From positions 1 to 36,891 of IMG/VR virus record IMGVR_UViG_3300025646_006475: a stretch of DNA of 36,891 bases, one strand, 5' to 3'. How positions within the stretch are numbered: position 1 is the stretch's first letter; every line of letters starts with the position of its first letter. A program made the position numbers and the translations under genes. The DNA is from a virus. Under the pieces are notes generated by a model. It searched no databases. It was given only the letters and a program-made list of their open reading frames with translations, and was not told the origin of the DNA. Below, piece after piece: positions 1-36,891 of this stretch.

Positions 1-54
1 CATAGTCTTTCTTATTAACACCACAAATATAAAACTAATTTTCAAATATTCAAC

Positions 55-71
55 AATGACAATTTGTCATT
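55..71. repeat. Operator-like palindrome
   Basis: AATGACAA and TTGTCATT are perfect inverted 8-bp arms around a single central T. The size and symmetry resemble a binding site for a dimeric regulator. There is no T-run, so it does not look like a terminator. Confidence 0.5.
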
Positions 72-75
72 TTGC

Positions 76-96
76 AATATGTAAAAAATACATATT
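76..96. repeat. Second inverted repeat
   Basis: AATATGTA and TACATATT form perfect 8-bp arms around AAAAA, four bases after the first palindrome. It may be an operator or a weak hairpin. The A/T composition makes chance a real alternative. Confidence 0.4.
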
Positions 97-179
97 TCTG
101 ACATTTTGTCTTGTTTATTGATTTGGCACATTTTTTACAATATGATTCACAAATAAACGTAAATTAAAACAAATATAAT

Positions 180-557
180 ATGTATTCATTACTTAATTCA
201 AATTTAGTAGACAAAATTTTTAGTGGTCTAAACGAACCATCATGGCAAACATCAACTTACACTTATGGTGATAAATCTTATTTTCAAAGAACAACCGAAT
301 ACGGTGTTGAATTTGAAATGTTTGTACCAGGTCTCTCTAAAAAAGACGTTAAGGTTGAATTGGAAGATAACAGACTTTTCATTGAAGCGAAGTATTCATC
401 AGATTTGACATCATATGAAGTAAGTAAAACGTTCACTATTGGTGAACACATTGATACTGATAATATTGACGCGTCAGTTGAGAATGGTGTTTTGAAGTTG
501 ATTCTACCATTTAAGAAAAAAGAAGAAAAGAAAAAAAGTAGAATTGCTCTACTCTAA
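180..557 (+). CDS. Hsp20-type small heat shock protein
   Basis: A 125-aa protein with an alpha-crystallin/Hsp20 domain over most of its length. The family core is visible: a beta strand region with VPGLSKKDVKVELEDNRLFI at about residues 50-69 and the second signature ASVENGVLKLILPF near 98-111. The C-terminal tail is lysine-rich and ends RIALL, resembling the I-x-I/L tail motif used for oligomer contacts. Small heat shock proteins are ATP-independent holdases that keep unfolding proteins soluble, and hsp20 genes are well known in T4-like cyanophages. It is the first rightward gene after the regulatory region and has its own terminator, so it is probably transcribed alone. The start is an ATG with an A-rich, SD-less leader. 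Confidence 0.92.
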   Translation: MYSLLNSNLVDKIFSGLNEPSWQTSTYTYGDKSYFQRTTEYGVEFEMFVPGLSKKDVKVELEDNRLFIEAKYSSDLTSYEVSKTFTIGEHIDTDNIDASVENGVLKLILPFKKKEEKKKSRIALL

Positions 558-561
558 TTCT

Positions 562-593
562 AAACCCCCTACAAAATAGGGGGTTTTCTTTTT
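562..593 (+). terminator. Rho-independent terminator of hsp20
   Basis: A perfect 9-bp stem AAACCCCCT/AGGGGGTTT (562-570 and 578-586) with a 7-nt loop, followed by a T-rich tract, starting four bases after the hsp20 stop codon. Confidence 0.9.
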
Positions 594-618
594 AAATAAT
601 TTTTTATATATTTTAAGT

Positions 619-816
619 ATGACAAATAATCAATCTTTCTATGTAGTTCTAAAACACTCAAAAGTGGATGAAATATCTAAAACAGTTCTTATTAATGATG
701 ATGAGGGAATACCTTATGAGTTTGAAACATTAGAAGAAGCTGAACGAGTTAGAGATTTGTTCCAATCTAACACAACTCATAATAGCGTTTATGAGATTAA
801 GAAAATTTGTGGTTAA
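619..816 (+). CDS. Hypothetical protein, 65 aa
   Basis: A short protein I do not recognise. The sequence is charged and compact. The segment FETLEEAERVRDLFQ near the middle looks like the strand-helix seen in small phage proteins that fold around an amphipathic helix. The start is ATG 26 bases after the hsp20 terminator tract, and the next small gene begins two bases after its stop, so the two are probably co-transcribed and co-translated. Confidence 0.7.
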   Translation: MTNNQSFYVVLKHSKVDEISKTVLINDDEGIPYEFETLEEAERVRDLFQSNTTHNSVYEIKKICG

Positions 817-817
817 T

Positions 818-943
818 ATGGAAAAGTGGGAAATTCAAATTATTAAAGAAACTGAAGATGGTTATTTGGTTAGTGCACCAAACGGTGATACCCAATTTAT
901 GACCAAGGATGAATATGAGACTTACTTAAGTAATAGGTCATAG
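818..943 (+). CDS. Hypothetical microprotein, 41 aa
   Basis: An uninterrupted 42-codon frame that starts ATG GAA AAG TGG one base after the stop of the 65-aa gene and ends TAG at 941-943. The product begins MEKWEIQIIKETEDGYLVSA and continues with charged residues, predicted as a small beta-rich fold. The tight spacing and the lack of any other gene in the stretch support it being real. Its stop codon abuts a TATTTATT box that precedes the next gene. No function can be assigned. Confidence 0.6.
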   Translation: MEKWEIQIIKETEDGYLVSAPNGDTQFMTKDEYETYLSNRS

Positions 944-951
944 TATTTATT
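944..951 (+). promoter_or_regulatory. TATTTATT box before the 98-aa gene
   Basis: GTATTTATTA in sense orientation, only three bases from the ATG at 955. It belongs to the recurring TATTTAT family in this window. The short spacing is hard to fit to an ordinary -10 element. Confidence 0.35.
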
Positions 952-954
952 ACT

Positions 955-1251
955 ATGAGTTCAAACCAAAAACTTGATAAAATACTATCAATGACCAATG
1001 ATAACCTTAGTGTTATTGAGTCGTATATTAATTTTAGAAAAATTTTAAAGGACGCGGGTTTTAAAGAATCTGAACTATCAAATGTTTCAAGTGCGTCTTC
1101 AGATGTTTGGTTAGCACATAGTGAATTAGTGGGTGAAATTCAAAAGTTTAAAAAACAATTAACTACTTTTTGGGGTATAAATAATCAAGAAATTGATGAA
1201 TATCTAAAAGAAGTATTTACTATGGTAAATGAACAAATACCATTAAATTAA
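955..1251 (+). CDS. Hypothetical protein, 98 aa
   Basis: A mostly helical small protein of no recognisable family. It starts MSSNQKLDKILSMTNDNLSV, with a predicted central amphipathic helix around FRKILKDAGF and another around VGEIQKFKKQLT. The ATG lies three bases after a TATTTATT box. The next gene starts two bases after its TAA, so the two form a unit with the KTSC-domain gene. No function is proposed. Confidence 0.7.
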   Translation: MSSNQKLDKILSMTNDNLSVIESYINFRKILKDAGFKESELSNVSSASSDVWLAHSELVGEIQKFKKQLTTFWGINNQEIDEYLKEVFTMVNEQIPLN

Positions 1252-1252
1252 T

Positions 1253-1498
1253 ATGGCAATTTTAAGTGAAAAAATAGAAGGAACAAAAATCTTCAATGAA
1301 GTTCAATCTTCAAATTTGGTAAGAACCGAATATGATACCGAAAATTCTAAAATGATTGCGGAATTTAAAAATGGTACCAAGTATGAATATGAAGAAGTAC
1401 CACATAAAGTTTATGCACAATTCAGACTTGCTGAATCACAAGGAAACTTCTTTAACACAAAAATTTCAAAGGTTTATAAATACAAAAAAGTATCCTAA
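1253..1498 (+). CDS. KTSC-domain protein
   Basis: An 81-aa protein that is essentially one KTSC domain. Features visible: an SSNLVRTEYD strand at about residues 19-28, the FKNGTKYEYEEVPHKVYAQF core at about 38-57, and a late G-x-FFN..I..VYKY segment. The KTSC family is a short domain of unknown biochemical role found alone or fused to other proteins in bacteria and phages; it is often suggested to bind nucleic acid. It follows the 98-aa gene with a one-base gap. No catalytic residues can be claimed. Confidence 0.8.
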   Translation: MAILSEKIEGTKIFNEVQSSNLVRTEYDTENSKMIAEFKNGTKYEYEEVPHKVYAQFRLAESQGNFFNTKISKVYKYKKVS

Positions 1499-1511
1499 AC
1501 ATTTTTCTGAG

Positions 1512-1519
1512 TATTTATA
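1512..1519 (+). promoter_or_regulatory. TATTTATA box before the nucleotidyltransferase gene
   Basis: GTATTTATAG, sense orientation, four bases before the ATG at 1524 and 13 bases after the KTSC stop codon. Confidence 0.4.
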
Positions 1520-1523
1520 GGTA

Positions 1524-2276
1524 ATGCCAAAATACTCCGACATATTATCATCATTTAAGTCTCAGGAAACTTTAAGCCCTATTATTTGGAATGATGTTAA
1601 AACAGACAATCCAGTATTAAAACCCCACATTAGAAAAGCATTACTTTTAATCGCCGAAGAATTTGTTAATTTTTTGGATGTTGATTTTTTTATTGATGAT
1701 ATAACATTCACAGGTTCATTAGCAAATTTTAACTGGTCTGAATTCTCAGACATTGATTTACATGTATTAGTTGATTTTACTCAGTTTGATGAAAACGATA
1801 GAGAAATGTATAAAGAATTATTTTCTCTAAAGAAAACATTATTTAATTCAACTCACAATATTAGTGTTAAAGGATATGAAGTTGAACTTTACGCTCAAGA
1901 CATAACTGAATCACATTTTTCAACAGGGGTTTATTCTGTAATGTTTGATAGGTGGATTGCACCACCTGAAAAAGAAAAATTTAATGTTGATAAAGGGTTG
2001 TTATTGACAAAGGTAGAATCTTGGATGAATAAAATTGATGAAGTTTTAAATGAAACAAAACAAGAGGAATTAGATGATGCTTTAAAAATTATTGACGATT
2101 TTAAAGATAAATTAAAAAGATATAGAAGTGCGGGGTTAGAAAAAGGTGGTGAGTATTCATACGAAAATTTGACATTCAAATTCTTAAGAAGAAATGGATA
2201 TATTCAGAAATTATTTGATTTTAAAAATCAATTAATAGATAAAAGACTATCATTAGAAAGCGAAGAAGTAGAATAA
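1524..2276 (+). CDS. Nucleotidyltransferase-fold protein
   Basis: A 250-aa protein with the signature of the pol-beta nucleotidyltransferase superfamily. FTGSLANFNWSEFSDIDLHV (residues 62-81) gives the Gly-Ser pair at 64-65 and the metal-binding DxD at 76 and 78. A third acid is plausible at Glu119 or Glu121 in GYEVELY. The family transfers a nucleotide to protein, RNA or small molecules. The target cannot be read from sequence, and MNT-type antitoxins or AMPylating enzymes are possible relatives. The C-terminal half is helical and rich in lysine and glutamate. It is preceded by a TATTTATA box. Confidence 0.75.
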   Translation: MPKYSDILSSFKSQETLSPIIWNDVKTDNPVLKPHIRKALLLIAEEFVNFLDVDFFIDDITFTGSLANFNWSEFSDIDLHVLVDFTQFDENDREMYKELFSLKKTLFNSTHNISVKGYEVELYAQDITESHFSTGVYSVMFDRWIAPPEKEKFNVDKGLLLTKVESWMNKIDEVLNETKQEELDDALKIIDDFKDKLKRYRSAGLEKGGEYSYENLTFKFLRRNGYIQKLFDFKNQLIDKRLSLESEEVE

Positions 2277-2300
2277 TTTGCTTATTTGGTAATAAAGATA

Positions 2301-2308
2301 TATTTATA
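2301..2308 (+). promoter_or_regulatory. TATTTATA box before the 56-aa gene
   Basis: ATATTTATAA, sense orientation, 13 bases before the ATG at 2322. It lies just after the stop of a co-directional gene, so an antisense reading is unlikely. Confidence 0.45.
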
Positions 2309-2321
2309 AAGAAAAAACATT

Positions 2322-2492
2322 ATGGCAACTAGAGATGCTGGTCAATATGATTACGACCCAGGTTCATTTTCAGGAGGTACCGCACCTGCTCCGATTCCTT
2401 ATCCACAGTATGGTGACCCACTTTCTGCAGATACTGCCGTTGTACAAACTACCGTTGTAGCCTTGGGAGGGTTCAACGGATTAAACAATTAA
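2322..2492 (+). CDS. Small protein, 56 aa
   Basis: An uninterrupted 57-codon frame starting ATG GCA ACT AGA and ending TAA. The product begins MATRDAGQYDYDPGSFSG and has a Pro/Tyr-rich middle (APAPIPYPQYGDP) and a hydrophobic C-terminus (TTVVALGGFNGLN). It fills an otherwise empty 230-base gap, has a TATTTATA box at a normal promoter distance, and uses more GC-rich, optimal-looking codons than its neighbours, as the capsid gene does. I read it as a small, well-expressed late protein, possibly virion-associated. No family is recognised. Confidence 0.65.
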   Translation: MATRDAGQYDYDPGSFSGGTAPAPIPYPQYGDPLSADTAVVQTTVVALGGFNGLNN

Positions 2493-2512
2493 GAAATAAA
2501 GAAAACAAAAAT

Positions 2513-3781
2513 ATGGCTGACTTAAAACCAATTGGAAGTGAAAAATTAACAGGTTCTGATAAAATCAGAAGAATTATGGAAATTGCCACGTATAAAGAGC
2601 ATTTACCAAATCCAGTTAATGAAAATTCATCAAATAGTTATAACATAACATTGGCTGACGGATATAATTATACCATCGTTAAAGAGAAGAATGGTTATGT
2701 TATTAAAAAAGGATTAAATGAATCTGTTGATTATATGGAACCAATGAAGAATAGAAAATACTATACTTCATATTCTCAAGCATTCAAAAGATTGAATTTA
2801 ATTGCTAAAGAAGTTAACACTTTGTTTGAAAACGAAGAGAATGTAAACTTATTTAATAATACAATTTCAGAACAAGACAAGAAATATGTTTTGAAAACAC
2901 CAAAACCAGAACCAGCTCCTGAGCCAGCACCTGAACCTGCAATGGATGACATGCCAGTTGACGATGCGGGTGCAGACGAATTTGGTGCTGAAATGGATGT
3001 TGATACACCTGAAGGTGATATGGATGTTGAAATGGATGCTGAAGTTGAAGATTCATCTGCAGAGGAAGATGTTGATTTCAAACAGATTCAAAAGTTGACA
3101 GGTAAGTTAGGTCAGAAAATTAGAACAATGAATGATACCGTTGGTATGACATCAGAAGATATCAAGTATGTAATGAATTCTATTATTTCAGCATTAGATT
3201 TGGAAAAATTAGATGATGAAGATAAAGAAGATATTTTAAACAAACTTGAAGGTGAAGAAGCTGATTACGGTATGGATGATACTGAAAATTTAGATATCTC
3301 AGCGGATGATGAGTTAGACTTTGATATGGATGAAATGCCTGCTGACGAAGAACCTGAAATGGGTGAAAACTTTTTAGGTAGAATAGCAACAGGTTATGTG
3401 GCATCTAAATTGAGAGAAGAAGAACCAATGGAAATGGAAGAACCTTCACACGATGATAGAGTTTCACAAATAATGGATTCAATCTTCAACGAATCTACTG
3501 TTGATAAAGTATTATCATCATACTTTAAAGAGAGTGGTGACGAAAAAAGAATGAAACAAGAAAAAAGAGCTAAGAAACTTATTGAAAATAAGATAAATAA
3601 AAAATCATTGATGGAAGAAGTTAAAAGTTTGTCAGAAACAGTTGAACAAGAATTGGCTTCAGATTTCATTTTAAAAGAAAACCCTGATTTTAAATTTATC
3701 GGAAAAACAAACAAAAAGAATTTAGTTTTTGAATATAAAGGTCAACAGATTAAAGTAAGTCCAAAAGGTGAAATTTTATGA
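2513..3781 (+). CDS. Large acidic low-complexity protein, probable late or structural
   Basis: A 422-aa protein in three parts. The N-terminal ~130 residues look folded. A middle stretch (about 130-195) has a Pro-Glu-Ala-Pro repeat followed by a strongly acidic, Met/Asp/Glu-rich segment. The C-terminal part has basic helices (KRAKKLIENKINKKS) and ends in a compact strand unit, FEYKGQQIKVSPKGEIL. Acidic helix-rich proteins next to phage terminase and portal genes are often scaffold or core components, but I do not recognise a family, so that role is inference. Its stop overlaps the next start as ATGA. Confidence 0.75.
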   Translation: MADLKPIGSEKLTGSDKIRRIMEIATYKEHLPNPVNENSSNSYNITLADGYNYTIVKEKNGYVIKKGLNESVDYMEPMKNRKYYTSYSQAFKRLNLIAKEVNTLFENEENVNLFNNTISEQDKKYVLKTPKPEPAPEPAPEPAMDDMPVDDAGADEFGAEMDVDTPEGDMDVEMDAEVEDSSAEEDVDFKQIQKLTGKLGQKIRTMNDTVGMTSEDIKYVMNSIISALDLEKLDDEDKEDILNKLEGEEADYGMDDTENLDISADDELDFDMDEMPADEEPEMGENFLGRIATGYVASKLREEEPMEMEEPSHDDRVSQIMDSIFNESTVDKVLSSYFKESGDEKRMKQEKRAKKLIENKINKKSLMEEVKSLSETVEQELASDFILKENPDFKFIGKTNKKNLVFEYKGQQIKVSPKGEIL

Positions 3782-4185
3782 ATTATCTAATTTATGTTAA
3801 TGGTTTAGGCCCTAACTATAAAGGAGATAATATGTATGAATTTATCTTTTCAGATGATTTGGATGTTTGGGGTGAAGAGTGGGACTCAAAACCCGCACAC
3901 GGAAATCCACAACCACCTGAATTGGAACATATAAGAAAAGTCGGAGTTTTAAAAAACACTCAAGTTGAATTTGAGTTGATTCAAAACTCCGATTTTTTTG
4001 GTTTTACAGATGCCATGGAAGATGTAATTGCACTTGCTTGGGAAACTGATGAAACTTGTGAAAATAAAACCAGACTTGTTTTTAGGTTTGGTGAAACCGA
4101 AAAATCCGTAATGGATAAACTATATGAAAGAGATTTAGTTCTCCAAATTGATAAAGAATCTGAATATGAAATCAAAAAGAATTGA
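3778..4185 (+). CDS. Hypothetical protein, 135 aa
   Basis: An acidic protein beginning MNYLIYVNGLGPNYKGDNMY, with DDLDVWGEEWDSKPAHGNPQ near residues 26-45. It looks like a single alpha/beta domain rich in aromatic residues. It is translationally coupled to the preceding gene through an ATGA overlap, and its 3' end overlaps the next gene by 20 bases. This suggests the group of acidic proteins is made together. No function is recognised. Confidence 0.75.
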   Translation: MNYLIYVNGLGPNYKGDNMYEFIFSDDLDVWGEEWDSKPAHGNPQPPELEHIRKVGVLKNTQVEFELIQNSDFFGFTDAMEDVIALAWETDETCENKTRLVFRFGETEKSVMDKLYERDLVLQIDKESEYEIKKN

Positions 4186-5101
4186 AAAATTAATCCAATC
4201 GGGTTTGAGTGAAAAACTACTTAATAGTTTAAACGAAGGACAGATTAATGCCTTGTATAAAAAGTTAGTGTCTGAAGTTACGATGGTAAACGCAAATGAC
4301 ACTGCGACTATTGATAAATTAAAATCTGAAAAGAAACCTTTTGAGGTTTATGAACAGGATGATGCTGATGACGATGCCAATTCTTTAGAAAAAGAAAGTG
4401 GTTATGACCCAAATGCCGGTAATTCTGTTGGGAATGATGACGGACCTAGTGCTAATGATGGATATAATAATGCGGATGACGGCATGGATGAAGGTGAAAT
4501 TAAAGAAAAAGCGGTGTCACAACAACAACAGAAGTTTTTTGGTGTTGTAAAGGCAATGCAAAAAGGTGATATACCAATGAAAGGTAAAGCTGGTGAAGCC
4601 GCTAAAGAAATGTCTAAGAAAGATGTTACAGATTTTGCAGAAACACCACATGAAGGATTACCAAAAAAAGTTTCTAAAAAAGAAAGTAAAGAAGGTATGA
4701 AAATGAGTAAACCCATTGGTAAAGTTGTTTCTGTAAAAAAATCAGAATCTAAAGAAGCAACTGGTTCAGGAGCATCAGGAAGTTTTTCAGCACCATTATT
4801 TGGTGAAAAAGAAAATGTAAAAGAAAATTTTGAAAAGTTAATTGAAAGTCGTATAATTGCGTTAGTAGAAAAACATATTAATCCAAAAATGACTAAAAAA
4901 GAACTTTTACAATATTTGTCTGAAGCTCCCGCAGCTCCTGTTAAAGAACCGAAAGTTGTTCCTAAAACAAAACCAGGTACAAGACCAAGTCCTTACAAAA
5001 ACCCAAATCCTGGTACAAATCCGGCACCAAAAGCAAATAAAGAAGAACTTAAAAATAAGTTCATTGAAATGATAATGCAAGTATTGAGTAATGGCAAATA
5101 A
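4166..5101 (+). CDS. Acidic/basic low-complexity protein, probable late or structural
   Basis: A 311-aa protein. I chose the ATG at 4166 because the frame upstream of it opens only with a TTG that would deepen the overlap with the previous gene; from 4166 the protein starts MKSKRIEKLIQSGLSEKLLN, a clear amphipathic helix. The middle is Asp/Asn/Gly-rich, followed by a Lys/Ser-rich stretch. A second helix (about 225-260) contains NFEKLIESRIIALVEKHI. A Pro/Lys-rich linker leads to a short C-terminal helix ending MIMQVLSNGK. The pattern of terminal helices joined by disordered linkers fits a scaffold or internal head protein, but that is inference. Confidence 0.75.
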   Translation: MKSKRIEKLIQSGLSEKLLNSLNEGQINALYKKLVSEVTMVNANDTATIDKLKSEKKPFEVYEQDDADDDANSLEKESGYDPNAGNSVGNDDGPSANDGYNNADDGMDEGEIKEKAVSQQQQKFFGVVKAMQKGDIPMKGKAGEAAKEMSKKDVTDFAETPHEGLPKKVSKKESKEGMKMSKPIGKVVSVKKSESKEATGSGASGSFSAPLFGEKENVKENFEKLIESRIIALVEKHINPKMTKKELLQYLSEAPAAPVKEPKVVPKTKPGTRPSPYKNPNPGTNPAPKANKEELKNKFIEMIMQVLSNGK

Positions 5102-6461
5102 GAAAAAAAATATCCAAGAGGCTCCTATTGATTATGGAGATAGACCTGAAAGAATGAGTAGGTCTATTGAAGATAGACTTAGAAAAGGTGAAACTATTTT
5201 TAAAGGTAATCCTGCAATTCCGTCTGAGAAATCTAAATTCACAGACCCTATGGGTAGAGAAAAAGAAAGTACTTCTATTGAAAAATTGGCTGCTGACAGA
5301 TTCAGTGAAATAGTAACTAAAGTTAGAGATATTACAGGTCTTGAAGATTTAACAAGACAAGACATGATTGAATATCTAATACAAAACATGATGCAGGCAT
5401 TCATGCAAGCCGGAGCCATTGAATCAAGACATAGAAGAGAGTTAGAAGAATTGGCAATAAAATCTGTTATGGAAGAGAAAAATCTACCTGAAGGTTCTTT
5501 TGTTATTGACGCAAAAATCGTTGGTCCTCATGACATTGATACATCAAGAATGAGAAGAAGACCTGAGGAAGATGAAGATGAGTCTACGGACGAACAAGGT
5601 AATGAACCAATGGATTTTCCAAACTTTGATGTTAGTTCATTAACTGATGAAGAAACTTTTGAATTAGAAAAACACAAAAGAACAATCATCAATGCTTTAA
5701 TTCAAGGTAGTGCTAAGAGAGACCATTACTTGTTTGAAAAACCATCAGTAGTAAGTGAACTTAACAATATTGATGGTAGTTTAGTACCTCTTTATAAGAG
5801 AATAATGGCTATCAATGATTTGTTTTATTGGACACACGATGAAATGATTAAAAGAATGTCACAGACAGGTATAGGTGTTGCTGGTAGTGTAGAATTAGGA
5901 GATTCTGATGAAGGTGGTGAAGAAGAAGGTGCCGATACTAAAATTATTGCTAGAGGTGGTAACTTCCCAATTTTAACACATGAAATTTCAAAAGGTGTTG
6001 AAGAAGCGTTTGGTAGAGCTGGTTTACCTAAAGACCCTGAAATGGCACAAAAAGTTATGGGTCAAACTGATATATTAACATACGAACCTGACCAATTAAG
6101 ATTGGGTCCTGCAATGGTTAAGAAATTAAGATTTGCATTACCTGATGAATTATATGACCCCGAGTCAGGTGACTTAATGAACTGGTTCAAGTTTACATTA
6201 TATGCAATTGATGCTGAGGAGTTCTTAAAAATTATGAGTAGGGTTTTATCTGACAATCCAAGTATGCAAGACATGGCAAAAAAAGATTTAGGTAGAATTT
6301 TACAAGACGCTAAGAAAGCAAAAATGAAGTATGAAGAAGGTGATGACGATGATGATTACGAAAGTGATGATGAGGATGTTATCTCACCTGATGACGATGG
6401 AGGATTTGAGGATTTAGACGACTTTTTAGGTGGTCTAGGTATTGACCGTTCAAAAGACTAA
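5091..6461 (+). CDS. Unknown 456-aa protein upstream of terminase
   Basis: This protein overlaps the preceding gene by 11 bases. Residues about 50-140 are helical (LEDLTRQDMIEYLIQNMMQA), the middle region to about 390 appears folded, and the C-terminus is an extreme acidic tail with runs of Asp and Glu that ends DDFLGGLGIDRSKD. It is the last gene before the terminator that precedes the terminase gene. In T4 the small terminase gene sits directly before gene 17, but this protein is much larger than gp16 and I see no gp16 motif. A conserved structural or DNA-packaging-associated protein is the most I would suggest. Confidence 0.75.
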   Translation: MANKKKNIQEAPIDYGDRPERMSRSIEDRLRKGETIFKGNPAIPSEKSKFTDPMGREKESTSIEKLAADRFSEIVTKVRDITGLEDLTRQDMIEYLIQNMMQAFMQAGAIESRHRRELEELAIKSVMEEKNLPEGSFVIDAKIVGPHDIDTSRMRRRPEEDEDESTDEQGNEPMDFPNFDVSSLTDEETFELEKHKRTIINALIQGSAKRDHYLFEKPSVVSELNNIDGSLVPLYKRIMAINDLFYWTHDEMIKRMSQTGIGVAGSVELGDSDEGGEEEGADTKIIARGGNFPILTHEISKGVEEAFGRAGLPKDPEMAQKVMGQTDILTYEPDQLRLGPAMVKKLRFALPDELYDPESGDLMNWFKFTLYAIDAEEFLKIMSRVLSDNPSMQDMAKKDLGRILQDAKKAKMKYEEGDDDDDYESDDEDVISPDDDGGFEDLDDFLGGLGIDRSKD

Positions 6462-6487
6462 GAGATACTAATCACATAATAGAAAAG

Positions 6488-6519
6488 AACCTTATATTTA
6501 TTGATATAAGGTTTTTTTT
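6488..6519 (+). terminator. Terminator abutting the terminase start codon
   Basis: A perfect 10-bp stem AACCTTATAT/ATATAAGGTT (6488-6497 and 6504-6513) with loop TTATTG, followed by an unbroken T-run ending at 6519. The terminase ATG begins at 6520 with no spacer. Confidence 0.85.
6495..6502 (+). promoter_or_regulatory. TATTTATT box inside the terminator hairpin
   Basis: TATTTATT spans the end of the left stem arm and the loop of the terminator, 17 bases before the terminase ATG. It may start the terminase transcript within the terminator of the preceding unit. Confidence 0.3.
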
Positions 6520-8283
6520 ATGTCATTAAATAAAGAACAAGTAATATTAGAATATAGTAAGTGTTTAAAGAACACGTCATACGCCTTAAAGTCATACCTT
6601 CAAACTTATGATAATACACAATCAAGGTATGTCCCATTAGAATTATTTCCTGACCAAGTAAGGTTAGTGGAGGACTATGATGAAAACAATGAAAACATTG
6701 CTTTAAAATATAGACAGGCTGGTGTATCCACAGTAACCGCTGCGTGGGCAAGTAAAAAGTTAGTTTTTGCAAGAAAAAATAAACCTGAAAAGGTTCTTAT
6801 TATTGCAAACAAATTGGATACCTCTGTGGAGTTTGCGAATAAAATTCGTGAGTTTACGGACCAATGGCCTAGTTGGATTGGAGTTGGGTTTTCAACTGAG
6901 AAAAATGCTGCAAAACATTACAAATTAAGTAATGGTTGTGAGGTTAAAGCGGTTGCGACATCTAAAGACGCACTTCGTGGTTATAGCCCCACCATATTAA
7001 TATTTGACGAGGCAGCGTTTATTGATGCTGATAGTGATTTCTGGGCGGCTTGTATGGCATCACTTTCAACAGGTGGTAAAGTTATTGTTATTTCAACACC
7101 AAACGGATACGACCCGATTTATTATTCAATCTATGACCAAGCCATTAAGGGAATGAATGATTTTAAAATAACGGAAATGTATTGGTACAGAGACCCACGT
7201 TATTCTAAAGATTTAAAGTTAATTAAAGTTAAGGACATTATTCATTATATGTTAAACAGGGAAGAATATAATGATAATGAAATTATATTGGACTATGGTC
7301 ATATTGACCCGAGAGTTCGTGATTTTGAGGAAATAAAACTTCGTTTTGCTGATGGGTACAAACCATATTCATCTTGGTTTGAGTCTATGGCTAAAAAACT
7401 TAAATTTGATAAGAGAAAGATTTCTCAGGAATTGGAGTGTAATTTCTTGGGTTCGGGTGATAACGTATTTGATGCTAATCAAATTGAAGATTTAAAAACC
7501 ACAATGATTAAAGAACCGACCACCAAAATGATGAGTGGTTCGCTTTGGATATGGGAAGAACCAAAAGAAGGACACAAATATATTATGGGTGTTGACGTAT
7601 CAAGGGGAGACTCTGAAGACTTTTCAACGTTCCAAATATATGACTTTGACGAAAGGGAACAAGTTGCCGAGTATATTGGAAAACTACCACCTGACGTATT
7701 AGCTGAGATATGTTATAAGTGGGGGTTAATGTATAAAGCATTTATTGTAATTGATATTACCGGTGGTATGGGTGTTACCACATCAAGAAAGTTACAAGAG
7801 ATGGGTTATAAAGATTTATATGTTGATGGTATTGAATTTGGTAATCCTTGGAAATATAATCCAAAACAACATGAGAAAATTCCTGGTCTAAACTTTAATG
7901 CTAAAAGGGTTCAAATTATTTCAGCTTTTGAGGAAGGATTAAGACATGGATTAAAAATATATTCAATGAGATTGTTGAATGAAATGTCAACATTCATTTA
8001 TATCAATGGTAGACCTGACCACCAAAAAGGACATCATGATGATTTAATTATGTCTTTGGCGATGGCCATATATGTTAGTGAATCATCATTTAGTTCGTTG
8101 AAGAAAGTTGAACAGACGACAAAAGTGATGTTGGAGTCTTGGCATGTTGAAACAAAAGAGAGACCTAATGAGGAATATTTTAACCCTGCAATTCCTGTTT
8201 CTTCACCAAATAGAAGAACTTATGGTAATAATCCAAGCAAAAGTGATTATGAAAAGTATTTATGGTTATTCGGTGGGCGTTAA
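6520..8283 (+). CDS. Terminase large subunit (T4 gp17-like)
   Basis: A 587-aa DNA-packaging motor ATPase and nuclease, close in length to T4 gp17 (610 aa). ATPase domain: a Walker A-like RQAGVST at 65-71, Walker B ILIFDE at 159-164 followed by AAF, and coupling motif ISTPNG at 191-196. The RNase H-like nuclease has metal-binding acids in GVDVSRGD (about 357-364), IDITGG (about 411-416) and HHDD (505-508). It docks on the portal and pumps DNA into the prohead, cutting concatemers. The ATG directly follows a terminator T-run, so no SD is present; the AAGG upstream lies within the hairpin stem. The portal gene follows 36 bases later. Confidence 0.96.
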   Translation: MSLNKEQVILEYSKCLKNTSYALKSYLQTYDNTQSRYVPLELFPDQVRLVEDYDENNENIALKYRQAGVSTVTAAWASKKLVFARKNKPEKVLIIANKLDTSVEFANKIREFTDQWPSWIGVGFSTEKNAAKHYKLSNGCEVKAVATSKDALRGYSPTILIFDEAAFIDADSDFWAACMASLSTGGKVIVISTPNGYDPIYYSIYDQAIKGMNDFKITEMYWYRDPRYSKDLKLIKVKDIIHYMLNREEYNDNEIILDYGHIDPRVRDFEEIKLRFADGYKPYSSWFESMAKKLKFDKRKISQELECNFLGSGDNVFDANQIEDLKTTMIKEPTTKMMSGSLWIWEEPKEGHKYIMGVDVSRGDSEDFSTFQIYDFDEREQVAEYIGKLPPDVLAEICYKWGLMYKAFIVIDITGGMGVTTSRKLQEMGYKDLYVDGIEFGNPWKYNPKQHEKIPGLNFNAKRVQIISAFEEGLRHGLKIYSMRLLNEMSTFIYINGRPDHQKGHHDDLIMSLAMAIYVSESSFSSLKKVEQTTKVMLESWHVETKERPNEEYFNPAIPVSSPNRRTYGNNPSKSDYEKYLWLFGGR

Positions 8284-8319
8284 ACTTTATTATACTCACC
8301 AGTAAATTATGTTTATAAT

Positions 8320-10182
8320 ATGAGCGAAAATAATTTGACAGTATGGCAACGATTATCTCAGACACTGGGACCTGACTCGTTATTGAATCAGGATTTGCCA
8401 ACTTATAAGTTTGATAAGAAAGAACTTTTAAGAACAAAAAGTAAAGAAGAATACGAAAGAGAAAAACTACAGGCTCAACAAACAAAGTTTTTGTCTAATC
8501 AATGGGCTAAAGTAGAAAATAATTTATATTCACAAGCCTTATACTACGAACCAACAAGACTTGCATCGTATTACGATTATGAGTCAATGGAATATACACC
8601 TGAAATTGCAGCTGCGTTGGATACATATGCAGAAGAATCAACCACATCAAATGATGATGGTTATATGTTGCAAATTTATTCTGAATCTAAAAGAATTAAA
8701 TCTGTATTAGGTGATTTGTTTAATAATGTTTTGGACATTAACACAAACTTGCCAATGTGGACAAGAAATACCTGTAAGTATGGTGACAACTTTGTGTATT
8801 TAAAGTTGGACCCTGAGAAAGGTATTGTCGGTAGTTTCCAACTTCCAAATATTGAAGTGGAACGTCTTGAGAGGGGTATGAAGGGTAAGATTGCTGCAGG
8901 TACTAGTGCCAATACCGCTGAGACTCAGAAGAATCTTAGATTTACTTGGAAAGCTAAAGATTTGGAATTTCAATCATGGGAAATGGCTCACTTTAGATTG
9001 TTAGGTGATGATAGAAGACTTCCATATGGTACATCAATGTTGGAAAAGGCGAGAAGAATTTGGAAACAATTGGTTCTTGCTGAGGACGCAATGTTAATTT
9101 ATAGAACATCAAGAGCACCAGAAAGAAGGGTGTTTAAGGTATATGTTGGTAATATGGATGATGCTGATATTCAACCATATGTTCAAAGATTTGCCAATCA
9201 ATTTAAGAGAGACCAAATTTCAGACCCGACATCAGGTAACGTTGATTTAAGATTCAATCAAATGGCGGTTGACCAAGACTTCTTTGTACCTGTTCGTGAC
9301 CCAGGAGCACCAAATCCAATTGATACATTACCAGGAGCGACTAACTTATCTGAAATTGCGGATATTGAATATATTCAAAAGAAATTATTAACAGCATTAA
9401 GAATACCAAAAGCGTTCTTAGGGTTTGAAGAGGTTGTTGGTGATGGTAGAAACTTGTCATTACAGGATATTCGTTTCGCAAGAACAATCAATAGAATTCA
9501 AAAAAGTATGTTGGCTGAGTTAAATAAAGTAGCAATCATACATTTATTTATATTAGGATTTGAGGATGAATTATCTAACTTTGTTTTAGGTTTAACTAAT
9601 CCGTCAAAACAATCTGACTTATTAGCAATTGATGTTTGGAAAGAAAAGATGTTGTTGTTTAAAGATGCTGTTATGCCGATTGAAGGTATAGCACCTGTAT
9701 CACAAACTTGGGCTAAGAAACATATTCTTGGATTCTCTGATGAAGAGATTAAGTTGGATTACCAACAACAAAGACTTGAAAAAGCGGTTTCTGCTGAACT
9801 TCAAAATACTGCACAAGTTATCAGTAAAACAGGATTATTTGATAATATTGACAAACTTTATTCAAGTTATTCAGGTCAAACTTCAGGTGAAGGAGTACCA
9901 CCAGCACCGGGTGGTGAAACAGGTGGTGAAACATTTGGCGGTGGAGGTGAAACGTTTGGCGGTGGAGGTGAAACGTTTGGCGGTGGTGAGGAAACACCTG
10001 CACCTGCTGAAACACCCGCACCGGCAGAAACTGAAATAACACCTGAATCTGTTGATAGAAATAGAATGAATATTCTTCTTGAAGAAGATTTAATTGAAGG
10101 TTCAAAATTCATTGACTTGGGTAAAGGTTCCAATTCTTTGGGTGAAATGGACAAGGCTTTGGAAAAACTCCTTAATGGGTAA
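8320..10182 (+). CDS. Portal protein (T4 gp20-like)
   Basis: A 620-aa portal vertex protein, longer than T4 gp20 (524 aa). The core carries features typical of gp20-like portals: LASYYDYESMEYTPEIAAAL near 86-105, an FRLLGDDRRLPYGTS segment, and the helix-rich DIEYIQKKLLTALRIPKAFL segment in the crown/wing region. It forms the dodecameric entry ring for DNA and nucleates prohead assembly. The extra length is a C-terminal tail with a GETFGGG triplication (9925-9987) and Pro-Ala-Glu repeats, ending in a short helix. The leader is GTTTATAAT directly before the ATG, a relaxed form of the TATTTATA box. Confidence 0.95.
   Translation: MSENNLTVWQRLSQTLGPDSLLNQDLPTYKFDKKELLRTKSKEEYEREKLQAQQTKFLSNQWAKVENNLYSQALYYEPTRLASYYDYESMEYTPEIAAALDTYAEESTTSNDDGYMLQIYSESKRIKSVLGDLFNNVLDINTNLPMWTRNTCKYGDNFVYLKLDPEKGIVGSFQLPNIEVERLERGMKGKIAAGTSANTAETQKNLRFTWKAKDLEFQSWEMAHFRLLGDDRRLPYGTSMLEKARRIWKQLVLAEDAMLIYRTSRAPERRVFKVYVGNMDDADIQPYVQRFANQFKRDQISDPTSGNVDLRFNQMAVDQDFFVPVRDPGAPNPIDTLPGATNLSEIADIEYIQKKLLTALRIPKAFLGFEEVVGDGRNLSLQDIRFARTINRIQKSMLAELNKVAIIHLFILGFEDELSNFVLGLTNPSKQSDLLAIDVWKEKMLLFKDAVMPIEGIAPVSQTWAKKHILGFSDEEIKLDYQQQRLEKAVSAELQNTAQVISKTGLFDNIDKLYSSYSGQTSGEGVPPAPGGETGGETFGGGGETFGGGGETFGGGEETPAPAETPAPAETEITPESVDRNRMNILLEEDLIEGSKFIDLGKGSNSLGEMDKALEKLLNG
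9925..9987 (+). repeat. Three 21-bp tandem repeats in the portal gene
   Basis: Three consecutive 21-bp units, GGTGAAACRTTTGGCGGTGGW, encode GETFGGG three times. The second and third units are identical up to the final base. The repeat is in frame, so copy-number change would lengthen or shorten the tail without frameshift. Confidence 0.9.
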
Positions 10183-10190
10183 TATTTATT
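10183..10190 (+). promoter_or_regulatory. TATTTATT box before the 235-aa gene
   Basis: ATATTTATTA, sense orientation, 14 bases before the ATG at 10205 and directly after the portal stop codon. Confidence 0.4.
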
Positions 10191-10204
10191 ATTAAAGTAA
10201 TATC

Positions 10205-10912
10205 ATGAAATTCGGAATCATTAAATCTAAAATTGATAAAATACTTGTTGAGTCATACGGTACTGAACAGTTTAAAAACAATATTTTAAAATTCAAACAA
10301 ACTATATTAGCAAATAAAAAATTAAGTAAGTTATATTACTTATACGATAATTTGAGTTCTAAAAGAGGTTTAAATGAATCTGTTGCCAAAGAATTTTTGG
10401 AAGAAAATGTAAATTATTTTAACTCAATTAAACTTGAGAAAAAAGATATTAATATTCTTGAATCTTTTGTTGGTAATGTTAAATCTGAAAATAACTATCA
10501 GGACATTGACAACGTTTTATATCCAAATATTTTAAATCTTGAATCAAAAATTGAATCTAAGAAAAATATTATTGAAACTTTAAAACAGAAAAAGGAAATT
10601 GTTGAATCTAAAGTTCAGTTACCAATTAGTTCCATGGTTAAAATTGCGAACAATACTTTTAAAAGTTATTTGGATAGTTTAGATGAGTCTGTAAAGCAAG
10701 AGGTTTCTAATATTTTGAATTCATCGGATGAAGAATTGAAACCTATCTTTGAAAATACCAAAGAAAAAACTTTGGAAAAATTAAATATGTTAAATGAAAA
10801 CTTGGACGAAGCGACAAGTTTAAAACTACAAGAAACAATTGATAAGGTAAAAACTGAAACTTATAACAAGAAGAATTATGTTAAATTAGTTTCATTATAT
10901 GAAAGTTTATAA
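10205..10912 (+). CDS. Helical protein in the gp67/gp68 position
   Basis: A 235-aa protein predicted almost entirely helical and coiled-coil (LESKIESKKNIIETLKQKKE near 115-134). In T4 the genes between portal and protease (67 and 68) encode small prohead-core proteins. The position and helical character suggest an analogous core or internal protein, though no sequence match is visible. The N-terminus MKFGIIKSKIDKILVESYGT and several KLxES elements may include prohead protease sites. Its stop overlaps by six bases with the end of the convergent bS21 gene. Confidence 0.75.
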   Translation: MKFGIIKSKIDKILVESYGTEQFKNNILKFKQTILANKKLSKLYYLYDNLSSKRGLNESVAKEFLEENVNYFNSIKLEKKDINILESFVGNVKSENNYQDIDNVLYPNILNLESKIESKKNIIETLKQKKEIVESKVQLPISSMVKIANNTFKSYLDSLDESVKQEVSNILNSSDEELKPIFENTKEKTLEKLNMLNENLDEATSLKLQETIDKVKTETYNKKNYVKLVSLYESL

Positions 10913-11095
10913 GTCGTTATTTTTTAATGACTGAACATACTTAGCCTTTTGCATTTGTTCTCTTTTTTTAACTGACTTTTTTGTATATTCTTGTCTCGCT
11001 CTTAATTTTTCATTTTGTTTGGTTTTAATAACCTTACCTTTAAGGGTTTTTAACGCCTTTTCAATACCTTTTTTATCAACCTTTACTTTTAGCAT
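10907..11095 (-). CDS. rpsU: Ribosomal protein bS21
   Basis: A 62-aa basic protein with the bS21 family pattern across its whole length: VKVDKKGIEKALKTLKGKV at the N-terminus, then LRARQEYTKKSVKKREQMQK, then AKYVQSL. bS21 is a 30S platform protein near the 3' end of 16S rRNA. The TKxSV and KAKY elements resemble Bacteroidota bS21, and Tyr53 aligns with a tyrosine that, as I recall, helps sequester the anti-Shine-Dalgarno sequence in Flavobacterium ribosomes. The gene lies antisense within the rightward head module, convergent with the 235-aa gene, so it is probably expressed at another time. Its leader (GTTATTTAATAGTAT) has no SD. Phage-encoded bS21 is documented in marine and large phages. 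Confidence 0.88.
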   Translation of the reverse strand: MLKVKVDKKGIEKALKTLKGKVIKTKQNEKLRARQEYTKKSVKKREQMQKAKYVQSLKNNDL

Positions 11096-11194
11096 ATACT
11101 ATTAAATAACACAATATTATCAAAAAATTTTGACTGATGTAGTTTTATTGCATATATTTTTGGAAAATAAACAAAGATTTATGTTAAAAAATAT

Positions 11195-11653
11195 ATGAAG
11201 AAGGGGAAAACCGCAAAGTTAAACGGTTTTAACGATGTAAAGGCGAGTTACGGAACTGTGGATTCAAAAGAGTTTAAATCAATCTACCTAAACCTACAAT
11301 CGTGGGTAACACCTAAAGACGACTATGATAATTGGAATAGAATTGTTTCAAATTTACACCGAGGTATTAAACACACGGTTCATAATAATCTAAATAATAA
11401 AATGTTCACACACAATATCATTGTGGACTTAGATTTACGAACAAGTGGTATATCATACGGTAAAAAGAGTTTTATGAATTTAGAGATAACTTTATTCCTA
11501 AAACAAGAAATTGATTTTAAATCAACAGAATTAAAAGAATCATTAAAAACTATTACAAAAGAAATTTATATTGAAGATTTAAAAAAGAATAATTATCTAT
11601 CATTTACAACATCTAAAAAAGGAAAAACAACTTTACAGACAAATACACAATAA
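11195..11653 (+). CDS. Hypothetical protein, 152 aa
   Basis: A basic, alpha/beta-looking protein. Visible features are an aromatic-rich segment LNLQSWVTPKDDYDNWNRIV at about 29-48, a strand pair NIIVDLDLRTSGISYG and SFMNLEITLFLKQ, then a Lys-rich C-terminal part. It sits between the antisense bS21 gene and the prohead protease. In T4 this interval holds small prohead-core genes, but composition and predicted fold do not resemble a core protein. No function is assigned. Confidence 0.75.
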   Translation: MKKGKTAKLNGFNDVKASYGTVDSKEFKSIYLNLQSWVTPKDDYDNWNRIVSNLHRGIKHTVHNNLNNKMFTHNIIVDLDLRTSGISYGKKSFMNLEITLFLKQEIDFKSTELKESLKTITKEIYIEDLKKNNYLSFTTSKKGKTTLQTNTQ

Positions 11654-11658
11654 CAAAG

Positions 11659-11666
11659 TATTTATA
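11659..11666 (+). promoter_or_regulatory. TATTTATA box before the prohead protease gene
   Basis: GTATTTATAA, sense orientation, 12 bases before the ATG at 11679 and just after the stop of a co-directional gene. Confidence 0.45.
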
Positions 11667-11678
11667 ATAAAACTTGTT

Positions 11679-12395
11679 ATGAAAGTATTAGGTGCTAACG
11701 AAATTGGTAAAGGTATATTAATTGAATGGGATGCAGGATATGTATCACCAAGTGAATTTAAAAATGATGTGGTACTTAGAGAATCTAAGAACTTAACAGA
11801 TTATTCAAAACCGTTTGAATTCTATGCGGTTCTTCAAAAATATGATACACCGAATAGAAATGGTAGAATATATCCTGAGGCGATATTAAAGAGAGAATCT
11901 GAAAATTATAAAAAAGCAATTGCTAAAGGCACTTCATTATCAGAATTAAATCACCCTGAATCATCTTTAATTGATTTGGACCGTGTATCTCACATGATTA
12001 CGGACATTTGGTGGGATGGTCATATTTTAATGGGTAAATTGAAATTATTAACATCACCAGGTTTTCATGAAAGAGGTGTTGTTACTACAAAGGGGGATAT
12101 TGCTGCCAACTTACTTAGACAAGGGGTTACATTAGGTATATCTTCAAGAGGAGTTGGTTCATTAAAAAAGGTTGGTGAGAAAAATGAAGTTCAACCTGAT
12201 TTTGAATTAATTTGTTTTGATTTGGTATCATCTCCATCTACACCAGGTGCTTATCTATTTACAGACCCATCTGAACGTGCGAATTTTGAAGAGAACCTTG
12301 AAGAAGAAAATCGTGAAAAAGAAATGAAAAGTGGAAAAGGTTTGGGTCGCTCTATTGACTTAATGAGTAAATTATCTCATTATTTGGATAGATAA
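11679..12395 (+). CDS. Prohead core protease (T4 gp21-like)
   Basis: A 238-aa serine protease of the herpesvirus assemblin-like fold. The catalytic His is His92 in SELNHPESS, and the nucleophile lies in GISSRG at 153-158 (Ser155 or Ser156). Other family-typical segments are FYAVLQKYDTPNRNGRIYP and SSPSTPGAYL. The enzyme is packaged in the prohead core, digests the scaffold and trims the capsid protein at (I/L)-x-E sites. A plausible gp23 site is visible (see the capsid entry). Length is close to T4 gp21 (212 aa). The C-terminal tail EENLEEENREKEMKSGK is probably removed by self-cleavage. Confidence 0.92.
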   Translation: MKVLGANEIGKGILIEWDAGYVSPSEFKNDVVLRESKNLTDYSKPFEFYAVLQKYDTPNRNGRIYPEAILKRESENYKKAIAKGTSLSELNHPESSLIDLDRVSHMITDIWWDGHILMGKLKLLTSPGFHERGVVTTKGDIAANLLRQGVTLGISSRGVGSLKKVGEKNEVQPDFELICFDLVSSPSTPGAYLFTDPSERANFEENLEEENREKEMKSGKGLGRSIDLMSKLSHYLDR

Positions 12396-12409
12396 AAATT
12401 CTTAACGTT

Positions 12410-12619
12410 ATGGATGAAAAATATTTTGTTGCGAAGGTGATGTATGAACTACCTGATGAAAATACAGGTAAGATTAAAAAAATCAGAGAAGAAAAACTTG
12501 TAAGAGGGTTTTCTGTTACGGATGTGGAAGCAAAAGTTACAGAAAGATATCAAGGATTTCAACACGATTGGAGAATTACAGGTGTAGTTGAAAGTCGTAT
12601 TGATGAAGTAATTGAATAA
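12410..12619 (+). CDS. DUF4494-like small protein
   Basis: A 69-aa protein starting MDEKYFVAKVMYELPDENTG. The pattern resembles DUF4494, a small family common in Bacteroidota and their phages: an initial aromatic-x-x-K-V strand, a charged loop with KIKKIREEKLV, then FSVTDVEAKVTERY. It is a tentative match made by eye. The function of the family is unknown. The gene lies between protease and scaffold genes, 14 bases after the protease stop, and is followed by a terminator. Confidence 0.7.
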   Translation: MDEKYFVAKVMYELPDENTGKIKKIREEKLVRGFSVTDVEAKVTERYQGFQHDWRITGVVESRIDEVIE

Positions 12620-12641
12620 AAATTATTCACCTAATTTAAAG

Positions 12642-12668
12642 AACCTCCATGAAAATGGGGGTTTTTTT
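12642..12668 (+). terminator. Rho-independent terminator after the DUF4494-like gene
   Basis: A 9-bp stem AACCTCCAT/ATGGGGGTT with one G-T pair and a GAAA tetraloop, followed by a T-run. It would separate the protease unit from the scaffold/capsid unit. Confidence 0.85.
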
Positions 12669-12711
12669 ATGCTCTTTTGGCGATAAAAATAAATTTTTTA
12701 AAAAATGGAAC

Positions 12712-12719
12712 TATTTATA
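12712..12719 (+). promoter_or_regulatory. TATTTATA box before the scaffold gene
   Basis: CTATTTATAG, sense orientation, 23 bases before the ATG at 12743 and downstream of a terminator, so a promoter is needed here. Confidence 0.5.
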
Positions 12720-12742
12720 GTGTATAAAAAAATATAATTTTT

Positions 12743-14182
12743 ATGTCGAATAAAAAATCATTAGCTGAAGAAGCGCTACTTCAAATGGAAAATTTGGAAA
12801 AAGTAGTAGCTGAAAATGCAAAAGGAATACTTGCTTCAACAATGAAGGAAGAAATCTCTGAATTGGTAAAAGAGTCGTTAAAAGAGACTGAAAACGAAGA
12901 ATCTGAAAAGATGGAAGCTTGGGAACAAGTTGAAGATGATGAGTTAGACATGGATGCGGAAGAAATGGGTGACATGGAAGACGTTGAAATGGGTGACGAA
13001 GAATCAGAAGACGAGGGAGAAGTTGAAATTGAAATGGGTTCTGATGAAGATGAAAACGATGAGGAAATGTTAGATATTGACATTGAACCTATTGACCTTA
13101 CCGGTGCATCTGATGAAGAAATTTTGAAAGTTTTCAAAATGATGGATGATTCTGATGGTATTATCGTAAAACAAGACGATGATGAGATTCATTTATCTGA
13201 TTCTGATGAAGATGTTGAATACATCATTCAAATGTCTGAATCTGACAAAGGTGTTGAACCTATGGAAGAAGAAGATTTAGAATTTGATGAATTCTCAATG
13301 GAAGATGGTAGTGAAGACATTTCTGCAGAAGAGTTACTTGACAAGATTTTTGCTGAAGAGCAAATGGAAGGTGACTACTCTGAAATGGAAGAAGGTGATT
13401 ATTCTGAAATGGAAGAAGATGATGACATCGTTTATGAAATCTCTTTTGATGATGACGATACAGAGGTTTCGGACGACACAGTTGAAGTTGAAATGGGTGA
13501 AGCTAAAAAACCTAAGAAACAAGGTTTTAATGATAAAGAAGACGACCACTTTGGAGGTAAAGACAAGGGTAAAAAACCAGGAATGTCTTTAAAGGGTAAG
13601 AGAGATGTTGCAGCAGCTGACGAAAAAAGAGCAGGTGACCGTAAGTATTCAAATGTGAAGACTATGGACAAAGACTCTAAAAAAGAAGAGGCTAAAGAAG
13701 CATCACGTACTTACGGAATGGGTTCTAAAGAAGGTCGTGGTTTAAGAAAAGGAATCACTAACAATAGAAACTTAACGTTCGAGGGAGTATCAAAAGAAGA
13801 AGTACAATTACTTAGAGAAAAGAATGAAGAGTACAGAAAAGCACTTAACATTTTTAGAGAAAAGTTAAATGAAGTTGCAGTTTTCAACTCAAACTTAGCA
13901 TACGCTACAAGATTGTTTACTGAACATTCAACAACTAAACAAGAGAAAATCAACATTTTAAGAAGATTTGATGATGTTGAAACTCTTAAAGAGTCTAAGA
14001 ATTTGTACGGCTTAATTAAAAATGAATTATCAGGTGGTAATTCAAGAATAAACGAGTCTCTTGAGCAAAAAATTGAGAAGACTAATTCTTCAGGTTCTGC
14101 GGTTAATTTGATTGAGTCTAAGACTTATGAAAATCCACAGTTCTTAAGAATGAAAGACTTAATGTCTAAAATAACAAAATAA
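12743..14182 (+). CDS. Prohead core scaffold protein (T4 gp22-like)
   Basis: A 479-aa protein located directly before the capsid gene, as T4 gene 22 is. Residues about 40-250 are extremely acidic and repetitive, with an imperfect GDYSEMEE tandem near 210-228. Residues about 265-340 are basic. The C-terminal ~120 residues are helical (EVQLLREKNEEYRKALNIFR, then a heptad-like stretch), as in gp22-like scaffolds. Scaffolds form the inner core on which gp23 assembles and are then destroyed by gp21. The protein is much longer than T4 gp22 (269 aa) because of the acidic insertion. It is separated from the capsid gene by 26 A-rich bases with an AAAACT repeat. Confidence 0.8.
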   Translation: MSNKKSLAEEALLQMENLEKVVAENAKGILASTMKEEISELVKESLKETENEESEKMEAWEQVEDDELDMDAEEMGDMEDVEMGDEESEDEGEVEIEMGSDEDENDEEMLDIDIEPIDLTGASDEEILKVFKMMDDSDGIIVKQDDDEIHLSDSDEDVEYIIQMSESDKGVEPMEEEDLEFDEFSMEDGSEDISAEELLDKIFAEEQMEGDYSEMEEGDYSEMEEDDDIVYEISFDDDDTEVSDDTVEVEMGEAKKPKKQGFNDKEDDHFGGKDKGKKPGMSLKGKRDVAAADEKRAGDRKYSNVKTMDKDSKKEEAKEASRTYGMGSKEGRGLRKGITNNRNLTFEGVSKEEVQLLREKNEEYRKALNIFREKLNEVAVFNSNLAYATRLFTEHSTTKQEKINILRRFDDVETLKESKNLYGLIKNELSGGNSRINESLEQKIEKTNSSGSAVNLIESKTYENPQFLRMKDLMSKITK

Positions 14183-14208
14183 AACTTAAAAACTAAAATA
14201 AAACTAAA

Positions 14209-16017
14209 ATGGGAGCATTATTAGAATCAGGTCTAGTTGGTAACATCGGTCTTAAGCACTTGAAAGTTATCAAAGAAGACACAATCAACAAATGGGACAA
14301 ATTAGGATTCTTAGAGGGTCTTAAAGGTCACCTTAAAGAAAACGTAGCTCAATTATACGAGAACCAAGCGTCTCACTTAATTAACGAAGCTGCATCAACT
14401 ACAGACAGTGGTTCATTTGAAACTGTTGTTTTTCCAATTGTTAGAAGAGTATTCTCTAAACTTTTGTCTAACGACATCGTTTCTGTACAAGCAATGAATT
14501 TACCAATTGGTAAGTTATTCTACTTTGTACCTAAAATTCAAGGTTACACAGGTGGTACCGCTAATCAGTCAGGTCAACACTACGCACCTGTAGGTTCACC
14601 AGGAAACTACCCAGGTAATCCTGATGCTGGTTACATCGGTGATGGTTCATACGCTAAAAACCTTTACGATTTATTCTACGAAGGTAACGAAGCATCTTTG
14701 GACCCTCCAGGATTGTTTGACTACTCAAAAGGTAGATGGACAGCAGTAACTGCAACAACTAATACTGTTGTATGGAATGGTAGTAATTTAGATATCGCAG
14801 ACTATTCTGAAGATAACTACAGAAAAGTGTTGTTAAAAATGACAGGTTTCGCATCAGCAGGTGCTGGTAAACTTATCGGTCCTGATGGTCAGGAAATGGA
14901 TAGCGAAGCTTTCTTAAGCGATTTGAAAATTGTTCCAACAGTTGCAACATCAGGTCAAGCTGGTTGGGATTTAGGAACAGGAGCTCAGTTGTTCAGAGTA
15001 GTAACTCAGAAATACGGTAAAGGTATTGTTCAGTACGGTTCACAAGCACAAGCTGCATGGCCAGCTAATGGTGGTGGTGGATACTACGACAACATCTGTA
15101 ACGCTAACGGAGAAATCTACTTAGAAGTAGACCTTCAAACACCAGTTTGTATCTCATGTGGTGATTCATCATTAGATGGTTACACAGGTACAACATTCTC
15201 AGCTTCTTCAGCTAACAGTGCAGCGTTCATCGCGGTATACAGAAGATATGAAGAGTTAGAGTTTGAAGATAAAATCGGTGAAGTTTCTTTTGACCTTGAG
15301 TCAGTAACAGTTTCTGTTACAGAAAGAAAACTTAGAGCACAGTGGTCACCTGAATTAGCTCAGGACGTAGCTGCGTTCCATAACATTGACGCTGAGGCTG
15401 AATTGACAGCATTGTTGTCAGAGCAAATCGCAGCTGAGATTGACCGTGAAATCTTGAGAGACTTGAGAAAAGGTGCGGCTTGGACATTACGTTGGGATTA
15501 CAACGGATGGAAGAGATTAGGTTCTAACGCAGTTCCTTACACTCAGAAGGACTGGAACCAAACTCTTATCACTGCAATCAACCAAATTTCAGCACAAATC
15601 CACAAATCAACATTGAGAGGTGGAGCTAACTGGATTGTTGTATCTTCAGAGATAAGTGCAATCTTTGACGACTTGGAGTACTTCCACGTATCAAACGCTT
15701 CTCCAGAGCAAGACCAATACAACATGGGTATTGAAAGAGTTGGTACTTTGGCTGGTAGATATCAGGTTTATAGAGACCCTTACTTCCCACCAAACACAGT
15801 ATTGTTGGGTCACAAAGGTACGTCTTTACTTGACACTGGTTACATCTACGCACCGTATGTACCTCTTCAATTAACTCCAACAATGTATAATCCATTCAAC
15901 TTCACACCAATCAAGGGTATCATGACAAGATACGCTAAGAAGATGGTGAACAACCGTTTCTACGGTAAAATCACAGTTGATGGTGTTAGAACATTTGACT
16001 TAAACGAGTTGAGATAA
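14209..16017 (+). CDS. Major capsid protein (T4 gp23-like)
   Basis: A 602-aa HK97-fold capsid protein. Similarity to T4 gp23 shows in VQAMNLPIGKLFYFVPKIQG, in LRAQWSPELAQDVAAFHNID and AELTALLSEQIAAEIDREIL (compare IELAQDLRAVHGMDAD in T4), and in GRYQVYRDPYFPPNTVLLGH followed by YIYAPYVPL. T4 gp23 is cleaved after Glu65 in FLTE-A; here SHLINE-AAST suggests cleavage after Glu60. It is about 80 residues longer than T4 gp23, with extra sequence in the middle. Codons are markedly richer in C-ending forms (AAC, TTC, TAC, GAC) than in neighbouring genes, as expected for the most abundant virion protein. The leader is A-rich with no SD. Confidence 0.96.
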   Translation: MGALLESGLVGNIGLKHLKVIKEDTINKWDKLGFLEGLKGHLKENVAQLYENQASHLINEAASTTDSGSFETVVFPIVRRVFSKLLSNDIVSVQAMNLPIGKLFYFVPKIQGYTGGTANQSGQHYAPVGSPGNYPGNPDAGYIGDGSYAKNLYDLFYEGNEASLDPPGLFDYSKGRWTAVTATTNTVVWNGSNLDIADYSEDNYRKVLLKMTGFASAGAGKLIGPDGQEMDSEAFLSDLKIVPTVATSGQAGWDLGTGAQLFRVVTQKYGKGIVQYGSQAQAAWPANGGGGYYDNICNANGEIYLEVDLQTPVCISCGDSSLDGYTGTTFSASSANSAAFIAVYRRYEELEFEDKIGEVSFDLESVTVSVTERKLRAQWSPELAQDVAAFHNIDAEAELTALLSEQIAAEIDREILRDLRKGAAWTLRWDYNGWKRLGSNAVPYTQKDWNQTLITAINQISAQIHKSTLRGGANWIVVSSEISAIFDDLEYFHVSNASPEQDQYNMGIERVGTLAGRYQVYRDPYFPPNTVLLGHKGTSLLDTGYIYAPYVPLQLTPTMYNPFNFTPIKGIMTRYAKKMVNNRFYGKITVDGVRTFDLNELR

Positions 16018-16035
16018 TTGAATCTAACTTAATAG

Positions 16036-16066
16036 AAAGGGGACCTAATTGGTCCCCTTTTTTTTT
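16036..16066 (+). terminator. Strong terminator after the capsid gene
   Basis: A perfect 10-bp stem AAAGGGGACC/GGTCCCCTTT with loop TAATT followed by a T-run, 18 bases after the gp23 stop codon. The 3' end of the leftward 69-aa gene is built from the same bases. Confidence 0.93.
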
Positions 16067-16254
16067 GCGATTTGTGGTTTACAATATAGTGGATTTTCAT
16101 TAAAAAGTTCACACCTAGCAATCTCAACCTTATCTCTAATATCTTGATATTCGTCACCACCTGAATGTTTGTGACCATTAAAATAAGCCTTAACTAAGAT
16201 ACGTTCTCCCTCTACAATAATGGATGATAATTCTTTTTCTCTATCAGTTCTCAT
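16045..16254 (-). CDS. Hypothetical protein, 69 aa
   Basis: A charged small protein starting MRTDREKELSSIIVEGERIL, with KAYFNGHKHSGGDEYQDIRD in the middle. It has no recognisable family. The last residues, AKKKGTN, are encoded by the rightward gp23 terminator hairpin, so the gene runs into that structure. The start overlaps the end of the upstream 75-aa gene by 11 bases, which suggests a two-gene leftward unit convergent with the capsid operon. Confidence 0.65.
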   Translation of the reverse strand: MRTDREKELSSIIVEGERILVKAYFNGHKHSGGDEYQDIRDKVEIARCELFNENPLYCKPQIAKKKGTN

Positions 16255-16471
16255 CAGTGATATTAGTTAATCCCCTAACACATTTTGAAACTATTTCTGT
16301 TTCTTGTAAAGAAAAAACACCCCTTTCAAATGAATATTCCAATGCTTTAATACACATAAATTTGAGTTGTGGTTCTGACATATTTTCAATCAAAGAATTT
16401 AATTGTTCTATGTCATAATAATCAATACAACCAAACAATCTTCCTATTGGTCTTTTTTCGTTATTCTCCAT
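16244..16471 (-). CDS. Hypothetical protein, 75 aa
   Basis: A helical acidic protein (YYDIEQLNSLIENMSEPQLK near 18-37). No family is recognised. It overlaps the downstream 69-aa gene by 11 bases and is divergent from the zinc-ribbon gene at 16505. The shared 33-base spacer contains 16480-16487, which reads TATTTATA rightward and TATAAATA leftward; the latter is the classic T4 late promoter and sits eight bases before this ATG. Confidence 0.65.
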   Translation of the reverse strand: MENNEKRPIGRLFGCIDYYDIEQLNSLIENMSEPQLKFMCIKALEYSFERGVFSLQETEIVSKCVRGLTNITDEN

Positions 16472-16479
16472 AATTAGTA

Positions 16480-16487
16480 TATTTATA
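16480..16487 (+). promoter_or_regulatory. TATTTATA box in a divergent spacer
   Basis: ATATTTATAG lies 17 bases before the rightward ATG at 16505. On the other strand the same bases read TATAAATA, eight bases before the leftward ATG at 16471, so the direction of use is ambiguous here. Confidence 0.4.
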
Positions 16488-16504
16488 GTAATATAGTAAA
16501 TCTT

Positions 16505-16981
16505 ATGGATAATGACAAGAAATTAAAAGAAGACTTGGCGGTTTGGTTTGGTAAAAAGAAAAAACCAAAAGGTAGTAAACAACCTAAAGGTCCTTGGGTA
16601 GACATTTGTAGAAAGGATAAGGATGGTAAACATCCACCTTGTGGTAGAAGTGATGCTGATAAGGGGTCATATCCAAAATGTAGAGCTGCGGGTGTTGCGG
16701 GTAAAATGACTGATGCTGAGAAAAAAAGTGCTTGTCAACAAAAAAGAAGAGTTGAAAAAAAAGATACTCAAACGGGTAAAGGTCAAAAACCTAATTGGGT
16801 TTCACATAAGAAGAAAAAGAAAAATGAATCGGTTAGACGATTAATTACCGCCATTCTTAAAGAAGAAGTTACAAAAAGTAGAGTTATTTGTGATGAGTGT
16901 GATTGGTCTTGGAAATTATCTGAAGGTGGGAATGACCCTTATATTTGTCATAAGTGTGGTCATGATAACAAACCTTCGTAA
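16505..16981 (+). CDS. Zinc-ribbon protein with Cys-rich basic domain
   Basis: A 158-aa basic protein with two visible modules. Residues about 28-80 contain WVDICRKDKDGKHPPCGRSD and KGSYPKCR, a short Cys-containing pattern I have seen in other phage hypothetical proteins but cannot name with certainty. The C-terminus is a treble-clef or zinc-ribbon-like unit with Cys129, Cys132, Cys148 and Cys151 in CDEC-x15-CHKC. A small helix SVRRLITAILKEEV precedes it. Such ribbons bind nucleic acid or protein. The gene is the only rightward one in a leftward neighbourhood and overlaps the convergent mgsA-like gene by 22 bases. Confidence 0.75.
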   Translation: MDNDKKLKEDLAVWFGKKKKPKGSKQPKGPWVDICRKDKDGKHPPCGRSDADKGSYPKCRAAGVAGKMTDAEKKSACQQKRRVEKKDTQTGKGQKPNWVSHKKKKKNESVRRLITAILKEEVTKSRVICDECDWSWKLSEGGNDPYICHKCGHDNKPS

Positions 16982-17340
16982 TACCCAATAAGAATATCGG
17001 CACTTTTGTAATTGGTCGCCAACGGTACATTGTGAACATCACAAAGTCTTAACAACATTTGAACATCTGGTTCATGTGGGTGTTTATCTAAGGGGTCTCT
17101 AAAAAATATTACACCTTCCAATTCACCTTTTGTTACCATTGATGCGATTTCAGCATCACCACCCATTGGTCCACTATTAACCGTATCAACTTTGTCCACA
17201 CCAGCATTTTTAATCATTTTACCTGTGGTTCCTGTTGCAACAATATCAATATTTGGTAAGTTAAAGAATTTTAATTTTTTCATTACAAAGGCAACCATCT
17301 CAGCCTTTTTACCATCGTGAGCAATTAGTGCAAATTTCAT
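16960..17340 (-). CDS. mgsA: Methylglyoxal synthase-like protein
   Basis: A 126-aa protein matching methylglyoxal synthase across its length; E. coli MgsA is 152 aa. I chose the ATG at 17340 because the longer frame opens with a GTG inside a terminator and adds nine residues foreign to the family. Motifs: ALIAHDGKK (His8, Asp9, Lys12), ATGTTG at 35-40, SGPMGGD at 56-62 with the catalytic Asp62, FFRDPL, and PHEPDV with His89 and Asp92. These align with E. coli His19, Asp20, Lys23, Asp71, His98 and Asp101, so the active site looks intact. The enzyme converts dihydroxyacetone phosphate to methylglyoxal and phosphate. It is the last leftward gene, beyond a terminator, so it may have its own promoter. 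An MGS-like domain of PurH or CarB is less likely because SGPMGGD is present. Confidence 0.9.
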   Translation of the reverse strand: MKFALIAHDGKKAEMVAFVMKKLKFFNLPNIDIVATGTTGKMIKNAGVDKVDTVNSGPMGGDAEIASMVTKGELEGVIFFRDPLDKHPHEPDVQMLLRLCDVHNVPLATNYKSADILIGYYEGLLS

Positions 17341-17352
17341 ATGACAAATATA

Positions 17353-17380
17353 ATAAAAAAATCCCACAAAAGTGGGATTT
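17353..17380 (-). terminator. Leftward terminator between the Cys-rich gene and mgsA
   Basis: On the minus strand, AAATCCCAC and GTGGGATTT form a perfect 9-bp stem around TTTT, followed by a T-run. It lies 26 bases downstream of the 164-aa gene and 12 bases upstream of the mgsA start codon. Confidence 0.9.
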
Positions 17381-17406
17381 CAAATGTTATTTATGTGTTA
17401 AAAAAT

Positions 17407-17901
17407 TTAACAATATGCTCCTGAACATTTTTTCTTACCATCATTACCTGGCATAGTTCCTTTACAAACTTGTACCGCATAACCGTTTGCGTAAGCCGAA
17501 GGATAAACTTCAAACTTAGATTTAGCTGCCGCAATACCTCTTGCACATAATGGTGTACCTGTCTTTTTTCTATTTTTTTTCTTTTTCTTTGCCTCCTCAA
17601 TCATATCAATATCCATGGTGTCAACCATTTCCATATCATCTTTTTTTGTTTCATTCATTAAGAAATCAAATACTTGGTCCATATTATTTTTTGCTTCTGC
17701 GATATGGTCTTGAGCCCAATCGTGACCGTTATCTAAAATAGATTCAATCATATTAGGGTCCATTTCTAACAACATTTCACATTGTCTTTGCATTTGTTGA
17801 AGATTGCTGAAGAACATATATCTATCAGTTTTCTTTTCATTAAGAACTTTTTTAACTAAGTTCATTAAATCATTTTCTGTTAACTTAACTGTTTTTTTCA
17901 T
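17407..17901 (-). CDS. Cys-containing protein, 164 aa, probable virion-associated
   Basis: The N-terminus KTVKLTENDLMNLVKKVLNE is an amphipathic helix of a kind I have seen repeatedly in large phage structural proteins. A Lys-rich linker (KKKKKNRKKT) leads to a C-terminal domain with LCARGIAAAKSKFEVYPSAY, then ANGYAVQVCKG and a final CSGAYC. This C-terminal pattern recurs in marine phage hypothetical proteins; its role is unknown to me. The gene starts one base after the stop of the large virion protein gene and ends in a terminator, so it is the last gene of the tail operon. Confidence 0.75.
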   Translation of the reverse strand: MKKTVKLTENDLMNLVKKVLNEKKTDRYMFFSNLQQMQRQCEMLLEMDPNMIESILDNGHDWAQDHIAEAKNNMDQVFDFLMNETKKDDMEMVDTMDIDMIEEAKKKKKNRKKTGTPLCARGIAAAKSKFEVYPSAYANGYAVQVCKGTMPGNDGKKKCSGAYC

Positions 17902-17902
17902 A

Positions 17903-19396
17903 TTATTTTTTGTTTACGATTTGGAATTGTAATACTTTCTTATAAGTATCCACTTCACCACTTGATGTCACTTTAATGTCAACAAAATATTCATTAGGTA
18001 TTTTGTCTCTTGTATCAAAAACAAAATAGTATTCATTTGGTGTTCTATTTATTGGAGTCCAATCTTGAACTTGAACTTCAGTAGTACCCTCTTTAACATA
18101 TATTCTATATTGAGCATCTACCTTGTTTAAAACTTCATTTCCGGTGTAAGCTTTTTTGATTATAATTCCCACCCTTCTAATGTCGGTATTTAATATCTTT
18201 TCGTTTTGTTTAATACCATAAGCCTCAAAACCATATAATGATGGTTCTTTTGATACTGAACCTATTGTAAACTCTTTTGAGTAGTTGTATAATACAAATT
18301 CGTTTGTTATGTCGTCTATTGATACACCATCAATGACAATACCCTTCCAAACATCAGTAAATTGACATGGTTTGGTATATCCACTAATAGGTGGTACTGA
18401 TACTTCATACACACCTTTTGTTACCAAACATGTTGTTAAACCTGTATGTCCTGATAGTGGTAAACCATCAGAATCAAATATATCAACCGTTGGGTCTGAA
18501 TCTAAATTTAACGGATTACCGTTTTGGTAAACATATAGATAAAGTTTGTTTGTTTTATTTGATACAAACAAGTTCCTATCGTCTTGAATTAAATCATCAT
18601 AATCAGTTAAAAGATATGGTTCGTAGAATGTTTGTGTGTGTCTTGTAAAGAATCCAACAGAATATTGTTCTGTAAGTCCTGTAATGTTTTCAACCTCAGG
18701 AACATAAGCAACACCCCAACCTGTAACACCAGTGATACTACCATTAAGAATTCCGTTAATTTCATTGGTCATATCAAAGTTGATATCTTCATTACCAAAT
18801 TCAAAGTGTTGTCTGTCAACAATAACCAAATCGTTATAATTTACATTACCTGTGTTTTCATTGTCATATAAACCCGATTGACTCCATAAATCAATTGTGG
18901 TTGCTTGGAACCAGTTTGCAGGTCTATCAGAATAAGATTTGTCACCATAAAATTGTGTCGTTGTTGCATTACCTGTTGGTGTGTTTGTCACCAAATTTGC
19001 ATAATCATATCCAACACCTTCATCCCAAGATTGGGGACTTCCTGTTGTTCCTGAGAACAAAGGAATTCTAAATAATACTAAGTCAAATGATGTTGCCCTT
19101 CTTGTACCTTCTGAAGTTACAGAATTTAATAATTCTAAATCAAATGAACTTGTGTTAATCATCGTTAATGTGTGTGTCATTGCTGACGTACACCCTGTTG
19201 ATATAACACCATCGGCAAGTTTTGCTCTTAATTGAGACAAATCCAAATCAAAAATAAATCTTGAATATGAAAGAGGGGCAAATGATGTTGGTGATGAACC
19301 AAAATACAATTGCGTAATTGGGTTTCTACCTGTGTTTACGTAGTTGTTGTATAGTATGGTGTCGTTCTTGCTAAAATATGACCTGTGGATTGACAT
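17903..19396 (-). CDS. Probable virion (tail/adhesin-like) protein, 497 aa
   Basis: A beta-rich protein with many Asn, Thr, Gly and aromatic residues, no membrane segment and few Lys or Arg clusters, as in phage tail fibre or baseplate-attached proteins. It starts MSIHRSYFSKNDTILYNNYV. The C-terminal ~200 residues look like consecutive immunoglobulin-like units (LYLYVYQNGNPLNLDSDPTV; then YYFVFDTRDKIPNEYFVDIK). The product of the rightward gene at 36231 has a similar style of opening. It lies directly downstream of the hub gene. A structural role is likely; a fibre or neck-whisker assignment would be a guess. Confidence 0.75.
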   Translation of the reverse strand: MSIHRSYFSKNDTILYNNYVNTGRNPITQLYFGSSPTSFAPLSYSRFIFDLDLSQLRAKLADGVISTGCTSAMTHTLTMINTSSFDLELLNSVTSEGTRRATSFDLVLFRIPLFSGTTGSPQSWDEGVGYDYANLVTNTPTGNATTTQFYGDKSYSDRPANWFQATTIDLWSQSGLYDNENTGNVNYNDLVIVDRQHFEFGNEDINFDMTNEINGILNGSITGVTGWGVAYVPEVENITGLTEQYSVGFFTRHTQTFYEPYLLTDYDDLIQDDRNLFVSNKTNKLYLYVYQNGNPLNLDSDPTVDIFDSDGLPLSGHTGLTTCLVTKGVYEVSVPPISGYTKPCQFTDVWKGIVIDGVSIDDITNEFVLYNYSKEFTIGSVSKEPSLYGFEAYGIKQNEKILNTDIRRVGIIIKKAYTGNEVLNKVDAQYRIYVKEGTTEVQVQDWTPINRTPNEYYFVFDTRDKIPNEYFVDIKVTSSGEVDTYKKVLQFQIVNKK

Positions 19397-19410
19397 TATT
19401 ACTTTTTTAT

Positions 19411-19418
19411 AATAAATA
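19411..19418 (-). promoter_or_regulatory. TATTTATT box before the 497-aa virion gene
   Basis: ATATTTATTA on the minus strand, 14 bases before the ATG ending at 19396. It lies in the short gap between two leftward tail genes. Confidence 0.4.
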
Positions 19419-20957
19419 TCAATTCAAACGAATATTTGTATTTAAAACTTTCTGAGAGGCATCATTTAATTGTTTTAGTATTTCATTCACCTGTGTTCCG
19501 TCTAATGAAACAGGTACTGGACCTGAACCTGGCATTGCGTGAACGTGTGAAATCATATATCTAACAATGATGTTTAATAATTCAATTAATTCCTCACCCC
19601 TAACCATTGAACTTGTATTTGGAAGTACATCATCCGTTAATTTGTCAATATCAATACCATATAATGTATCAATTAAATTAATTCTTTCTTTACCTGGTAT
19701 TGAACTCTTGTGTGATAATAAAACAATTTTATCACCCCCCATAATACCGAAAGTTTGGGGGTTATTTCTGTATTCTGTTACCGTCTCAACTTTTCGTGTA
19801 ATTTTTTGTGGTTTACCAATTTTTCCTTGTTGATACATCAAACCTGAACCAAAGATTGTATCCGTTGATTGATATTTAACATTTTTATAAATTTGGTTAA
19901 CATTTTTCCAAGCCTCGTTTTCAATTGCACTACTTGATTGGTGGTATTGAGAATTTGTCCATTTATTTGTGGTTTTATTTGGTCTAAAGAAAAATGGAAA
20001 CTGTGTGTTGATGCTTAATGTTGTATTATAAAACCCATCGTTAAACTTATTTATCTCATCAGATATAAAACTGGCAACACCATTTAGACTTAACGATTTA
20101 AACGTCACCTGATAGATTAAAAATTGTAAATCATCTATCTCACTGTTTACGTTGAGTTGATTGCTTAAAACACGTTCATTTTGTTTTAATTTGTAAAACT
20201 TAACACTACCATTGAATACGTTCTGAGAGTTTTCAGGATTATCAATGTCCCACTCCATCAAATAGTTTACAAATGATACATCACTCTCCAAGTTAAAAAT
20301 TACTTTTTCTTGTGGTGGTAGTTTTTCTTGAGTTCTACTTGATACTTGAAGAAAGGCTCTATTGACATTTGCAGTTGGTAGTGTGTTGGGGTTGTCCATA
20401 TTTAAAGACTTACCCGCTCTGATTAATACATCTTCATACTTTACAACCACATCTGAGTTACCCCTACCCAACAAAGAGTTATCACCTGGTTCGGGAAATA
20501 TTCCTTTTGAATTTAAATCCTTATAGGTACCATCCTCATTAAGAATATCAGTTGTTGGTTTGACTTGGTCACCTAATGCGGTTTGTTGTTTTGCGGCTTG
20601 ATAATTCTGATAATTCAAAGACATCGGTGACGAGAACGGTCCCTGTACGTAATAAATGTCTTGGTATTTGTAATCTTCATTTACATAAATTAACCATACT
20701 AATTCACCAGGTCTTGGGACCTGTGAAATATACATAGGTAAAAATGGTAATGTAACAAAGGGGTCATCAGGAGTCCAAGGTTTGATATCATCAGGTGAGT
20801 TAACAGTATTCAAATTGTTTCTTTGAGCATATCCTTTCAATACGTCTTGAATATTCGCATTGTTTTCAGGATATACACGTATTCTACCCAACATTTTTGG
20901 GTCATCAATATCCTGAACGATACCAGTAAACATTATTTGATTATTACTCTTGGCCAT
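19419..20957 (-). CDS. Baseplate hub protein (T4 gp5-like OB fold)
   Basis: A 512-aa protein whose first ~125 residues resemble the gp5/VgrG OB-fold: FTGIVQDIDDPKMLGRIRVY at 10-29, then VTLPFLPMYISQVPRPGELV and WLIYVNEDYKYQDIYYVQGP. This domain connects the central spike to the hub ring. The T4 gp5 lysozyme domain is not visible. The middle is unassigned, and the C-terminal part includes IMGGDKIVLLSHKSSIPGKE and a histidine-containing SHVHAMPGSGP before a final helix. The absence of lysozyme implies that another virion protein, or none, digests peptidoglycan. The 5' end overlaps the small upstream gene by 14 bases. Confidence 0.82.
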   Translation of the reverse strand: MAKSNNQIMFTGIVQDIDDPKMLGRIRVYPENNANIQDVLKGYAQRNNLNTVNSPDDIKPWTPDDPFVTLPFLPMYISQVPRPGELVWLIYVNEDYKYQDIYYVQGPFSSPMSLNYQNYQAAKQQTALGDQVKPTTDILNEDGTYKDLNSKGIFPEPGDNSLLGRGNSDVVVKYEDVLIRAGKSLNMDNPNTLPTANVNRAFLQVSSRTQEKLPPQEKVIFNLESDVSFVNYLMEWDIDNPENSQNVFNGSVKFYKLKQNERVLSNQLNVNSEIDDLQFLIYQVTFKSLSLNGVASFISDEINKFNDGFYNTTLSINTQFPFFFRPNKTTNKWTNSQYHQSSSAIENEAWKNVNQIYKNVKYQSTDTIFGSGLMYQQGKIGKPQKITRKVETVTEYRNNPQTFGIMGGDKIVLLSHKSSIPGKERINLIDTLYGIDIDKLTDDVLPNTSSMVRGEELIELLNIIVRYMISHVHAMPGSGPVPVSLDGTQVNEILKQLNDASQKVLNTNIRLN

Positions 20958-21165
20958 TTCTTGATTGATATTCTTTCAATACTTTATTGTATAAATTTTC
21001 TATATTATCTAAATGATAAGTTAAATCAACAATTAATTTTTTTGTCTCATCAAAATCCTCAAGTAAAAAATCCATAACTTTCGTTAAATCTTTATTTGGT
21101 TTTGACTTAATATCGGCAACAATATCTTTAACCTTATCAATATCTATTTTCTCGCTGTTTATCAT
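20944..21165 (-). CDS. Small coiled-coil protein, 73 aa
   Basis: Helical throughout: IDIDKVKDIVADIKSKPNKD, then KVMDFLLEDFDETKKLIVDL and YHLDNIENLYNKVLKEYQSR. The gene is locked between two tail genes, overlapping the upstream stop as ATGA and the downstream start by 14 bases, so it is translated with them. It is probably a small chaperone or accessory of baseplate assembly, but this rests on position only. Confidence 0.7.
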   Translation of the reverse strand: MINSEKIDIDKVKDIVADIKSKPNKDLTKVMDFLLEDFDETKKLIVDLTYHLDNIENLYNKVLKEYQSRNGQE

Positions 21166-23075
21166 AATACTACTCCTGTTAATGTAATTGATGGTAATAC
21201 CCCAAACGGTGGAACAGGTATTGGTCCAAGAGCCGCCTGTGAAACACCATTCTGAGTCCTTTCAGATTCAACACCTGTTATTTGTGCAAGTATTGATTGT
21301 AAATATACGTTAGGTGACCCGTCAGGTAAAGCTCCTGTAGGAACACCTATTTTTTGAAGTTCTTGTATTACATTGATTGATGCTCTTGTATCATCAAAAC
21401 CACTTCTAAATCTAGCCAATTGAAGTAATGGGTTTGGTACCACAAAAGGAGTACCTTTTAACGCTAATGTTATTATTGCAATTATTTCATCAATAACACT
21501 TTTACATTTTCTATAATCTTGAATACCACGTGCAATTAAGTAAGCTAAATCTAATAATGATTGAATAACTTGACGAGTTTTTTTAGTTTTGTTTTTAAGT
21601 AATTGTTTACCGATTGATTGTAACAATTGTCTTAAATCTCTAATGATAATTTCATAAACAATTTTAATGAAAATTGAACCAACTCTTGACATGATGTTGA
21701 TTATCAATTTTTTAAATCTATTTAAGAAAGATTTAAGGTCTTGAATTGTATCAACAAATAATTGACCTAATGACTTTAATAAAATCATAAGTGGTAATAA
21801 CACCTTTGGTGTTAAGATTGACATGACTAATGATTTTGCCAAGTTTTTAATAATCTCAGTGTCAATAAAGATAGATAATTCTTCAATCTTTGGCCAACCA
21901 GGTAAATTCAATAATGTTTTGGTTAAATCATCCCCTAAATCATCTTCATTAGCACCATCCTCATTAAATTTCAATAGATAGTCATTAATACCATCAGTTT
22001 GTACAGGTAAGTTTACAATATTACAATCTTCATATGTGACAACACCTCTTAATATATTTGATACCCTTTGGTCTAAATTTATTAAGTCTAATTCTGTTAA
22101 CTCAAAGAAAGAATCATCAACACCGTCTAATGGTGCGACTTTAGCAACACCCGACACATCAATTTCACGAGCGTCATCAAAACACAATCCTAATATTCTT
22201 TGTAAAATAATTAAAAATCTTGACTTATCTTCAATTTGACCCCTACCTAATTGTAAATCAATATCAATTGCACCGGTTAAAGTATTGATTAAATTTGCAA
22301 AAATATCTTTTGATTCATAAATCTGAATTGTATCAAAATAGTCTGTTAAAAATTCTGTTACAAGATTTTTTGCGTTGGCTCTTTGTTGTAAAGTTACTTT
22401 AAATTGTTCACCAACATTTGAATCATATTCAATATCAAATAAAGGTGTTTGAGATGCTCCTAAATAAGGTTGACTATATTCTGTTATATAACTTTGTTTG
22501 TCTTTTTGCAATCTGTTATATAATTCTTTATTCATTGAAAAAGGATTGTCTTGAACACTGATTGGGTTCTTCTCATATAATACTTGACCTGTGGTGCCTG
22601 TTGGGTTTTGCTTTAATAAATCAAAAAGGTCAATAGATTTAATTGGTATGTAAAGAACCGTGGGTTCATAAGTTTGCTCTTGAGAACAACCAATTGTTGA
22701 GATAAACTCTTCAAGTAAAATGTTTTTAATTTCGGCAATACTTCTGTTCGCCGCCTCAATCATTGTTCTACGTAATTGAGATGTGTTTTTACCTTTATTT
22801 AAAAAATTTGTTGGTGAAAAGGATTGAGCGTTTTCTGTTAAAGTTTTTTGAATATCAAATAACTCATCAAATTGAGTTTTTACATTTTTTTGATATCTCT
22901 TCTTATTCTTTTTAAAATCTTGAATTGAACTTGTAACATCTTTAGATGATTGCTCAAATGATTTTGCTTTTTGGTCTGCAGATTTATTATAGTTATCAAC
23001 AGTCTCTTTAGTTGATTTTAATGCTGCAACTCTTTCCTTGATGGATGAATAAGAATTTTCTAAATCTAACGGCAT
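21162..23075 (-). CDS. Large helical tail/baseplate protein, 637 aa
   Basis: Residues 8-85 are a strong coiled coil with many Lys and Gln. Residues 400-540 carry a series of hydrophobic or amphipathic helices (LAKSLVMSILTPKVLLPLMI; IIRDLRQLLQSIGKQL; DEIIAIITLALKG). The C-terminus is Pro/Gly-rich and ends FGVLPSITLTGVVL. It is close in length to T4 gp29 (590 aa), the hub/tape-measure protein, and lies next to the gp5-like gene, so a tail hub or tape-measure role is plausible. I see no diagnostic motif. The hydrophobic helices could insert into the membrane during DNA entry. Confidence 0.7.
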   Translation of the reverse strand: MPLDLENSYSSIKERVAALKSTKETVDNYNKSADQKAKSFEQSSKDVTSSIQDFKKNKKRYQKNVKTQFDELFDIQKTLTENAQSFSPTNFLNKGKNTSQLRRTMIEAANRSIAEIKNILLEEFISTIGCSQEQTYEPTVLYIPIKSIDLFDLLKQNPTGTTGQVLYEKNPISVQDNPFSMNKELYNRLQKDKQSYITEYSQPYLGASQTPLFDIEYDSNVGEQFKVTLQQRANAKNLVTEFLTDYFDTIQIYESKDIFANLINTLTGAIDIDLQLGRGQIEDKSRFLIILQRILGLCFDDAREIDVSGVAKVAPLDGVDDSFFELTELDLINLDQRVSNILRGVVTYEDCNIVNLPVQTDGINDYLLKFNEDGANEDDLGDDLTKTLLNLPGWPKIEELSIFIDTEIIKNLAKSLVMSILTPKVLLPLMILLKSLGQLFVDTIQDLKSFLNRFKKLIINIMSRVGSIFIKIVYEIIIRDLRQLLQSIGKQLLKNKTKKTRQVIQSLLDLAYLIARGIQDYRKCKSVIDEIIAIITLALKGTPFVVPNPLLQLARFRSGFDDTRASINVIQELQKIGVPTGALPDGSPNVYLQSILAQITGVESERTQNGVSQAALGPIPVPPFGVLPSITLTGVVL

Positions 23076-23078
23076 ACA

Positions 23079-23447
23079 TTACTTCAGTGAATATGGTTTA
23101 TCATTATCCATCTGTTGTAAATCTCTATCTAATAAAGCTAAAGTATCCTCATCAATATCACCAATAGAAAAAGACTCTTCTTTATTAGAAGTTTTTTCCC
23201 AAATAGAAGATTGTAATTTGGACAATGTAAGTTTTTTCTCAACAACATCGTTTATAATCTTTTGTTGTTTTTCAATTACAGGTCCAATAACTGTCATGTC
23301 TTCGGGGTCTTTCATCATTGTAAGCATTTTGTTTTGAATCCTAATAGCAGTATTTCTTTGTTCTACAAGTTCATTGTAAATTTCTTGCATCAAAGACAAC
23401 ATGGATTCTTTGGTTAAACTAATTTCTTTTTTCTTTGGACGTGACAT
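23079..23447 (-). CDS. Coiled-coil protein, 122 aa
   Basis: A helical acidic protein with an early SLTKESMLSLMQEIYNELVE helix and a long coiled coil through about residue 85, then an acidic tail ending MDNDKPYSLK. It is three bases upstream of the large tail gene and is preceded by a TATTTATA box, so it opens the tail operon. No family is recognised; an assembly chaperone for the following tail protein is possible. Confidence 0.72.
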   Translation of the reverse strand: MSRPKKKEISLTKESMLSLMQEIYNELVEQRNTAIRIQNKMLTMMKDPEDMTVIGPVIEKQQKIINDVVEKKLTLSKLQSSIWEKTSNKEESFSIGDIDEDTLALLDRDLQQMDNDKPYSLK

Positions 23448-23450
23448 AAC

Positions 23451-23458
23451 TATAAATA
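23451..23458 (-). promoter_or_regulatory. TATTTATA box at the head of the tail operon
   Basis: ATATTTATAG on the minus strand, three bases before the ATG ending at 23447 and just after the stop of the sigma factor gene. Confidence 0.4.
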
Positions 23459-23473
23459 TTAAAAATATGTTTT

Positions 23474-24217
23474 TTAATCGTATACACTATTTTGTATGAA
23501 AAAGTATAGTTTTTTAAACCTTTTCATTGAGGTTCTAATTTCTTTGGTAGACATATTTGTCATTTCTCTGAGAGATAATAAAATCACATTTTTATTGAAT
23601 TTATTATTATCAGTACCTAAAAATATCTTCTTATAGTTCTCAAACAAATCAATTAAAGATAATCCTAATTTTCTTTCGTTATCACTTAGGTTTTCATTTT
23701 CAATATAATCCTTTAATTCTGAAATGAATTTTTTAATAACGACATCCGCCTCAATCTGTTCATTTTCTAAATAATAAACCAAATCAGGTCTATTTTCTAA
23801 ACTTTGTGATATATCTTCATATGATACTTTTCTATTAATATCTTTTTGGTCTTTTATAATTTGACCCATAAGATAGTTTTTACAAATTGTACCAAAATAA
23901 GAATAAGCCTTCTTGTTTTTATCAGGCCTAAACTTATCTATTTTTGTCATTAAAAATGAGTGTGTATCAGTATGAATATCGGTAAAGTCCATATCTTTAC
24001 GATATAGCTTGTACCTTCGGATGATTGATGAAATCATCTTATCCAAGGGATGTCTTAGGTACTCATTGTAAATCTTATTTTTTTCCTCAAAAGTAGTTGC
24101 TTTAAGATACATTAAAACAGCCTGTTCCTCTCGTATGTCAAAATAGTTTGTATTAGTACTTTTTCTCCCTCGTTTTTTCTTGATTGTTGTTGTAACCGTT
24201 GTTAAACCCGTCAACAT
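23474..24217 (-). CDS. Late-gene RNA polymerase sigma factor (T4 gp55-like)
   Basis: A 247-aa protein, longer than T4 gp55 (185 aa). A sigma-2-like core lies at about 45-130: TDIHTDTHSFLMTKIDKFRP followed by KKAYSYFGTICKNYLMGQII, the [AK]-x-[SA]-YF-x-T-I pattern common to gp55 relatives. The N-terminus is basic (TIKKKRGRKS). The C-terminus MSTKEIRTSMKRFKKLYFFI is a possible sigma-4-like or clamp-contacting helix. gp55 family members recognise a minimal -10 box and lack strong -35 binding. The start overlaps the previous stop by one base (TAATG), so translation is coupled to the glycosyltransferase gene. Confidence 0.85.
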   Translation of the reverse strand: MLTGLTTVTTTIKKKRGRKSTNTNYFDIREEQAVLMYLKATTFEEKNKIYNEYLRHPLDKMISSIIRRYKLYRKDMDFTDIHTDTHSFLMTKIDKFRPDKNKKAYSYFGTICKNYLMGQIIKDQKDINRKVSYEDISQSLENRPDLVYYLENEQIEADVVIKKFISELKDYIENENLSDNERKLGLSLIDLFENYKKIFLGTDNNKFNKNVILLSLREMTNMSTKEIRTSMKRFKKLYFFIQNSVYD

Positions 24218-25023
24218 TAAACGACATTTTCTTCATACTTTATCCACCTGTCCTCAGAGAAAAAGTGTTCTTTTTTTGCAGATTCAATCCAAAATTTAAC
24301 TTCACTATCTGTTAGTTTTTCAGAACCATTTTTGTAATTCCAAAATATTGAACCTTCTCTAAGATTAGTGTGTTTATATCCAATTCTTGGTATTGTCATA
24401 ATCTTAAATGAGTGATAAGTCATTCTTAACAAGAATTCATAAACAAATGTTAATTTAAAACTTTCTTTGAACATTCCACACTCAATAAGTTTTTCTCTAT
24501 TTGCCACCATACCAGCACTTTGGAAATTTTGATAGTCCAACAATGTGTCGTTTGTCAACATACCAATTTCCTGAGTAAAATTAGCTGCGAAAGTAGCTTC
24601 GTTTGTAAATCCTGCAAAAGTACCTTTACTATCAACATCAATTACAATTGGTAAAAACGCATCAACGTCATCGTAAACGTCAATATACCTTTTTACATTT
24701 TTAAACCAAATAGACGAATATTCATCATCAAATTCTAATAAGGATACCCATTTAGTTGTCGCTTCTTGGATTCCAAGATTAACTTGTGATGCATAACTTG
24801 GTGTATTTGTGAACTCAATTTTTCTAACATTTAAGTCTCCAAAATCATAAGAGTTTAATGCGTCAACCAATTGTTCTTCAGGTGTATGAATGATTATCAA
24901 TTCCTTGAAACCCATTTCTTGTTCTTTACAAGATTTAATTGACTTGTCAAAAAACTCATCAAAATCTCTAACTACCGCAGATTTAATCGGTAGAATTACT
25001 GTCAAGTCTAAAATATTTTCCAT
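24217..25023 (-). CDS. Family 2-like (GT-A) glycosyltransferase
   Basis: A 268-aa protein with a GT-A nucleotide-sugar fold: LTVILPIKSAV at 7-17, a central Rossmann-like region, and an acidic metal/nucleotide motif EFDDE at 97-101 in SLLEFDDEYS. FAGFTNEATF and a late MTIPRIGYKHTNLREGS are compatible with acceptor-binding loops. It transfers a sugar from a nucleotide donor; donor and acceptor cannot be told. It is sandwiched between a GT-B glycosyltransferase (one base apart) and the gp55-like sigma gene, with overlaps that imply one transcript. Confidence 0.8.
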   Translation of the reverse strand: MENILDLTVILPIKSAVVRDFDEFFDKSIKSCKEQEMGFKELIIIHTPEEQLVDALNSYDFGDLNVRKIEFTNTPSYASQVNLGIQEATTKWVSLLEFDDEYSSIWFKNVKRYIDVYDDVDAFLPIVIDVDSKGTFAGFTNEATFAANFTQEIGMLTNDTLLDYQNFQSAGMVANREKLIECGMFKESFKLTFVYEFLLRMTYHSFKIMTIPRIGYKHTNLREGSIFWNYKNGSEKLTDSEVKFWIESAKKEHFFSEDRWIKYEENVV

Positions 25024-25024
25024 A

Positions 25025-26089
25025 TTAATTTTCTACGTTTTCTTCAATTTTATTAATTTGTTCTTCAAATGACATTTTTCGTCTTTGAATTAAGTTAGTA
25101 AATAAGTCTTCAACTTTAGAGTTGAATTTTTCAATATCACTAAATGTTTCAGCTGTATTCTCACCTTCAGTATAAATTTCAGGTAGGATATTATCTTCTA
25201 ACCAATTTTGAATAAAGTCAGCAACAATATCAACAATTTGAACTGGGTTCTGAACCCATACACCATTAGTTTCTGTCATCCAATCTGGTGTTAAGTTTGG
25301 TATTTGTCCTACAACAGGAACTCCTGATTTCATACACTCAAGAGGGAAAGTACCAAATGATGATGTTGGGTCAATCCAAACACCTAAAAATGCGTCATTC
25401 ATTGAATGGGCAAATTCTTGTTGTGAAAGACCTCTCATATCTTTAAAGGTTATCCATCTATATTGTGGGTATTTCAAGTAGAATTGCTTAATCATGTTAA
25501 TACCATCTCTTTGCTCCCTTGTATGAACACACACAATTGGTTTTGGTGGGTATTTTTGTTTAATAAATTCACTTGAAATTGTAGGTTCAATTACGTCAAT
25601 AGATACGTTTCTCATTGTCTGAGAAATAAACTCTTTGTTCTTTTCAGTAGTTGTAATACATTTCAAAAATCCGTATTGAGACCAACTTGAACCAGGTGTT
25701 AATGTTTCTAACATATGGTCATAAGCTTGACAAAGTACAATTTTACCACATGGTAAATTCTTAACTTGGTCCATAACGAATCCAAAAATTTCAGGAATAA
25801 CTAAGAAATCTTCAGGTGCGATTTGTAAATTACCACCCTCAATACACATATGGTTTAGACCACCATACTCAGGACCTAACCAAGTAGTAACTGGTGTATA
25901 ATCAGGTTTTTCATGTAACATAGTTGGTTGATAACCTAACTGTTTTAATGACAATGCCATGTCATAAATGTACTTCAAAGAGGCTTTTGCATTACCTTTT
26001 GTGTCTTGTACAAAAAAGTAAATGTTCATTTTCTTTTCATCTATATTTGAAATAGATTGTTTAATTTTGTCTAATAAGTTTTGTTCCAT
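25025..26089 (-). CDS. GT-B glycosyltransferase (GT4-like)
   Basis: A 354-aa protein with two Rossmann-like halves. The C-terminal donor-binding signature is clear: SSFGTFPLECMKSGVPVVGQ at 243-262, with the E-x7-E-like acidic position in PLECM. The N-terminal half holds FFVQDTKGNAKASLKYIYDM, an acceptor-side element of GT4 members. It probably adds a hexose to phage glycan, protein or DNA. It lies four bases after the 87-aa gene and directly before another glycosyltransferase. Length is typical for the family. Confidence 0.82.
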   Translation of the reverse strand: MEQNLLDKIKQSISNIDEKKMNIYFFVQDTKGNAKASLKYIYDMALSLKQLGYQPTMLHEKPDYTPVTTWLGPEYGGLNHMCIEGGNLQIAPEDFLVIPEIFGFVMDQVKNLPCGKIVLCQAYDHMLETLTPGSSWSQYGFLKCITTTEKNKEFISQTMRNVSIDVIEPTISSEFIKQKYPPKPIVCVHTREQRDGINMIKQFYLKYPQYRWITFKDMRGLSQQEFAHSMNDAFLGVWIDPTSSFGTFPLECMKSGVPVVGQIPNLTPDWMTETNGVWVQNPVQIVDIVADFIQNWLEDNILPEIYTEGENTAETFSDIEKFNSKVEDLFTNLIQRRKMSFEEQINKIEENVEN

Positions 26090-26092
26090 TTT

Positions 26093-26356
26093 TTATAGGT
26101 GTTGTAATAGATTATGTCTTAACAATGTGTTAAATGCGATTTTAAATGGTAGAGATACACCATTAGAGGCTTTACTACCCAATAACTCATCACTTTCATC
26201 TTGTTCTGTCATTAGGACCTCAATCATAGTTTTAATTAATTCATATTTTGCAATAGAGATGTGTTGTTCAGTTCCTCCTGACGCGGGATTAAGACCGATA
26301 TAACTATCAATCTTATCAACATCTAAGTAATAATTTTCACCAAATATTTTAAACAT
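26093..26356 (-). CDS. Hypothetical protein, 87 aa
   Basis: Starts MFKIFGENYYLDVDKIDSYI and contains GLNPASGGTEQHISIAKYEL followed by a helix. The combination of a short N-terminal beta hairpin and a helix is a generic small phage fold. It overlaps the upstream HAD-like gene by eight bases and is followed after three bases by the glycosyltransferase gene. No function is recognised. Confidence 0.68.
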   Translation of the reverse strand: MFKIFGENYYLDVDKIDSYIGLNPASGGTEQHISIAKYELIKTMIEVLMTEQDESDELLGSKASNGVSLPFKIAFNTLLRHNLLQHL

Positions 26357-26954
26357 TTTTTTCTTTTATAATTTTCATTAAAGGTTCTAATTCTTTAATG
26401 TTATTTATGGTATTTTCCATTTCAATAGAATTATTATATTCCGTATTGTATTTTATAATGTATTTATCTGTTTTATTCTGTAATAATAGTTCAGGATTTG
26501 CGGTAAGTAAAACATCAAATTCATCCCAAATACTATCTTCAGTTAATTTATTAAAAAAAATAATTTTGTCAATCTGACATCCAAATTTAGAAACAAAGAA
26601 TAATGTCGCGGGTTTGGACTTTCCAACTTCATTAGATATTAATGAAAATTTAAAATCTTCTTTTAGTGAATGATAAATTTCATCTAAATCTTGAAATGAT
26701 GACATTTCGGTTGAGGGAGAATGTCCAAAAATTTGCATTACAAAATCTTCATACATAAATGTGTAAAAATCGTCTTCGGTTGGAAACTTAAAATGATTTA
26801 TCAAGTTTGTACTCGTAACTGGTAAATCCATCTCGTATTTAAACTCAGGATTCTCAATCATGTCTTGTTCATCAACCAGGTATTTTTCATATACTTGTTT
26901 GATTTTTTCATTTGTATTTCTCAATACACCATTTATGTCAATCGCAATTCTCAT
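26349..26954 (-). CDS. HAD-superfamily-like protein with altered motif I
   Basis: A 201-aa protein beginning RIAIDINGVLRNT, a HAD motif I in which the second aspartate (the acid/base residue) is Asn7. Later elements fit the fold: FKFSLISNE as motif II, GKSKPATLFF as the motif III lysine, and FDVLLTANPELL in the motif IV position. The change in the catalytic DxD means hydrolysis may be weak or the protein may be a binding rather than an enzymatic member. It overlaps the upstream PhoH gene by four bases (ATGA). Confidence 0.7.
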   Translation of the reverse strand: MRIAIDINGVLRNTNEKIKQVYEKYLVDEQDMIENPEFKYEMDLPVTSTNLINHFKFPTEDDFYTFMYEDFVMQIFGHSPSTEMSSFQDLDEIYHSLKEDFKFSLISNEVGKSKPATLFFVSKFGCQIDKIIFFNKLTEDSIWDEFDVLLTANPELLLQNKTDKYIIKYNTEYNNSIEMENTINNIKELEPLMKIIKEKNV

Positions 26955-27682
26955 TCTTCGTATTTCTTCAAAATTTTAGATATGATAGGATTTCTAACAA
27001 TGTCGTTTTCACCAAATTCAAAAACACCAATATCGTCCATGTTTTTAAATTTTGAAATTGCATCCCACAATCCTGAATGTGTTTTATCTTTATATCTGTC
27101 AGTTTGTTCCAAGTCACCTGAAATAAAGAATTTACTGTTAAAACCAATACGAGTTAAAAGTAGTTTCATTTGATTTGGTGTACTGTTTTGAGCCTCTTCA
27201 AAAATTAAAATGGTGTTGTCAATATTCCAACCTCTAATGTAAGCCAATGCTTGAACCTCAATAAAATCAAGTTGAATTAACTTTTCACGGTTTTCTTTCC
27301 CAATCAATTTATTCAAAAGATAATAGGACGGACTAATGTAGGGGTCCAACTTTTCTTCTAATGCACCAGGTAAAGAACCTAATTTTTCTTCAGCTTCAAC
27401 CGCAGGTCTAACAATCATTAACTTTTCATATGAATTTTTTGGGTCAGCAAGTAAATCTACCGCAGCTTTCATTGCGATATATGATTTACCAACACCCGCA
27501 GGTCCTGTACAAATTGTTATCTGATTTTCATTTAATAAATTGTAATATAGTTTTTGGTTTTCAGTTAAAAATTTTTCTTTTGTTTTTTTTGTGATTATTT
27601 GAGTTATTAAATCTTTTTTAGACAGATTTTTACTCACATTATCTTGTGTCTGAGCACTTACAGATTTTGGTTTTCTATTCAT
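26951..27682 (-). CDS. phoH: PhoH-family ATPase
   Basis: A 243-aa P-loop ATPase. Walker A is GPAGVGKS at 60-67. PhoH-specific segments follow: MIVRPAVEAEEKLGSLPG at about 89-106, the Walker B-like ILIFEEAQN at 158-166 with PNQMKLLLTRIG after it, and SGDLEQTD at 188-195. PhoH is common in T4-like and marine phages; its biochemical role is unclear, with phosphate-stress and RNA metabolism both proposed. The N-terminal ~40 residues are a basic extension. It lies in a leftward operon nine bases after the cupin gene. Confidence 0.92.
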   Translation of the reverse strand: MNRKPKSVSAQTQDNVSKNLSKKDLITQIITKKTKEKFLTENQKLYYNLLNENQITICTGPAGVGKSYIAMKAAVDLLADPKNSYEKLMIVRPAVEAEEKLGSLPGALEEKLDPYISPSYYLLNKLIGKENREKLIQLDFIEVQALAYIRGWNIDNTILIFEEAQNSTPNQMKLLLTRIGFNSKFFISGDLEQTDRYKDKTHSGLWDAISKFKNMDDIGVFEFGENDIVRNPIISKILKKYEE

Positions 27683-27691
27683 ATATTTTTT

Positions 27692-28087
27692 TTATTTAAG
27701 TATATCACCTTTCCAAACTCTATAACTGTCGGAGTCAAAGTGTGTGGTTGAAACTTCAAACACTTCACCGTCAGTCAAAGCTTCTAATTGATGTGGTTGT
27801 CCTGGATATTGTCTAACTGAATCCCCTTCTACTAATTTTACTTCATTTACCTCGGCAGTTTCGGTATCAATCCATCTATATATAAATTCGCCACTTTGTA
27901 CATACCAAGTTTCATCTTTAATCATATGGTAGTGCATGGAGAATTTACATCCTTTTTTAAAGACTAAAATTTTACCACAATAAAGTTCGTTATTTTCAAA
28001 GATTATTTCATGTCCCCATCCTTTGGGTATGTTGCATTCCTTACACTCCTTGGCGTTGAATACAATTGGTTTTTCGTTGTGTTTCAT
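27692..28087 (-). CDS. Cupin-domain protein (mannose-6-phosphate isomerase-like)
   Basis: A 131-aa single-domain cupin. Metal-ligand positions are visible: His52, His54 and Glu59 in MHYHMIKDETWYV, and His99 in YPGQPHQLEAL. WGHEIIFENNELYCGKIL at the start and the E-x-H pattern resemble the C-terminal domain of type II mannose-6-phosphate isomerases and nucleotide-sugar epimerase-like cupins. In this context it probably acts on a sugar phosphate or nucleotide sugar for the glycosyltransferases. Two Cys (15 and 18, CKEC) near the start are unusual. Confidence 0.8.
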   Translation of the reverse strand: MKHNEKPIVFNAKECKECNIPKGWGHEIIFENNELYCGKILVFKKGCKFSMHYHMIKDETWYVQSGEFIYRWIDTETAEVNEVKLVEGDSVRQYPGQPHQLEALTDGEVFEVSTTHFDSDSYRVWKGDILK

Positions 28088-28126
28088 TTTTAAAAAAGTA
28101 ATAAATTTTAACTAAAAATACACAAT

Positions 28127-29233
28127 TTAAAAATTAATTAAATACCCATCAGGTTTCAAACCCTTTTTAAAGAATTTAACTTTGTTCGGATAACTATCAG
28201 TAAATGATTTAGACATTGATTTAATCACTGATTCAGACTCAATAATATTCAATGAATACCCCGACTCTAAAAACTTATAACACAAGTCTAATGAAACCGA
28301 ATTAATAATAACATTTGAATTTTTCATATAACTCAAACCGTCAATAATAAATGGAATATCCTTTGTTGGGTTTTCATTTGTGTATTTTATAAAGAGTTCG
28401 GATATTCTGTTTTGATTTATTTTTTCTGTGGTTAAAAACAATTCTGAATCAATTTCTTGTTGTTCAAACATGTTGGCAATAAGTAAATTTATATTACTTA
28501 GTATTGGACCGTTAAATGGTTTTCCATCAGATATGAATGGGTTATTTTTTCTAAACTCTTTATTTAAAGAATCTGATGACATTGTGAATTCATGTGATAA
28601 TGAAAACTTTTCAAAAATATCTTTAAAACCATTAATAAATGTTTTTTGTACGGTACTAAACCCATCAATCATTATTTTAGTTAATTCAGACGCGGTATAA
28701 CCCATCTGTTGGATGTTGATTGGTTTTTTGATAACATTTGTTAAAATGTTGGTAACCATTGAGGTTATTTCGTGATTTGAATTACCCAATAAAAAGAAGG
28801 GGGTATTAATAATTTCATCTCCAATATTTGTATATTCTACAAATGTTGGTAGATATGCAACTTGTACTCCATATGCGGATAATCTTTCTTGAATTAACTT
28901 TGTTGTGAAGGGGTTTACAGTTGAAACAATGATTAGTGTTTTACCATTAATACTTATTTCACTTTTAAAACATTCAATAAAATCATCAACAATATTACTT
29001 ATTTGAAGAGTGTTAAATTCTTTATTATTTGTAATTGGGGTATCAACGCAAACAAAAATAACATCACTATCCTCAATTATTTTTTTATTGTCATTAGTGA
29101 TTGTTAATTCTGATGATAATTTTCTAACAATACTTTCATTCTTGTCTGAAAAACTCACCTGATATTCCTTTGAAAGTAATTTACCAAAAGAATATCCGAA
29201 TTTACCAGTTCCGATAATACCTATATTATACAT
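28127..29233 (-). CDS. Degenerate UDP-glucose/GDP-mannose dehydrogenase-like protein
   Basis: A 368-aa protein. The N-terminal NAD-binding Rossmann unit is intact: GIIGTGKFGYSFG (dinucleotide motif at about 5-17), FVCVDTP at 60-66 and STVNPFTT. The family's catalytic lysine appears as Lys186 in TASELTKIMID. In the region where active enzymes have G-x-G-G-x-C-x-P-K-D, this protein reads GKPFNGPILSN at 238-248, so the nucleophilic cysteine and the Asp are missing, and the glutamates of PEFLREG are replaced (PTFVEYT). A two-step oxidation is therefore unlikely. It may bind NAD and a sugar nucleotide or catalyse another reaction. It overlaps the upstream glycosyltransferase stop by one base. Confidence 0.78.
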   Translation of the reverse strand: MYNIGIIGTGKFGYSFGKLLSKEYQVSFSDKNESIVRKLSSELTITNDNKKIIEDSDVIFVCVDTPITNNKEFNTLQISNIVDDFIECFKSEISINGKTLIIVSTVNPFTTKLIQERLSAYGVQVAYLPTFVEYTNIGDEIINTPFFLLGNSNHEITSMVTNILTNVIKKPINIQQMGYTASELTKIMIDGFSTVQKTFINGFKDIFEKFSLSHEFTMSSDSLNKEFRKNNPFISDGKPFNGPILSNINLLIANMFEQQEIDSELFLTTEKINQNRISELFIKYTNENPTKDIPFIIDGLSYMKNSNVIINSVSLDLCYKFLESGYSLNIIESESVIKSMSKSFTDSYPNKVKFFKKGLKPDGYLINF

Positions 29234-30738
29234 TAAATGAGTGTCAATTTATCTTGATAATGTCTCATATTTTCATTTATGAATGGATACAACCTCATAA
29301 AAAAATCCTCATTGGTTTTTTTATTTTTTTCTTCTGAGTTATTCCTTGTCACAGATTCATAGTGATATGCAACACAATTCCCACACAAGTAATTCTTTTT
29401 TCTAAGTTTAAGACATTCCAAATTTAATTCAACATCTTCAAAACATTCAATATATGATTCATTATATCCACCAATGGCGTTAAATAGAGATTTTTCAATC
29501 ATTAGTAATGCTGCGGTGTTACCAATAACTTCTTTAGTTTCTTTACTAAATTTATGGTAAGATTTAAAACAATCGTGTGATATATGAATCGCATTTCTTT
29601 TTTGTTCGTGATAAATAACTACACCACTATGTTGTACTGTATTATCTTCAAAATGAAGCCTGACACCGACAGTCCCAACATTACTAAAACTTCTATATGT
29701 TTTCATCATTCCTGATAATATATCATTTAGTATCTTAATGTCATTATTACAAAAAACTAAAAATCTATAGTCATTTGAAATATGATTATTAACAATATCA
29801 TTATTAATTTTTGCAAAATTATAATAATCATATTCTATTAGAGTTATATTACTTTTAGTGTTAAAGTAATTCTTCATTACAAGTAATTCCTCATTTGACG
29901 AACCTGTATCACCGATAAAAAAGTGAAATAAGTCAGAATCACAATGCTCATACCAACTTTCTAAACAATTTATTAAAACTTCAACATTACCTTTTGTTGG
30001 TATTATAATTGCCACTTTATCTTTAGATTGTAGATGTTTAATTGGTTTTACAAAAACTGATGAGGGTTTCAAATCAATTGGTAATACTGTTGAATATTTT
30101 TCTACAAATTTTTCTTTTGTTGTAAAAAACTCATCATTTGGTTGTCCAACTGAAAAGTGTGTAATATCAAATGAAAATGTTACCCCAATTTTTACATTAT
30201 CTAAAAAATTTGGTATACAAAATCCGTGGTCATAAAAATGGAACATACCTAAAGATTCATCAAATGAATGTTTGATTTTTGTCTTATCAAATGACATGAA
30301 AACACCATCAATAGATATTACTTCAGTAATTCCATCTTCACTAACAGAATACTTACTTAAAAATTTTTTTTCACCTGGTGGTTGGTGGTAAACTTCACCA
30401 ACCATTGTTTGGTTTAATTTTTCCCAATAAATTCCTGTTTCAGAAAAATAACAAGTACCAGCTTTTCCAATAATACCATACTCAGGATTTTCACTAAAAT
30501 CTTTTAAGATTTTTTTACCCCAACCTTTACTCAAAATAACATCATTGTGAACACATACGACAATATTATACTTACTTTGTGATAGACCTTCATTGTAAAC
30601 TTTAGACAATGATTTATCACCAAAGTTTTCAAAACCTAAGATTTCATATTCTTTAACACCTATGGTGTCCTTCAAATGTTTTTCAAAGTTTAAATTGTAG
30701 TTTTTGTCTTTGTTGCTTGAGTAAATTACGGTAATCAT
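29233..30738 (-). CDS. Two-domain glycosyltransferase, 501 aa
   Basis: The protein has two GT-A-like halves. The N-terminal ~220 residues carry IVVCVHNDVILSKGW (acidic His-Asn-Asp at 64-66) and FHFYDHGFCIPNFL, similar to a family 2 subgroup that ends with an acidic/aromatic acceptor motif. The second domain starts VAIIIPTKGNVEVLINCLES at about 242-261, with CNNDI at 330-334, and ends with YIECFEDVELNLECLKLRK, a canonical GT2 acceptor-site motif. Tandem domains often make two different linkages of one glycan chain. It overlaps the upstream HAD gene by four bases. Confidence 0.82.
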   Translation of the reverse strand: MITVIYSSNKDKNYNLNFEKHLKDTIGVKEYEILGFENFGDKSLSKVYNEGLSQSKYNIVVCVHNDVILSKGWGKKILKDFSENPEYGIIGKAGTCYFSETGIYWEKLNQTMVGEVYHQPPGEKKFLSKYSVSEDGITEVISIDGVFMSFDKTKIKHSFDESLGMFHFYDHGFCIPNFLDNVKIGVTFSFDITHFSVGQPNDEFFTTKEKFVEKYSTVLPIDLKPSSVFVKPIKHLQSKDKVAIIIPTKGNVEVLINCLESWYEHCDSDLFHFFIGDTGSSNEELLVMKNYFNTKSNITLIEYDYYNFAKINNDIVNNHISNDYRFLVFCNNDIKILNDILSGMMKTYRSFSNVGTVGVRLHFEDNTVQHSGVVIYHEQKRNAIHISHDCFKSYHKFSKETKEVIGNTAALLMIEKSLFNAIGGYNESYIECFEDVELNLECLKLRKKNYLCGNCVAYHYESVTRNNSEEKNKKTNEDFFMRLYPFINENMRHYQDKLTLI

Positions 30739-31121
30739 TTTTCAAATACTTGTATGTTTGCACTGATAGTCGTTAGTGGTGACCATTTACCATCATATCT
30801 TGTTGCTCTAACGATATGATTATCAATCCAGTGGTAATTTCCACCACGAGGTTTATTAAATAATATTCCATGATACTTAAACCCATGTTTGTCTAACCAT
30901 TGTTTGGTTATTACTTCGTGTTCATTAGTTCTTGATGTAAAGAACGTGATAATATGTCCTTCATCATACCAATAGTTAATAATATCAACTGAACCTTCAA
31001 ATGGTAGACAAGTCTTCATTCTTTCAGGTTGTTCATTTGGAACATCATCTGTTATTGTTCCATCAATATCAATTAAATAATTCTTGACCCCTTCGGGTAA
31101 TGTTGGGCTCACTGTATTCAT
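30735..31121 (-). CDS. Small HAD-superfamily phosphatase
   Basis: A 128-aa HAD-like hydrolase with canonical motif I LIDIDGTITDD (nucleophile Asp18 and acid Asp20), motif II FFTSRT, and a motif IV-like WIDNHIV preceded by NKPRGGNY. No cap domain is visible, so it resembles the short capless phosphatases that accompany capsule and sugar-nucleotide gene clusters. The substrate is probably a small phosphorylated sugar or nucleotide. It overlaps the dUTPase gene upstream (ATGA) and the two-domain glycosyltransferase downstream. Confidence 0.75.
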   Translation of the reverse strand: MNTVSPTLPEGVKNYLIDIDGTITDDVPNEQPERMKTCLPFEGSVDIINYWYDEGHIITFFTSRTNEHEVITKQWLDKHGFKYHGILFNKPRGGNYHWIDNHIVRATRYDGKWSPLTTISANIQVFEK

Positions 31122-31705
31122 ATTCCTGTTGAACCAAATCCGTTTGAACTTCTATCTTTTTCGTTTATTTCGTTTACCTCCCCAAGGTTTACCCATTTTC
31201 CTGCGTAAACTGGACATAAAACACCTTGTGCGACTTTTTGACCTTTATTAACTGTGACTTCAAAATTATTCATGTTCATCAAAATAACTTTAACCTCACC
31301 AGTATATCCTTGGTCTACAGTACCAGGACTATTTAATACCATAAGTCCTTGTTTAATCGCTAACCCACTTTTGGTTCTAACTTGAATCTCAGTTCCGTCA
31401 GGAATGTCAAACACCAAACCTGTTGGTACCAACTTCCTTTCAAATGGTAAAAATACAATTTCTTCAACACTGTACAAGTCAAAACCTGAATCAGTTTCGT
31501 AATTGTATGTCGGAGACACAGCATCAGGATGAATCTTAGTGAAGTTTAATTTCATTCTATGGTCAGTCGCCATTTCATCTTCAAGTTGTTTCATATCAAT
31601 ACCATCAATAGTCTCATTGGTCTCATTTTCAAAAGCCTCTTGTAAGTCTTTTAATAATAAATCCAATTCTTTTTCTAAATTTTTTAAATCTTTATCGTTA
31701 GACAT
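31118..31705 (-). CDS. dut: dUTPase with N-terminal extension
   Basis: A 195-aa trimeric-type dUTPase with all five motifs: DSGFDLYS (72-79), PTGLVFDIP, RTKSGLA (110-116), PGTVDQGYTGEV (128-139, catalytic Asp131), KGQKVAQGVLCPV, and the arm DRSSNGFGSTG (184-194) that closes over the nucleotide. It converts dUTP to dUMP and diphosphate, keeping uracil out of DNA and feeding thymidylate synthesis. About 50 residues of acidic, coiled-coil-like sequence precede the usual N-terminus. It overlaps the exonuclease gene by eight bases. Confidence 0.95.
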   Translation of the reverse strand: MSNDKDLKNLEKELDLLLKDLQEAFENETNETIDGIDMKQLEDEMATDHRMKLNFTKIHPDAVSPTYNYETDSGFDLYSVEEIVFLPFERKLVPTGLVFDIPDGTEIQVRTKSGLAIKQGLMVLNSPGTVDQGYTGEVKVILMNMNNFEVTVNKGQKVAQGVLCPVYAGKWVNLGEVNEINEKDRSSNGFGSTGI

Positions 31706-32408
31706 ATTCTTTTAATTCTTTAAGTTTTTTAATCACATCGTATAAAACACGAACGTCTTGTTCGCAATATTTGTCAATCTTTTCCAAATTATTGTTAAAC
31801 CAAAAATTCTCGTGGACTTTTGACCCGTCCATATCATCAGACTTTGATGATTCAATACCCAAAACACCACACATTAAGTCCAATGTTGCAATACTACCAA
31901 AACTACCGTATTGCCATAACTCTCTTGTGTCAAGAGCTTTAACCTCCCAAGGTTTTGTATCATGACCTGGCAAAATACGAGGTGGTTTCATATCGTTTAC
32001 AATCATACGTTTTGCCAAATATGGAATATCAAATCCTTTTACGTTGTGACCACACAACCAGTATTGCAATTCACCACATTTAATTAACGTCTTACGGACT
32101 TTCTTCAATAAGTCATACTCATCATGACCTGAAAAGATTTCAGTCTTTAAATTGTTGTTTTTGTCGGTCACACCTAATACTACTGAAACAATCTTACCAA
32201 ATTCAGGTAGTAGTGCGGCACGACTAACAAACAAGTCTGACGTTTCCATGTGAGCGTCTTCAGGATAACGTTTCTTAATCCAAGAAACATAATGTTCAAA
32301 TAATCGGGCAAGATTTGGTCTATTGTTGACCATAGTTTCCCAATCCTTTTCAATACCGACAGTTTCAATGTCAATAAATAAAATCTTACTTAATGGTAGT
32401 TCTATCAT
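31698..32408 (-). CDS. 3'-5' exonuclease, DnaQ/PolB-exo type
   Basis: A 236-aa DEDDy exonuclease. Exo I is FIDIET (Asp13, Glu15), Exo II is CGHNVKGFDIPYL with Asp127, and Exo III is YCEQD with Tyr214 and Asp218. The pattern and size match the group related to the DNA polymerase B proofreading domain (PF10108-like). Possible roles are proofreading in trans, end processing or host DNA degradation. It is coupled to the glycosyltransferase gene upstream (four-base overlap) and the dUTPase gene downstream, placing DNA metabolism genes inside a sugar gene cluster. Confidence 0.85.
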   Translation of the reverse strand: MIELPLSKILFIDIETVGIEKDWETMVNNRPNLARLFEHYVSWIKKRYPEDAHMETSDLFVSRAALLPEFGKIVSVVLGVTDKNNNLKTEIFSGHDEYDLLKKVRKTLIKCGELQYWLCGHNVKGFDIPYLAKRMIVNDMKPPRILPGHDTKPWEVKALDTRELWQYGSFGSIATLDLMCGVLGIESSKSDDMDGSKVHENFWFNNNLEKIDKYCEQDVRVLYDVIKKLKELKEYV

Positions 32409-33616
32409 ACAATTGATTTATAAAATTCAGCTCTTTGTTTTGTTACGTTATTCAAATCATACTTGTCTTTAACAGTCTCGTACAATCTTTCACCCAAGTC
32501 TTTAACCAAGTTTGGATTATCAACCAATCTTTTAACATACTTGTACCAATCTTTGTGATTTTTTCTTTCCTCAATCAACACCGCATTACCATCAACAAAG
32601 TTAACACCATCAAATGTATGTTTAAGGTCAATTGTGTAAGGACCTAAATCAGAGGCAACAATTGCCTTTTTGTAGAATCCTGCCTCAATAACCTTAAGTT
32701 GTGACTTCATTCTATTGAAGATATGGTTTTTAATCGGTGCCAAAGATACATCAAATTTTGCATAATTCTTAGCGTATGATGAAATTGGTTGTGTCCAAAT
32801 TCTTTGATAAAATTCATCATTATATTGATTACCAATATCTTGAGTATACTTCAAAAGTTCTTTATGATACTCAGGACTTATCAACTTATATCTATTTGTG
32901 AAAATCTCTTCATATTTTGCCCAAATAGTCTCATGTGGTTCCATCTTACGTCTTGTTTGTTCACCTGTCGCCTTATTAATTTCTGTAACAGTACCACGTG
33001 TGTCAAAACCACATAAAAACGCCTGAGCCTTGTCTTTTATATCAGTCATTCTATTAAACAATCCATCAAGAATAGTCAAATCATGATAGTGTGACGAACC
33101 ACCTAACCAACCAACTCTAACCTTATCAGAAGGTTCGGTAACCGCTTTAAATTGATGTTCATCAGGATTAATAGCATTTGGAAAAACAACCACATTTTTA
33201 TTTAACTTACTAATTTCAGATGCAAAAATATCAGTAGTTGTTGTAACATATTTTGCGGTACGAATATTATTCATAATTCTTGTATGAACTTTATTCTCAA
33301 CAACAATATGATGAATTGGGTGTTCAATACCTGGCAACCAATAATCATCAATATCCATTACGGTGATAATACCTTCGTTATTTAGTTTTTCAACCAACTC
33401 ACGACCTTTATCATAATCACCTGACATTGTTCTATGAAAATGAACAATCTGATAATCTTTATAAAAATTTATATTATCCAAAGGTGGATTGTATTCAACA
33501 TCCACATGAAATTCATCACCAAAGTTTTTCTGTAAGTTAACGTGGGGGTCTAATGACCTAAATTTACCAACACCTGTTCTATCCGATGGTACAACTAATA
33601 CTCTAATTTTTGACAT
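32405..33616 (-). CDS. GT-B glycosyltransferase, 403 aa
   Basis: A GT4-like protein starting MSKIRVLVVPSDRTGVGKFR. I chose the ATG at 33616 over a TTG two codons upstream, because that TTG lies in the arm of an inverted repeat. The middle has VRVGWLGGSSHYHDL, and the C-terminal donor site has QLKVIEAGFYKKAIVASDLG with the acidic position in KVIEAG. A region around 210-230 (TRGTVTEINKATGEQTRRKM) is an unusual insertion. It is the first gene after the hairpin at 33619-33649 and the fourth glycosyltransferase of the cluster. Confidence 0.82.
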   Translation of the reverse strand: MSKIRVLVVPSDRTGVGKFRSLDPHVNLQKNFGDEFHVDVEYNPPLDNINFYKDYQIVHFHRTMSGDYDKGRELVEKLNNEGIITVMDIDDYWLPGIEHPIHHIVVENKVHTRIMNNIRTAKYVTTTTDIFASEISKLNKNVVVFPNAINPDEHQFKAVTEPSDKVRVGWLGGSSHYHDLTILDGLFNRMTDIKDKAQAFLCGFDTRGTVTEINKATGEQTRRKMEPHETIWAKYEEIFTNRYKLISPEYHKELLKYTQDIGNQYNDEFYQRIWTQPISSYAKNYAKFDVSLAPIKNHIFNRMKSQLKVIEAGFYKKAIVASDLGPYTIDLKHTFDGVNFVDGNAVLIEERKNHKDWYKYVKRLVDNPNLVKDLGERLYETVKDKYDLNNVTKQRAEFYKSIV

Positions 33617-33618
33617 AT

Positions 33619-33649
33619 CCAAAGTTTTACATAAAGATACAAACTTTGG
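33619..33649 (-). repeat. Inverted repeat in the glycosyltransferase leader
   Basis: On the minus strand CCAAAGTTT and AAACTTTGG form a perfect 9-bp stem with a 13-base loop, ending two bases before the ATG at 33616. It could be an operator or an RNA hairpin masking the start codon. No T-run follows, so it is not a terminator. Confidence 0.6.
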
Positions 33650-33666
33650 GGTGATAAAAAAAGACC

Positions 33667-34230
33667 TTATTTAATTTTTTTAATTTTTGATACTTTTCCT
33701 TCAAAAATGTGACTACCAACTCTAAATGTAAAAGTCTCATTTGATTTTGATGTAGACTCAACTAGTAACCCACTTTCAGATAAAATCTCACGGACAGCTT
33801 CTTTTACCATTTGCTTAATGTCGGTATTTTCAGTAATAGTTTGTCTTTGAGGTTGTCTTTTTATTGACTCGTTAACTTTACCACTTGCGTCCGTCTTCAT
33901 CAATCTAGATGCTTTGTCAACTAACTCATTAGAGAGTGTTGGTCCACTACCCATAGACGGTTGAACTATTGGGTTTTCAATCATTAGTTGTTTAATTTCA
34001 TCCGGTAATTTTGAATTTAATATTCTATCTCTAGACATTGTCTGTGTTGGTGCCTGAGTTGTCGTTTGTTCTTGAACAAACTCTTGGGGTAAGTTATAAT
34101 TAGCCTGTGGGGCTTCAAAACTTTCAAGATTTATATTTGTTGGTAATGCTCCATTATTACCTCTTGGCATTTGATTGTGTCTATCCATGATTTGTTTAGA
34201 CACCATTAATTTTTGTATTAAATCATCCAT
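33667..34230 (-). CDS. Probable virion-associated protein, 187 aa
   Basis: A low-complexity protein with an N-terminal helix (DDLIQKLMVSKQIMDRHNQM), a Gln/Thr-rich disordered middle, a helix DIKQMVKEAVREILSESGLL near 133-152, and a C-terminal beta unit FTFRVGSHIFEGKVSKIKK. The helix-then-strand C-terminus resembles that of other large structural proteins in this window (for example the 422-aa protein). No family is recognised. It follows the 133-aa gene by four bases. Confidence 0.7.
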   Translation of the reverse strand: MDDLIQKLMVSKQIMDRHNQMPRGNNGALPTNINLESFEAPQANYNLPQEFVQEQTTTQAPTQTMSRDRILNSKLPDEIKQLMIENPIVQPSMGSGPTLSNELVDKASRLMKTDASGKVNESIKRQPQRQTITENTDIKQMVKEAVREILSESGLLVESTSKSNETFTFRVGSHIFEGKVSKIKKIK

Positions 34231-34234
34231 AATA

Positions 34235-34636
34235 TTAAGTAGTTACTGCAGGGTTATTATCAAACTGTGCATTAATAATAACTCTTTTCATTGATTTGTC
34301 ACCATTAAAATTATAACCAGGTCTAGGTTCTGTAAAGTTTCCTACAGGTTTAAATGATAATATTTTATCAACCCTAAACAATCTCCAACTTGGTAATGGT
34401 TGGTCACCAATATATGCGGTGTGAGATGAACCTTCAGAATCCCACGCTCTTAAAACAGGATTATCCTTTTTTGAATATCCAAAACAAACGGGTTCAATTT
34501 CCCTTAAACCCCTACCACCAGGTTCATCACCATCATAATAAATCACAACCGTTCTTTTATTTTTAATTGCATCAGTAATCGCGTCAATTGAAGCGACCTC
34601 AAGAATTAAACTTTTAACGGTATTAACTAGTTTCAT
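34235..34636 (-). CDS. WYL-like domain protein, 133 aa
   Basis: A small protein that resembles the core of a WYL domain: ITDAIKNKRTVVIYYDGDEP at about 19-38, then REIEPVCFGYSKKDNPVLRA and a terminal SWRLFRVDKILSFKPV, matching the pattern helix, Y-strand, R-x-I-x-P, and R-x-F-R-x-D-x-I of that fold. WYL domains bind ligands or nucleic acid and are frequent in transcriptional regulators; free-standing phage versions have unknown roles. Its stop is four bases from the next gene, and it abuts the 97-aa gene. Confidence 0.7.
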   Translation of the reverse strand: MKLVNTVKSLILEVASIDAITDAIKNKRTVVIYYDGDEPGGRGLREIEPVCFGYSKKDNPVLRAWDSEGSSHTAYIGDQPLPSWRLFRVDKILSFKPVGNFTEPRPGYNFNGDKSMKRVIINAQFDNNPAVTT

Positions 34637-34929
34637 TAGAAATCAGGGTATGTTTTATTTCTATTGTACTTGTTGAATTTTATTTCCAATTTTCTTTCAA
34701 CGATATCAACTGATGTACCACCATTTTCATTAAAAATGTCTAAGAAAACTCCTGTACCTCTACCCAATTGGTCACCATCCGCCAAAGCGTCAGGGTGAAC
34801 TACTGAATATTCGTCAACAGTTTCCACATAATCATTTCTAGTTTTTAGTTTTTTTCTTTCAACGTCAGCAATTCTTGTTAAATCATTGTTTTCAGTCTGA
34901 GCGTAATTGTTTGGGTCTAAACTTGCCAT
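34636..34929 (-). CDS. Hypothetical protein, 97 aa
   Basis: An acidic protein beginning MASLDPNNYAQTENNDLTRI and ending with KLEIKFNKYNRNKTYPDF. It starts two bases after the 155-aa gene and shares one base with the 133-aa gene. Size and the ordered run of small genes would suit a head-completion or baseplate wedge protein, but nothing in the sequence proves this. Confidence 0.68.
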   Translation of the reverse strand: MASLDPNNYAQTENNDLTRIADVERKKLKTRNDYVETVDEYSVVHPDALADGDQLGRGTGVFLDIFNENGGTSVDIVERKLEIKFNKYNRNKTYPDF

Positions 34930-34931
34930 AA

Positions 34932-35399
34932 TTATAATTTTTGCATAATTTCATTTATCCTTTTAAGACTTTCGGTTACCGCTAAGTCATATTTGGCTAA
35001 GGTATTTTTCTTTGATTTAGATGGACTGATATTTAAATCTGTTGATGGTTTTAAGTCTTGTTTAACACTTTTAACCATACCAGTATCATCTTTATGTCTT
35101 TGGGTACTACTGATTGATTGTCTTGCACCTGATAAGGTACTATCAACAAATTGTTTCATTTTGTTTTCACCATTTAAGATAAATGGTGCGTCAGTATTCT
35201 GTCCTTTAAAATTGTCAAAAAAGTTTTTAATTCTTTTTAATTCTCTATAACCTAAATTGTCCGCACTTTGTAAACGTAAATTACGTTTGTATCCATCCAT
35301 TGATGAATCAGCGTTCTTCACCTTCATAAAACACACTTTCATGTGTTTTCTCATATCTTCGGGAAAATCCCATCTTTTATTATACAACTCACTGTTCAT
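34932..35399 (-). CDS. Hypothetical protein, 155 aa
   Basis: A basic helical protein (MNSELYNKRWDFPEDMRKHM at the start) with KVCFMKVKNADSSMDGYKRN and LGYRELKRIKNFFDNFKGQN in the middle, a Ser/Lys-rich disordered stretch, and a C-terminal helix ESLKRINEIMQKL. It overlaps the upstream gene by 11 bases and is followed two bases later by the 97-aa gene. No family is recognised; the helix-linker-helix form suggests a structural or assembly role. Confidence 0.7.
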   Translation of the reverse strand: MNSELYNKRWDFPEDMRKHMKVCFMKVKNADSSMDGYKRNLRLQSADNLGYRELKRIKNFFDNFKGQNTDAPFILNGENKMKQFVDSTLSGARQSISSTQRHKDDTGMVKSVKQDLKPSTDLNISPSKSKKNTLAKYDLAVTESLKRINEIMQKL

Positions 35400-36183
35400 T
35401 TTTCAAAAGTTCAACAAGTTCTTTTAATGACAGTCCTTCTTTTTCAGCCATTCTTTTTAGTGATTGTGCATTTTTCTTTAAAATATTACTAGCCTTTAAT
35501 TCTGTTTTACCAATTTCTTTATCATCGGTTTTTTTAGCCAACATATCTTCCAAAACACCAATCATTTTTTTTCTTTGTATTTCAGATAGTGTATCTTTTT
35601 TCTTTTTACCATATGGGTCCATACCAAAGGCTCTAACTCTTTCTAATGCTTCATCGGGTTCAACACCTTGTTCTTTAAACCATTTCAAACACCAAGGACC
35701 TGTTTTACCACTACATTCCTCATATCCATACGCATCACTTAAATCTGTTTCGTTAATCTCAACAGATTCACCAAAATATCTATAAAAACCAGTCCATAAT
35801 GGGTTTCCTGGTGTTCTTGTTGATGCAACTGTTTGGTCCATAGTTTTAATTGGATGGTCTCTCCATTGTAACAATGGAATCTTTGAGTTCGCAATTGAAC
35901 CATCAAAATCTACAAATTCATCAATCTCACCTGAGGTATTAATTTTTTCAATTTCTTTTTTAATATCGTCTTTTTTAAATCTTTTTTTCTTGTTTTTTGC
36001 GATTTTTGAAATTGTGTTTTTAAGTTCCTTTTCTTTTTTTAATGGAACTGTAACCTTCTCGTCTTTAATTCTGGCTTCGTTTAAAGTGGTTTCCACCGAA
36101 AAATAAACGTCAATATTCTCCCCTTTCTGTTTCAAGAAAAAGTAATACGGTGATGAATAATATTCGCGATTTAACTCAATCAT
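35389..36183 (-). CDS. Unknown protein, 264 aa, first gene of the leftward run
   Basis: I chose the ATG at 36183 over an in-frame ATG at 36237, because the longer form would overlap the divergent gene and because a TATTTATA box lies 14 bases before 36183. From there it reads MIELNREYYSSPYYFFLKQK. The middle (about 95-160) has WRDHPIKTMDQTVASTRTPG and WTGFYRYFGESVEI, and two Cys in YEECSGKTGPWCLKWF. The C-terminal half is Lys-rich helix ending SLKELVELLKNEQ. No family is recognised. Position at the start of a run of probable structural genes is the only hint. Confidence 0.72.
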   Translation of the reverse strand: MIELNREYYSSPYYFFLKQKGENIDVYFSVETTLNEARIKDEKVTVPLKKEKELKNTISKIAKNKKKRFKKDDIKKEIEKINTSGEIDEFVDFDGSIANSKIPLLQWRDHPIKTMDQTVASTRTPGNPLWTGFYRYFGESVEINETDLSDAYGYEECSGKTGPWCLKWFKEQGVEPDEALERVRAFGMDPYGKKKKDTLSEIQRKKMIGVLEDMLAKKTDDKEIGKTELKASNILKKNAQSLKRMAEKEGLSLKELVELLKNEQ

Positions 36184-36197
36184 TGTTTTTATTTTAC

Positions 36198-36205
36198 TAT
36201 AAATA
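36198..36205 (-). promoter_or_regulatory. TATTTATA box before the 264-aa gene
   Basis: GTATTTATAG on the minus strand, 14 bases before the ATG ending at 36183. On the plus strand it reads TATAAATA, 25 bases before the rightward ATG at 36231. Confidence 0.45.
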
Positions 36206-36217
36206 CTACAACAAAAG

Positions 36218-36225
36218 TATTTATC
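36218..36225 (+). promoter_or_regulatory. TATTTATC box before the rightward gene
   Basis: GTATTTATCT, sense orientation, five bases before the ATG at 36231. It forms a divergent pair with the box at 36198-36205. Confidence 0.4.
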
Positions 36226-36230
36226 TACAA

Positions 36231-36891
36231 ATGGCATATCAGAACATTAATCAATACGTCTATAAGAAGTTATATTTGACTCCTGTTTTGGAGATTTCTG
36301 ACATTTCATTAGCGTCAGATGAAAGAGATTATAACGAAGAAGTTATTTTCTCACCATTTGTTATTGGAACAAATGATGGTAATGTTTTACCTATCAATAT
36401 TGATACAAATAATTCGGTAACAAATCCAGGATATACTTTGACTTATGGTGATTATAATTCAAACAATGTTATGTTGTCTGCGGCGTATTGGAATCCAAAA
36501 AACTTAGATTTAAATTGTTATAGTGCAACACCTTTGTGTGATATTGGATTAGTGGGGACTGATAATGGATTGGTGACTCAAATGACGGGTGAGACAATTT
36601 ATTACACCAATGGACTAACTGATTATTTAAACAGATTTGACAGATATACATTTGATAGAAGATTTAAACTATTCCAAACAACAGGTTATACTTGGCAACC
36701 AAACATAATATTTTCAGGTATTCCTGAAAGTGTTAGATATGAAGTTGTCTCAAAGACAGGAACAACTGAAGGATTATACCACGAATTATATGGTGGTTTT
36801 TATCAAGGTTTTTATAAGTTATTTGAGTATGATTACCAAGTGTTCCCCGAGCGAGTATCTCGTGGATGGTCAATGGAGATGTTGTTAAAAC
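36231..36891 (+). CDS. Probable virion structural protein (3' end outside the window)
   Basis: An open frame of 220 codons that runs off the window, starting MAYQNINQYVYKKLYLTPVL. It is beta-rich, with Asn, Thr and Gly, acidic loops and many aromatics, a composition close to the 497-aa tail protein; it contains YWNPKNLDLNCYSATPLCDI and YTWQPNIIFSGIPE. The start follows a TATTTATC box with no SD. Only the N-terminal part is visible, so its length and role are unknown; a baseplate or tail component is the best guess. Confidence 0.75.
   Translation, partial: MAYQNINQYVYKKLYLTPVLEISDISLASDERDYNEEVIFSPFVIGTNDGNVLPINIDTNNSVTNPGYTLTYGDYNSNNVMLSAAYWNPKNLDLNCYSATPLCDIGLVGTDNGLVTQMTGETIYYTNGLTDYLNRFDRYTFDRRFKLFQTTGYTWQPNIIFSGIPESVRYEVVSKTGTTEGLYHELYGGFYQGFYKLFEYDYQVFPERVSRGWSMEMLLK

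Follow-up and report, generated by a model that had tools for sequence, protein, structure and literature searches.

Four conserved glycosyltransferases and a hypervariable sugar-gene island in uncultured aquatic phages point to a probable phage-encoded glycan

Why would a phage encode four glycosyltransferases (GTs) of different types in one array with nucleotide and DNA enzymes? The window, that is, the whole stretch of DNA analysed here, comprised 36,891 nt (IMG/VR virus record IMGVR_UViG_3300025646_006475, positions 1 to 36,891). All genes between 24217 and 33616 ran leftward, with neighbours overlapping by 1–8 bp or lying across very short gaps, in agreement with an original prediction made from the sequence, gene positions included. 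That prediction had also named four GTs, each of which was supported by Pfam, PHROG or an AlphaFold model, and a PhoH, a dUTPase, an exonuclease and a cupin, all recovered by family matches. Two genes absent from it were added, one sigma-factor-like and one nucleotide-sugar-dehydrogenase-like. The features, including the major capsid protein gene, were as follows.

14209..16017, plus strand: major capsid protein (PHROG 138, E 3e-65)
23474..24217, minus strand: sigma-factor-like gene, directly downstream in the same operon (Sigma70_r2, E 0.011, below cut-off)
24217..25023, minus strand: GTA1, core GT-A glycosyltransferase, GT2-like (PF00535, E 6e-8)
25025..26089, minus strand: GTB2, core GT-B glycosyltransferase, GT4-like (AlphaFold model fold; Pfam match sub-threshold)
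26093..26356, minus strand: small conserved protein (no Pfam match)
26349..26954, minus strand: HAD-like conserved protein (no Pfam or NCBIfam match)
26951..27682, minus strand: PhoH-like ATPase, bordering the variable island on one side (PF02562, E 8e-63)
27692..28087, minus strand: cupin of sugar-enzyme type, island gene (PF07883, E 3e-8; PHROG 7851, E 2e-38)
28127..29233, minus strand: nucleotide-sugar dehydrogenase-like protein, island gene (PHROG 9148, E 2e-35; TIGR03026, E 6e-27, below cut-off)
29233..30738, minus strand: GTAA, tandem GT-A glycosyltransferase (PF13712, E 3e-25, and PF00535)
30735..31121, minus strand: HAD-IIIA-like phosphatase, island gene (PHROG 1238, E 7e-16; HAD-IIIA TIGR01662, E 0.004, below cut-off)
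31118..31705, minus strand: dUTPase, bordering the variable island on its other side (PF00692, E 2e-24)
31698..32408, minus strand: 3'-5' exonuclease, PolB-exo2 type (PF10108, E 1e-10)
32405..33616, minus strand: GTB1, core GT-B glycosyltransferase, GT4-like, ATG start at 33616 (PHROG 7162, E 9e-46)

The array is not a chance arrangement, because gene order and strand were kept in all 103 related loci in which dUTPase and PhoH were both visible. The small protein, encoded between GTB2 and the HAD-like gene, was present in 133 of 215 loci. Median identity among relatives was 73% for the PhoH-like ATPase and 68% for the sigma-factor-like protein, and PhoH, dUTPase and the exonuclease resemble standard phage core genes located in the same array as the GTs. 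The predicted HAD proteins fared differently: 30735..31121 was upheld weakly (∼73% identity in the few relatives carrying the gene), while 26349..26954 had no family match and, across 86 sequences, a degenerate D/E-x-N-G-V motif where DxDxT/V is expected, with Asn replacing the second catalytic Asp. The latter protein is probably not an active phosphatase. Likewise, alignment of the dehydrogenase-like protein to 3gg2 revealed that the GGSCFP motif is replaced, and the protein appears to be devoid of the catalytic Cys.

The array belongs to a widespread group of uncultured aquatic phages that, by gene content, looks like the moraphages. The latter are aquatic, 200–307 kb in size, with a core of four GT orthogroups, dUTPase, PhoH, sigma factor and exonuclease, T4-like structural genes and, in some, Hsp20 (Perez-Hernandez et al., 2025, PMC12619734). 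The window and its relatives carried the same set of four core GTs, dUTPase, PhoH, sigma factor and exonuclease. No isolate of the lineage was found in the phage records searched; a 22.9-kb portion of the window (megablast) and the proteins GTB2 and GTA1 (tblastn) had no match in phage records, and tblastn of GTAA gave half-length matches only, in unannotated fragments. Bacterial genome contigs produced pattern matches, yet no GTB1 or GTB2 relative, and therefore no host clue. Two phages with partial resemblance were set aside: the 735-kb phage LR756501 encoded a GTB1 relative (36% identity) with no other array gene within 41 kb, and Phapecoctavirus Mt1B1_P17 had four tandem GTs, GTB1-like in two places, with nothing else in common.

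Conservation of the GTs was scored in 20 large related records, related records reaching 340 kb. GTB1 occurred in 20/20, mostly at 58–65% identity, with a mean column identity of 76%, and its AlphaFold model (pLDDT 86.3) matched GT4 folds. GTA1 (42–69% identity), GTB2 and the N-terminal GT domain of GTAA each occurred in 19/20, the single record without them beginning ∼2.4 kb from GTB1. Within the EFDDE motif of GTA1, D99–E101 was invariant among 69 sequences. The C-terminal domain of GTAA was unmatched by the same search in 9 of the 19 records having the N-terminal domain; judged by sequence, GTAA is a conserved N-terminal GT domain joined to an exchangeable C-terminal GT domain. The GTB2 model (pLDDT 89.5) had a GT-B fold, with AmGGT (8xsg) as best fold match (Foldseek E 2e-13; VIA Z 31.1, rmsd 3.1 over 319 residues; next other entry Z 25.3) at 14% identity. 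ApAgt, a relative of AmGGT, elongates glucose on cytoplasmic N-glucosylated adhesins; the acceptors of AmGGT itself are oligosaccharides, not glycopeptides, and the two enzymes differ in acceptor. The likeness of GTB2 to AmGGT is one of fold only, from which an acceptor cannot be read.

Between dUTPase and PhoH, these loci held a hypervariable island of 2.3–12.6 kb, of which 73 non-redundant versions were obtained, comprising 566 ORFs (562 on one strand) in 165 protein clusters. Pfam matches included GT2, FkbM/TylF and other methyltransferases, hexapeptide acyltransferases, sulfotransferases, WbqC, GDP-mannose dehydratase, DegT aminotransferase, epimerases, UDP-GlcNAc 2-epimerase and galactopyranose mutase. 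A GTAA-type protein was present in essentially every island, and island G+C was lower than that of the core in 65/71. Two loci (L153 and L154) shared 2.0 kb at 99.3% and 15.3 kb at 98.1% identity, with unrelated genes in between, and the island was swapped likewise between another pair of close relatives (L012 and L025). Phages ∼98% identical thus carry different islands, although in a single case an assembly chimaera might imitate such a swap.

Membrane helices were scored at KD thresholds of 1.8 and 1.6, with gtrA, gtrB and gtrV of SfV as positive control, which scored 2, 2 and 5 helices. Among the 566 island proteins, no helix was found at 1.8 except for one Rossmann N-terminus, and 15 single hits appeared at 1.6. 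The 73 islands encoded no multi-helix protein, flippase, polymerase, polyprenyl-phosphate transferase and ligase-like proteins all being absent.

The reading towards which we lean is that of a phage-encoded glycan, made by membrane-free machinery, with a conserved core and a variable decoration, and with a virion protein (capsid or tail) as its most likely acceptor. Provided that the enzymes are active and act in sequence, GTA1, GTB2, the GTAA N-terminal domain and GTB1 would together assemble a conserved inner oligosaccharide within the cytoplasm of the host. The exchangeable island would contribute the donor sugars along with the outer GTs and the methyl-, acetyl- or sulfotransferases for capping, leaving close relatives with different outer sugars. 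The selective benefit would be an altered surface chemistry of the particle (adsorption, stability or decoy).

Which virion protein would carry such a glycan? The major capsid protein (14209..16017) is a candidate acceptor: among 80 sequences, conservation was 0.69 in residues 101–330 vs 0.95 and 0.93 on the two sides. N-X-S/T sequons were considered as a pointer to the acceptor and set aside, since the conserved ones fall in the conserved fold, outside the variable part. The island cupin was 51% identical to a cupin of cyanophage S-CAM1 that sits with heptose and sugar genes beside tail-fibre and neck genes, and the HAD protein at 30735..31121 had 30% identity to a neighbour of that cupin. 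The original prediction, a chain of several sugars that may sit on virion protein, gains indirect support from the conserved core GTs, from a soluble variable island without membrane export or ligation proteins and from the S-CAM1 context, with the target protein itself at the level of a candidate.

The same enzymes could instead modify the host surface, altering LPS core, O-chain or capsule precursors and blocking superinfection; soluble peripheral GTs could act on inner-leaflet lipid-linked precursors, with host flippase and ligase completing the route. Island enzymes do resemble those of O-antigen loci (WbqC, GDP-mannose dehydratase, DegT, RmlD, FkbM), the variable islands look like serotype loci, and similar genes in pelagimyophages were interpreted by their authors as serving host O-chain modification (PMC7029224). 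However, gtr-type seroconversion clusters comprise a membrane flippase (GtrA), a membrane GtrB and a membrane-embedded specific GT, and the islands had no such proteins under a scoring that detected the SfV cluster. Moreover, the four core GTs recur in many phages whose hosts and surface polymers presumably differ, and such retention would be hard to reconcile with a host-specific acceptor. This explanation is considered unlikely. A caveat to the preferred reading is that all records come from metagenomes and may not be complete; membrane proteins or base-modifying genes could lie in other regions.

Less probable still is a passive cargo slot, collecting sugar genes by recombination without a common product, next to core GTs with an unrelated small-molecule or storage role. 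The great diversity of content (165 clusters in 73 islands) and the lower G+C would fit, and GT4 relatives include the small-molecule GTs BshA and MshA. Against this, the content was functionally coherent (GTs, sugar-nucleotide enzymes and sugar-modifying transferases), nearly all genes had one orientation, and the GTAA-type protein recurred throughout.

The original prediction had also raised DNA glycosylation as a protection against restriction. T4, which has two DNA GTs, is the precedent, the array is shared with dUTPase, exonuclease and PhoH, and some large records encode a PF00303 enzyme. Ten PF00303 enzymes were examined, eight from array-bearing records and two from records of another lineage (some records possibly lack parts, and the window is itself a fragment); none was of the dCMP-hydroxymethylase type, all keeping the thymidylate-synthase Asn and canonical motifs, and one searched against the PDB had only thymidylate synthases among the matches listed. 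The T4 AGT and BGT families (PF09198, PF11440) had no match among the array GTs up to E 0.1, nor were these enzymes among the fold matches listed, although the latter is no proof of absence. Searches for Tet_JBP and HMUDK were empty, and were not counted because positive controls were also silent. GATC was absent from the window (0 sites, about 108–113 expected), from 45/88 relatives and from every sampled stretch of two large records; TCGA occurred twice in the window, and GATC, TCGA and GCGC were all extremely avoided. The phage DNA therefore looks exposed to restriction, site avoidance being an indirect sign; T4 is itself depleted (37% of expected GATC retained). The presence of DNA methyltransferases (PF02086, PF01555) did not track GATC loss. 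The BASEL paper describes Vequintavirinae and relatives, including phAPEC8-like phages, as exceptionally susceptible to restriction, which agrees with GTs that leave DNA unprotected. Glycosylation of a hydroxymethylated base in the manner of T4, the sugar differing between island variants so as to evade modification-dependent nucleases, is the least probable explanation, given the thymidylate-synthase motifs, the unmatched T4 families and a GATC absence as expected for restriction-exposed DNA. The best reading thus favours the protein branch of the original prediction and disfavours its anti-restriction branch, and the site counts indicate that phage GTs need not imply DNA protection.

If a virion glycan is indeed made, adsorption, stability and recognition would change by cassette exchange, leaving a very conserved capsid protein unaltered. 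More tentatively, the system may be an analogue of a serotype locus: a soluble, self-encoded virion coat with a universal inner core, an outer part recombined between near-identical phages and an Agt-like cytoplasmic protein route. For moraphages, DNA, host and virion were named as possible GT targets and variable islands were deferred to future work (PMC12619734); the glycan proposed here would give those core GTs a concrete role. The text of that paper is without the array, the dUTPase–PhoH island, swapping or restriction-site data; new here are that hypervariable island, its swap between near-identical phages, the near-complete lack of membrane helices in island proteins and the absence of GATC sites.

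Phage GTs and a T4-like virion module are common to these phages and to the T4 alpha/beta-glucosyltransferase system, whereas here neither a T4-type DNA GT match nor a dCMP hydroxymethylase was found and restriction sites were strongly avoided. The variable "LPS" clusters of T4-like cyanophages and pelagimyophages likewise combine GTs with sugar enzymes (PMC3037559, PMC7029224), and the S-CAM1 region holds a cupin and HAD homologous to island genes; those clusters, however, sit in tail-fibre or other regions, not in a dUTPase–PhoH slot inside a four-GT array. In the Actinobacillus NGT-Agt system, an Agt-like GT4 elongates protein-linked glucose, and here the GTB2 model resembles the AmGGT fold, with no GT41 (NGT-type initiating protein N-glucosyltransferase) among the Pfam matches of the four GTs. 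In mycobacteriophages, which have different hosts, phage GTs add glycans to subunits of the capsid and tail tube (Freeman et al., 2023, cited in PMC12619734). Chlorovirus PBCV-1, a large DNA virus of eukaryotic algae, offers a parallel in system organisation: a core glycan is common to all members, outer sugars vary, and the Vp54 N-glycans are proven by structure (PMC7826918). Both encode their own GTs and glycan machinery with a conserved core and variable decoration, as judged here from the genes, and with the proposed glycan the chlorovirus principle would also hold for common freshwater bacteriophages.

The 36,891-base virus record is probably a fragment. Its plus strand carries the genes of a T4-like head, namely terminase, portal, protease and major capsid protein, and its minus strand a long gene array running from 36237 to 16960. 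No close isolate was found in phage records, where the nearest terminases were just ~26–30% identical. The original prediction listed four glycosyltransferases (GTs) along with genes for a cupin, PhoH, dUTPase, an exonuclease and HAD-like proteins, and all of these were found where it had placed them. The main features are:

24217–25023 (-), GTA1, GT-A glycosyltransferase
25025–26089 (-), GTB2, GT-B glycosyltransferase
26951–27682 (-), PhoH
29233–30738 (-), GTAA, tandem GT-A glycosyltransferase
31118–31705 (-), dUTPase
32405–33616 (-), GTB1, GT-B glycosyltransferase

GTB2 was almost unseen by Pfam and had a confident AlphaFold model with a GT-B fold; the model and fold matches of GTB1 likewise suggested a GT4-like GT-B, and the expected acidic metal-site motifs were retained in GTA1 and GTAA. 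The gene list needs two corrections: 28127–29233 is a nucleotide-sugar-dehydrogenase-like gene apparently devoid of the usual catalytic Cys, and the HAD-like protein at 26349–26954 has Asn in place of the second Asp of HAD phosphatases. The array also contained a methylglyoxal synthase gene at 16960–17367 (-) (NF003559, E 8e-45), with no relative shown among the related loci compared.

Scanning IMG/VR with GTAA, GTB1 and GTB2 yielded 214 loci, mostly 51–66% identical; L033–L035, L042 and L048, found with GTAA alone, showed no further array gene. Comparison of all window genes with the loci (tblastn) revealed a fixed order: the 35389–33667 genes, GTB1, exonuclease, dUTPase, a variable island with GTAA, PhoH, HAD-like, 26093, GTB2, GTA1, sigma-like and tail genes. 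dUTPase and PhoH kept this order, spanning ≤14 kb, in 103 of the 103 loci showing both. Among 20 large related records, which include near-duplicates (L121/L123) and are not a count of independent lineages, GTB1 occurred in all 20, and strong-scoring matches to GTB2 and to GTA1 in 19; the GTAA N-terminal domain was present in 19, in nine of which the C-terminal GT domain was not recognizably the same.

A four-GT core is already published: PMC12619734 reports four core GT orthogroups with dUTPase, PhoH, sigma factor and exonuclease in 25 large phages of aquatic origin named “moraphages”, for most of which Bacteroidota hosts are predicted, and leaves the GT target open. From common gene content rather than alignment, we take the window to come from moraphages or a sister lineage. 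Some moraphages reportedly encode Hsp20 (PMC12619734), and a small heat-shock protein (Hsp20-like) was recognized by eye in the translation of 180–557 (+). What the present analysis adds to the four GTs is therefore the exchangeable island and the evidence from restriction sites.

The dUTPase–PhoH interval gave 73 non-redundant islands of 2.3–12.6 kb. Counting that of the window, they encode 566 ORFs, which fall into 165 clusters; 562 of the ORFs share the strand of the array. The island of the window is small (HAD, GTAA, dehydrogenase-like and cupin), and a GTAA-type protein occurred in essentially every island. Representatives matched GT2, FkbM, TylF and other methyltransferases, GDP-mannose dehydratase, DegT aminotransferase, epimerases, UDP-GlcNAc 2-epimerase, UDP-galactopyranose mutase, RmlD, WbqC, hexapeptide and GNAT acetyltransferases, and sulfotransferases. 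G+C content was 27.9% in islands versus 30.4% in the core genes on either side, with the island value the lower one in 65 of 71. Islands differed even between close relatives: L153 and L154 align in two blocks, one of 2.0 kb at 99.3% identity and one of 15.3 kb at 98.1%, with different genes in between (2.6 and 3.8 kb); L012/L025, L027/L051 and L124/L127 showed the same pattern. By eye, the dUTPase gene of a few relatives seemed interrupted by intein- or homing-endonuclease-like sequence (L056:7216–8734, L069:12312–12621), and short pieces form separate clusters at the island border.

A host-surface target would require membrane proteins if the pathway were of gtr or Wzx/Wzy type. At a hydropathy threshold giving SfV gtrA, gtrB and gtrV 2, 2, and 5 helices, none of the 566 island proteins scored a membrane helix, except one Rossmann N-terminus; a looser threshold gave one helix in 15. 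The lack of predicted membrane proteins therefore disfavors a self-contained surface pathway, while soluble GTs borrowing host machinery would be compatible with the helix scan.

The proposed anti-restriction role is disfavored, as the PF00303 enzymes examined in relatives were all of thymidylate-synthase type and, more tellingly, restriction sites were depleted. The window had no GATC (108–113 expected by two methods), 2 TCGA (40–76 expected) and 1 GCGC (14 expected). GATC was absent from 45 of 88 related loci (≥15 kb each) and above half of expectation in 35; 20-kb stretches sampled from two large records had none in 120 and 100 kb. No non-palindromic tetramer was depleted this deeply (18,531 tests). 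GATC was at 6 of 141 expected in T7, whose DNA is unmodified, and 125 of 334 in T4, whose DNA is glucosylated. The simplest reading is long exposure of the DNA to restriction, and therefore that the GTs probably do not protect it; a phage nuclease of that specificity could also be the cause, leaving the inference of unprotected DNA unchanged. Separately, GACGTC occurred 5 times versus 64 expected in 2.15 Mb.

A multi-sugar chain on virion protein, originally suggested as a possibility, is favored by elimination and by three leads, without the anti-restriction purpose. AmGGT, the outstanding fold match of the modeled GTB2, is grouped with ApAgt, an enzyme that elongates the glucose of cytoplasmic N-glucosylated proteins. 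Cyanophage S-CAM1 has a cupin 51% identical to that of the window, plus HAD, among sugar genes bordered by tail-fiber and neck genes. Finally, the array itself runs on into tail genes. The major capsid protein (14209–16017, +) was 76–82% identical in the best 80 of at least 600 viral-contig matches; across these 80 it was highly conserved save residues 101–330, which carry most of the variation and are a possible acceptor.

In Phapecoctavirus Mt1B1_P17 (NC_052662, 45046–48190), four tandem GT genes were observed, two distantly related to GTB1. For the proposed virion glycosylation of the window's lineage, the closest analog in logic is chlorovirus capsid glycosylation, in which a core oligosaccharide is common to all members and outer sugars are member-specific (PMC7826918).
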